A stretch of 37,553 nucleotides of DNA, from assembly GCA_006226595.1 (NCBI GenBank), contig SBGP01000117.1, positions 1 to 37,553 on the forward strand, read 5' to 3'. This DNA comes from Deltaproteobacteria bacterium. Its GTDB lineage: Bacteria > Myxococcota_A > UBA796 > GCA-2862545. The notes under the pieces were generated by a model that was not told the origin of the DNA, searched no databases, and saw nothing but the letters and a program-made list of their open reading frames with translations. Shown here piece after piece: positions 1-37,553 of the stretch. The first letter of the stretch is position 1; every line of letters starts with the position of its first letter. The translations under genes were made by a program, and so were the position numbers.

Positions 1-420
<420 letters not shown>

Positions 421-430
421 ACTGCGTGGG

Positions 431-452
431 CCGGGGCCTCTGCGGGCCCCGG
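431..452 (+). terminator. GC-rich hairpin after the Pal/OmpA gene
   Basis: CCGGGGCC, six loop bases (TCTGCG) and GGCCCCGG form a perfect 8-bp stem starting 11 bases after the stop codon. It is followed by TCTC rather than a T run. This is a plausible terminator or mRNA 3'-end stabiliser, without a canonical U tract. Confidence 0.5.
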
Positions 453-475
453 TCTCGCCGTCGGAGGGCCGAGCC

Positions 476-2500
476 ATGCACATCATCTTCCTGCTCGTGC
501 TCCTCGCGGCCTGCAGCGACGACGTCCCTTGTGAAGAAGGGTGCGACTCGGCGGCGGAGACCGACGCCGACACCGACACCGACGCGGACGCCGACACGGA
601 TGCCGACGCCGACACGGATGCCGATGCCGACACGGATGCCGACGCCGACACGGATGCCGACGCCGACACGGATGCCGACGCGGACACGGATGCCGATGCC
701 GACGCGGACACCGATACGGACACGGATTCCGACACCGACCTGTGCGTGGAGGTAGCGGGCACCGCACCACCTCTGGCCGAGCTCAACGCCTGCGGCTCGC
801 TGACCTACGGGCTGTACCCCGCCGAGGGCGAGACCACCGCGGACCACCGGCTGCCCGACTTCTCCTTCGCCGGGTACCGCAAGGGCGGGGTGGCTCTGCC
901 GAGCGTGCCGACGGTCGTCACCCTGAGCCCGCAGACCGGCGACGACCGGGCGCGCATCCAGGCCGCCATCGATCAGGTCGAGGCGCGGACCCCGGACGGA
1001 AACGGCCACCGGGGGGCGGTGCTGCTCACCGCCGGTGCCTGGGAGGTCTCGGACACGCTGACCATCGAGGCGAGCGGGGTTGTGCTCCGCGGTGAGGGGC
1101 AGGGGAGCGGCGGCACCGTGCTCCGGGCCACCCAGGCGGCGCAGCACACGCTGATCCGGGTGCAGGGCGGCGGGAGCGGGCTCCCCCAGCGGTCGACGCC
1201 CACGGCGGTGGTGGGCAGGGTGCCGGTGGGGTCGCGCGGTATCGAGGTCGCGGATGCCAGCGCCATCGCCATCGGCGACGTGGTGGCCGTCGAACGCACC
1301 CCGAACGACGCATGGATCACCGACCTGGGCGTCGATGCGTGGGGGTGGACCGCCGACAGCTACGCGATTCGCCACGAGCGCGAGGTCACCGACATCGACG
1401 GGAACGTGCTCACCATCGACGTGCCCATCGTCGATGCGATGGACCCCGTCTACGGCGGGGGCCAGGTCTTCGTCACCGACGTGAGCGGACGCATCGAGGA
1501 GGTCGGGGTCGAGGACCTGCGGCTGGTCTCGGACTACGCGAGCAGCACCGACGAGGCCCACGGGTGGATCGGGGTGGAGCTGCGGCGGACCACGAACAGC
1601 TGGGTGTCCGGAGTGACCGCCGTCCACTTCGGCTACGCGGCGGTCAGCATCGCGGCCCAGTCCAGCTTCAACACCGTGGAGGACTGCGCGATGCTCGACC
1701 CGGTGTCCCAGGTCACGGGCGGGCGTCGCTACTCGTTCAACCTCGACGGCGGGGTGGGCAACCTGTTCCAGCGGCTGTACTCCGAAGAAGCGCGCCACGA
1801 CTTCGTGAGCGGCTCGCGGACCACCGGTCCCAACGTGTGGCTCGACGGACTCTCGATGGCGAGCTCCAGCGACGACGGGCCCCACCATCGCTGGGCCACC
1901 GGGCTCTTGTTCGACAACGTGCTTTCCTACGAGCTGCACGTGGAGAACCGCCAGGACTCCGGCTCCGGACACGGCTGGTCCGGGGCCCAGACGCTGTTCT
2001 GGAACGCGGTGGCTGACGGCATCCGTGCCGATGCCCCGCGGGGCGCGATGAACTGGACGGTGGGCTCGATGGGCACCCAGCAGGAGGGCGGCTGGACCAC
2101 CGCCGAGCCCTTCGGCTGGTGGGAGTCCCATGGCACCCCCGTGGACCCGCGCAGCCTCTACCTCCAGCAGCTCCAGGACCGGCTGGGGTCGAGCGCGGTG
2201 GAGGCCGTGACCTTGCCCTCCCAGCGCGACGGACGCATCTGGGGCGAGCTCGCGACGTGGGCCGGGGAAGGCTCGCTGGCCGCGGTGACCCAGGTACCCG
2301 GCGACCCGACGTGCGACGCGGGCATCGCCAATGGCCTCGCCTGCTGCGACAGCGCATGTGGCACCTGCGGAGGCACGGGCTGTGGGTCCCTCCCCGGAGG
2401 CTCGGGCGCGTGCTGCGTGGGGAGCATCGTGACTTCCGGCGTGTCCTGCGACGTGGCCAGCGCCCCCTGCATCCTCGACCCGGACTTCAGCCCGCTCTAG
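476..2500 (+). CDS. Lipoprotein with DTDADA-repeat linker and predicted beta-helix domain
   Basis: 674 residues. It starts with a short lipoprotein signal (LLVLLAAC, lipid Cys13; an SD-like GGAGG lies upstream). A strictly alternating Asp-rich linker (Thr/Ala-Asp, residues 29-88) follows. The main body begins with a pectate-lyase-3-like opening: TGDDRARIQAAIDQV, then AVLLTAGAWEVSDTLTI and VVLRGEGQGSGGTVL. It continues with strand-rich text typical of right-handed parallel beta-helices. The C-terminus (about 612-670) is Cys-rich with CxxCGGTGC and CC pairs, probably a small disulfide module. The expected location is the outer membrane surface. The substrate is unknown; a polysaccharide-active or adhesive role is an inference from the fold. 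No catalytic residues could be assigned. Confidence 0.8.
   Translation: MHIIFLLVLLAACSDDVPCEEGCDSAAETDADTDTDADADTDADADTDADADTDADADTDADADTDADADTDADADADTDTDTDSDTDLCVEVAGTAPPLAELNACGSLTYGLYPAEGETTADHRLPDFSFAGYRKGGVALPSVPTVVTLSPQTGDDRARIQAAIDQVEARTPDGNGHRGAVLLTAGAWEVSDTLTIEASGVVLRGEGQGSGGTVLRATQAAQHTLIRVQGGGSGLPQRSTPTAVVGRVPVGSRGIEVADASAIAIGDVVAVERTPNDAWITDLGVDAWGWTADSYAIRHEREVTDIDGNVLTIDVPIVDAMDPVYGGGQVFVTDVSGRIEEVGVEDLRLVSDYASSTDEAHGWIGVELRRTTNSWVSGVTAVHFGYAAVSIAAQSSFNTVEDCAMLDPVSQVTGGRRYSFNLDGGVGNLFQRLYSEEARHDFVSGSRTTGPNVWLDGLSMASSSDDGPHHRWATGLLFDNVLSYELHVENRQDSGSGHGWSGAQTLFWNAVADGIRADAPRGAMNWTVGSMGTQQEGGWTTAEPFGWWESHGTPVDPRSLYLQQLQDRLGSSAVEAVTLPSQRDGRIWGELATWAGEGSLAAVTQVPGDPTCDAGIANGLACCDSACGTCGGTGCGSLPGGSGACCVGSIVTSGVSCDVASAPCILDPDFSPL
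560..739 (+). repeat. 18-bp tandem repeat coding the (DTDADA)n linker
   Basis: About 180 bases of near-identical 18-bp units (GACACGGATGCCGACGCC and variants) encode 30 consecutive Asp-containing dipeptides. Third-base variation (gcc/gcg, gat/gac) between units shows some drift. The Asp-dense segment could bind calcium and act as an extended spacer between the lipid anchor and the folded domain. Confidence 0.9.
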
Positions 2501-2617
2501 CAGGCTGCTGAGACACTCTTCCGTCGGCCTCTGGACCCGTTTCGCGCTCGTCGGTCACGTGCTTCATGTAGGCCGCATCAAGGAACGCGCCGCGGGGGCG
2601 GGAGGCGTGGGCCGCCC

Positions 2618-3277
2618 TCAGTTGAAGCAGGCGCCGGCGCTGAACCACAGCATCATCAGCGCGCCCTTCGTGCGGGCCTCCTTGAGCCGTCGGTCGGTGT
2701 ACGGAAGGTTGGCCATGGCGTCCGGCAGGGACGACACGAGGGTCTCGTCGCAGCCGCAGCTGAAGTAGCGCACCTCGCCGTAGCAAGTGTCGTGGGCCTT
2801 GCAGGCGCCATCGACGGGGTCCCAGGGGTCGGGCAAGGGGTTGGTGCCTTCCGGTGGATGCAGTGGTCCACAGTAGGCGCCGTACAGCGGGAAGCCGTCG
2901 AAGCCGAGCCACTGCTGCAGGCCCTTCTCGCTGCCGACCAGGTAGGGGTCGTGGCTTGGCGGTTCGAAGGTGATGGTGTCGTCGATCACCAGCTCGTAGC
3001 GGCGCTCGTCGACCTGCTTGCCCTCGCCCACCTGCTTCAGCTCCGCAGCGGGCGTGGCCCGCCACTTGAACGGCACCGAGTCTTCGACCTTGCCCTCCAG
3101 GATCACGATCTCGTCGAAGCGCACGGCCACTTGCTGGCCATCCTCCAGCCTCAGCTCCAGGTAGGGCAGGTTCACGTGGGCCGAGGAGGCTCGGTAGGTC
3201 TCGGACGCGGTCTCCACCACCACCTGGGCCGAGGCCAGGCTCGGGAACCACAGGGCGAACAAGCACAGGACACGCAT
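2618..3277 (-). CDS. Secreted phospholipase A2-like protein
   Basis: 219 residues with a signal peptide (cleavage probably after SASA, residue 17) and an SD GGAGG just upstream of the ATG. The C-terminal half carries a secretory PLA2 signature. It has a calcium-loop-like YGAYCG (132-137), then DPVDGACKAHDTCYG with the His162-Asp163 pair, and Cys136, 159, 165, 174 and 176 available for disulfides. By family knowledge the His/Asp dyad and loop-bound calcium hydrolyse the sn-2 ester of phospholipids. The first 110 residues are strand-rich and unrecognised. Bacterial secreted PLA2s are uncommon; roles in predation or membrane remodelling are possible but not shown. The next gene is divergent, with only 45 bp between the starts. 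Confidence 0.75.
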   Translation of the reverse strand: MRVLCLFALWFPSLASAQVVVETASETYRASSAHVNLPYLELRLEDGQQVAVRFDEIVILEGKVEDSVPFKWRATPAAELKQVGEGKQVDERRYELVIDDTITFEPPSHDPYLVGSEKGLQQWLGFDGFPLYGAYCGPLHPPEGTNPLPDPWDPVDGACKAHDTCYGEVRYFSCGCDETLVSSLPDAMANLPYTDRRLKEARTKGALMMLWFSAGACFN

Positions 3278-3322
3278 GGCACCTCCAGGTGCAGCCTGCC
3301 ACAGGCGCTGATACAGACGCGC

Positions 3323-4468
3323 ATGCTCGTCCTGCTGCTCACCGCCTGCCTCTCCGAACCCACCCCACCGGCTCCCGAGCCGACGCCGGAGCCGCCTGCG
3401 GCGATCGAGGCCGAGCCGCTCTCGCTATCGGCCGGACCCACGGCGTCCGCGCCGCACCTCACGCCAGCCTCCGACGGCCTGGTGCTCTCGTGGTGGGAGG
3501 AGGATGGGGAGCAGGCCGTGCTGCAGGCGGTCCGCCTCACCGCCGAGGGCGCCAGTGACCCGATGCTCGTCGGTCGCTTCGACGATGCGCTCATCAACTG
3601 GGCGGACGTACCCACGGTCGCGCACACGCCGCGCGGCTGGCTCGCGACCTGGCCGGGCCATGCCGAAGGACACGCCTACGACGTGATGCTCGCGCACAGC
3701 GAGGATGGCGGAGAGTGGTCGGTGCGGGGCCCTGCTCACGACGATGCCACGGCGACCGAGCATGGCTTTGCGTCCGTGGTGTCGGGCCCCGAGGCGACCC
3801 ACCTGTTCTGGCTCGACGGTCGCGCCACCGCCGACGGCGGACCCATGGCGCTGCGCGTGGCCACGGTCACGGCAGAGGCGCTCGCCAGCGAGGTCGTGGA
3901 CCCGCGCGTGTGTGACTGCTGCGGAACCGACGCGGTGCTCGCGGCGGGCGGTCCCGTGGTGGCCTACCGCGACCGCAGCGACGAAGAGGTCCGCGATATC
4001 CAGGTCGCTCACCGGACCGACGCGGGCTGGCAGTCGGTCACCGTCGCCGATGGCTGGAGCTTGCGCGGCTGCCCCGTGAACGGGCCCGCGCTCGACCTCC
4101 GCGATGAGCAGCTCGCGCTCGCCTGGTACACCGAGGCTGGGGGTCCGCAGGTCAAGCTCGCCACGGGCACGCCGAGCGCGCTGGGCGAGCCGGTGGTGAT
4201 TGCCGGCGGGGAGTCGGTACTCGGCCGGGTCGACGTCGCGATGACCGAGGTCGGGCCGGTGGTGTCCTGGCTCGAGGCCGAGGGCGAGGTCGGCCGGGTG
4301 CGGGCGCGGGTCGGGGCGGCCGGCTCCGAGATCCGCGTGGGCCAGACCACGGCTTCTCGCAGCGCGGGCTTCCCGGTCGTCGGGCGGCTCGGCGACCGCC
4401 TGGTGTGGGTGTGGACCGTGCCGGGAGAGGGGCTGAAGGCGTCGACGGTGGCGCTGTCCATGCTGTAG
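3323..4468 (+). CDS. Lipoprotein, predicted propeller-like repeats
   Basis: 381 residues. ATG is followed by LVLLLTAC (lipid Cys9), then a Pro/Glu-rich linker (PTPPAPEPTPEPP). The body has repeated short strands with WxxxDG/Asp-box-like spacing (VLSWWEEDGEQAVLQAV, LAWYTEAGGPQVKL, VVSWLEAEGEVGRV), which suggests a sialidase-like or exo-alpha-type beta-propeller. A CDCC cluster sits near residue 195. No catalytic sialidase arginines could be assigned, so an enzyme activity is not claimed. The reading frame is open far upstream, but only this start gives a signal peptide. There is no clear Shine-Dalgarno; the upstream ATACAG could be a -10 element close to the start. Confidence 0.75.
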   Translation: MLVLLLTACLSEPTPPAPEPTPEPPAAIEAEPLSLSAGPTASAPHLTPASDGLVLSWWEEDGEQAVLQAVRLTAEGASDPMLVGRFDDALINWADVPTVAHTPRGWLATWPGHAEGHAYDVMLAHSEDGGEWSVRGPAHDDATATEHGFASVVSGPEATHLFWLDGRATADGGPMALRVATVTAEALASEVVDPRVCDCCGTDAVLAAGGPVVAYRDRSDEEVRDIQVAHRTDAGWQSVTVADGWSLRGCPVNGPALDLRDEQLALAWYTEAGGPQVKLATGTPSALGEPVVIAGGESVLGRVDVAMTEVGPVVSWLEAEGEVGRVRARVGAAGSEIRVGQTTASRSAGFPVVGRLGDRLVWVWTVPGEGLKASTVALSML

Positions 4469-4521
4469 CCTGTGCGCGTGGGGTGCCGCTTGTCTCGGGC
4501 ATCCACGGAATCGAGGCCCCT

Positions 4522-5202
4522 TTGACTCCTCCGGCGAAGTTCCTGCTGTTCTGTGTGTTGCTCGCTGCCTGCGCGGGGCGCCCGGTCGAGGACACCGCGC
4601 CGCGGTGTGTCCCCACGGAAGAGGTGCCCTACAACGGGCTCGACGAGGACTGCGACGGCATCGACATCATCGACGTGGATGGCGATGGCTTCCCGGGCAT
4701 CGACCTCGACAACTACACCGGTGTCGGCGGCACCTGGCCCGCGCTGGGCACCGAGCTCGACTGCAACGACCGCGACCCGGAGATCTTTCCGGGGTCGCCC
4801 TTCGAGGTCGGCTACGACGGCATCGACAGCGACTGCGACGGCATGCCCGACTACGACGTCGACCTCGACGGCTTCGTGCCGACGCGGAACCCGAACACGG
4901 GGCTGCCGCACGACCCGCCCTATGTGGGGCCGCTTCCGCAGGGGGACTGCGACGACACCGACGCCCAGGTGAACCCGGGCCGCCTGGCCCGCGACGATCA
5001 GGCCTACGACGGGATCGACCTGAACTGCGACTGCTCACCTGGCGAGTTCGACGCCGACGGGGACGGCTTCGCACCGGACCAGGCGACCTACGGTGCGGCC
5101 TATGCGGCCTACGATGCGGCCTACTTCTGCGAGCTTGGTGAGGCGTCCTGGGGTGACTGCGACGACGGGGACGCGACGCGCTCCCCCGGAAACGGCTGCT
5201 AG
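4522..5202 (+). CDS. MopE-type metal-binding-motif lipoprotein
   Basis: 226 residues from a TTG start chosen because it gives a complete lipoprotein signal (FLLFCVLLAAC, Cys17) with GGAATCGAGG just upstream. The mature part repeats the putative metal-binding motif known from MopE-like proteins: YNGLDEDCDG, DCNDRDPEIFPG with YDGIDSDCDG, DCDDTDAQVNPG with YDGIDLNCDC, and WGDCDDGDATRSPG at the end. DxDGDGF strands lie between the units. By analogy it binds calcium or another divalent ion at the cell surface; the true function is unknown. This repeat family is common in Myxococcota lipoproteins. It converges with the next gene, with a 21-bp gap. Confidence 0.8.
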   Translation: MTPPAKFLLFCVLLAACAGRPVEDTAPRCVPTEEVPYNGLDEDCDGIDIIDVDGDGFPGIDLDNYTGVGGTWPALGTELDCNDRDPEIFPGSPFEVGYDGIDSDCDGMPDYDVDLDGFVPTRNPNTGLPHDPPYVGPLPQGDCDDTDAQVNPGRLARDDQAYDGIDLNCDCSPGEFDADGDGFAPDQATYGAAYAAYDAAYFCELGEASWGDCDDGDATRSPGNGC

Positions 5203-5223
5203 GCTCGCGCCCACGGGTAGCTG

Positions 5224-6348
5224 CTAGTAGAAGCTCGCGTTTCCGAGCACCCCGAACTGAGCCACGCTCTCGATGGTGCGGCCATCCGAGGCCTCGGCGC
5301 TCGACAGGGCGTAGCGGTACATGCCCACGCCGAGCAGCGTGTCGTAGGGGAACTGCTGCAGGTACGCGCCGGGCACGGTGAGCGCGCCGTTGTCGGGGCC
5401 CACGCACAGTACGCTGCCCAGGTAGGTGCCCGAGGTGCCGGAGTACCCGTCGATGAGGATGACGAACGGGTCGCCTCCGCCGCTCGGACCCCACGTGAAC
5501 GTGTGTCCCGCCCACGACACCGACGGCGCGAAGGCCGTGTTCAGGTCGTTGTTGAGCAGGGAGGTCGGCGTCAGGCTCGTGATCGACTGGGGGGTGCGCA
5601 GCACCCCGGTGGCGGTCAACCCGACGTCGGGTGCCGACAGGTCGAAGCTCGCGTTGCGCGGGTAGTCGGCCTCGGACAGGCCGTTGCTCGTGTACTGGGG
5701 CCCGGTCGTCCCGGAGCTCTCGCGCAGCCCGATGCTGACGCTGCCCGAGTTGAGGTAGACCCAGGAGCCGACGCTCCGGGTGACGCCGGTCGGCGCGGTG
5801 GGGCCGGCATTCGTCGAGCAGGTGCCCGAGGCGGGCAGCCAGTTCGTCCACGAACCGCTCACGGGCTCGTGGAACGCGGCTTGCGCGACGACGTCGAGGC
5901 TGGAGGTCAGCCCCCAGCAGTCCGGACACGCGATCTGAGTCAGCGTGTACTGCACGACGCCGCCGACCCCCGACACGCCGCCGGTGTCGCGGCCGGTGTC
6001 GCCGGTGTCGCGACCCGTGTCGTCGGTGTACTCGAACGCGTCCGGGAGGGTGACGGTTCCGAGGTCGCTGCTCACGCCGACCTCCACGAAGGTCGGGGCA
6101 CTTGCGGCGGGGGTCTCGAAGGTCAGCGTCTCGCTGTCGATGACGTTCACCGGCAGGTACACCGCCTCGAAGCGCACGCGCACGTTCCCCTCGAAGCCGT
6201 GCCCGGTGATCGTCACCTCGGTGCCGCCGTCGACCGGGCCGAAGTTCGGGCTCAGCGCATCGACCGCGAACTCGCCCTCGGGATCGGCGAGGGGACGCGG
6301 CGGTGGGGTGCAGGCGAGCAGCCCGAGGAGCAGGGGAAGGGTGCGCAT
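5224..6348 (-). CDS. IPT/TIG-domain lipoprotein
   Basis: 374 residues. The ATG is followed by RTLPLLLGLLAC (lipid Cys13) and a Pro-rich stretch. Residues about 28-107 form an IPT/TIG immunoglobulin-like domain, with SPNFGPVDGGTEVTITGHGF and later FVEVGVSSDLG. A DTGRDTGDTGRDTGG linker (110-124) leads to an unrecognised strand-rich C-terminal domain of about 240 residues with a CPDCW pair. It is probably an outer-membrane surface protein. An upstream frame extension is open but has no signal sequence, so the internal ATG was chosen. It is divergent from the START-domain gene. Confidence 0.8.
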   Translation of the reverse strand: MRTLPLLLGLLACTPPPRPLADPEGEFAVDALSPNFGPVDGGTEVTITGHGFEGNVRVRFEAVYLPVNVIDSETLTFETPAASAPTFVEVGVSSDLGTVTLPDAFEYTDDTGRDTGDTGRDTGGVSGVGGVVQYTLTQIACPDCWGLTSSLDVVAQAAFHEPVSGSWTNWLPASGTCSTNAGPTAPTGVTRSVGSWVYLNSGSVSIGLRESSGTTGPQYTSNGLSEADYPRNASFDLSAPDVGLTATGVLRTPQSITSLTPTSLLNNDLNTAFAPSVSWAGHTFTWGPSGGGDPFVILIDGYSGTSGTYLGSVLCVGPDNGALTVPGAYLQQFPYDTLLGVGMYRYALSSAEASDGRTIESVAQFGVLGNASFY

Positions 6349-6405
6349 GCGGGCATTATTCCCCGTCGGACGCGACCTGGCGAGCGTGTAGGATGGCGGG
6401 AACAC

Positions 6406-6423
6406 ACCCCGGGGCTTCGGGGT
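6406..6423 (+). other. Short hairpin in the leader of the START-domain gene
   Basis: ACCCCG, loop GGGCTT and CGGGGT form a 6-bp GC stem about 24 bases before the ATG. A TAGGAT -10-like hexamer lies at 6389-6394, so the hairpin would be at the 5' end of the transcript. A role in mRNA stability or start control is only a possibility. Confidence 0.3.
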
Positions 6424-6447
6424 TGGCGTCACCCGGCTGGAGATCCC

Positions 6448-7113
6448 ATGCGTTCCGTCCTCTTCCTCCTCCTGTGTGTCCCCGGCGTCGCGTTCGCTGG
6501 CACCCCGACCTGGGATGCCATCAAGTCCGTCAGCGAGTGGAACAGCGTGAGCACGCGCAGCCACGCCGACGGCGGCGAGATTGCCGTGTCCTCCGCGACG
6601 GTCGCGGGCATTGCCTGCTTCAAGGGCACGGCGAGCACCACCGCGGCGCCGAGCAAGCTGCACGCGGCTGCCACCGACATCGAGTCCACGCCGCGGTGGT
6701 CGAGTGCCGGCGTTACCGAGGCCGAGACCCTCGCCAAGAACGGCAGCACGATCGAGTACTACCAGTACCTGGACGTGCCGGGCTGGACGATGGCGTCTGA
6801 CCGCTTCTGGTTCCTCACCGGGACCACGGTCAAGGACGGCGACAACATCGAGTTCCACTGGAAGCGCCTCGACAAGGGCGGCGCCCACAACGCCCGCTTC
6901 ACCGAGGTCACCACCGCGAACCCGTCCGCGATCGAGCCGCCCGTCAACGTCGGCGGCTGGCGGTTCACCGTGGCCGACGGCAAGACGGCGGTCGAGTACT
7001 TCATCTGCACGGACACGGGCGGTGCGATCCCGACGGTCGTCCAGAACGCGGCGACGAAGAAGACCCTGCCAGACACCGTGGGCGAGCTGATCGGCGAGGC
7101 CAAGCGCCGCTAG
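6448..7113 (+). CDS. Exported START-domain lipid-binding-like protein
   Basis: 221 residues with a cleavable signal (FLLLCVPGVAFA, cleavage near residue 17). The mature part matches the START/SRPBCC helix-grip pattern. Visible pieces are LHAAATDIESTPRW, EYYQYLDVPGWTMASDRFWFL, then VNVGGWRFT and VEYFICTDTGGAIPTVVQNAA, with the closing helix TVGELIGEAKRR. START domains bind single lipid or other hydrophobic ligands, so a periplasmic lipid carrier is likely. The ligand is unknown. It is followed 49 bp later by the TPR gene in the same direction, possibly the same transcript. Confidence 0.75.
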   Translation: MRSVLFLLLCVPGVAFAGTPTWDAIKSVSEWNSVSTRSHADGGEIAVSSATVAGIACFKGTASTTAAPSKLHAAATDIESTPRWSSAGVTEAETLAKNGSTIEYYQYLDVPGWTMASDRFWFLTGTTVKDGDNIEFHWKRLDKGGAHNARFTEVTTANPSAIEPPVNVGGWRFTVADGKTAVEYFICTDTGGAIPTVVQNAATKKTLPDTVGELIGEAKRR

Positions 7114-7162
7114 TTCTCGGAACCCACGCCGCGCGGGGCTGTCGCAGCGGGAAGAGGTGACC

Positions 7163-7987
7163 ATGCTCTTCCTGCTCTGCGGCCTGGCTCTGGCCGGTCT
7201 CGAAGATCTCGACCGTCCGCCGGTCCGCGGCGACATCGTGCGACCCGACGGGGCGATGCTGTTCCCGCGGCACGGCGGCATGTCCGAGGAGCGGGCGGCC
7301 AAGGTGGTGCGGCAGCGTCGACGTCGGCTCGCGCGCACTCCCACCGAGAAGGTCGAGCTCGCGGACGCCCTGCGCGCGCTGCACGATGCGCGCTTCGTCG
7401 AGCTCGCGACCCGCCTCGACCGGGGCGAGGACGTGGACTTCACCGCCCTCGAGTCCATGGTCCGCACCGCGCGTGACCTGTACATCGACGCCGCCCCCGG
7501 GCTTCCCGACGACCATGCGGCACGAGCGCTGGTGCTCGCCGCGGTGATCGGCGAGGACCTCGACATCGACCCGCGCCCGGAGCTCGAGACCGCGCTGGAG
7601 CTCGACCCTAGCGGACCCTTCGCCGCGGAAGCGCGCCTTCGGCTCGCCGAACAGGCCTTCGAGCACGCGGCGATGCGCGAAGCGGCCGAGGGCTACGAAG
7701 AGGTGGCTGCGGAGCCGGGTCGCTACCAGCGCTACGCGGCGTACAAGCTCGCCTGGTGCCGCTACAACCTCGGCGACATCGGCCGCGCGCTCGCGCTCAT
7801 CGTCCCACTGGCCCAGGAGGAGGGACCACTCTCGGGCCAGGCGCATCGCGATGCCGTGCTCTTCGCCGGCTGGCTCGACCGTCCCGAGGCCCTGGGTGTC
7901 GTCGACTCGCTGTGCGAGGGCAACGATGCCTGCGTGGAAGCCTCCGCGCTTCGCCTCGAGTCCTACTGGGCGGCGGGCGGCCGGTGA
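7163..7987 (+). CDS. Exported tetratricopeptide-repeat protein
   Basis: About 274 residues from the ATG preceded by GGGAAGAGGTGA (an upstream in-frame GTG at 7157 lies inside this SD and is less likely). A short hydrophobic N-terminus (LFLLCGLALAG) looks like a signal peptide. Basic RRRR and charged helices follow. TPR-like repeats include PFAAEARLRLAEQAFEHAA, MREAAEGYEEVAAEPGRYQ and YAAYKLAWCRYNLGDIGRAL. The pattern resembles the TPR proteins of myxobacterial gliding/envelope systems, but no specific member is recognised. A scaffold role in the periplasm is likely. Confidence 0.7.
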   Translation: MLFLLCGLALAGLEDLDRPPVRGDIVRPDGAMLFPRHGGMSEERAAKVVRQRRRRLARTPTEKVELADALRALHDARFVELATRLDRGEDVDFTALESMVRTARDLYIDAAPGLPDDHAARALVLAAVIGEDLDIDPRPELETALELDPSGPFAAEARLRLAEQAFEHAAMREAAEGYEEVAAEPGRYQRYAAYKLAWCRYNLGDIGRALALIVPLAQEEGPLSGQAHRDAVLFAGWLDRPEALGVVDSLCEGNDACVEASALRLESYWAAGGR

Positions 7988-7988
7988 A

Positions 7989-9191
7989 CTACGGCGCGTC
8001 CTCTTCGACGAGCTCGAAGCGACCGAAGTCGTAGGGCAGGCCCTCGGCCTCTTCGACGCGGACCAGGCGCTCGCGGCGTCCTCGCTCCGCCAGCGTGGTC
8101 GCGCGGTGGTAGCAGAACGGCATGTTCCCGCGCTTGCCCAGGGTGCAGTGCGCGGTGAACGAGCAACCGGCGCCGCACAGCTCACCGTACTCGCAGCTCG
8201 CGCAGAAGCCCCACAGCTCGTCGGTCGTGCGGTTCTGGATGAAGTTGAGCTCAGGGGCTTCGTGGAAGATCTGCTCGACGCTCAGGTCGCGGATGTTTCC
8301 ACCGACGTAGGGCGCCGTGGGCAGGCTCGGGCAGGCCTTCACCTTGCCGTCGGACTCGATGCCGATCTGGAACACGCCCGCCTGGCAGCCGGTCCAGTGC
8401 ATGGCCGACTTGCCGGGATGCGAGCGGAGCAGCACCTCGTGGGGCCCGTAGTAGCCGAGGTTGTTGCCGAGCATCACGTTGAAGATGCGGTTGGGGGGCA
8501 GGCCCTCGGCGTGGGCCTTCTGGGCGTAGCGCACCTGGATCGCGGCGATGTCGTCGATGACCTCGGGGATCATGTACGGCTCGAGGATCCACTCCGGCCG
8601 GTCCGCCGCGCGACCCATGGGCACGGTGAGCTGGCAGCGCCACACCCGCGCGCCCGCGTCGTGGAGGATGTCCGCGGTCTCGGCGAGTACGTCCTTGTTG
8701 AGGCGGTTGACCTGGGTGTTGGCGGTGACAGCCATGCCCGCGTCCCGGGCGTTGCGCATGCCGGCGAGGGCGGCGGCGTGGCTGCCCTTGCTGTCGCGGA
8801 GCACGTCGTGAGCCTCGGGCGTGCCGTCGACCGAGAAGCCGATGGCCTTCAGGCCGGCCCGCGCCATGGCCTTGGCGCGCATGGGGTTCACGCCGCGCCC
8901 GCCGGTCTGCATGGTCACGCGAATGCCGTGGTGGGTGAGGTGCGCGATGACCGCTTCGATGCCCGGGTAGAGGTACGCCTCACCGCCGATCAGGGTGACC
9001 TCGCGGGTGCCGAGGCGCGCAAGCTGGTCCGCGACGGCGAAGACCTCGTCCCGCGACAGCTCGTTCTCCCGCGGCTGCACCGCCCGTGACCCACAGTGGG
9101 CGCAGGCGTGGTCGCAGCGCATGGTGAGCTCCCACACCACGTACACCGGGTGGTTGCGGTCGGCGTCGGTGACGATGCGAGGGTGGGTCAA
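7989..9191 (-). CDS. Radical SAM/SPASM-domain enzyme
   Basis: About 400 residues. The radical SAM motif CDHACAHC (Cx3Cx2C; Cys26, 30 and 33 from the chosen start) binds the SAM-cleaving [4Fe-4S] cluster. GGEAYLY follows as the GGE motif. The C-terminal SPASM region has GCQAG, CPSLP, then FCASCEYGELCGAGCSFTAHC and a last Cys, enough to hold two auxiliary clusters. SPASM proteins typically modify peptides or act as anSME/PqqE-like maturases. No precursor peptide was found nearby. The start is a TTG with GGAG upstream; an ATG at 9242 and a TTG at 9251 lengthen the protein by 17-20 unlikely residues. The stop is one base past the TPR gene's stop. Confidence 0.85.
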   Translation of the reverse strand: MTHPRIVTDADRNHPVYVVWELTMRCDHACAHCGSRAVQPRENELSRDEVFAVADQLARLGTREVTLIGGEAYLYPGIEAVIAHLTHHGIRVTMQTGGRGVNPMRAKAMARAGLKAIGFSVDGTPEAHDVLRDSKGSHAAALAGMRNARDAGMAVTANTQVNRLNKDVLAETADILHDAGARVWRCQLTVPMGRAADRPEWILEPYMIPEVIDDIAAIQVRYAQKAHAEGLPPNRIFNVMLGNNLGYYGPHEVLLRSHPGKSAMHWTGCQAGVFQIGIESDGKVKACPSLPTAPYVGGNIRDLSVEQIFHEAPELNFIQNRTTDELWGFCASCEYGELCGAGCSFTAHCTLGKRGNMPFCYHRATTLAERGRRERLVRVEEAEGLPYDFGRFELVEEDAP

Positions 9192-9292
9192 GCAGGCTCC
9201 AGAGCTGGCGCACAGCCTAGCAGCCGCGATGGGCGGCGGCATGACCGGCAACGCCCCGTCCGTCGTGGGGTAGGCTGCTCCGCGGAGGATGC

Positions 9293-9673
9293 ATGATTCG
9301 ACCGCCGATCATGGTGTGGATCACGGGCGTGTGCCTGCTGCTCGCCGGGCTCGGGAGCCTGGCCGCATCCGGCTTTCACGCGTTCACACTCGAGGAGGAC
9401 GGCAGCTACGTTCCGTGGGTGGTGCTCGCCCTCGCCGCGCTCGTCGAGATGGCGATGGGGCTGGTCGTGCCCATCGCGACCCGCTGGGCCAGCGCACTGG
9501 GCGTGCTCGTCGCCATCGGGGTCGGCACGGTCGCGGTCGCGCTCGGGTTCATCGCCGGAGGAGGCGCGATCTCGGCTGCGGCCGTCTCGTCGCTGCCGAG
9601 CTTCGGTGGCGCGTTCCTCGGGCTGATCACCCTGGTGCTCGTACACCAGTACCGCAACGAGCTCGAGGGCTAG
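9293..9673 (+). CDS. Small four-helix membrane protein
   Basis: 126 residues with about four hydrophobic segments: IMVWITGVCLLLAGLGSLAA, YVPWVVLALAALVEMAMGLV, SALGVLVAIGVGTVAVALGF and FGGAFLGLITLVLVHQY. An SD GGAGG sits four bases before the ATG, and a TAGGCT -10-like hexamer lies at 9271-9276. The family is not recognised and the function is unknown. It is divergent from the radical SAM gene and upstream of the kinase. Confidence 0.7.
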   Translation: MIRPPIMVWITGVCLLLAGLGSLAASGFHAFTLEEDGSYVPWVVLALAALVEMAMGLVVPIATRWASALGVLVAIGVGTVAVALGFIAGGGAISAAAVSSLPSFGGAFLGLITLVLVHQYRNELEG

Positions 9674-9730
9674 TCCCGCGGACCGTTGCGGTCACGCGCA
9701 AATGCCGGGGCTCGCGCTGCTCCGCTCCGG

Positions 9731-9736
9731 TAGCAT
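9731..9736 (+). promoter_or_regulatory. TAGCAT -10-like hexamer, candidate leaderless start
   Basis: TAGCAT ends six bases before the kinase ATG, the distance expected between a -10 element and a transcription start. No Shine-Dalgarno is present. The transcript could begin at or next to the start codon. No good -35 is visible. Confidence 0.35.
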
Positions 9737-9742
9737 GGGCTC

Positions 9743-10735
9743 ATGCCACGCATGCTGTACATCGGCGCTTGCATTGGACGCGGTCAGTTCGGAGAGGTCT
9801 ACGAGGCCAAGCTCCAGACGGACGGTGGCCTGCTGCTGCCTGTGGCCATCAAGGTCCTGCACGGTCAGGCGCCCGCGGCGGCGGACGCCGTGTCCCGCTT
9901 TCGCGACGAGGCCCGCCTGGTCGCGGAGCTCGCGCACCCCGGCATCGCCACCGCCTACGACCTGTGCCGTGTCGACGGCAAGCTGGCGCTGATCACCGAG
10001 CTCGTGCGTGGGCCGGACATCGGGACCGCGACGACACGCTCGATCCCGCCGGTGCGGGCGGTACTCGAGGCCTTCGCGCAGGTCGCGAACACCCTGGCCG
10101 ACTGCCACGCGGCGCAGGACACCTTCGGCGCGCCGATGCGCATCGTCCATCGCGACGTGAAGCCATCGAACATCCTCGTCGACCGCACCGGGCAGGTGAA
10201 GCTCATCGACTTCGGAGTGGCGCTGTTCCAGGGCCCCGAGCGCCTGACGCGAAGCGTGGACAGCCACGTGATCGGCAGCTTGTCGTTCATGTCGCCCGAG
10301 CGCTTCGACCGCCGGTCCCGCGGACACGCCCGGTGGGACGTGTACGCCCTCGGAGCGAGCCTGTACAAGTGCCTCGCGGGGCGCCCGGTGATGGGCAAGC
10401 GCGGCATCGGCGAGGTCCTCGGGCTGGCGGGCAGCGCGATGATGTGGAACCAGCGCGTCGTCGGCGCGATGCGTGGCCTGCGCGAGGACGTGCCGCCGCC
10501 GGTGTGGTCCGTGCTCATGCGCTGCCTGCGCCACGAAGGCAAGGACCGGCCCTCGGCCGTCGAGGTGGCCGATGCGCTGGATGCCTCCGCGCGCGGCGTC
10601 GACGGCCCGGGGCTGCGCCAGTGGGCGCGCGACCTGCGCATGCCGCCCGAGATGCCTGACGCCGAGTTCTCGGGCAAGCAGTTCCCGGTGGGTCACCCGG
10701 ACGACTTCGAGCGCGACAACACCTCGGAGTGGTGA
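9743..10735 (+). CDS. Soluble bacterial Ser/Thr protein kinase
   Basis: 330 residues, all catalytic elements present. The Gly-rich loop is GRGQFGEVYEA (12-17), with ATP lysine VAIKVL (Lys37), a helix-C acid near Glu56, catalytic loop HRDVKPSN (Asp138, Asn143), DFG (156-158) and SPE in place of APE. By family knowledge (PknB/Hanks type) it phosphorylates protein Ser/Thr residues. There is no transmembrane segment or sensor domain; the last 60 residues are an unrecognised polar tail, so it is probably cytoplasmic. The substrate is unknown. Such kinases are abundant in Myxococcota. It converges on the glycosyltransferase gene. Confidence 0.9.
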   Translation: MPRMLYIGACIGRGQFGEVYEAKLQTDGGLLLPVAIKVLHGQAPAAADAVSRFRDEARLVAELAHPGIATAYDLCRVDGKLALITELVRGPDIGTATTRSIPPVRAVLEAFAQVANTLADCHAAQDTFGAPMRIVHRDVKPSNILVDRTGQVKLIDFGVALFQGPERLTRSVDSHVIGSLSFMSPERFDRRSRGHARWDVYALGASLYKCLAGRPVMGKRGIGEVLGLAGSAMMWNQRVVGAMRGLREDVPPPVWSVLMRCLRHEGKDRPSAVEVADALDASARGVDGPGLRQWARDLRMPPEMPDAEFSGKQFPVGHPDDFERDNTSEW

Positions 10736-10783
10736 GCGCGAAGTCCTGAGGCTCCGCCTGCGCCGGCCGGCATCGGGCTGGAA

Positions 10784-12112
10784 CTAGCGCACGTGCCCAT
10801 AGATGCGCGCCAGCCAGCGGGTCGGCACTCCGCGTCGGTACAGGAACGGCAGCGTGTTCCACGCGATCATGGTCCGTAGAGGTCGGCGAACGAAGCGCCG
10901 CCCGGAGACCTGCACCCGAGCGTCGATGCGCGCGATCCGTCCGCGCTTGCGCAGACGCTCGGCCAGCGCCACGTCCTCCATCAGCGCGAGATCGGGAAAG
11001 CCGCCGAGGGACTCGAACACCTCGCGGCGCACGAACAGCGCCTGGTCCCCGTACGGATGGCGGGTCACGCGGCTGCGGAGGTCGGCGACGTGGAGCAGCG
11101 CCGCCCACGGCCTTGGTGCGCTGTCGTTGACCGTCCACGTGACGAAGGCGCCGGCCACGGTCTCCGGGTCGCGGAGTGCGTGGCGGACGTGGGCCGCGGC
11201 ACCGTGAGGCAGCACCACGTCGGCGTGCACGAACCACAGCACCTCGCCAGTGGCAGCGGCGGCTCCGGCGTTCATCTGTCGCGCGCGCCCGGTGTCGGCG
11301 AGGAGCACCCTCACGCCGTGGCGCTCGGCCCGGGCGACGGTGTCGTCGCGGCTGCCTCCGTCGACGACGAGGATCTCGTCGATGCCGGGCTCTGCGAGCA
11401 GTCGCTGCAGCGCCGCGTCGATGCGGGCCTGCTCGTCGAGCACCGGCAGGACCACGCTGATCGCGACAGGCAGGGGCCGCGCCTGCAGCAGCCTGGCCGT
11501 GTGGGGCGCGGACTGCGGTGTCTTGCGCAGGCGCGCGGCGAGCGCGCGCAGCTCGTGGGGCTCGTCGACGTCGAACCAGGGCTCGAGGAGGACGACGCGC
11601 AGTCCGTGTCCACGCAGTCGCTCGACGGTGCGCGCGCAGGTATCGGGCTGGCTCCAGGGGAGGTCCGCGAGCAGGCCCTCCGGGCACCGGGTGAGCCCGA
11701 GGAGGACGAAGCCACCGTCGTCCGCGGGCACCAGCACGGCGTCGGCGTCGTCGAGCGCGGCACGAGCGGCTTCGATGCGCTGGGGGCCGAGGTCGGGGGC
11801 GTCGGCCCCGATCGCGAAGGCCCGCTCACCGTGGTCGAGGGCTCGGCGCAGGGTCCGCTCGATACGCGCCCCGAGGTCGCCGTCGCCCTGGTCCCACAGC
11901 TCGGGCTCCGGAGACAGGCCAAAGCGCGACGGCTCCACCGAGGTGGTCGAGATGACCGCTCTCATCCCGTCACAGGCGTGCGCGTGAGCCCACGCGTCGC
12001 TCAGGAAGGCGTGGGCGAGCTCGGCGGCACGCTCCGCGCCCACCAGTGGGATCAGCCGTGTCTTCGCCCGGCCCGGCTCGGGGGGCTTCGCGAAGATCGC
12101 GGCCACGTCCAT
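10784..12112 (-). CDS. Two-domain glycosyltransferase: CofC/DUF2064-like plus GT2
   Basis: 442 residues. The N-terminal part (1 to about 205) matches the TIGR04282-type nucleotidyl/glycosyltransferase family: IFAKPPEPGRAKTRL, GADAPDL (102-108) and DDGGFVLLGL (131-140). The C-terminal part (about 215-442) is a GT2-like enzyme of the TIGR04283 type: ISVVLPVLDEQARI, VVDGGSRDDT (250-259), then FVHADVVLP and HPYGDQALFVRREVFE. In other bacteria these two families are often separate neighbours in arsenosugar-type cassettes (general knowledge); here they are one protein. The ATG overlaps the stop of the FAD oxidoreductase by one base (TGATG), so it is the last gene of a coupled operon. The sugar and acceptor are unknown. 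Confidence 0.85.
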   Translation of the reverse strand: MDVAAIFAKPPEPGRAKTRLIPLVGAERAAELAHAFLSDAWAHAHACDGMRAVISTTSVEPSRFGLSPEPELWDQGDGDLGARIERTLRRALDHGERAFAIGADAPDLGPQRIEAARAALDDADAVLVPADDGGFVLLGLTRCPEGLLADLPWSQPDTCARTVERLRGHGLRVVLLEPWFDVDEPHELRALAARLRKTPQSAPHTARLLQARPLPVAISVVLPVLDEQARIDAALQRLLAEPGIDEILVVDGGSRDDTVARAERHGVRVLLADTGRARQMNAGAAAATGEVLWFVHADVVLPHGAAAHVRHALRDPETVAGAFVTWTVNDSAPRPWAALLHVADLRSRVTRHPYGDQALFVRREVFESLGGFPDLALMEDVALAERLRKRGRIARIDARVQVSGRRFVRRPLRTMIAWNTLPFLYRRGVPTRWLARIYGHVR

Positions 12113-13614
12113 CAGCGGCGCCACGCGAGCAGCGTGCGCAGCACGGTCGCGGCGAGCGGGGTCAGGCGGGTGCGGTTGTACTCGCCGCCCAGTCGCTTGA
12201 GGACCATCGTCCGGGTCGGGTAGGGGAGGATCGTGTCGTTGAGTGCCGACAGCGGCAGGCCCTGGGTCATCGCCACGGTGACGGTGCCGATGAGCTCGCC
12301 CGCGTGGCGGCCGACGATGGTCGCGCCGAGGATGCGGCCCTTGTTGTCGGCGTACACGCGTGCGAAGCCCTGCGTCTCGCCCTCGAGCAGGCTGCGGTCG
12401 TTGCGGGACATCGGTGCTTCGAAGATGGACACGTCCGGTCGCCGCGAGGCCTCTTCCTGGTCGATGCCGACGTGCGCGAGCTCGGGCTCGGTGAACGTGG
12501 CCCACGGAATCACCAGGTCGCTGGCCTTCTTGAACCCGAAGAACAGCGCGTTCTGGAGGGCGACGCGGGACAGGGCATCGGCGGCGTGGGTGAACTTGAA
12601 CTTCGAGGCCACGTCGCCCGAGGCGAAGATCTTCGGGTTCGTCGTCTGCAGGTAGGCGTCGACCTCGATGCCGCCGCGGGAGAAGCGCACTCCGGCGGTC
12701 TCGAGACCCATGCCGTCGACATTCGGCGCCCGACCGACGGCGAGGAGCACGGCATCGCTGTCGAGCACCTCCTCGCGGCCGTCGCGCTCGACCACGGTGC
12801 GCGCGCCGCCGCTTGGACCGGGCTCGAAGCGCACCACCTTGGTGCTCATGCGCAGGGCGATGCCCTCGGACTCGAGCTGGTTGGCGACGATGGCCGCCGC
12901 ATCGGCATCATCGCCGTTGAGCACGCGAGGCGCCTGGTCGACGAGGGTCACCTGGGAGCCGAAGCGCGCGAAGGCCTGGCCGAGCTCGCAGCCGATGGGG
13001 CCGCCGCCGATCACCACGAGACGCGGTGGCAGCTCGGTGAGCTCGAACACGCCCTCGTTGTCGAGTACGTCGATGTCGTCGATGCCGGGGATGGGCGGGC
13101 GCAGGGCCCGGGCGCCGGTGGCGACGATGGCGCGCGCGAAGTCGAGGCGCACGCCGCGGACCTCGAGCTGCTCGGGCCCCGTGAATCGACCCTCGCCGAG
13201 GAACACGTCCACACCGGCTTCGGCGAGGCGTCGTGCCGCATCGTGGTGAGCGATCTCGGCGCGCAGGGCGCGCATGCGCCGCATCACCTCCGGGAAGTCG
13301 ACCTGGACTTCCCCTGTAAGCACACCGTACGCATGGGCCTGACGTGACGCGTGGGCCGCGTGGGCCGCGGCGAGCAGTGCCTTCGAGGGCACGCAGCCGT
13401 GGACGAGACAGTCTCCGCCGAGCCAGCGTCGCTCGACCAGCGCCACGCGAGCGCCCAGCCCGGCTGCCCCCAGCGCGGCGATCAGACCCGCGGTGCCACC
13501 GCCGACCACGACGAGGTTGTAGGTGCCGCTCGGCGTGGGCTGCAGCCAGTCCTCCGGGTGGACCTCGGCGGCCATCGCGCGGTTGTGCGCGTCGTCGGGG
13601 AGGATGTGGGGCAC
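12112..13614 (-). CDS. Mercuric-reductase-like FAD/disulfide oxidoreductase
   Basis: 500 residues of the pyridine-nucleotide-disulfide oxidoreductase class I. Visible are an FAD site VVVGGGTAGL (35-44), redox pair GGDCLVHGCVPSK (Cys69, Cys74), second Rossmann site VVIGGGPIGCELG for NAD(P)H, and FASGDV for FAD. The C-terminal dimer region has ILPYPTRTMVLKRLGG. The usual catalytic His-x4-Glu of lipoamide dehydrogenase and glutathione reductase is not apparent. No extra N-terminal HMA domain or C-terminal vicinal Cys of true MerA is seen, so mercury reduction is unlikely. The GTG start lies one base after the TVP38 stop, with GGAG upstream. Enzymes of this type are known fused to TVP38/TMEM64 proteins, consistent with this pairing. 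Confidence 0.85.
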   Translation of the reverse strand: MPHILPDDAHNRAMAAEVHPEDWLQPTPSGTYNLVVVGGGTAGLIAALGAAGLGARVALVERRWLGGDCLVHGCVPSKALLAAAHAAHASRQAHAYGVLTGEVQVDFPEVMRRMRALRAEIAHHDAARRLAEAGVDVFLGEGRFTGPEQLEVRGVRLDFARAIVATGARALRPPIPGIDDIDVLDNEGVFELTELPPRLVVIGGGPIGCELGQAFARFGSQVTLVDQAPRVLNGDDADAAAIVANQLESEGIALRMSTKVVRFEPGPSGGARTVVERDGREEVLDSDAVLLAVGRAPNVDGMGLETAGVRFSRGGIEVDAYLQTTNPKIFASGDVASKFKFTHAADALSRVALQNALFFGFKKASDLVIPWATFTEPELAHVGIDQEEASRRPDVSIFEAPMSRNDRSLLEGETQGFARVYADNKGRILGATIVGRHAGELIGTVTVAMTQGLPLSALNDTILPYPTRTMVLKRLGGEYNRTRLTPLAATVLRTLLAWRR

Positions 13615-13615
13615 G

Positions 13616-14287
13616 TCAGTCTCCGAGAGCGAGGTCGAGGCGGCGCCGGGCCATGCGCGTGATCTGCGCGGTCACGGCGACCGTGGCCACCAGTCCCACC
13701 CAGAACAGGATTCGTGACGCATCCGTGCGCTCGGGGGTGTCCGTGAGGCGCGCGAGGCCACGACCGATCCAGGTGTACACCAGCACGCCGGGCAACATGC
13801 CGACGAAGCTTCCGACCACGTAATCGCGCAGGCGAAGCGAGGTGGCGCCGAGCGCGTAGTTCGTCATGTTGAACGGAAACAGCGGCGAAAGGCGGATGAG
13901 GAGCACGGTGGTCAGCCCGCCCTCGGCGACTGCCGCGTCCACGGCGGCGAAGACCGGGCGCTCCGCCGTCCACGCATCGACGCGGTCGCGAAGCACGCTG
14001 CGCCCGAGCAGGAACGCGAGGCTGGCACCCAGCGTCGCGGAGGGCAGCACGATGGCGGTCCCCCAGCCCGGACCCCACACGGCTCCCGCGCCCACTGTGA
14101 GGACCGAGGCGGGCACGAGCAGGACGGTGGCGAGCACGTAGGCGAGCGCAAAGGCGAGTGCGCCCCCCGGGCCGGCTTCCCGCGCCCATGCGAGCAGGTC
14201 GGCCGACAGCTCGCGCACCGGCAGCAGCCACAGCGCGGCGAGCACGGCGACGACGAGCAGCAGCCACAGGGCGCGCTTCACGCTCAC
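13616..14287 (-). CDS. TVP38/TMEM64 (SNARE-associated) family membrane protein
   Basis: 223 residues. The N-terminal membrane helix is LWLLLVVAVLAALWLLPV; several more hydrophobic segments follow, with the family motif LIRLSPLFPFNMTNYALGA, then RDYVVGSFVGMLPGVLVY. By family knowledge (DedA/VTT superfamily) these proteins scramble or transport lipids or small anions in the inner membrane; the substrate here is unknown. The GTG start overlaps the DUF1499 stop by four bases (GTGA), an indication of translational coupling. The downstream FAD oxidoreductase is a known fusion partner of this family. Confidence 0.85.
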   Translation of the reverse strand: MSVKRALWLLLVVAVLAALWLLPVRELSADLLAWAREAGPGGALAFALAYVLATVLLVPASVLTVGAGAVWGPGWGTAIVLPSATLGASLAFLLGRSVLRDRVDAWTAERPVFAAVDAAVAEGGLTTVLLIRLSPLFPFNMTNYALGATSLRLRDYVVGSFVGMLPGVLVYTWIGRGLARLTDTPERTDASRILFWVGLVATVAVTAQITRMARRRLDLALGD

Positions 14288-14628
14288 TCCGCTTCGAGGA
14301 GCAGGCTCCGGAGGCGCTCCACGCGCTTGCGGTTCACGCCGAGGTCGCTGTTGCCGACGCGGGAGGCCGAGCGCACGTGGAGCACGTGGCCGTCCGCCTC
14401 GAGCTCGAGGTCGTCCACGAAGCGGAAGAAGCGCGTCCGGTACTCGATGCGCGCGTAGCCTTCGTCGCGCTCGGCGAGGTGGGAGCGCTCGATGGCGGTG
14501 GCCAGGGCGAGGGCCTGATCGAAGCCGCCGGGCGGCATCGGCAGGGGGTCGATGTACGCGGGGTGATCGCGGTCGGCGCGGCTGCTCACGCAGTTTGGCG
14601 TGCTCGGCGGCGGCGCGAGGCGGGTCAC
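14284..14628 (-). CDS. DUF1499 family protein
   Basis: 114 residues. The family pattern is clear: PNCVSSRA near the N-terminus, YIDPLPM, ARIEYRTRFFRFVDDLELE, then SASRVGNSDLGVNRKRVERL. DUF1499 proteins are small, mostly of unknown function. The GTG start overlaps the stop of the upstream 599-residue protein by four bases (GTGA), and its own stop overlaps the next GTG the same way. It has no signal peptide, in contrast to many relatives. Its place between the unknown protein and the membrane protein suggests a role in the same process. Confidence 0.8.
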   Translation of the reverse strand: MTRLAPPPSTPNCVSSRADRDHPAYIDPLPMPPGGFDQALALATAIERSHLAERDEGYARIEYRTRFFRFVDDLELEADGHVLHVRSASRVGNSDLGVNRKRVERLRSLLLEAE

Positions 14629-16424
14629 GAGGCCCCCGGACCGAGGACGATGGACTCGGCTTCGGGCCAGGCCTCGCCGCGGTTGCCGGGAATGTCTCGC
14701 CCTTCGGGATCGGTGACGAAGTTGCCCACCGCGGCGAAGGCCCGCTCGTTCGAGCCAGCCTCGCGGAACGGCGTGACCTGCCCACCCCGAGCAATCGCGA
14801 CCACGTCGTGCGGCCCGGCGCGCAGGTCGACGAGCGCGCCCTTCCGGGCGGCGTTGAGCAGCTGCTCCTCGTTGCCGATGGGGTCGGCGACCGTCTTCGC
14901 CTTGAGTGTCCACACGAGCAGCGAGGTCGGGTCACGGTCCGGGAACTGCTCGGCGAGTAGGTCGCGGTAGCCGTAGAACTGCTTGCCGATGTCGTTCTGG
15001 TTCACGGGACCCGCCATGAGGCAGATACCGGCGAGCAGATCGCAGTCCTCGGGCAGGTCGGTCACGCCCATGAGCTCGGCATACAGCGCGCTGCGCGAGG
15101 CCGCGGCCCCGACGGCGCGCACGCACTGGTCCCAGTTCAGGCCCTCGGCGTCGATCTCGGGGCGCGACAGTCCACAGATGTAGATGCGCTGACCGGCCAG
15201 CGCGAAGGCCTTGCGACCGCGGGCCGCGTTCTTCGAGAAGAAGCCGCCGGTCGGCAGGTCGACCCACAGCGGCAGGTTCTTGATCACGTCGTCGCTGATC
15301 GCGCCGAGCTCGCCGCGGATCTGGCGAATGCGCCGCTTGCCACCCGGGTGCAGGACGTCCACCCGCTCGAGCAGCAGCAGGTCCTTGGCCCGCTCGCGCT
15401 CGACCCCGGTCCAGTGCGCAAACGCGTTGTACGCCGCGCGCCCGCACATCACGGTGAGCTCGTCGGGCACGCGCATGTCCTGGCGCATCTGGTACGGCGC
15501 GGGGGCCGAGGGCTCGTGGTTGACGCCGGGCTGGATGCGCTCGCTGCGGAGCGACATGAGGTTGGCGCCGACCTTTTCCCACAGCGCATCCGGCAGGCTC
15601 ATCGCCTCGCTCTCGAGGGCGGTGCCCACCTGGGTGGCGAGCACCAGGTGCCAGCCGGCGAGGCGATCGCGACGGCCGATGCCGGACAGGGCATACAGCT
15701 CGTCGAGGATCGCCTTGTTCTCCTGGCGGCGCTCCCGGTCCGAGAACGGTGCCGAGAGCACCTGGGCCCGCCGGGTGCCGCGGCTCGCGATCAGCGCCGC
15801 GCGCTCCATGGCGTCAGCGAGGATGCCGATGTGCAGTTCCTTGAGGAAGCCAATCGTCGGGATGTCGTCGTGGAAGTGGCGGCGCTTGTCGTACAGGCGC
15901 TTGGGCACCGAGAGCAGGCTGCGCACGGGCCGGTGGCCGATGATCGTGAGCAGCGCCGTGAACGGCGTGCGGTAGGGCCGCGCGAAGGTGAGGTGCACGG
16001 CGGTCGCCCCGTCGAGCACGGGGGCCTCGAGGTGGGCCAGCTGCTTGAGAAGGGCGGTGACGCGCTCGGCATCGGCGCCGTCGAAGCTCACCTGGCGATG
16101 GCCGCGGAAGTTCGTCGACTGCCGGGCGGTGAGGACGCCGAGGCTCGTTTCCTCGAACAGCTCGTTGTCGGTGATCGGACCGGGCGCGCCGAACCCTGTC
16201 GGGCGGTCCAGCGCGAGCAGGGGAAGCACCTGGTTGGTCTCCTTGGCCGTCAGCGGGATGCGATGGCGGAAGCCGACGGGGGAGTGGCTGTCCAGGCGCT
16301 CTGGTAGGGAATAACGGTTCTTTCGCTCACCCTCCGCGGCGAAGCGGGCCTGGCGGCGGGCGCGGAGGGGCGTCGGCGGCGGTGCGATGGGCACGGCATG
16401 AAGCGGCTTGGCTGAGTTCGGCAT
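14625..16424 (-). CDS. Unrecognised 599-residue protein, first gene of coupled operon
   Basis: The start was taken at the ATG followed by PNSAKPLHAVPI; the frame is open further upstream but runs into the divergent nfu promoter region and gene. The protein is soluble and has a basic N-terminus (RARRQARF). Distinct segments are TARQSTNFRGHRQVSFDG, VHLTFARPYRTPFTALL, RHFHDDIPTIGFLKELHIG, VMCGRAAYNAFAHWTG and GPVNQNDIGKQFYGYRDLL. His pairs (RHFHDD, ELHIG) might bind metal, but this is a guess. No family was recognised. Codon use resembles the neighbours. Its stop overlaps the DUF1499 start, so it is translated with that gene. It is divergent from nfu with 105 bp between. Confidence 0.75.
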   Translation of the reverse strand: MPNSAKPLHAVPIAPPPTPLRARRQARFAAEGERKNRYSLPERLDSHSPVGFRHRIPLTAKETNQVLPLLALDRPTGFGAPGPITDNELFEETSLGVLTARQSTNFRGHRQVSFDGADAERVTALLKQLAHLEAPVLDGATAVHLTFARPYRTPFTALLTIIGHRPVRSLLSVPKRLYDKRRHFHDDIPTIGFLKELHIGILADAMERAALIASRGTRRAQVLSAPFSDRERRQENKAILDELYALSGIGRRDRLAGWHLVLATQVGTALESEAMSLPDALWEKVGANLMSLRSERIQPGVNHEPSAPAPYQMRQDMRVPDELTVMCGRAAYNAFAHWTGVERERAKDLLLLERVDVLHPGGKRRIRQIRGELGAISDDVIKNLPLWVDLPTGGFFSKNAARGRKAFALAGQRIYICGLSRPEIDAEGLNWDQCVRAVGAAASRSALYAELMGVTDLPEDCDLLAGICLMAGPVNQNDIGKQFYGYRDLLAEQFPDRDPTSLLVWTLKAKTVADPIGNEEQLLNAARKGALVDLRAGPHDVVAIARGGQVTPFREAGSNERAFAAVGNFVTDPEGRDIPGNRGEAWPEAESIVLGPGAS

Positions 16425-16529
16425 GGCCTGGGCATACCTCAGCGGGCCGGTCGCGGCGATGGTCCCGGCTCGGTGGCTGCGATACCTGCCCAGACTGGAC
16501 GCATCGCGCGTCCGTACTCCGGAGGAGCC

Positions 16530-17372
16530 ATGGGCCTGTGGTCCGCCTTCAAGAGCGCGCTGGGCTTTCAGCCGTCCCTCGTCGTCGAGGAGCCGGGGCC
16601 GTTCGCGCTCACCGAGGCCGCCGAAGAGGCCGTGGCGGCGCTTCCCGAAGGACAGGTGCTGTTCGTTCGCGCCGTCCCGGCCCCGGTGGGCCACGTGGTC
16701 GCCGCCGAGTCCGGCCCCGACGCGCCAGGCTTCGAGCCCGTCTCCGAGCGTGTGCGCGTGCCGGCCCCCGACCTCGACGTGCTCGAGGGCATGGTCCTCG
16801 ACTTCGCCGATGGCCGCTTCCGTGCGCAGACCCACCTCGAGCTGCGCGCGCGTGAGACGCCCAACCCCGACGGCCGGCTCTACCTCGTGTCGCGCCCACT
16901 CAACCGCGGTCGGGCGCGCTTCTTCCAGGACGCGGACGGAGCCCACCCCCTCGCGGTCGCGCTGCTCGGCCACCCCGGCGTGAAGAGCGTGCTCTTCCGC
17001 GCGAACACGGTGACCGTGGTCCGCGAGACCGACGAGCCCTGGGATGGCCTCGACGCGCACGTGGACGTCAGCCTGCGCCAGTACCTGCTCCACTGCGGCA
17101 AGGCGCTCGCACCCGTGCCGCGCAGCGAAGCCGAGAACAGCGCCCTCGAGGAGCGCGTGCTCGAGATCCTCGAGGAACGCGTGCGCCCCCGCATCCACCA
17201 GGACGGCGGCGACATCGAGCTGCTCGAGGTGAAGGACGGCATCGTCCGCGTGCACATGGTGGGCGCGTGCAGCGGCTGTCCGGCGAGCACGCTGACGCTG
17301 AAGTTCGGCATCGAGCAGACCCTCAAGGAGCTGCTCGGCGACGAGATCGAGGCCGTCGAGCAGGTGGGCTAG
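16530..17372 (+). CDS. nfuA: Nfu-type Fe-S scaffold with degenerate A-type domain
   Basis: 280 residues from an ATG with strong SD GGAGGAGCC. Three parts are visible. Residues 26-105 resemble an A-type (HesB/IscA) fold but lack its cysteines. Residues about 108-182 match the Nfu N-terminal domain (ETPNPDGRLYL, HPGVKSVLFRANTVTVVR). Residues about 205-280 form the NifU C-terminal domain with GACSGCPAS (Cys247, Cys250), which holds a bridging [4Fe-4S] cluster between two subunits. By family knowledge it delivers clusters to apo-proteins in the cytoplasm. The symbol is given by domain likeness; E. coli NfuA is shorter. cvfB-like and upp-like genes follow in the same direction. Confidence 0.85.
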   Translation: MGLWSAFKSALGFQPSLVVEEPGPFALTEAAEEAVAALPEGQVLFVRAVPAPVGHVVAAESGPDAPGFEPVSERVRVPAPDLDVLEGMVLDFADGRFRAQTHLELRARETPNPDGRLYLVSRPLNRGRARFFQDADGAHPLAVALLGHPGVKSVLFRANTVTVVRETDEPWDGLDAHVDVSLRQYLLHCGKALAPVPRSEAENSALEERVLEILEERVRPRIHQDGGDIELLEVKDGIVRVHMVGACSGCPASTLTLKFGIEQTLKELLGDEIEAVEQVG

Positions 17373-17407
17373 GCGCGAGCGGGCTACCTGGCAGCGCTGG
17401 GGGACGC

Positions 17408-18235
17408 ATGATTCGCATCGGTCGCTACAACACCCTGCGCGTGAACAGCCTCGCGGACGCGGGCGCCTTCCTCGGCGATGGCGACGACGAGGTGCTGCTG
17501 CTCGCCGACGAAGTGCCCGAGGGCACCGAGGTCGGCGCGCGCCTCCGGGTCTTCGTGTACGTCGACACCGACGACATCCCCGTGGCAACCACCGTGAAGC
17601 CGCTGGCCACCGTGGGCCAGTTCGCGTTCCTCGAGGTGGTCGATACCTTCGAGCACGGCGCCTTCGTCGACTGGGGTCTCGACAAGGACCTGCTCGTGCC
17701 GATCAAGGAGCAGCAGGAGCCGCTCGAGGTCGGCGATCGGCGGGTGTTCTACATCGACGTGCACGAGCGCACGAACCGGCTGATCGCGAGCCAGCGCCTT
17801 GGCCGGCACTTCGACTACGAGCCCGACCACTTCAAGCCCAACCATCAGGTCCAGGCGATGGTGTACGGCTTCCACGATGCGGGCGTGAACTTCGTCGTCG
17901 ACGGCAAGTATCGGGGGCTGGCGTACCACAACGAGGTCTACCGGGAGCTCGCGGTGGGCGAGGTGGTCACCGCCTGGGTCAAGGAAGTACGCGAGGACGG
18001 TCGCCTGGATCTGAGCCTGCAGCGCCTCGGTCGTGGCGCCGCTCTCGACGCGCGGGACGTGATCCTCGAGGCCCTCGAGGCTGCTGGCGGCTTCCTGCCC
18101 TTGCACGACAAGTCGAGTCCCGACGCGATCCGCGACGCGCTCGCGATGAGCAAGGGCACGTTCAAGAAGGCCATCGGCGCGCTCTACCGGGAACGTCGCA
18201 TTTCGCTCGAACGTGGAGGCATTCGCCTCAGCTGA
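17408..18235 (+). CDS. CvfB-like S1-domain RNA-binding protein
   Basis: 275 residues. Matches the CvfB/YitL family: S1-like OB folds with FAFLEVVDTFEHGAFVDWGLDKDLLVP, then RRVFYIDVHERTNRLIASQRLG, MVYGFHDAGVNFVVDGKYRGL, and a C-terminal winged-helix part MSKGTFKKAIGALYRERRI. In Staphylococcus the family affects virulence gene expression and binds RNA; the role here is not known. ATG 35 bp after nfu, with GGGGGA as a weak SD; the next gene starts 27 bp after its stop. The three may form one transcript. Confidence 0.85.
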   Translation: MIRIGRYNTLRVNSLADAGAFLGDGDDEVLLLADEVPEGTEVGARLRVFVYVDTDDIPVATTVKPLATVGQFAFLEVVDTFEHGAFVDWGLDKDLLVPIKEQQEPLEVGDRRVFYIDVHERTNRLIASQRLGRHFDYEPDHFKPNHQVQAMVYGFHDAGVNFVVDGKYRGLAYHNEVYRELAVGEVVTAWVKEVREDGRLDLSLQRLGRGAALDARDVILEALEAAGGFLPLHDKSSPDAIRDALAMSKGTFKKAIGALYRERRISLERGGIRLS

Positions 18236-18262
18236 GCTATGAAGCCTCGCGCCGGAGGCAGC

Positions 18263-19075
18263 ATGCGTGACATCGGACACATCGGGCACACCCGCGAACT
18301 TCCCGAGAAGCCCCACGGGTACGGCCCGAACGTGCACATCCTCGACGACGCGGTGGCGTTCACGCTGCTCGCCCGCCTGTGCGAGGGCAAGACCGCACAG
18401 CCGGACTTCAACCGCATCATCCGGGTGCTCTACGAGCGCCTGCTCGACGCGGTGCTGGTCTCCGTGATGCCGCGTGCCGAGCGCACGGTGGTCACCCGCA
18501 TGGCCGCCGAGACCTCGCGGGCTCGCGCCGAGATGGAGGTCCTCGACCCCAACCAGCGCGTGGTGATCGTCGACGTCATTCGCGGCGGCATCCTCCCGGG
18601 TGCGGTGTGCTTCGACCGGCTCAACGACCTGCTCGATCCCGACGTGGTACGGCAGGACCACCTCCTCGCCGCCCGCGTCGCAGCAGCGGATGGCTCGGTC
18701 TCCGGTACCGACATTCCGGGCGGCAAGATCGGGGGTGACATCGAGGATGTGGTGCTCATGCTCCCGGATCCGATGGCGGCCACGGGCTCGACGCTGGATG
18801 CGGTGCTCGCGCACTACCGGGACAAGGTCGACGGCACGCCGCGCGCGATCGTCGCCATGCACGTGATCGTCACCCCCGAGTACCTGTCGCTGGTCCGCGA
18901 AAAGCATCCCGAGGTCCAGGTGTTCGCCCTGCGCGTGGACCGTGGACTGTCCGATGCCGAGGTGCTCGCGATGGCGCCCGGGGCCTCGCGCGACGAGCGG
19001 GCCCTCACCGACCACGGCTACATCGTGCCGGGCGGCGGCGGCTTCGGGGAGCTGCTCAACAACTCCTGGGTGTGA
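18263..19075 (+). CDS. Uracil phosphoribosyltransferase-like protein
   Basis: 270 residues from the ATG preceded by GGAGG (an ATG at 18239 lies upstream without an SD). PRTase fold: RAEMEVLDPNQRVVIVDVIRG, PRPP loop VVLMLPDPMAATGSTLDAVL, and C-terminal YIVPGGGGFGELLNN. UPRTases usually have GDAGDRxFG at the last site, which binds uracil; here it is GGGFGELL, so the base specificity may differ. The N-terminus (GYGPNVHILDDAVAFTLLARL) aligns with the HPLVQHKLTLLR part of Upp. The family makes UMP from uracil and PRPP in pyrimidine salvage. About 60 residues longer than E. coli Upp. Confidence 0.75.
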   Translation: MRDIGHIGHTRELPEKPHGYGPNVHILDDAVAFTLLARLCEGKTAQPDFNRIIRVLYERLLDAVLVSVMPRAERTVVTRMAAETSRARAEMEVLDPNQRVVIVDVIRGGILPGAVCFDRLNDLLDPDVVRQDHLLAARVAAADGSVSGTDIPGGKIGGDIEDVVLMLPDPMAATGSTLDAVLAHYRDKVDGTPRAIVAMHVIVTPEYLSLVREKHPEVQVFALRVDRGLSDAEVLAMAPGASRDERALTDHGYIVPGGGGFGELLNNSWV

Positions 19076-19127
19076 GATCGCACAGGGCGCGATCGCATTC
19101 GAGCGGCCTGTAGAGCGGATCCGGATC

Positions 19128-19152
19128 AAAAATAGAACGTGTTCTACTTTTT
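19128..19152. promoter_or_regulatory. Inverted repeat, KstR/TetR-like operator
   Basis: The core TAGAACGTGTTCTA (19133-19146) fits the published KstR consensus TNNAACNNGTTNNA. The arms extend with A/T runs to 25 bp with a single mismatch. It lies 58 bp before the acyltransferase ATG in the AT-rich part of an otherwise GC-rich intergenic region, probably over the promoter. TetR-family repressors of lipid metabolism use such sites; the regulator itself is not in this window. Confidence 0.6.
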
Positions 19153-19210
19153 CGCTGGCGCGCGTCAGTGAAACGGGTCACCTTGTGGATGTTCCCGCCC
19201 GGAGTGCCTC

Positions 19211-20188
19211 ATGTCCGTTCGTCCGCAGAGCCGTTGGTTGCAGTGGAAGCAGTCCCGCGCCGACCGAGAGTGGGGCTCGAACCCCGAGGACCTCGATCTG
19301 GACCTGGTGATGGACCTCGCGGGCAAGCTTCGTCCGCTGTTCCATGAGGACAAGGCGTACTTCCGGACCGAGGTCAGCGGCTGGGAGAACCTGCCCGAGC
19401 CCGGCGCACTGCTCATCGCCAACCACTCGGGCGGCACGACGATTCCCGACGTCTGGGGGCTCGGCGAGGCCTGGTACAGCCACTTCGGCCGTGAGCGTCC
19501 CATCCACGCACTGGCCCACGAGATGGTGTTCGCCCTCGACGGCACCGCGAAGTTCTTCGCCCAGCGCGGCATCCTGCGGGCCAACCGCGAGAACGCGCGG
19601 CGCATCCTCCACGAGCACAAGCGCGATCTGCTGGTGCTGCCCGGTGGCGACCTCGACACCTGGCGGCCGTGGAAGGACCGGTACAAGGTCTGCTTCTCGG
19701 GTCGCAAGGGCTACGCGGCCACCGCCATTCGCAACCAGGTTGCGGTGGTGCCCATCGCGCACGCCGGCGCGCACGACACGCTGGTGGTGCTGAGCGATGG
19801 CCGTCGCCTCGCCAAGCGCCTTCACTTCCCCGAGCTGTTCCGCGCCCACATCTTCCCGGTGCACCTGTCCTTCCCGTACGGTCTGGGCGTTGGCCCCGTT
19901 CCGCACCTGCCGCCCCCGACCCGGCTGCGCTACCGCATCGGCAAGCCCATCCGTCCGCCCGTGCTTCGCGAGGGCGAGGAGATCACGCCGCGTATGGTCG
20001 ACGACTTCGACTTCCGCGTGCGCCGTGCGCTACAGGACGAGCTCGACGTGCTCCGCGACGAAGCGGATGGCGTGCTCGACCGCGTGGAGCATGCGGTGAA
20101 GAAGGCCCGCGGTCGCCTGCGGCTGGTACGTCGCCGGCTCCGTGAGGGCTCGGAGGAGGTGGCGGTTCTCGCCGCCGCCGCGAAGTAG
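19211..20188 (+). CDS. Lysophospholipid acyltransferase (PlsC/LPLAT family)
   Basis: 325 residues, ATG with GGAG upstream. Acyltransferase motif I is ALLIANHSGGTTIPD (Asn71-His72, Asp80); the strict HX4D is not met, but NHSGG is typical of the MGAT-like LPLAT group. RGILRANREN is motif II, LVLPGGDLDTWRPW (PGG at 144-146) is motif III and VAVVPIAHAGAHD is motif IV. No clear membrane helix was seen. It would transfer an acyl group to a lysolipid, glycerol-phosphate or other alcohol at the inner membrane. The C-terminal 60 residues are charged helix. The operator-like repeat upstream suggests lipid-responsive control. Confidence 0.85.
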   Translation: MSVRPQSRWLQWKQSRADREWGSNPEDLDLDLVMDLAGKLRPLFHEDKAYFRTEVSGWENLPEPGALLIANHSGGTTIPDVWGLGEAWYSHFGRERPIHALAHEMVFALDGTAKFFAQRGILRANRENARRILHEHKRDLLVLPGGDLDTWRPWKDRYKVCFSGRKGYAATAIRNQVAVVPIAHAGAHDTLVVLSDGRRLAKRLHFPELFRAHIFPVHLSFPYGLGVGPVPHLPPPTRLRYRIGKPIRPPVLREGEEITPRMVDDFDFRVRRALQDELDVLRDEADGVLDRVEHAVKKARGRLRLVRRRLREGSEEVAVLAAAAK

Positions 20189-20211
20189 TCGCTTACGACG
20201 TAAGCTTCGCG
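20179..20211. terminator. Long inverted repeat between convergent genes
   Basis: GCTTACG-A-CGTAAGC (20191-20205) is a perfect 7-bp palindrome. An outer pair CGCGAAG (20179-20185) and CTTCGCG (20205-20211) surrounds it. The repeat covers both stop codons of the acyltransferase and the oxoprolinase-type gene. No T tract follows on either side, so a bidirectional terminator is plausible but not certain. Confidence 0.45.
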
Positions 20212-23200
20212 CCGAAGCCACCGCCGCCAGGCGTATGGACACGCACGGCGTCGCCGGCATCGAGGTCGATGGGTGCGCCGCTCCAGGCTTGCCACTGCCC
20301 GCTGCGTCGGACAGCGTCTTCGCCCGGCAGACCGGGGTCGCCGCCGTCCAGTCCCGGTGCGCCTGTGTGTCGACGGGTCGCGAGCAGGGCCGCGGTGCCG
20401 GGGCGCGTGAGCTCCACCTCGCGGATCAGGCCGTCCCCACCGGGGTGAAGCCCATCTCCGCCGCTGTGGGGACGACGCGCGAAGCGTCGCAGGCGCAGGG
20501 GGAGGCGGGTCTCGAGGATCTCCGGATCGGTGGCTCGGGTGTTGGTCATGTGCACCTGCCGCGCGCTTGCACCCGGACCGCGCGCTGAGGCGCCGGTGCC
20601 GCCACCCAGGGTCTCGTACAGCGACCAGCCGTCCCCGCCGAGGGTCAGGTTGTTCATGGTGCCTTGCGAAGCCGCTCGGCTCCCCGCGGCGCGAAGCACG
20701 AGGTCGACGAGACGCATCGAGGTCTCGACATTGCCGCCGGCGACGGCGGCGTGGGGAGGCGGATCGAGCAGCGAGACCGACGGCACCCGAATCGCGACGT
20801 GGCGCAGCGCACCCTCGTTCAGCGGAATCGGCTCGTCGACGAGCACGCGCAGGGCATACAGCACCGCCGCCCGGCTCACGGCTCGTGGGGCGTTGAGGTT
20901 GCCGGCATGCGGGCCGCCGGTGCCCTCGAAGTCGACCACGAGGGTGGTCCCTTCGCGGTGAAGCCGAACCTTCATCGGGATGCCGTCCACGCGGTCCTCG
21001 GCGTGTCCGTGTTCGAGCGAGGCAAGGCGACGCTGCACCGCCTCGGAGGCGACGTCGAGCAGGTGAGCCATCCACGTGGAGACGACCTCGGGGGCGGCGA
21101 GGTCGCGGAGCGCGCGGGCGGCGTGGTGGTTCGCGGCGATCTGGGCCTCGAGGTCGGCGCGTACAGTGTAAACGTCGCGCGAGGCGTCCAATATGGGGAG
21201 CTCGACGAGTGCGCCGTCAACCAGCAGTGGCACGTGTCGGGCGACAAAGCCTTCCTCGTCGAGGCGTTGGCTGTGGGGCGGCATCGAGCCGGGTGTGCTG
21301 CCACCGACGTCGACGTGATGCCCGCGGTTGGCGACGAACCAACGCTCGCCGCCAGCGTGGACCGCGGTGACCACCGTGAGATCCGGCAGGTGCGAGCCCC
21401 CGGCGGCGGGATCGTTGCATAGCCATGCCTGGCCGGGCTCGGGGTTCGGGTGATGTCGAAGCAGGTCGCGCACCGTCTCGCCCATGGCGCCAAGGTGCAC
21501 GGGGATGTGAGGCGCGTTCGCGATCAGCCGGCCCTCGCCGTCGAACACCGCACAGGAGAAGTCCAGGCGTTCGCGGATGTTCACGCTGCGCGCCAGTCGC
21601 TGCAGCACCGCGCCCGCTTGCTCGGCGATCGCCATGAACCGGCTCGACCACAGCGCGACACCGTAAGGGGTGCGCTTGGTCGGTACCTCCGTGGCAAGGA
21701 CCGCGTCCGTGCGCTCGACTAACAGAAGGCCATTGCGCTCGTCGGCGACCCAACCGGCGGGAATCGCGATGGTCGTGGTGGGAAGTCGCAGCACGTCGGG
21801 GCCGTGCACGGGCGCAGTTAGGCCGAAGCCACCCGGTGGCGGTGCGGCCTGCTCCGGGGCGAGCGTGCGAACCCTCACGTTGACGACTTCGAGCTCGGAC
21901 TTACGCTGGAAGCCGTACCGCTGCAGGTGCGCCCGCGCGAACGCCGATCGCAGCTCGGTCAGGTTGCCTCCCGAGACCTCGAGCGCGTGGTCCGTGCCGG
22001 GGTGACGAAGCTCCACGGTGCACAGGGTCACGCCGAGGTCGGGCAGTTCGTCGCGAAGTGCGTCCCAGGCCTCGGTGATGGGGGCCATCGACGTCAGTGG
22101 CTGCCACAGCGCCCGCACGGCCGTGGCGCCGCGACGCGCGAGGCTCTGGCCCCACGCACAGAGCACGGCGGCACAGGGATGGACGAGGACCGTGCGGATG
22201 CCGAGCTTCTCGGCGACCCTCGCGGCGTGCTGGCCCGCGGCGCCACCGTAGGAGACCAGCGCATGGTCGCGGAGGTCCGCACCGCGCTGGGTGGCGAGGG
22301 TGCGTACCGCCGCCGCCATCTGGTCCCTCGCGACCTCGAGGAAGGCCTCGGCTTCGCCCGGCAGGCTTACAGCAGAAGCGTCGAGGGGAGGGGAGAACGC
22401 CTCGGCGTCGACGAGCCCGACCGCGAGGGCGGCATCGGTGAGGGTCGGGGGGCCGCCGCGCCCGTAGCACTGCGGTCCTGGGTGGGCACCCGCCGAGCGT
22501 GGTCCGACCGAGAGCCGCAGCCCGTCGTTCGCGAGGATCGAGCCTCCCCCGGCGGCGATGGTGAGCACCTCGAGGATGGGCCGACGCACGCGCACTCCGG
22601 CGACTCGAACCTCCCCCTCCCGGCGAGGCAGTTCGCCCTGCTCGACACGGCACACGTCGGTGGAGGTGCCGCCCATGTCGAGGCCGACGGCCGCCCGAAA
22701 CCCGGCGAGCGCGGCAATGGCGGACACCGCGAGCACCCCTCCCGCTGGGCCGGAGAGCACGGCGTCGGGCGCGCGGAGCTGTCGCCACGGCACGAGGGTC
22801 CCGTCCGAGCGGATGGCGGTTGCGGCTTCGGGAAGGTTGTCGCGCGCCAGAGCACCGTGGAGCACGGGAGTGATCGCCGCGTCGACCAGCGTGGTCTCGA
22901 TGCGAGCGAGGTAGCCTCGCTCGGGTGCCTGCGCGTGTCCGAGGCTCACGAACAGGTCCGGGTGTCGCGCCCGCAGCACCTCCGCGACTCGGAGCTCATG
23001 GCTCGGGTTGGCGCCCGAGTGGAGGAGTGCGATGGCGACCGAGGCGAAGCCCGAGAGGTCGGGGATTTCGCCCAGGGCATCGAGCTCCTCGCCGTTCGCG
23101 TCCAGGCGACCGTCGACCTCGAAGACGGCGTCGCACAGAGGGTCTGGCCAGCGAGCGTCGGGGTCGAAGAGCTCCGGGCGGGCCATGTCGCCGATGTGCA

Positions 23201-23429
23201 CGAGATCGGCGAAGCCGCGGGTGACGAGCAGGGCGGTCCGCACACCGCGGCGCTCTAGCAGGGCGTTGGTCGCGACCGTGGTCCCGAAGCACAGATCGCC
23301 CTCGGCGAGGTCGCCGATGACCGCCGCGTCCGAGGGCACCTTGCGCACCCGCAGCCCCTCGTCGTCGAGGACCACTACATCGGTGAAGGTGCCGCCGCGG
23401 TCGACCCAGGTGCGCATGGTTCCCTGCAT
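20193..23429 (-). CDS. Fused hydantoinase A/B (5-oxoprolinase-type) enzyme
   Basis: 1078 residues. The N-terminal HyuA half has [13 protein letters not shown] (ATP phosphate-binding), [16 protein letters not shown], then [15 protein letters not shown] and [11 protein letters not shown]. The C-terminal HyuB half runs from about residue 580, with [27 protein letters not shown], then [14 protein letters not shown] and the final [15 protein letters not shown]. 5-oxoprolinase and N-methylhydantoinase use ATP to open lactam or hydantoin rings; eukaryotic and some bacterial enzymes are fused like this. The substrate cannot be read from sequence. The protein is shorter than typical 1250-1290-residue oxoprolinases. 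Two in-frame ATGs (23429 and 23417) are possible; AGGGA lies close before the second. Confidence 0.85.
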
Positions 23430-23476
23430 AGCGCACGCGGCCGCGGCGTGTCAGAGTCCTTGTAGATGGAGGAAGC

Positions 23477-24547
23477 ATGCACACGCGCCTGGCGTGGCTC
23501 GGACTGTGGTTGTGTGCCTGCCATGGTGGGTCTTCGGACGTCGTCACCGACAGTGGCGAGACGGGCGAGACCGGTGAGACGGGCGAGACCGGCGAGACGG
23601 CTGAGACCTGTGACGGCATGTGGGTGCGCGGAACCCTGGCGGTGCCGGCGGGCCTGGCCGTGCCGACCGGCGACGTCACCGTGGACCTCGTCGAGGCGGA
23701 GCGTGTGGTCGGCGACCTGATCGAGGGTGACGTGGTCGCGAGCCTCGTGCTCGATCCCCTCACCGCGGGCGTCGATGCGAGCTTCGCCCTGTGTGCGCCC
23801 GCCGTTCCCAGGTCGGCGGATCTGTACACGCTGGACAGCGCTCCCGGCATGAGTCTCGCGACCTACAGCCTTCGTGCCCGCGCGTCGGGCGGCGAGTGGG
23901 TCGGTGCCAGCTGGCCCATGATGCTCACCTGGCTCGAAGGCTCCCTGTCCACCGACCTCATCGACAGCGGTGCCGCTCCCGGGTGGAACGTCCTGCACCT
24001 GCTTCGCGAAGAGGGCGTGCCGTTCACCGACACTACCGACTTCGACTTCGACGCGAACCTCCTCATGCCCGCGACGCCCGTGCTCTCGGGCACCATGGTC
24101 CCGGACCTCTCCGCCCACAGCGACCTGGTGGTCGGCGCGTACAACATCAACCGCATCGCGGACTCCTCGATGGTCACGCCGCCCAACCCGTCCCTTCCCG
24201 GGACGCCGGCCACGTCGACCGGCGCGAGCACCGCGTTCGCGCTCACCCTGGCCTCGCCGCCGCCGGACCACACCGAAGCCTTCGACGGCCTGTTCTACGC
24301 GGAGGCCGGCTACTACATGGTCGGCGTGTGGTCGGACACCAGCGGAGACGAGCGTTGGCAGCCCACCGAAGAGACCATGCACGCGAACTCCACCTCGGCG
24401 ACCCCGGAGCGCTGGCTGTACTTCCTCGAGCCCCTCGACTGGCGGGCCTCGGTGATGGTCGACGCCGGCTGGCCCATGGGCTGGAGCGTCCTCGAGAGCG
24501 GGCAGTACGTGGCCTGGTCCGAGGGGCTGACGCTCGACGCACCCTGA
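23477..24547 (+). CDS. Lipoprotein with TGE-repeat linker, paralogue 1
   Basis: 356 residues. GGAGGAAGC precedes the ATG. The signal ends at LWLCAC (lipid Cys probably 15), then a [18 protein letters not shown] linker and a strand-rich domain that is not recognised. The C-terminal part (FYAEAGYYMVGVWSDTSGDERW, then YFLEPLDWRASV and MGWSVLESGQYVAWSEGL) is clearly related to the next gene. No catalytic motif was found. Expected on the outer membrane. Divergent from the oxoprolinase-type gene, with 47 bp between. Confidence 0.75.
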   Translation: MHTRLAWLGLWLCACHGGSSDVVTDSGETGETGETGETGETAETCDGMWVRGTLAVPAGLAVPTGDVTVDLVEAERVVGDLIEGDVVASLVLDPLTAGVDASFALCAPAVPRSADLYTLDSAPGMSLATYSLRARASGGEWVGASWPMMLTWLEGSLSTDLIDSGAAPGWNVLHLLREEGVPFTDTTDFDFDANLLMPATPVLSGTMVPDLSAHSDLVVGAYNINRIADSSMVTPPNPSLPGTPATSTGASTAFALTLASPPPDHTEAFDGLFYAEAGYYMVGVWSDTSGDERWQPTEETMHANSTSATPERWLYFLEPLDWRASVMVDAGWPMGWSVLESGQYVAWSEGLTLDAP

Positions 24548-24635
24548 TCTCCGGTTTTGTTTTCCGTCCCGCCCGACTCACGGGTCCAAGCGAAGCCACG
24601 CGAGACGTGGCAAGCTCAACGAGACGGAGGACATC

Positions 24636-25739
24636 ATGATCAGGCTCGCGCCCCTTGCGCTGTTGCTCGCCTGCAACGGCGGCACCATCGAGACTACGGA
24701 CACCGGTGAGGGTGTCGACTCGGGTGAGACGGGGGAGACCGGTGAGACGGGACCGCCGCCGTGTGAGCGCTTCGAGATCATCGGCGAGCTCCACGTGCCA
24801 GCGGCGGCGGTGACGCCGTCGAGTGCCGTGACCGTCGACATCGTCGCGATCGACCTCTCCGTGGAGGACATCGGGACCGGCGCGGTGCGCGGTGCCTTCG
24901 ACGTGGGCGTGATCTCCGCGGGTGATCAGCAGGCGTACAGCCTGTGCATCGACGAGACGCCGGTCGAGGCCGACCTCTACGCTCCGGACGACACGAACCC
25001 GACGTTCATGGCGGCGACCTACGTCCTTCGCGCCTTCGAAGACGACGGGGAGGGGAGCGCGACGGCCTGGGTCGGCGCGAGCTTCCCCCAGATCGTCGTG
25101 TATGCGGCCGGCGCACCGCCCCAGGACTGGCTCGACATCGGCGTTACCGAGGGCTGGAACCTGCTCGAGTTCGACTTCGTGAACGAGTCGTTCACCGGGG
25201 AGGCCCTGGCGAACGGGGGTAGCGTCGACATGGACGCCCAGCTGCTGTTCACGCCCAAGGAGGGGCTTCGCGCCTCGGTGATTCCGGATCTCAGCGCCGC
25301 GAGCGCGCCGACGGCCGGTGCGTACAACATCACCAGCCTCATCGACAACACGGTGCCTCCACCGGCGGAGGCCACCCTCGGTGGCACCGCAGTCAGCCTC
25401 GCGACGTCGAACGCCAACATCCAGCTTGATGCGTTCCCGGTGCCGCCCGGTGACCACGTGCACGCGTTCACCGATCTGCCGTATGTCGCGGGCGGGTTCT
25501 ACCAGGTCCTGCTGTGGGACGACACCAACGGCACCGGCACCTACGAGCAGGGCGAGCCGCCGCTCGCGAGCTCGTTCTCCGCGACGCCGGGGCGCGGCAT
25601 GGCGTATCTCGAGGCCCGCGACTGGCGCGCGTCGATCTACACGCTGCAGGGCATCGCGATGGGCTGGAACCTCATCGAGGGCGAAGCCTTCCTCGACTGG
25701 TCGACGGGCGTGGTGCTCGACAACACCGCGGGTCGGTAA
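24636..25739 (+). CDS. Lipoprotein with TGE-repeat linker, paralogue 2
   Basis: 367 residues, GGAGGACATC before the ATG. Lipoprotein signal LAPLALLLAC (Cys13), then [20 protein letters not shown] and the same domain plan as the preceding gene. Shared landmarks are the N-terminal strand ELHVPAAAV versus TLAVPAGLAVP, the middle PDLSAASAPTAGAYNI versus PDLSAHSDLVVGAYNI, and the C-terminal ARDWRASI with MGWNLIEG. This is a tandem duplication that has diverged well beyond the linker. The function is unknown. Confidence 0.75.
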   Translation: MIRLAPLALLLACNGGTIETTDTGEGVDSGETGETGETGPPPCERFEIIGELHVPAAAVTPSSAVTVDIVAIDLSVEDIGTGAVRGAFDVGVISAGDQQAYSLCIDETPVEADLYAPDDTNPTFMAATYVLRAFEDDGEGSATAWVGASFPQIVVYAAGAPPQDWLDIGVTEGWNLLEFDFVNESFTGEALANGGSVDMDAQLLFTPKEGLRASVIPDLSAASAPTAGAYNITSLIDNTVPPPAEATLGGTAVSLATSNANIQLDAFPVPPGDHVHAFTDLPYVAGGFYQVLLWDDTNGTGTYEQGEPPLASSFSATPGRGMAYLEARDWRASIYTLQGIAMGWNLIEGEAFLDWSTGVVLDNTAGR

Positions 25740-25778
25740 CGAACGGGGCGCTCGCGTGACCACTCTCCAGGAGGGCCG

Positions 25779-26444
25779 ATGTGGCGCGTGCTCGGGGTGA
25801 TGCTGGTCGTGGGATGCGGCGGAAACGAGGTGATCTCGCTGGAGACCCGCGACGGGCTTACGCTGTACGCAGACCGCTACCCCGGGGAGGACGGCCGTGC
25901 GGCGGTGCTCCTCCACATGACGCCGGACTGCTGTGACCGCACGGACTGGCCCGCCGCATTCATCGAGAACCTCGGCGCCGAGGGCTACACCGTGATCGTG
26001 CCCGACCGGCGTGGAGCCGGGGACTCCGAGGGGCTCGGCGAGGACGCGTACCTCGGGGACGCGGGACGCTACGATGTGGAGGCCGCGGTGAATGCCGTCG
26101 ATGCGACCACGGAGCTGCTGCTCGTCGGTGCGTCGAACGGCACGACCTCGATGCTCGACTACACCGCCTGGGCGCCCGAGGAGGGCCTTCGCGAGCCCAC
26201 GGGGCTGGCCTTCCTCACCGGGGGCGCCTACACCGAGAACCAGACGCCAATGGGGACCTGGCTGGCCGGCACCCCCGCGGTGTTTGCGTACTCGACCGAC
26301 GAGCGGGCGTGGTCCGTGGAGCAGCTGGCGCTGGATGCGGGAGCCTGGCAGTTCATCGAGGAGCCGGAGGGGGCGCACGGCACGCGGATGTTCGACGCGG
26401 TGCCGGGCTTCGCCGCGGAGCTGGTGGACGCGATCAGCCGCTGA
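25779..26444 (+). CDS. Lipoprotein alpha/beta hydrolase
   Basis: 221 residues. Short lipoprotein signal MLVVGCGG (Cys13), SD GGAGG. The alpha/beta-hydrolase core is visible: VLLHMTPDCCDRTDWPA (oxyanion region), IVPDRRGAGDSEG, nucleophile elbow LLVGASNGTT (Ser119 in GASNG) and a likely catalytic His200 in EGAHGTRMF. The acid is probably Asp174 (STDERAW), by position only. Probable esterase or serine hydrolase anchored at the envelope; the substrate is unknown. Its 3' end overlaps the convergent GNAT gene by 11 bp. Confidence 0.75.
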   Translation: MWRVLGVMLVVGCGGNEVISLETRDGLTLYADRYPGEDGRAAVLLHMTPDCCDRTDWPAAFIENLGAEGYTVIVPDRRGAGDSEGLGEDAYLGDAGRYDVEAAVNAVDATTELLLVGASNGTTSMLDYTAWAPEEGLREPTGLAFLTGGAYTENQTPMGTWLAGTPAVFAYSTDERAWSVEQLALDAGAWQFIEEPEGAHGTRMFDAVPGFAAELVDAISR

Positions 26445-26964
26445 TCATGCGGTGGTGTGGGCCGACGCGCTCGATGACGAACCCGTCTCCCTGCACGTCC
26501 CACCCCTGCTTCTCGTAGAAGGGCAGGGCGGTGTCGCGGGCGTTGCACCACAGGGGCTCGCCCACGGCCTTGCGGATGCCCGTGAGCAGCTCGGCGCCGA
26601 GGCCCTTGCCCTGGTGCTCCGGCGCTACGGCCATGCCGCGCAGTTGCAGCCCTGGGCCCTCGCCGTCGGGGTAGGGACGACGCATCACCGTCGCCACGGC
26701 GACGACCTCGCCGGCCCAGCGGAGCAGGAAGTGCCGTGCCTCGTCGTCGCCGTCCCACACCGCATCCTCGAGCGGACGTCCCTCGCGGAGCACGCGATGA
26801 CGCAGCGGCCGGATCGCCTCGACCGGGGCTTCCTCGAAGCGCGGCGGCGTGCTCACGAGACCCAGGGCGCGCAGCGGCGCGAGAAAGATGGCCTCGACCA
26901 GCCCGCGAAGGAGCTCACCGAAGACCTCGGTGAAGAAGGCGGCGACGACATCGGACAGCGCCAT
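26434..26964 (-). CDS. GNAT-family N-acetyltransferase
   Basis: 176 residues. The C-terminal two thirds show a GNAT domain: RHRVLREGRPLEDAVWDGDD, HFLLRWAGEVVAVATVMRR, LQLRGMAVAPEHQGKGLGAELL with the acetyl-CoA loop QGKGLG, and the closing PFYEKQGWDVQGDGFVIE. The first 40 residues form an extra hydrophobic helix (VVAAFFTEVFGELLRGLVEAIFLAPL) that is unusual for the family and might be membrane-associated. It acetylates an unknown amine. The ATG is 20 bp downstream of the MORN gene's stop, possibly co-transcribed with it. Confidence 0.8.
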   Translation of the reverse strand: MALSDVVAAFFTEVFGELLRGLVEAIFLAPLRALGLVSTPPRFEEAPVEAIRPLRHRVLREGRPLEDAVWDGDDEARHFLLRWAGEVVAVATVMRRPYPDGEGPGLQLRGMAVAPEHQGKGLGAELLTGIRKAVGEPLWCNARDTALPFYEKQGWDVQGDGFVIERVGPHHRMISG

Positions 26965-26984
26965 CGGTCACGGGCGGCCGAGCA

Positions 26985-27563
26985 TCACAGCTCGGACTGA
27001 CGAAGCAGGCGACCGTCGCGGTACAGCCGTTCCCGAACCGGTGTGCCGTCGGGCAGGTACTCGCGCCACACGCCGTCTTCGTGGCCGTTCGAGTAGTGGC
27101 CTTCGAGGTAGCGGTTGCCCTCCTCGTCGAAGAAGGTCCACAGGCCTTCGCGCTGGCCCTCGATCATCGGTCCCTGGGCGCGTCGCACGCCGCCAGGGTG
27201 GAACTCGGCCCAGGTGCCTTCGGCGATGCCGTTGAGCCACGCTTCCTTTCGCTTCAGCGAGCCGTCTCGGTACCACACGGTCCACTCGCCGATCTGCTTG
27301 TCGTAGCGATAGTCGCCTCGCGCGGCGATCTCGCCGGACGGGTAGTAGCGAATGGCGTTGCCGTTGCGAGTGGGCGTGCCCGTGACCTCCGAGACGCAGA
27401 AGATCTCGGTGCCGATCGGGGGTGGGGCGCCGCCGAATCGATGTTGCTCGGCACAGGTCAAGTCGCCGAACTCCGGGTAGGCGAGGTCGGCGGCGTTCTC
27501 GAGGGGGCCCTTCTTGCCGCAAGCCAAAAGCGGAAGGAGCAGGAGCAGGGCACGATGCGTCAT
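26985..27563 (-). CDS. MORN-repeat-like lipoprotein
   Basis: 192 residues from the ATG with GAGG seven bases upstream; a longer frame starts 21 bp earlier without a signal. Signal LLLLLPLLAC (Cys15), then CGKKGPLENA. From about residue 65, short YxxG/W repeats of the MORN/YwqK type: GNAIRYYPSGEIAARGDYRYD, GEWTVWYRDGSLKRKEAW, GTWAEFHPGG, GLWTFFDEEGNRYLEGHYSNG and GVWREYLPDGTPV. MORN-like repeats are beta-hairpins often at membranes. The function is unknown. Divergent from the amidohydrolase gene. Confidence 0.8.
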   Translation of the reverse strand: MTHRALLLLLPLLACGKKGPLENAADLAYPEFGDLTCAEQHRFGGAPPPIGTEIFCVSEVTGTPTRNGNAIRYYPSGEIAARGDYRYDKQIGEWTVWYRDGSLKRKEAWLNGIAEGTWAEFHPGGVRRAQGPMIEGQREGLWTFFDEEGNRYLEGHYSNGHEDGVWREYLPDGTPVRERLYRDGRLLRQSEL

Positions 27564-27703
27564 AGGAGTCCTCTGGTTCGCCACTCTACAGCCGTTGCCC
27601 TTCGCGTGCCAGCGCAGCGACCTGTCACGTCCTGTCGACGCGTGCGAGAGGGCTTGTGTCGCCGGTCAGGCATCTGCTAGTCAGCGCCTCCACGGAGGCA
27701 CGA

Positions 27704-29176
27704 ATGTCACGCACGCTGTTCGCCCTTGGAGCGCTGATCGCCTCGTCGACAGCCCTCGCCGAGGACGCTCCCCCGACGGCCGCCGAGCTGGCTGCTCGCG
27801 GACTCGCCCAGGTCGAGCCGACCGTCGCGCTCGACGCTCCCACGGTCATCCTCTCGGGTGGCACCGTGATGACGGCGAACGGCGAGGTCTTCGAGCAGGG
27901 CTACGTCATCCTCGAGGACGGCAAGATCAAGGCGGTCGGCGCCGGCGCACCCGAGGCCATCGATGGCGCGGTGCTGGTCGACACCACCGGGAAGTTCGTC
28001 ACGCCGGGCGTCATCGACACCCACAGCCACCTCGGCGTGTACCCGTCCCCCTCGGCGCGCGCGCACTCCGACGGCAACGAGGCGACCCGCCCGACCACGC
28101 CTGGTGTGTGGGCCGAGCACAGCTTCTGGCCCCAGGACCCGGGACTTCAGCGCGCGGTCGCCGGTGGCGTGACCACGCTGCAGGTGCTGCCGGGCTCGGC
28201 GAACCTCGTCGGTGGACGCGGCGTCGTGCTCCACAACCTGCCGCATCGCGGCTCTCGCGCCATGCGCTTCCCCGGCGCGCCCGAGACCGTGAAGATGGCC
28301 TGCGGCGAGAACCCGAAGCGCGTCTACGGCGAGAAGGGGGGGCCCTCGACCCGCATGGGCAACCTGCGCGGCCAGCGAACCGTGTTCATCGAGGCTCGCG
28401 AGTACAAGGAAGACTGGGACAAGTACGAGGCCAAGCTCGCGAAGTGGCAGACCTGGCAGGACGAAGAGGCCGCCGGGGTGAAGCACAAGAAGAAGGACAA
28501 GGCGCCCGAGAAGCCCGAGGCTCCAAAGCAGGACCTCGACAAGGACACGTTGGCCGCGGTGATGGCCGGCGAGGTGCTGCCGCAGATCCACTGCTACCGC
28601 GCCGACGACATGCTCTCGATGCTGCAGGTGGCCGAGGAGTTCGGCTGGTCCGTTCGCAGCTTCCACCACGCGGTCGAGGCCTACAAGATCCGCGACGTTC
28701 TCGCCGAGAAGGACGTCAGCGTGTCCACGTGGGCGGACTGGTGGGGCTTCAAGATGGAGGCGTACGACGCCGTGCAGGAGAACGCCGCAATGGTTCACGA
28801 CGCCGGCGCGCGGGCCATCATCCACTCCGACAGCGGCATCGGTATCCAGCGCCTGAACCAGGAGGCCGCGAAGGCCTACCACGCGGGCAAGCGCATGGGC
28901 CTGGAGCTCACCGACGACGACGCCCTGCGGTGGATCACCGCGAACCCTGCGTGGGCGCTCGGCATCGACGACCAGGTGGGCACGCTCGAGCCCGGAAAGC
29001 GCGCCGATGTGGTGCTCTGGGACGCGCACCCGCTCTCGGTGTACGCAAGTGCCGAGAAGGTGTTCGTCGACGGTGCGCTCGTGTGGGACGCGCAGCAGGA
29101 GAACCCGCCTTGGGCCGACTTCGAGGTGGGTCAGACCATCGATGTGCCCGCGAAGGGCGAGGGGGTGGAGCAATGA
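27704..29176 (+). CDS. Exported amidohydrolase with intact HxH
   Basis: 490 residues, signal peptide cleaved near ALA-ED (residue 19), SD GGAGG. Amidohydrolase fold: TPGVIDTHSHLGV with the metal ligands His107 and His109, LPQIHCYRADDM, RSFHHAVEAYKI, AIIHSDSGIGIQRL with a likely metal Asp, and the closing GTLEPGKRADVVLWDAHPL. An inserted Lys/Glu-rich segment (about 242-286, with KHKKKDKAPEKPE) is charged and probably surface-exposed. The family hydrolyses C-N bonds in peptides, purines or cyclic amides. It is periplasmic by the signal. The next gene overlaps by four bases. Confidence 0.85.
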   Translation: MSRTLFALGALIASSTALAEDAPPTAAELAARGLAQVEPTVALDAPTVILSGGTVMTANGEVFEQGYVILEDGKIKAVGAGAPEAIDGAVLVDTTGKFVTPGVIDTHSHLGVYPSPSARAHSDGNEATRPTTPGVWAEHSFWPQDPGLQRAVAGGVTTLQVLPGSANLVGGRGVVLHNLPHRGSRAMRFPGAPETVKMACGENPKRVYGEKGGPSTRMGNLRGQRTVFIEAREYKEDWDKYEAKLAKWQTWQDEEAAGVKHKKKDKAPEKPEAPKQDLDKDTLAAVMAGEVLPQIHCYRADDMLSMLQVAEEFGWSVRSFHHAVEAYKIRDVLAEKDVSVSTWADWWGFKMEAYDAVQENAAMVHDAGARAIIHSDSGIGIQRLNQEAAKAYHAGKRMGLELTDDDALRWITANPAWALGIDDQVGTLEPGKRADVVLWDAHPLSVYASAEKVFVDGALVWDAQQENPPWADFEVGQTIDVPAKGEGVEQ

Positions 29177-30411
29177 TCCGCGCAATGTCCGTCGTGCTGT
29201 GCCTGGCCCTGCCCTCCGTCGCGTCGGCGGCGTGCACCGTGGTCCAGGGCGCCGAGACCGTGTACCTGCCCAAGGGGCCCGCGAGCGGCGTGGATGTTCG
29301 TATCGAGGGCGAGCGCATCACCGCCGTCGGCGAGGTCGATGCCGCCGGGTGCACCGTGGTCGACGCCACCGGCAAGACCGTGACCTACGGGCTCACCGAG
29401 GTGTCTTCGACCCTCGGGCTCGTCGAGGTCGGTGCCGAGAGGGGCACCGTCGACCACACGGGCGAGGGCGATGCGGTGCGCGCGGCCCTGCGGGTGACCG
29501 ACGCCTACAACCCTCGCTCGTCGGTGATTCCGGTGCAGCGCATCGAGGGCATCACCTCGGCGGTGGTGACCCCCGGTGGCGGCCGCATCGCGGGCCAGGG
29601 TGGCTGGGTCGAGCTCGCCGGCACGACCCAGGCACAGGCCGTGGGCGCATCGAGCATCGGCGTGTGGGCCTCCATGGGCGGCGAGTCCAAGGCCCAGGGC
29701 CTGCTCGAGCTGCGCGAGCTGCTCGAGGATGCGCGCTTCCTGCGTCGCAAGGGCGCGGCCTACGACAGTGGCAACAGCCGGGAGCTCGCGGCCAGCCGCC
29801 TCGATCTGCAGGCGCTGTACCCGGTGCTCGACGGGGAGGTGCCGCTGGTGCTCGGCGCCAACCGCGCCTCGGACATCGAGGCCGTGCTTCGCTTCGCCAA
29901 GGAGGAGGGCATCCTCGTCGTGATCAGCGGCGCCGCCGAGGGGTGGCTGCTCGCCGACGCCCTCGCCGAGGCGAACGTGCCGGTCATCCTCGACCCGCTC
30001 GTCTACGGCTCTGGCGGCTTCGACCAGATGCACGCGCGCGCGGACAACGCGGCCCTCCTCCACGAGGCTGGGGTGACCGTGGTCCTGTCGAGTTTCTCGA
30101 CCCACAACGCACGCACGCTCAAGCAGGTCGCTGGCAACGCGGTGCGCGGTGGACTCGACCACGATGCTGCGGTGAAGGCGATCACCGAGACCCCTGCGTC
30201 GGCCTTTGGCATCGCCGACCGGGGCAAGGTTGCCGAGGGTCAGGTCGCGAACCTGGTGGTGTGGGGCGGTGACCCGCTCGAGATCGGCACCGCCGTCGAG
30301 GCTGTGTTCATCGAGGGGCAGTCGGTCCCGCTGGTGTCTCGTCAGACCGAGCTTCGCGATCGCTACGCCACCCTCCCGGGCTCCCCGCTGCCCGCGCTGT
30401 CGCTGGAGTAG
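29173..30411 (+). CDS. Exported amidohydrolase-like protein without HxH
   Basis: 412 residues, signal peptide cleaved near ASA-A (residue 19). The ATG overlaps the preceding stop (ATGA), so the two are translationally coupled. The amidohydrolase plan is kept (KTVTYGLTEVSSTLGLVEVG, SSFSTHNARTLKQVAGNAV, GIADRGKVAEGQVANLVVWGGDP), but where the HxH metal site should be, the sequence reads TEVSST. It is probably inactive as a metallohydrolase or uses other ligands. Similar HxH-less partners next to active ones are known in this superfamily, so a heterodimeric complex is likely. Confidence 0.8.
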   Translation: MIRAMSVVLCLALPSVASAACTVVQGAETVYLPKGPASGVDVRIEGERITAVGEVDAAGCTVVDATGKTVTYGLTEVSSTLGLVEVGAERGTVDHTGEGDAVRAALRVTDAYNPRSSVIPVQRIEGITSAVVTPGGGRIAGQGGWVELAGTTQAQAVGASSIGVWASMGGESKAQGLLELRELLEDARFLRRKGAAYDSGNSRELAASRLDLQALYPVLDGEVPLVLGANRASDIEAVLRFAKEEGILVVISGAAEGWLLADALAEANVPVILDPLVYGSGGFDQMHARADNAALLHEAGVTVVLSSFSTHNARTLKQVAGNAVRGGLDHDAAVKAITETPASAFGIADRGKVAEGQVANLVVWGGDPLEIGTAVEAVFIEGQSVPLVSRQTELRDRYATLPGSPLPALSLE

Positions 30412-30432
30412 GGGACCCCCCGCGGAAACACG

Positions 30433-30456
30433 AAGGGCGACCCGAGGGTCGCCCTT
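30433..30456. terminator. Hairpin between convergent genes
   Basis: AAGGGCGACCC, two loop bases and GGGTCGCCCTT form an 11-bp perfect stem 22 bp after the amidohydrolase stop. TTCTCG follows on the plus strand. It lies between two convergent genes and could serve both strands. Confidence 0.7.
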
Positions 30457-30484
30457 TCTCGTGTCCGGCCCCGAGGGCCGAGCG

Positions 30485-31576
<1,092 letters not shown>

Positions 31577-31619
31577 GCGGTCCTCGGTTAGACGGAACAC
31601 TAGCAGAAGGGCCACTCAG

Positions 31620-31654
31620 GTGCATGGGCAGGAGCACAGACCCCCGTGCATGGG
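31620..31654. repeat. Direct repeat GTGCATGGG, 26 bp spacing
   Basis: GTGCATGGG occurs at 31620-31628 and 31646-31654, between the divergent 30485 and 31709 genes. The spacing is about 2.5 helical turns. A TAGGTT -10-like hexamer follows at 31657-31662. Possible binding sites for a regulator; could also be chance. Confidence 0.3.
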
Positions 31655-31708
31655 TGTAGGTTCCCTGTAGGGGCGGACTCGCGTACCGTCTCGGGAGAAG
31701 GAGGTCCC

Positions 31709-33073
31709 ATGCGAGTGATCCCCGTGCTTGCGCTACTCGCTTGCGGTGGCGGCGCCGACACCGCACCCGAGTCCACGGAGCGCCCCTGGAGTGGGGGCCT
31801 CGAGGATCTCGACGGCGTGTCCGAGGTGCGCGGCTACCGTCGGGCGCGGACCATCGTGCACCTCCACTCGCCGTGGTCCCACGATGCGTGCGACGGGGAC
31901 CCGCTGCCGGATGGCGAGCCCAATGCGCCGTGCCTCGCCGATCTGCGGGCCGGACTGTGCGCTGCGCGCATCGACGCCGCCTTCCTCACCGATCACCCCA
32001 CCCACGCCGCCTACCAGCCCTATGCGGACCTGTTCCACCCGCAGTCCGGCGACACCCTGCTTCCCGATGCGCAGGCGCCGTTCGCGAGTGGCATCGACTG
32101 TGACGACGGCCACCGCGTGCACTGGTTCCCGGGGATCGAGGACGAGCTGATGCCCGTGGGCCTGGACGCGCACGTGCCGGGGACCGCCGAGGAGCGCGAC
32201 GCGAGCTACAACGACGCCACCACCGCGGGGCTCACGGCATCGTCGGATGCGGGGGCGGCCGTGCTCGTCGCACACACCGAAGGACGTGACCTCGCGTGGC
32301 TCGAGGAGCTGCAGGACGCGGGTCTCGTCGGCATCGAGATCTTCAACCTGCACGCGATGTTCGCGCCGGACATTCGCCAGGACGATCTCGGTCTCGAGGC
32401 GCTGGGCTGGGTCAACGACACCCGTCCGTTCATCCATCCAGACGAGACGGGGGAGCCGGATCTGCTGTTTCTCGGCGTGCTGCTCGAGCAGGCGCCGAGC
32501 ATCGAGCGCTGGGAGGCCCTGCTCCAGCGAGGACCCACGGTCGGCGTCGCCGGCACGGATGCCCACCAGAACGCGGTGCCACTCGAGACCCGCGATGGCG
32601 AGCGCTTCGACTCCTACCGGCGCAGCCTGCGCTGGTTCTCGAACCACCTTCTCGTGGAGGGGCAGGGGCCCGGCGTCTACGAGGAAGCGCTGCGTGCCGG
32701 TCGCAACCACGTGGTGTTCGAGGCCCTCGGGCTCCCACTCGGCGTGGACCTCGCACTCACCGATGACAGCGGCACCACCTGGGAGGTCGGCAGCTCACCG
32801 ACCGGGGAGGGCACGTTGCTCGTCGGCTGCCCCTCGCTGTCGCCGGAGTCACCGCAGGGACTGCGTGCACCCGAGATCACCGTCTCCGTGCTCAAGGACG
32901 GCGAGGTGTTCCACGAGGGCTGCGGCGAGGTGTCGACGGATGGCCCCGGCGCCTATCGCGTGAAGGTCGAGGTGACGCCGTACCACCTCGAGCCCTTCCT
33001 CGGCGCCGAGCCGGAGACCTACTTCCGGCCGTTCCCGTGGGTGTACACGAACGCGATCCGCGTCGGGCTGTAG
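31709..33073 (+). CDS. Lipoprotein with PHP-type metallo-domain
   Basis: 454 residues, strong SD GGAGG, lipoprotein signal PVLALLAC (Cys12). PHP-like motifs are visible: TIVHLHSPWSHDAC with His51, His53 and His58, FLTDHPTHA (Asp95, His96), PGIEDELMP, AVLVAHTEGRDL and GVAGTDAHQN near the end of the fold. By family knowledge PHP proteins are metal-dependent phosphoesterases or related hydrolases. A signal with lipid Cys places it in the envelope, which is unusual for PHP. The C-terminal 100 residues form an extra strand-rich part with a Cys pair. The substrate is unknown. Confidence 0.75.
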   Translation: MRVIPVLALLACGGGADTAPESTERPWSGGLEDLDGVSEVRGYRRARTIVHLHSPWSHDACDGDPLPDGEPNAPCLADLRAGLCAARIDAAFLTDHPTHAAYQPYADLFHPQSGDTLLPDAQAPFASGIDCDDGHRVHWFPGIEDELMPVGLDAHVPGTAEERDASYNDATTAGLTASSDAGAAVLVAHTEGRDLAWLEELQDAGLVGIEIFNLHAMFAPDIRQDDLGLEALGWVNDTRPFIHPDETGEPDLLFLGVLLEQAPSIERWEALLQRGPTVGVAGTDAHQNAVPLETRDGERFDSYRRSLRWFSNHLLVEGQGPGVYEEALRAGRNHVVFEALGLPLGVDLALTDDSGTTWEVGSSPTGEGTLLVGCPSLSPESPQGLRAPEITVSVLKDGEVFHEGCGEVSTDGPGAYRVKVEVTPYHLEPFLGAEPETYFRPFPWVYTNAIRVGL

Positions 33074-33144
33074 CGGCGCCGTCTCGCTGAGTCGGCCTCG
33101 AGTGCGGTTCGAGCGCTCTCGCGGAGAAATCTGCTCCCGTTGCC

Positions 33145-33195
33145 TTGTTTTTCTGACGGGCCTGTCATAAACATCTGTCAGAATCAAACTGACGG
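33145..33195 (+). promoter_or_regulatory. Promoter-like region with TGACA/TGTCA repeats
   Basis: TTGTTT (33145-33150) and CATAAA (33166-33171) resemble -35 and -10 elements with a spacer near 15-16. Around them lie TGACGGGCCTGTCA (33154-33167, an imperfect palindrome) and a second GTCA...TGAC pair (33177-33180, 33190-33193), all upstream of the hydroxylase ATG. The repeated TGTCA/TGACG elements are probably an operator. Confidence 0.45.
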
Positions 33196-33202
33196 AGGCG
33201 TC

Positions 33203-33748
33203 ATGATTGGAATTCCGCTCGGTCTCGCGTACCACAACGCCATGGAGTGGGTGGTGCACAAGTACCTGCTGCACGGCTCGGGCAAGCGTCGGGACTCTTT
33301 CTGGAGCTTCCACTTCCACGAGCACCATCAGACCTCCCGCAAGCTCAACATGGAGGACCCGGACTACCAGCACGGCTTCTTCCAGTGGGATGCCCGTGGC
33401 AAGGAGGTCGCGGGCCTGCTCGGCGCCGCTGCCATCCACGCCCCGCTGTTTCCGGTGGCCCCGTTCTTCGTCGCGACCTGCTGGTACTCGCAGTACCGCT
33501 ATTACCAGGTCCACAAGCGCTCCCACATGGACCCCGAGTGGGCCCGCGAGAACCTGACCTGGCACTACGACCACCACATGGGGCCGAACCAGGACTCGAA
33601 CTGGTGCGTGACCCACCCGTGGTTCGATCACGTGATGGGCACCCGTGAGCCCTACGCGGGCACCGAGCGCGAGGCCAAGGACATCGAGAGGCGGGCCGCG
33701 CGCGAGCGTCGCCGGGCCGCGAAGCAGGACGAGGCCGCCGCCGCGTGA
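33203..33748 (+). CDS. Fatty acid hydroxylase-superfamily protein
   Basis: 181 residues from ATG with GGAGG. Di-iron histidine boxes of the fatty acid hydroxylase/desaturase type: HKYLLH (19-24), HFHEHH (37-42), HKRSH (104-108) and HYDHH (121-125), with further His138 and His143. Two hydrophobic stretches lie near residues 3-18 and 70-95. The family hydroxylates or desaturates lipids, sterols or carotenoids at the membrane. It is shorter than typical members (about 200-350), and the C-terminus is highly charged (RRAARERRRAAKQDE). An operator-like region precedes it. Confidence 0.85.
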   Translation: MIGIPLGLAYHNAMEWVVHKYLLHGSGKRRDSFWSFHFHEHHQTSRKLNMEDPDYQHGFFQWDARGKEVAGLLGAAAIHAPLFPVAPFFVATCWYSQYRYYQVHKRSHMDPEWARENLTWHYDHHMGPNQDSNWCVTHPWFDHVMGTREPYAGTEREAKDIERRAARERRRAAKQDEAAAA

Positions 33749-33761
33749 GGCGATTCCGGGC

Positions 33762-33767
33762 TAAGCT
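33762..33767 (+). promoter_or_regulatory. TAAGCT -10-like hexamer, candidate leaderless start
   Basis: TAAGCT ends six bases before the ATG of the HD hydrolase, with no Shine-Dalgarno between. The spacing is the same as for the kinase at 9743. Confidence 0.35.
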
Positions 33768-33773
33768 CCGAGC

Positions 33774-34280
33774 ATGAGCCTGCCCCCCGAGTCCGAGATC
33801 GCCGCGTTTGCCATCCGCGCCCACGGAGGCCAGCGCTACGGGGAACGCCCGTACCTGGCCCACCTGATGACGGTGGCGGAGAACCTCCGGCGCTACGGCA
33901 TCGACGACCCCGAGCTCATCGCCGCCGCCTGGCTGCACGACACGGTCGAGGACACCGACGTCTCGGTGAGCCAGATCGCGTCGGCCTACGGCGAGCGGGT
34001 GGCGGCCGTCGTGTCGGCGGTCACGACCTCGACCGAGGGCGCGACGCGCAAGGAGCGCATGGCGACGACCTACCCGCGCATCGCGGCGACGCCGGGGGCG
34101 GTTCTCGTCAAGCTCGCTGACCGCATCGCCAACGTCGAGGCGTGCTGGCGGTCGTGGGACGCGCGCTTGTTCAAGTACCGCGACGAGTACCCGGGCTTTC
34201 GTTCCGCGCTCAAGGTCGAGGGCGAGGGCGACGCGATGTGGGACCACCTCGACAAGTTGCTCGCCTACCGCAGCGCGTAG
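33774..34280 (+). CDS. Mesh1-like HD hydrolase (small alarmone hydrolase)
   Basis: 168 residues. HD fold matching the N-terminal hydrolase half of RelA/SpoT and stand-alone Mesh1/SAH: AIRAHGGQRYGERPYLAHLM (His30), WLHDTVEDTDVS with His55-Asp56 and Glu59-Asp60, YGERVAAVVSAVTT and VLVKLADRIANVEA (Asp116). By family knowledge it removes pyrophosphate from (p)ppGpp, or dephosphorylates related nucleotides, using a metal ion. There is no synthetase domain. Convergent with the HTTM gene; the ends overlap by 16 bp. Confidence 0.85.
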   Translation: MSLPPESEIAAFAIRAHGGQRYGERPYLAHLMTVAENLRRYGIDDPELIAAAWLHDTVEDTDVSVSQIASAYGERVAAVVSAVTTSTEGATRKERMATTYPRIAATPGAVLVKLADRIANVEACWRSWDARLFKYRDEYPGFRSALKVEGEGDAMWDHLDKLLAYRSA

Positions 34281-35140
34281 CCTCGGTTCTCGAACAGCCA
34301 CGGCGCGAAGAGCACCGGGTACATCGCGAGCATGCCCCACGAGAACATGCCCAGGTTCATGGTCAGGGCGATGCCGAAGTGGATGAGGAAGCCGCCGACG
34401 GCCCAGTGCGGGCAGTAGCGGGTGAGCATCAGGAACGGCGTGAGCTCGATGATGATGGTCGCCCAGCTCCCGAAGCGAAACAGCGGGTGCAGGAAGTACC
34501 ACCAGCTGCTGTCGAGGTTGGCGGCAAGCGGGTCGGTGAGGATGCGGTACAGCGGCGAGAACGCGCGCAGGCCCATCCAGTCGGGGTTGTTCTGCAGCTT
34601 GCCGATGCCCGCGCACAGGTACATCACGATCAGAAACCACTTCACGAGGTCGAAGAACCAGCCCTTGGCGGTCTCGACGGCCTCGCGCTTGCGCAGCAGG
34701 TTCTCGACCGACCACTTGCGGTGCGCCGGCGTGAACAGCAGGAACATCCACATCAGCCGCAGCACACGGTCGATGGCGCGGTCACCTGGCGGGTAGCCGT
34801 GGCCGAGCTGGGCATAGAACAGCACCCCGATGACGATGGCGGGCCGTACGCCGATGCCGAGCGCGATCATCAGCGCGCACACCACGGTCACGCCGTAGGC
34901 CACGAACCCCGCCTGGTCGCTGCCCACGAGATCGTCGAGGACCCACCAGTCCTCGTCGATGACGGAGAGTCCGCCGTCCTTGTACGGGAGGAAGAAGTCG
35001 TCGACGAGGCCGAGCTGCGCGACGCGAAGCAGGTCTCCGAGCACGCACAGCGACACGAGGATGCGAAGCAGGGCGATGGGCCGGATGTCCACGTCCCGAT
35101 CGCAGTGATCGACCCAGCGCTGCCACCACCGCGCGATCAC
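34265..35140 (-). CDS. HTTM (VKGC-like) membrane protein
   Basis: 291 residues with many hydrophobic segments. HTTM pattern: ALLRILVSLCVLGDLLRVAQLG, FFLPYKDGGLSV, WMFLLFTPAHRKWSVENLL, FDLVKWFLIVMYLCAGIGKL, then WWYFLHPLFRFG and ELTPFLMLTRYCPHWAVGGFLIHFG. By family knowledge HTTM is the membrane part related to vitamin K-dependent gamma-glutamyl carboxylase; bacterial HTTM proteins have no clear assigned substrate. GTG start overlaps the partner gene's stop by four bases (GTGA), so it is coupled to it. The protein is about 290 residues, the usual length for stand-alone HTTM. Confidence 0.85.
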   Translation of the reverse strand: MIARWWQRWVDHCDRDVDIRPIALLRILVSLCVLGDLLRVAQLGLVDDFFLPYKDGGLSVIDEDWWVLDDLVGSDQAGFVAYGVTVVCALMIALGIGVRPAIVIGVLFYAQLGHGYPPGDRAIDRVLRLMWMFLLFTPAHRKWSVENLLRKREAVETAKGWFFDLVKWFLIVMYLCAGIGKLQNNPDWMGLRAFSPLYRILTDPLAANLDSSWWYFLHPLFRFGSWATIIIELTPFLMLTRYCPHWAVGGFLIHFGIALTMNLGMFSWGMLAMYPVLFAPWLFENRGYALR

Positions 35141-35730
35141 TCCTCACCTCCGTCGCTCGGGCCCTTGTCGTTCTGGGTACGCATGGGCTCGAAGGCGGGT
35201 GGGCGGGCGATGTAGGTGCGCTTTACAGTGGAAGGCTCGCCGTCTGGGAAGGGTGCGGCGGTGCCGACGACACGCACCTCGGTGAGCTCGGGCTTGTCCT
35301 TGTGGGCCTCTCGGGCAATCCACCGAACAGCGCCGCGCCAGTTCTTGGCCTTGGGGTCGCTCGCGGTGGTCGACACCATGGGGCGGAACTTGCGCATCGT
35401 GAGCTGGGCCCGGCGCCAGTCGTGCTCCTTGTCCTGGGAGCGGAACCACAGCTCGTCGTCGACCCACACCTCGAGCCGGCGGACCTTGGACGGACCGTCG
35501 CGGTACAGGTGCCAGGAGTGGGAGACGCGAGGCACGCGCTGGGTCCACTCGAGGCGGTCGGCAAGGGGGCGTCGCACGAGCCGGTCGATGTCGCCGACGA
35601 GGACCTCGAGCTGCCCGCCGATACCCTGCTGAAGGAGCTTCTCGCGCTTTGCGCCCTCGTAGTCCCTGGGGTGGAGGCGGTCGAGGCCCGGGAAGCCGAG
35701 GATCACCATCCACGCGATGACCAGCAGCAC
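35137..35730 (-). CDS. Membrane-anchored partner of the HTTM protein
   Basis: 197 residues from GTG; no SD precedes this GTG, whereas an in-frame CTG at 35769 has GGAGG at 35774-35778 and would add MDPHTLRQVRAAA. One N-terminal membrane segment (VLLVIAWMVILGF), then an unrecognised domain with SHSWHLYRDGPSKVRRLEVW, WVDDELWFRSQDKEHDWRRAQ and TYIARPPAFEPM. HTTM genes are often coupled to a small membrane-anchored partner; the partner may be substrate or helper (inference). Confidence 0.7.
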   Translation of the reverse strand: MLLVIAWMVILGFPGLDRLHPRDYEGAKREKLLQQGIGGQLEVLVGDIDRLVRRPLADRLEWTQRVPRVSHSWHLYRDGPSKVRRLEVWVDDELWFRSQDKEHDWRRAQLTMRKFRPMVSTTASDPKAKNWRGAVRWIAREAHKDKPELTEVRVVGTAAPFPDGEPSTVKRTYIARPPAFEPMRTQNDKGPSDGGEE

Positions 35731-35948
35731 TGCCGCCGCGCGGACCTGTCGCAGGGTGTGAGGATCCAGGGCGCCTCCAGCGGACGCAGGCTAGCGCATG
35801 CGTGTGAAATCGCCCAGTGTTGATGCGGGTCGTGGTTTCACTCCGCCGGGGATGAGGCTTTGGAGGGCCTCCGCGCCAGGCGCTCGTTCCGAGCCGACAT
35901 GCCGACGCGCCGGACCTGGTTCGCGGCCGGCGTCCGGATCCTCGCGAG

Positions 35949-35996
35949 ATGGACGCTCTGAGGGCACTCGGCTACGACGAAGCGGACAGGGGGACG
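35949..35996 (+). pseudogene. Possible C-terminal relic of a sulfatase-like gene
   Basis: The frame reads EMDALRALGYDEADRG just before the sulfatase start. LRALGY is the usual C-terminal ending of sulfatase-family proteins and matches the neighbour's own end (EALRSLGYMD). No stop follows directly and the rest of 35770-35945 shows no coding pattern I could recognise. It may be the remnant of a duplicated gene or chance. Confidence 0.3.
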
Positions 35997-35997
35997 C

Positions 35998-37455
35998 GTG
36001 GACTCGAGGTGGCGTTTTGCAGTGCTGGCGACGGCCACGACCGCGGTCGCCGCAGGGCTGGGGGCGTACCTTCTCGCCAAGCTGCCCCCCGACCCCCCCC
36101 TTCCCGGGGTGACCGAGGCGGACCTTCGGGCGCTCGAAGATGCGCTGTCCGCGATGCCCTCGCTCGCGGTCGAGGCGGACGCCGATTCCCCGGACGTCGT
36201 CGTGATCGTGCTCGATACGCTCAGGCAGGACCGGATCCCGCTGTACGGCTACGAGCGGCCGACGATGCCGATGCTCACGGAGTGGGCGGAGGACGCCCTG
36301 GTCTACGACGAGGCGCGCAGTGTCACCTCTTGGACCCTGCCCTCGCACGCCTCCTTGTTCACCGGGCAGTACCCGATTGACCACGGAGCGCACGGCAAGT
36401 CCCCCGAAGCCTACGACGGCGGGCACGACGCGTATCGGTTGCCGGACGACGCGACGACCCTCGCAGAGCGCGCCAGGGACGTCGGCTACCGAACCTGGGG
36501 AATCGCCGCCAATCGGGCGTACCTCTCGCGGAACTGGGGTCTGAACCAGGGCTTTGATCTGTGGTTGTGCGAGCAGCTCGACAACTATCAGATCGGATAC
36601 CCGACCGCCGAGCGCGTCACCGACCTCGCGCTCCGAGCCCTCGACGAGCGCGGGGACGAGCCGGTGTTCTTGTTCCTCAACTACATGGACGCCCATACGC
36701 CGTACTTCGTGCGCGATGGGCATCGCATGAGCGACGCGCCGCTCTACCCACGGTTTCAGCACGACACGCGCGCCTATCGGCTCGTGCGGCGCCTGGTGCT
36801 CTTGACCGGGTGGGGGCCGGCCCCCGTCCTCCGGGCCTGGAGCGATGCGTACGACGCCGACGTTTCCTACCTCGACCTCCAGGTCGGTCGCCTGCTCGAT
36901 GGACTCGAGGCGCGTGGCATCGACGAGAACGACTACGTGGTCATCCTCTCGGATCACGGCGAGTACTTTGGCGAACATGGCCTCGTCACACACTCGAAGG
37001 GCCTGCACGACGAGGTCGTGCGAGTTCCGCTCATCGTGCGAGGTCCTGGGTTTCCGGCAGGCCGAAGCGATGCGCTCGTCCAGACCCAGGACGTGCCCCG
37101 TTGGCTCACCGAGAAGATGGGCGCCGCACCGCTGCCCGACGCCGAGGCGACCGGCGAGCGGCAGGTGACCGAGCTGTACTGGACGCGGCGCCGTGAGATG
37201 GAGCTGTCCTGGATCGGGCATCGGTTCAACCACGTTCTGCGAGGCTTCTCGGATGGTCAGCGCACGGTCACCTTGAGTAGCCGTGGCGAAGTCGAGGCCT
37301 TTGATGGCCACGGTTCGGCGCCGCTCGACGAAACCTGGGTCGAGCCCCTTCGTAGCTGGGGCGAGCGTTGGATGGCGGATCGCGAGGTGACCGAGGGCGC
37401 CCAGGCGGCCGAAGATGACGTCGAGGCCCTCAGGTCGCTGGGGTACATGGACTGA
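35998..37455 (+). CDS. Sulfatase/alkaline-phosphatase-superfamily protein, Thr at catalytic site
   Basis: 485 residues from a GTG with AGGGGG upstream. N-terminal membrane anchor (FAVLATATTAVAAGLGAYLL). Family elements: VVVIVLDTLRQDRIPLYGY (metal Asp73), SWTLPSHASLFTG, NYMDAHTPYF, VILSDHGEYFGEHG (metal Asp-His) and the ending ALRSLGYMD. True sulfatases have Cys or Ser at the third position of SxCxPSR; here it is Thr113 in SWTLPSH, so formylglycine formation is not expected. Thr nucleophiles occur in the phosphotransferase branch. It may be a phospho- or phosphonate-type hydrolase or transferase, anchored at the periplasmic face. Confidence 0.85.
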   Translation: MDSRWRFAVLATATTAVAAGLGAYLLAKLPPDPPLPGVTEADLRALEDALSAMPSLAVEADADSPDVVVIVLDTLRQDRIPLYGYERPTMPMLTEWAEDALVYDEARSVTSWTLPSHASLFTGQYPIDHGAHGKSPEAYDGGHDAYRLPDDATTLAERARDVGYRTWGIAANRAYLSRNWGLNQGFDLWLCEQLDNYQIGYPTAERVTDLALRALDERGDEPVFLFLNYMDAHTPYFVRDGHRMSDAPLYPRFQHDTRAYRLVRRLVLLTGWGPAPVLRAWSDAYDADVSYLDLQVGRLLDGLEARGIDENDYVVILSDHGEYFGEHGLVTHSKGLHDEVVRVPLIVRGPGFPAGRSDALVQTQDVPRWLTEKMGAAPLPDAEATGERQVTELYWTRRREMELSWIGHRFNHVLRGFSDGQRTVTLSSRGEVEAFDGHGSAPLDETWVEPLRSWGERWMADREVTEGAQAAEDDVEALRSLGYMD

Positions 37456-37475
37456 CCACCGGGTCGGCGAAAGGA

Positions 37476-37495
37476 CCCGAACCCTTGGGTTCGGG
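37476..37495. terminator. Hairpin after the sulfatase gene
   Basis: CCCGAACCC, TT and GGGTTCGGG form a 9-bp perfect stem 21 bases after the stop. On the minus strand it is followed by TCCTTT, so it would suit a minus-strand transcript coming from the right, such as the tRNA-like sequence. Confidence 0.6.
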
Positions 37496-37498
37496 GCA

Positions 37499-37553
37499 CC
37501 GTAGGGTGGTCCGATTCGAACGGACGACCGCCTGCCGTACGACCCGGGCTTCC
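37499..37553 (-). tRNA. Possible 3' half of a tRNA (runs off the window)
   Basis: On the minus strand GTCCG-TTCGAAT-CGGAC is a perfect T-arm with the TTCGAAT loop and the conserved G-C closing pair. It is preceded by GCAGGCGGTC, which has the usual anticodon-stem 3' side and variable loop form. The adjacent 5' side (CCGGG) does not pair well with GCAGG. The 3' acceptor side ends in C with no encoded CCA. It may be an intact, degenerate or interrupted tRNA; the amino acid cannot be assigned. Confidence 0.35.

Follow-up and report, generated by a model that had tools for sequence, protein, structure and literature searches.

Two unrelated gene units, a thiol-redox module and an orphan protein family with a predicted nitroreductase fold, appear to be joined at a myxococcotal locus

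Five contiguous genes and their junctions

The window analysed here is a stretch of 37,553 nucleotides from the genome of Deltaproteobacteria bacterium (GTDB phylum Myxococcota_A; contig SBGP01000117.1). Five genes follow one another on its minus strand. The first (16424-14625), designated the leader, starts with ATG and encodes a protein of 599 amino acids that has no Pfam match and belongs to a Myxococcota-wide orphan family. The second (14628-14284; GTG start) encodes a DUF1499 protein of 114 amino acids (PF07386) that falls into a small subtype without a lipoprotein-like N-terminus. The third (14287-13616; GTG start) encodes TVP38, a 223-amino acid TVP38/VTT (COG0398-type DedA) membrane protein that is a putative lipid scramblase or flippase. 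It is followed by the gene for a 500-amino acid FAD-containing pyridine nucleotide-disulfide oxidoreductase (13614-12112; GTG start), which resembles lipoamide dehydrogenase and MerA and has a CLVHGC active site, and by the gene for a 442-amino acid glycosyltransferase (GT) in which TIGR04282 and TIGR04283 domains are fused (12112-10784; ATG start). A Ser/Thr protein kinase gene on the plus strand (9743-10735) converges with the GT gene, lies ~50 bp from it, and marks the boundary of the module; a plus-strand gene for a NifU-C-like protein (16531-17372) diverges from the leader.

From the leader to the GT gene, the four junctions consist of a GTGA overlap, a second GTGA overlap, a 1-bp gap, and TGATG. 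All five open reading frames, with the coordinates, lengths, and junctions given by the original prediction, were confirmed on the minus strand, and the family names it had assigned to genes 2-5 agree with Pfam and NCBIfam profiles that score above their cut-offs. The start codon of DUF1499 aligns with the starts of its relatives, so the overlap with the stop codon of the leader is real. The junctions are real, yet they are no proof of functional unity by themselves, because the arrangement with the leader was found in one genome only. The locus is a clear example of the fact that gene overlap in one genome need not equal a conserved pathway.

A variable thiol-redox module in relatives

Profile searches assigned genes 2-5 to their families with scores of 99.3 bits for DUF1499 (PF07386; cut-off 22.6), 89.1 bits for TVP38 (PF09335; cut-off 33.9), 653.1 bits for the FAD oxidoreductase (NF004991; cut-off 620), and 159.9 and 211.1 bits for the GT (TIGR04282, cut-off 134; TIGR04283, cut-off 182). 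The FAD disulfide reductase is the hub of the module. Its redox-active CxxxxC site, GGDCLVHGCVPSK, aligns with GGTCVNIGCVPSK of MerA, which places the protein among the class I pyridine nucleotide-disulfide oxidoreductases. Homologues of this reductase (E <1e-80) are encoded in 20 of the 71 genomes of the class.

The genes for TVP38 and the reductase are adjacent in the window and in four relatives (L174, L249, L164, and L261), as had been anticipated in the original prediction; the genes for the reductase and the GT are adjacent in the window and in L174, L164, L163, and L153. All associations of TVP38 and GT with the FAD gene lie inside one taxonomic family. COG0398 DedA domains are known to be fused to this type of reductase and to follow aerobic metabolism (PMC10127716). 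The same two families are thus paired in the five genomes found here, but as separate genes rather than as the fusion described in PMC10127716, and in the window they are joined by a fused GT and by DUF1499.

The association with DUF1499 reaches further. Genes for DUF1499, OhrR, and the FAD reductase form one overlapping operon in L252:6410-8678, L255:6065-8345, and L262:3306-5259, which represent three other genera (g30, g22, and g20) in two other families. The genome of the same genus as the window (L174) has the order DUF1499-OhrR-TVP38-FAD-GT. The FAD and DUF1499 genes co-occur in 13 cases against 7.3 expected (Fisher p 0.003). In 12 of the 20 genomes with a FAD homologue, neither DUF1499 nor TVP38 nor GT lies beside it, and the association is therefore patchy; because a number of neighbouring contigs break off close to the genes, the adjacency counts are lower bounds. 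Comparison of the genomes shows that DUF1499, TVP38, the FAD reductase, and the GT constitute a variable, putative thiol-redox module. DUF1499 had been regarded as new in this setting, a view that the DUF1499-OhrR-FAD operons of three further genera contradict.

OhrR offers a clue to what the module does. The OhrR proteins of the four relatives have NF052638 as their best family (135-187 bits, below its cut-off of 200 bits), that of L174 matches OhrR of B. subtilis at 1e-35, and all four have Cys at the position of the sensing cysteine. Elsewhere, in two genomes of one other genus, the FAD homologue is followed by a gene for an alpha/beta hydrolase-OsmC fusion (L253:2563-5335 and L256:3-3419). 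Ohr/OsmC peroxidases are reduced by lipoyl systems and LpdA; they rely on the former, and LpdA by itself can support the activity of Ohr (PMC8945050). A putative role of the module in organic-hydroperoxide and thiol-redox stress is best supported, because OhrR is part of the operon in relatives, an OsmC fusion lies beside the FAD gene elsewhere, and the reductase is akin to lipoamide dehydrogenase.

Two other assignments were weighed against this role. The closest solved structure to the FAD protein by sequence is MerA (1.6e-73) and a MerR-type regulator adjoins its homologue in L257, as might be expected if the protein were a mercuric reductase and the set a metal-detoxification operon. This is very unlikely. 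The protein falls below the cut-offs of the models for MerA and lipoamide dehydrogenase (355.7 bits for TIGR02053, which requires 454.45), has no Cys near its C-terminus, no C-terminal cysteine pair, and no match to the HMA domain, and four relatives have OhrR rather than MerR as the regulator. Biosynthesis of arsenosugars, arsenolipids, or other organometalloids, a lead that goes back to the original mention of arsenosugar-type cassettes, is less likely still. Both transferase domains known from arsenosugar biosynthesis score above their curated cut-offs in the one fused GT of the window. However, the best match to ArsS (TIGR04167) in the whole genome of the window reaches 59.6 bits against a cut-off of 300, in agreement with the original remark that no ArsS is visible; the GTs travel with TVP38 and the FAD reductase, and the recurring partner of the module elsewhere is the organic-hydroperoxide sensor OhrR. 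Arsenosugar synthesis was rejected, as no ArsS is encoded anywhere in this genome.

The DUF1499 proteins of these operons are a distinct small subtype that scores 173-204 bits against its own profile while the next protein scores 131 bits, a gap that is only indicative, the profile having been built from the same five sequences. Most other DUF1499 proteins inspected are lipoprotein-like and occur in other contexts. The predicted model of DUF1499 (pLDDT 91.6) matches the folds of Flpp3, KA1, START/PYL, and DUF4468, tied at Z 7-9, with a best Foldseek E of 0.009; the model is confident but not diagnostic, and these matches single out no relative. In the literature we found only two papers that mention DUF1499, none in which it occurs together with TVP38, and no report that links its genes to the sensing of organic peroxides. 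This genomic link is one of two testable leads that replace the guessed arsenosugar-like pathway. In four genomes of genus g21 (L213, L215, L219, and L221), a transporter-like gene of about 573 amino acids and a radical-SAM-like gene (CNLACVMC motif) precede a DUF1499 lipoprotein-like gene in a conserved trio.

The leader: an orphan family with a predicted twin-lobe fold

The other lead is the leader itself, a member of a strongly conserved 600-residue family that is nameless in the domain libraries searched and has the predicted fold of a flavoenzyme. The 599-amino acid protein has no match in Pfam, NCBIfam, PHROGs, or the sequences of the PDB. Its homologues are encoded in 37 of the 71 genomes of the class and in 76 of the 284 genomes sampled from the phylum; the 76 loci in the genome collection are nearly all of Myxococcota type and include those of the cultured Lujinxingia vulgaris and Enhygromyxa salina. 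Almost all matches are full length, with identities of about 54-66% (80% within the genus), and the family, which is nearly always present as a single copy, has a mean column identity of 67% in an alignment of 61 members. No weak distant relatives were found in the genomes searched, and the family is therefore all-or-nothing.

The gene neighbourhood of the leader, examined for up to 10 kb as far as contigs reach, separates it from the module. At 75 loci outside the genus (L038-L112), no homologue of DUF1499, TVP38, the FAD reductase, or the GT was found near it at 1e-6. Leader and FAD genes co-occur in 9 genomes (10.4 expected), and leader and DUF1499 genes in 12 (13.5 expected); the presence of the leader is independent of the presence of either. 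These results bear on the reading that the five proteins form a true pathway, in which the leader flavoprotein, DUF1499, TVP38, the reductase, and the GT would work together in the synthesis or modification of a single membrane compound. The overlapping junctions of the window and the persistence of leader and module as divergent neighbours in the sister genome would fit such a pathway. Because of the lack of linkage at 75 other leader loci, the lack of co-occurrence, and a recurring partner of the leader that is a MaoC-like gene, we regard it as unlikely, and a conserved five-gene unit was rejected on the first two grounds. Membership of the leader in the pathway, as originally proposed, fares no better within the genus, where the sister genome has it divergent. 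The original proposal was to be given up if homologues of the five genes rarely occurred together in other genomes, and for the leader this proved to be the case. Judged from these gene contents, the leader is probably not a functional part of the module below it.

The recurring partner of the leader is a MaoC-like gene that lies immediately downstream on the same strand at 35 of 72 loci (L043, L045, L058, L068, and 31 others) and overlaps the leader in 28, an approximate count since starts came from a simple codon-usage caller. All 35 MaoC-like neighbours match PF01575. At seven loci, a gene within five genes of the leader encodes what we take to be a TesB-like acyl-CoA thioesterase.

An AlphaFold model of the leader based on the alignment of 61 sequences (pLDDT 87.5, pTM 0.91) has nitroreductases as its top Foldseek matches in the PDB (best E 1.4e-4). 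In VIA-align, MsAcg (2ymv) ranks first (Z 16.1; 282 residues; 3.5 A; model residues 80-547), followed by the two-lobed Ava_2154 (Z 12.4); dozens of single-lobe nitroreductases align with either lobe (residues about 59-355 or 264-546) at Z 9-12. The predicted model thus has a nitroreductase fold and, compared with 2ymv, two fused lobes in one chain. Sequence comparisons give a different picture. None of the 61 members matches PF00881, even at E 10; the profile of the leader family aligns with 15 nitroreductases from these genomes at an hhalign probability of <1%; and a profile search of the PDB returned chance-like matches only, such as Nup58 at E 0.007. An internal duplication of the two halves was considered and rejected at the sequence level (hhalign probability 0.3%, no signal), yet each half is predicted to fold like a nitroreductase. 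The model gives the leader the fold of a single-chain nitroreductase, whose mode of action it may share, but we do not count it as a member of PF00881; it is a separate, probably flavin-binding protein with a predicted twin-lobe nitroreductase fold. The conserved basic residues R293, R296, K508, and K510 are only suggestive of FMN binding or redox activity.

Acg and TyzC share a monomeric twin-lobe nitroreductase architecture, and TyzC is an O2-dependent N-acyl-tyrosine desaturase (PMC10404671). Like these FDO/Acg-type proteins, the leader is predicted to be a single chain with two nitroreductase-like lobes (residues 80-547), and its coupling to MaoC suggests lipid-type chemistry as in TyzC-type systems. 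Unlike them, it measures about 600 amino acids instead of 330-370, shows no PF00881 signal among 61 members and 11% identity, and no tyz-type neighbours were seen around it. By analogy, the leader, coupled to a MaoC-like hydratase in many relatives, most likely acts on an acyl or acyl-derived substrate, which it would oxidise or reduce as does the similarly built FDO-type desaturase TyzC. Such acyl chemistry is the most reasonable assumption because of the MaoC-like partner and the architecture of TyzC (PMC10404671).

Probable rearrangement and loss of the OhrR switch in the window

The sister genome (L037/L174) contains all of these genes, but its leader lies on the opposite strand, with 129 bp separating it from the start of DUF1499, and is transcribed in the direction that leads away from that gene. 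The kinase gene occupies the identical position beside the GT end of the module in both genomes. The NifU-C-like gene neighbours the leader in the window but the kinase gene in the sister genome, and its switch of sides is read from the two gene orders as the mark of a local rearrangement. The different order of the same genes in the sister genome, NifU-like and kinase markers included, could also reflect an assembly artefact in the window, with the leader inverted or wrongly joined. We consider this quite unlikely: the same gene set lies within 10 kb in both genomes, and the overlapping join leaves all open reading frames intact. The genus is represented by two genomes only, each assembled in >100 contigs. 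The sister's gene order appears to be the older one, because OhrR adjoins DUF1499 in three other genera; the direction of change is not provable from two genomes.

The operon in the window does not contain ohrR, which in four relatives separates DUF1499 from the gene that comes next in the module. Within the window's genome, the closest OhrR (59% identity) is encoded on contig C74 (L267:5781-6733), directly after and overlapping a glutathione-peroxidase-like gene. Upstream of this pair lies the perfect palindrome AATTGCGCGCAATT, which served as an outside yardstick in the search for operators. Sites like AATTGCGCGCAATT occur upstream of DUF1499 in L174 (2 mismatches) and L252 (3 mismatches), with a shuffle p of about 0.002 or less; upstream of DUF1499 in L255 and L262 there are other repeats, and the operator motif is weak. 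No site with 3 or fewer mismatches is present in the window, where the coding sequence of the leader occupies the region upstream of DUF1499. A scan for sigma-70 promoters and terminators returned nothing above chance. The simplest reading of these sequences is a loss of both regulator and operator from the module and its placement behind the leader, the promoter of which may now drive it in the window.

The module of the relatives resembles OhrR-controlled organic hydroperoxide resistance operons (ohrR-ohr and ohrR-gpx) in that it contains an OhrR with the sensing cysteine and an operator-like palindrome. It differs from them in its presumed target, a disulfide reductase and DUF1499 rather than Ohr, and the window differs further in having neither ohrR nor the operator-like site.

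We propose that two unrelated units, the thiol-redox module and the leader, were joined by local rearrangement, and, taken as a whole with the following mechanism, this account is probably correct. In relatives, the conserved cysteine of OhrR would respond to organic (lipid) hydroperoxides, which would derepress the operon. A dithiol for peroxidases would be regenerated, or oxidised thiols repaired, by the NAD(P)H-dependent disulfide reductase; TVP38 and the GT would work on the side of the membrane or lipid carrier, with DUF1499 as an accessory protein. In the window, the promoter of the leader would now drive transcription of the module's genes, and their translation would be coupled to that of the leader. 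Co-expression through the overlap of leader and DUF1499, and hence a new functional link in this genome, is possible.

The real novelty is the phylum-specific family with a twin-nitroreductase fold, together with the DUF1499-OhrR-reductase operon. More tentatively, and with less confidence than we place in the joining of two units, we suggest that the leader could represent a class of flavoenzymes so far unrecognised and restricted to the phylum, in which a single chain forms two lobes of the nitroreductase fold. Together with a MaoC-like hydratase, such enzymes would process an acyl substrate that matters to many Myxococcota. In this genus, rearrangement would recently have wired the leader to a lipid-peroxide/thiol-redox operon (DUF1499-TVP38-reductase-GT) whose OhrR switch it replaced. 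Beyond the kinase gene, near the operon but separate from it, the minus strand of the window encodes a radical-SAM-like protein with extra C-terminal cysteines (7989-9251).

Follow-up and report, generated by a model that had tools for sequence, protein, structure and literature searches.

Translation of the partner gene, which lies directly upstream of an HTTM gene on the minus strand, very probably begins at a CTG codon at position 35769, as judged from the start region itself, from its counterpart in a congener and from the wider protein family. Comparative evidence alone points to this start, and a conventional one would cut into the membrane anchor of the encoded protein. The window, i.e. 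the whole stretch of 37,553 nucleotides that was analysed, is a complete contig, one of the 117 that make up a 7.2 Mb draft genome, and the features discussed here are collected in Table 1.

Table 1. Elements of the partner–HTTM locus, in window coordinates.
Feature	Position	Strand	Description
Partner gene, read from CTG	35137..35769	minus	210 aa, unnamed family; from ORF and translation, and family alignment
Partner protein			putative N-terminal signal anchor (about residues 11–29) followed by a soluble part of about 180 aa
HTTM gene	34265..35140	minus	291 aa, PF05090; relative of the vitamin K-dependent gamma-carboxylase membrane domain
TGCGCTAGCCT block	35788..35798	minus	common to the congener, just upstream of the SD, within poorly alignable upstream DNA
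In-frame TAG	35791..35793	minus	closes the frame 8 codons upstream of CTG 35769
GGAGG Shine–Dalgarno (SD)	35774..35778	minus	4 nt 5′ of CTG 35769, the modal spacing of the genome sample
Proposed CTG start codon	35767..35769	minus	same codon and same SD distance in the congener (L002/L031)
Second in-frame CTG	35752..35754	minus	without SD; codon differs in the congener
First conventional start, GTG	35728..35730	minus	without SD; reads as Val inside the predicted membrane helix
GGAGG in partner 3′ end	35147..35151	minus	6 nt before the HTTM GTG; direct reading
GTGA overlap of partner stop and HTTM start	35137..35140	minus	TGA 35139–35137, GTG 35140–35138
HTTM Lys181 codon	34598..34600	minus	invariant in 27/27 aligned HTTM proteins; aligns with human GGCX Lys218

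The start region and its counterpart in a congener

On the minus strand, the 5′ end of the partner gene reads CCT GCG TCC GCT GGA GGC GCC CTG GAT CCT CAC ACC CTG CGA CAG GTC CGC GCG GCG GCA GTG, and the open reading frame opens past the in-frame TAG and ends at the TGA that overlaps the HTTM start. The initial annotation had pointed to a GGAGG four bases 5′ of an in-frame CTG, and both sequence and coordinates were found as claimed. It had also described the GTG at 35730 as the first usual start and as one lacking an SD, which agrees with the absence of any in-frame ATG, GTG or TTG between CTG 35769 and this GTG, and of any SD tetramer in the 20 nt preceding the latter. A gene model built on coding signal started at 35769, a position that is approximate owing to smoothing over 31 codons, and RNA structure around the start was below that of shuffled sequences (z +1.6 for 71 nt and +1.1 for 46 nt). 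Between the in-frame stop and the CTG, no near-cognate codons were found in either the window or the congener.

Under the proposed mechanism, the strong SD at the distance preferred by the genome would set the CUG in the ribosomal P site, where the initiator fMet-tRNA would read it with a first-position mismatch, giving a protein with the N-terminus Met-Asp-Pro-His-Thr-Leu-Arg-Gln-Val-Arg-Ala. Translated in this way, the protein carries an uncharged run of 19 residues with a net positive charge ahead of it, while a start at the GTG leaves 16 uncharged residues preceded by zero charge, in line with the earlier claim that a CTG start would give a full N-terminal membrane anchor. Under the GTG start, 13 residues would be lost, among them the basic residues and the initial turn of the predicted signal anchor, which should place the soluble part outside the cytoplasmic membrane.

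The homologue in the congener (genome G001, contig JAGSGY010000039.1; L002 and L031 are one gene) shares 74–76% protein identity and reads TAG CCT TGA GCC TCT GGA GGC TCT CTG AGC GAG AGG ATT CGC CAT CTT CGC GCC GCG GCT GTG. The GGAGG-N4-CTG arrangement is likewise present, the first conventional start is the equivalent GTG, and an in-frame TGA lies 6 codons 5′ of the CTG. The distance from the CTG to a shared RAAAV differs by exactly one codon between the two genes. In the 12 codons compared before the GTG, differences at codon positions 1/2/3 amounted to 4/2/9, which are small counts, compared to 23/17/65 over the last 138 aligned codons, and with this pattern the segment ahead of the GTG looks like coding DNA. 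The CUG is kept in one related species; as a single congener was found, its conservation rests on one comparison, covering these 12 codons. Upstream of the start region, the DNA of the window and the congener aligns poorly, the TGCGCTAGCCT block excepted. This block is possibly part of a promoter; no sigma-70 consensus promoter was found.

Start sites in the partner family and in the genome

A profile was built from 18 partner proteins, with L012 and L013 omitted from the 20 class I loci then known, and it retrieved 22 close members (class I), spread over 21 of the 63 genomes of the order, as well as more weakly matching class II relatives. The starts of all 22 class I genes were surveyed relative to an anchor placed 17 residues before a conserved Pro-Gly, with candidate starts listed up to 60 codons upstream. 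In all 20 relatives outside the genus, an in-frame ATG, GTG or TTG precedes the conserved motif, in 17 cases 4–8 codons before the anchor; the window and the congener are the only two of the 22 without one. The motif itself lies 4 codons before the GTG and, by alignment count, holds Arg, Lys or Gln in 17 of 18 rows followed by Ala in 16 of 18, while the two omitted loci have Ser-Ala (L012) and Lys-Ala (L013) there. The initial annotation had held that conservation beginning downstream of the GTG would speak against the CTG; the family is instead conserved ahead of the GTG, and together with the CTG and SD shared by the congener this supports the start proposed there. In one relative (L017; G034:C59), an in-frame CTG was seen 4 nt after a GAGG and three codons before the ATG taken as the start, an arrangement that is probably due to chance.

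The general habits of the genome were assessed in a sample of 21 stretches including the window (373,285 bases, 70% G+C), in which 359 genes were called by amino-acid composition and six-frame comparison, 339 of them with a closed 5′ end. An SD match of at least 5 was present in 141 genes; in these, the most frequent spacing was 4 nt (55 genes) and the starts were ATG in 95, GTG in 40 and TTG in 6. For 93 of the 339 genes, none of the nearby starts had an SD match of at least 4, and 12 of 18 relatives have no upstream start with an SD tetramer 3–12 nt away, so the missing SD at GTG 35730 is weak evidence when taken alone. By comparison, GGAGG-N4 precedes only 4 of the 4118 internal CTG codons in the 339-gene sample, and this scarcity, the modal 4-nt spacing and the recurrence in the congener argue that the SD and CTG arrangement is more than chance.

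General use of CTG starts was ruled out for this sample (373 kb, 339 genes), since SD-spaced CTG codons stand near background, at 19/428 in start zones versus 134/3844 inside genes; the corresponding figures for SD-spaced ATG are 91/319 versus 40/1574. A relaxed initiator tRNA, a route studied with the M1 variant (PMC11497404), was also rejected, as the anticodon arm reads GGGCTCATAACCC in the genomes of both the window and the congener, with the anticodon-stem G-C pairs intact. With CTG starts not enriched and the initiator tRNA normal, no genome feature was found that favours CUG, and the CTG of the window is an isolated case. AUG-to-CUG switches are reported for 2 of 61,358 reconstructed AUG starts (PMC5622118), a rarity that likewise counts against the proposed start.

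Three other explanations have to be set against a CTG 35769 start. That the GTG at 35730 is the true start, with the GGAGG-N4-CTG a coincidence or a relic of an older start, is highly unlikely, although GTG often serves as a start in this genome, as noted above, SD-less starts are not unusual, and the GTG codon is common to the congener. Besides lacking an SD, this GTG falls inside the predicted membrane helix and would leave it with no basic residue ahead, the family is conserved upstream of it, and a second species retains both SD and CTG. Moreover, L007, L014 and L016 carry a GTG at the same position, where it is an ordinary Val codon within genes that have their own upstream starts.

Initiation at the second in-frame CTG (35754) has only a very slight chance of being correct. 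This codon aligns with the ATG of the relative L014 (MEQVRAA) and sits 4 codons before the motif residue, and many relatives start 4–5 codons before the motif; yet it has no SD, and the congener has ATT at this point, likewise not placed by an SD. Slighter still is the chance that an assembly error or stop readthrough hides an upstream start such as the ATG at 35799. Both genomes are draft assemblies, the congener record being a MAG, and this ATG does lie in the frame of the partner, but it is shut two codons on by the TAG (ATG CGC TAG). Two separate assemblies, from organisms with 74–76% identity in this protein, both have the TAG, and the congener, which reads TTG CGC TAG CCT TGA at this site, adds a second stop. 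The start at CTG 35769 therefore stands as by far the most probable of these readings.

The partner–HTTM pair and its possible function

The neighbour was called an HTTM gene in the initial annotation, and its product reaches PF05090 at E 4.8e-14 (53 bits against a curated cut-off of 27.7). The junction of the two genes was surveyed in 30 rows, corresponding to 29 distinct loci because L002 and L031 represent a single gene; the rows did not include L022, and L008 and L014 were read from the junction sequence. The HTTM gene is directly downstream of the partner at 28 of the 29 loci, and an ATGA or GTGA overlap joins them at 27. The exceptions to the overlap are L006 (G054; stretch L119), where another ORF lies between the partner and HTTM genes, and L019, which has a TAA stop with the ATG 5 nt before. 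In-phase 4-nt overlaps are common in the genome sample (ATGA 31, GTGA 28, CTGA 30), and coupling is therefore argued from the conservation of the junction and not from a single overlap. Ribosomes ending at TGA 35137 could restart at the overlapping HTTM GTG, in which case both proteins would be made together, probably at a low level.

Class II loci (e.g. L020–L030) hold paralogues of the partner and were found in 17 genomes at E 1e-12, 9 of which also hold class I. They resemble the pair of the window in that the class II partners are related over the C-terminal part (22–32% identity over this part of the protein) and in that an overlapping HTTM gene comes next, with a 4-nt overlap in all nine class II loci checked (e.g. 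L029, L030, L023). Matches to the partner were found in 37 of the 63 genomes of the order and in none of 8 other genomes of the class (E 1e-9; 45 candidates per genome scored), while in a draw from the phylum 14 of 188 matched, all of them the genome itself or members of the same genus, family or order (17 candidates per genome scored). The partner family thus appears restricted to one order, having been found only there in these searches.

None of 18 class I and 6 class II partner proteins reached a curated Pfam cut-off, the window protein had no NCBIfam match, and a profile search of the PDB found no relative of the partner. The predicted models have a pLDDT of 57 for the partner and 35 for HTTM, and the weak partner model gave no structural match at E 0.001 or below. 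No third gene was found to recur near the pair across genera (18 stretches, of which 16 were compared, the partner being uncalled in L127 and L129), and no paper using the term 'HTTM domain-containing protein' was found in the library searched. The outcomes of the family, third-gene and literature searches are consistent with the earlier statement that the pair has no known substrate.

Several neighbours of the pair were recorded in passing. Directly after the pair in L131 (10199–12229; G030:C80) are two tandem paralogous ORFs resembling Cys-rich lipoproteins, followed by one that resembles a radical SAM enzyme on a reading of its Cys motif only. ORFs of the same cluster as those of L131 also occur near the pair in L119, L120 and L121, and one lies in the window at 7992–9308, far from the pair. 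The divergent neighbour in the window (35998–37455) encodes a sulfatase-family protein (PF00884), and none of the neighbours of the pair in the window cluster with those in the congener stretch L054.

The genome of the window has ten HTTM (PF05090) matches, each on a different contig and nine above the curated cut-off, while 3 of 14 control genomes have any. Another HTTM gene of this genome (L033 8296–9540; G000:C2) offers a possible second CTG start, in which the CTG shares bases with the upstream TGA (CTGA), a GGAGG stands 7 nt ahead, and the next 18 codons hold no conventional start; the congener counterpart in L053 also has an in-frame CTGA, but with an ATG at codon 6. This case is less telling, since in-frame CTGA overlaps are common by chance (30 in the sample).

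When a profile of 10 HTTM proteins was searched against the PDB, GGCX structures were matched at E 2e-16, over residues 47–317 of the 758-residue GGCX entries, whereas single HTTM sequences gave no GGCX match. Lys181 of the HTTM protein aligns with Lys187 of the matched chain, which is Lys218 in the 758-residue entries (an offset of 31 between the match ranges). In GGCX, the base that removes a proton from vitamin K hydroquinone is reported to be Lys218, while Asn158, Asn159 and His160 belong to the site that binds Glu (PMC12589487). The latter residues are unmatched in the HTTM proteins, where N158-N159-H160 align with the R-A-I of a GDRAIDR motif, as read from the profile alignment only. No propeptide-binding domain was found in the 291-aa HTTM chain, and the partner profile had no match to GGCX chains at E 5 or below. 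VKOR-family matches are present in the genomes of both the window (G000) and the congener (G001), while PF02621 (VitK2_biosynth) has two matches in G000 and none in G001.

A possible explanation, which we hold tentatively, is that the pair forms a two-subunit membrane enzyme that uses quinol without carboxylating glutamate, and in which the partner is the external subunit. The equivalent of Lys218, the unmatched Glu pocket and the VKOR and PF02621 matches favour such an enzyme. Most likely, HTTM and the partner would assemble into a membrane complex; its HTTM subunit may use Lys181 to deprotonate quinol, as GGCX uses Lys218, and the partner may supply the external, substrate-facing part. The lack of a usable fold and of a structural match, as well as the ORF that splits the two genes in G054, bear against a complex, and the unmatched His160 is a further point against the proposed reading. 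A reading in which HTTM instead truly carboxylates glutamate as GGCX does, the partner being either its substrate or a propeptide-binding subunit, is unlikely. The PF05090 match, the invariant equivalent of Lys218 (27/27), the VKOR family in both genomes and the menaquinone-pathway genes (PF02621) in one of the two would fit, but the Glu-pocket residues align with R-A-I, and the PDB profile search did not connect the partner to GGCX chains by sequence. Returning to the quinol-using enzyme, a more speculative and rather doubtful extension is that the CUG is a selected low-output device, kept by the strong SD in the genus, that sets a low common level for the two subunits. HTTM would here deprotonate menaquinol via the Lys218 equivalent, its glutamate pocket lost, and the external subunit of a new family would bring a substrate other than glutamate.

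Comparison with GGCX and with known CTG starts

Within the carboxylase superfamily, the pair can be regarded as an unnamed form that is encoded by two genes and in which the catalytic lysine is conserved. It shares the HTTM membrane domain and the Lys218 equivalent with GGCX, but the HTTM chain is without the propeptide-binding and Arch domains, the His160 pocket is unmatched, and a separate partner with no detectable relation to GGCX is encoded alongside HTTM.

Starts at CTG are of a known but rare kind, as the published cases illustrate. The FIB rep gene of F-like plasmids is reported to begin at a CTG behind GGAGG, with a GTG 14 codons downstream annotated as the start in most records, and a CTG-to-CTC change abolished replicon function (PMC11983097). 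The same source quotes 20 CTG-started genes among nearly 85,000 annotated ones, gives a reporter output for CTG approximately tenfold below that of TTG, and suggests that further CTG starts have been overlooked in annotation (PMC11983097). More cases could be sought with a simple rule, namely that relatives have upstream starts, that an SD stands at the modal distance and that no conventional start is available. The probable CTG start of the window is a clean, two-species instance of this already known rare start type, on an unnamed two-gene unit. It resembles FIB rep in the combination of GGAGG and CTG with a GTG shortly downstream (13 codons in the window, 14 in FIB rep), and differs from it in that the latter is a plasmid replication gene with experimental proof in E. 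coli, whereas the gene of the window encodes a putative membrane protein known from its sequence.
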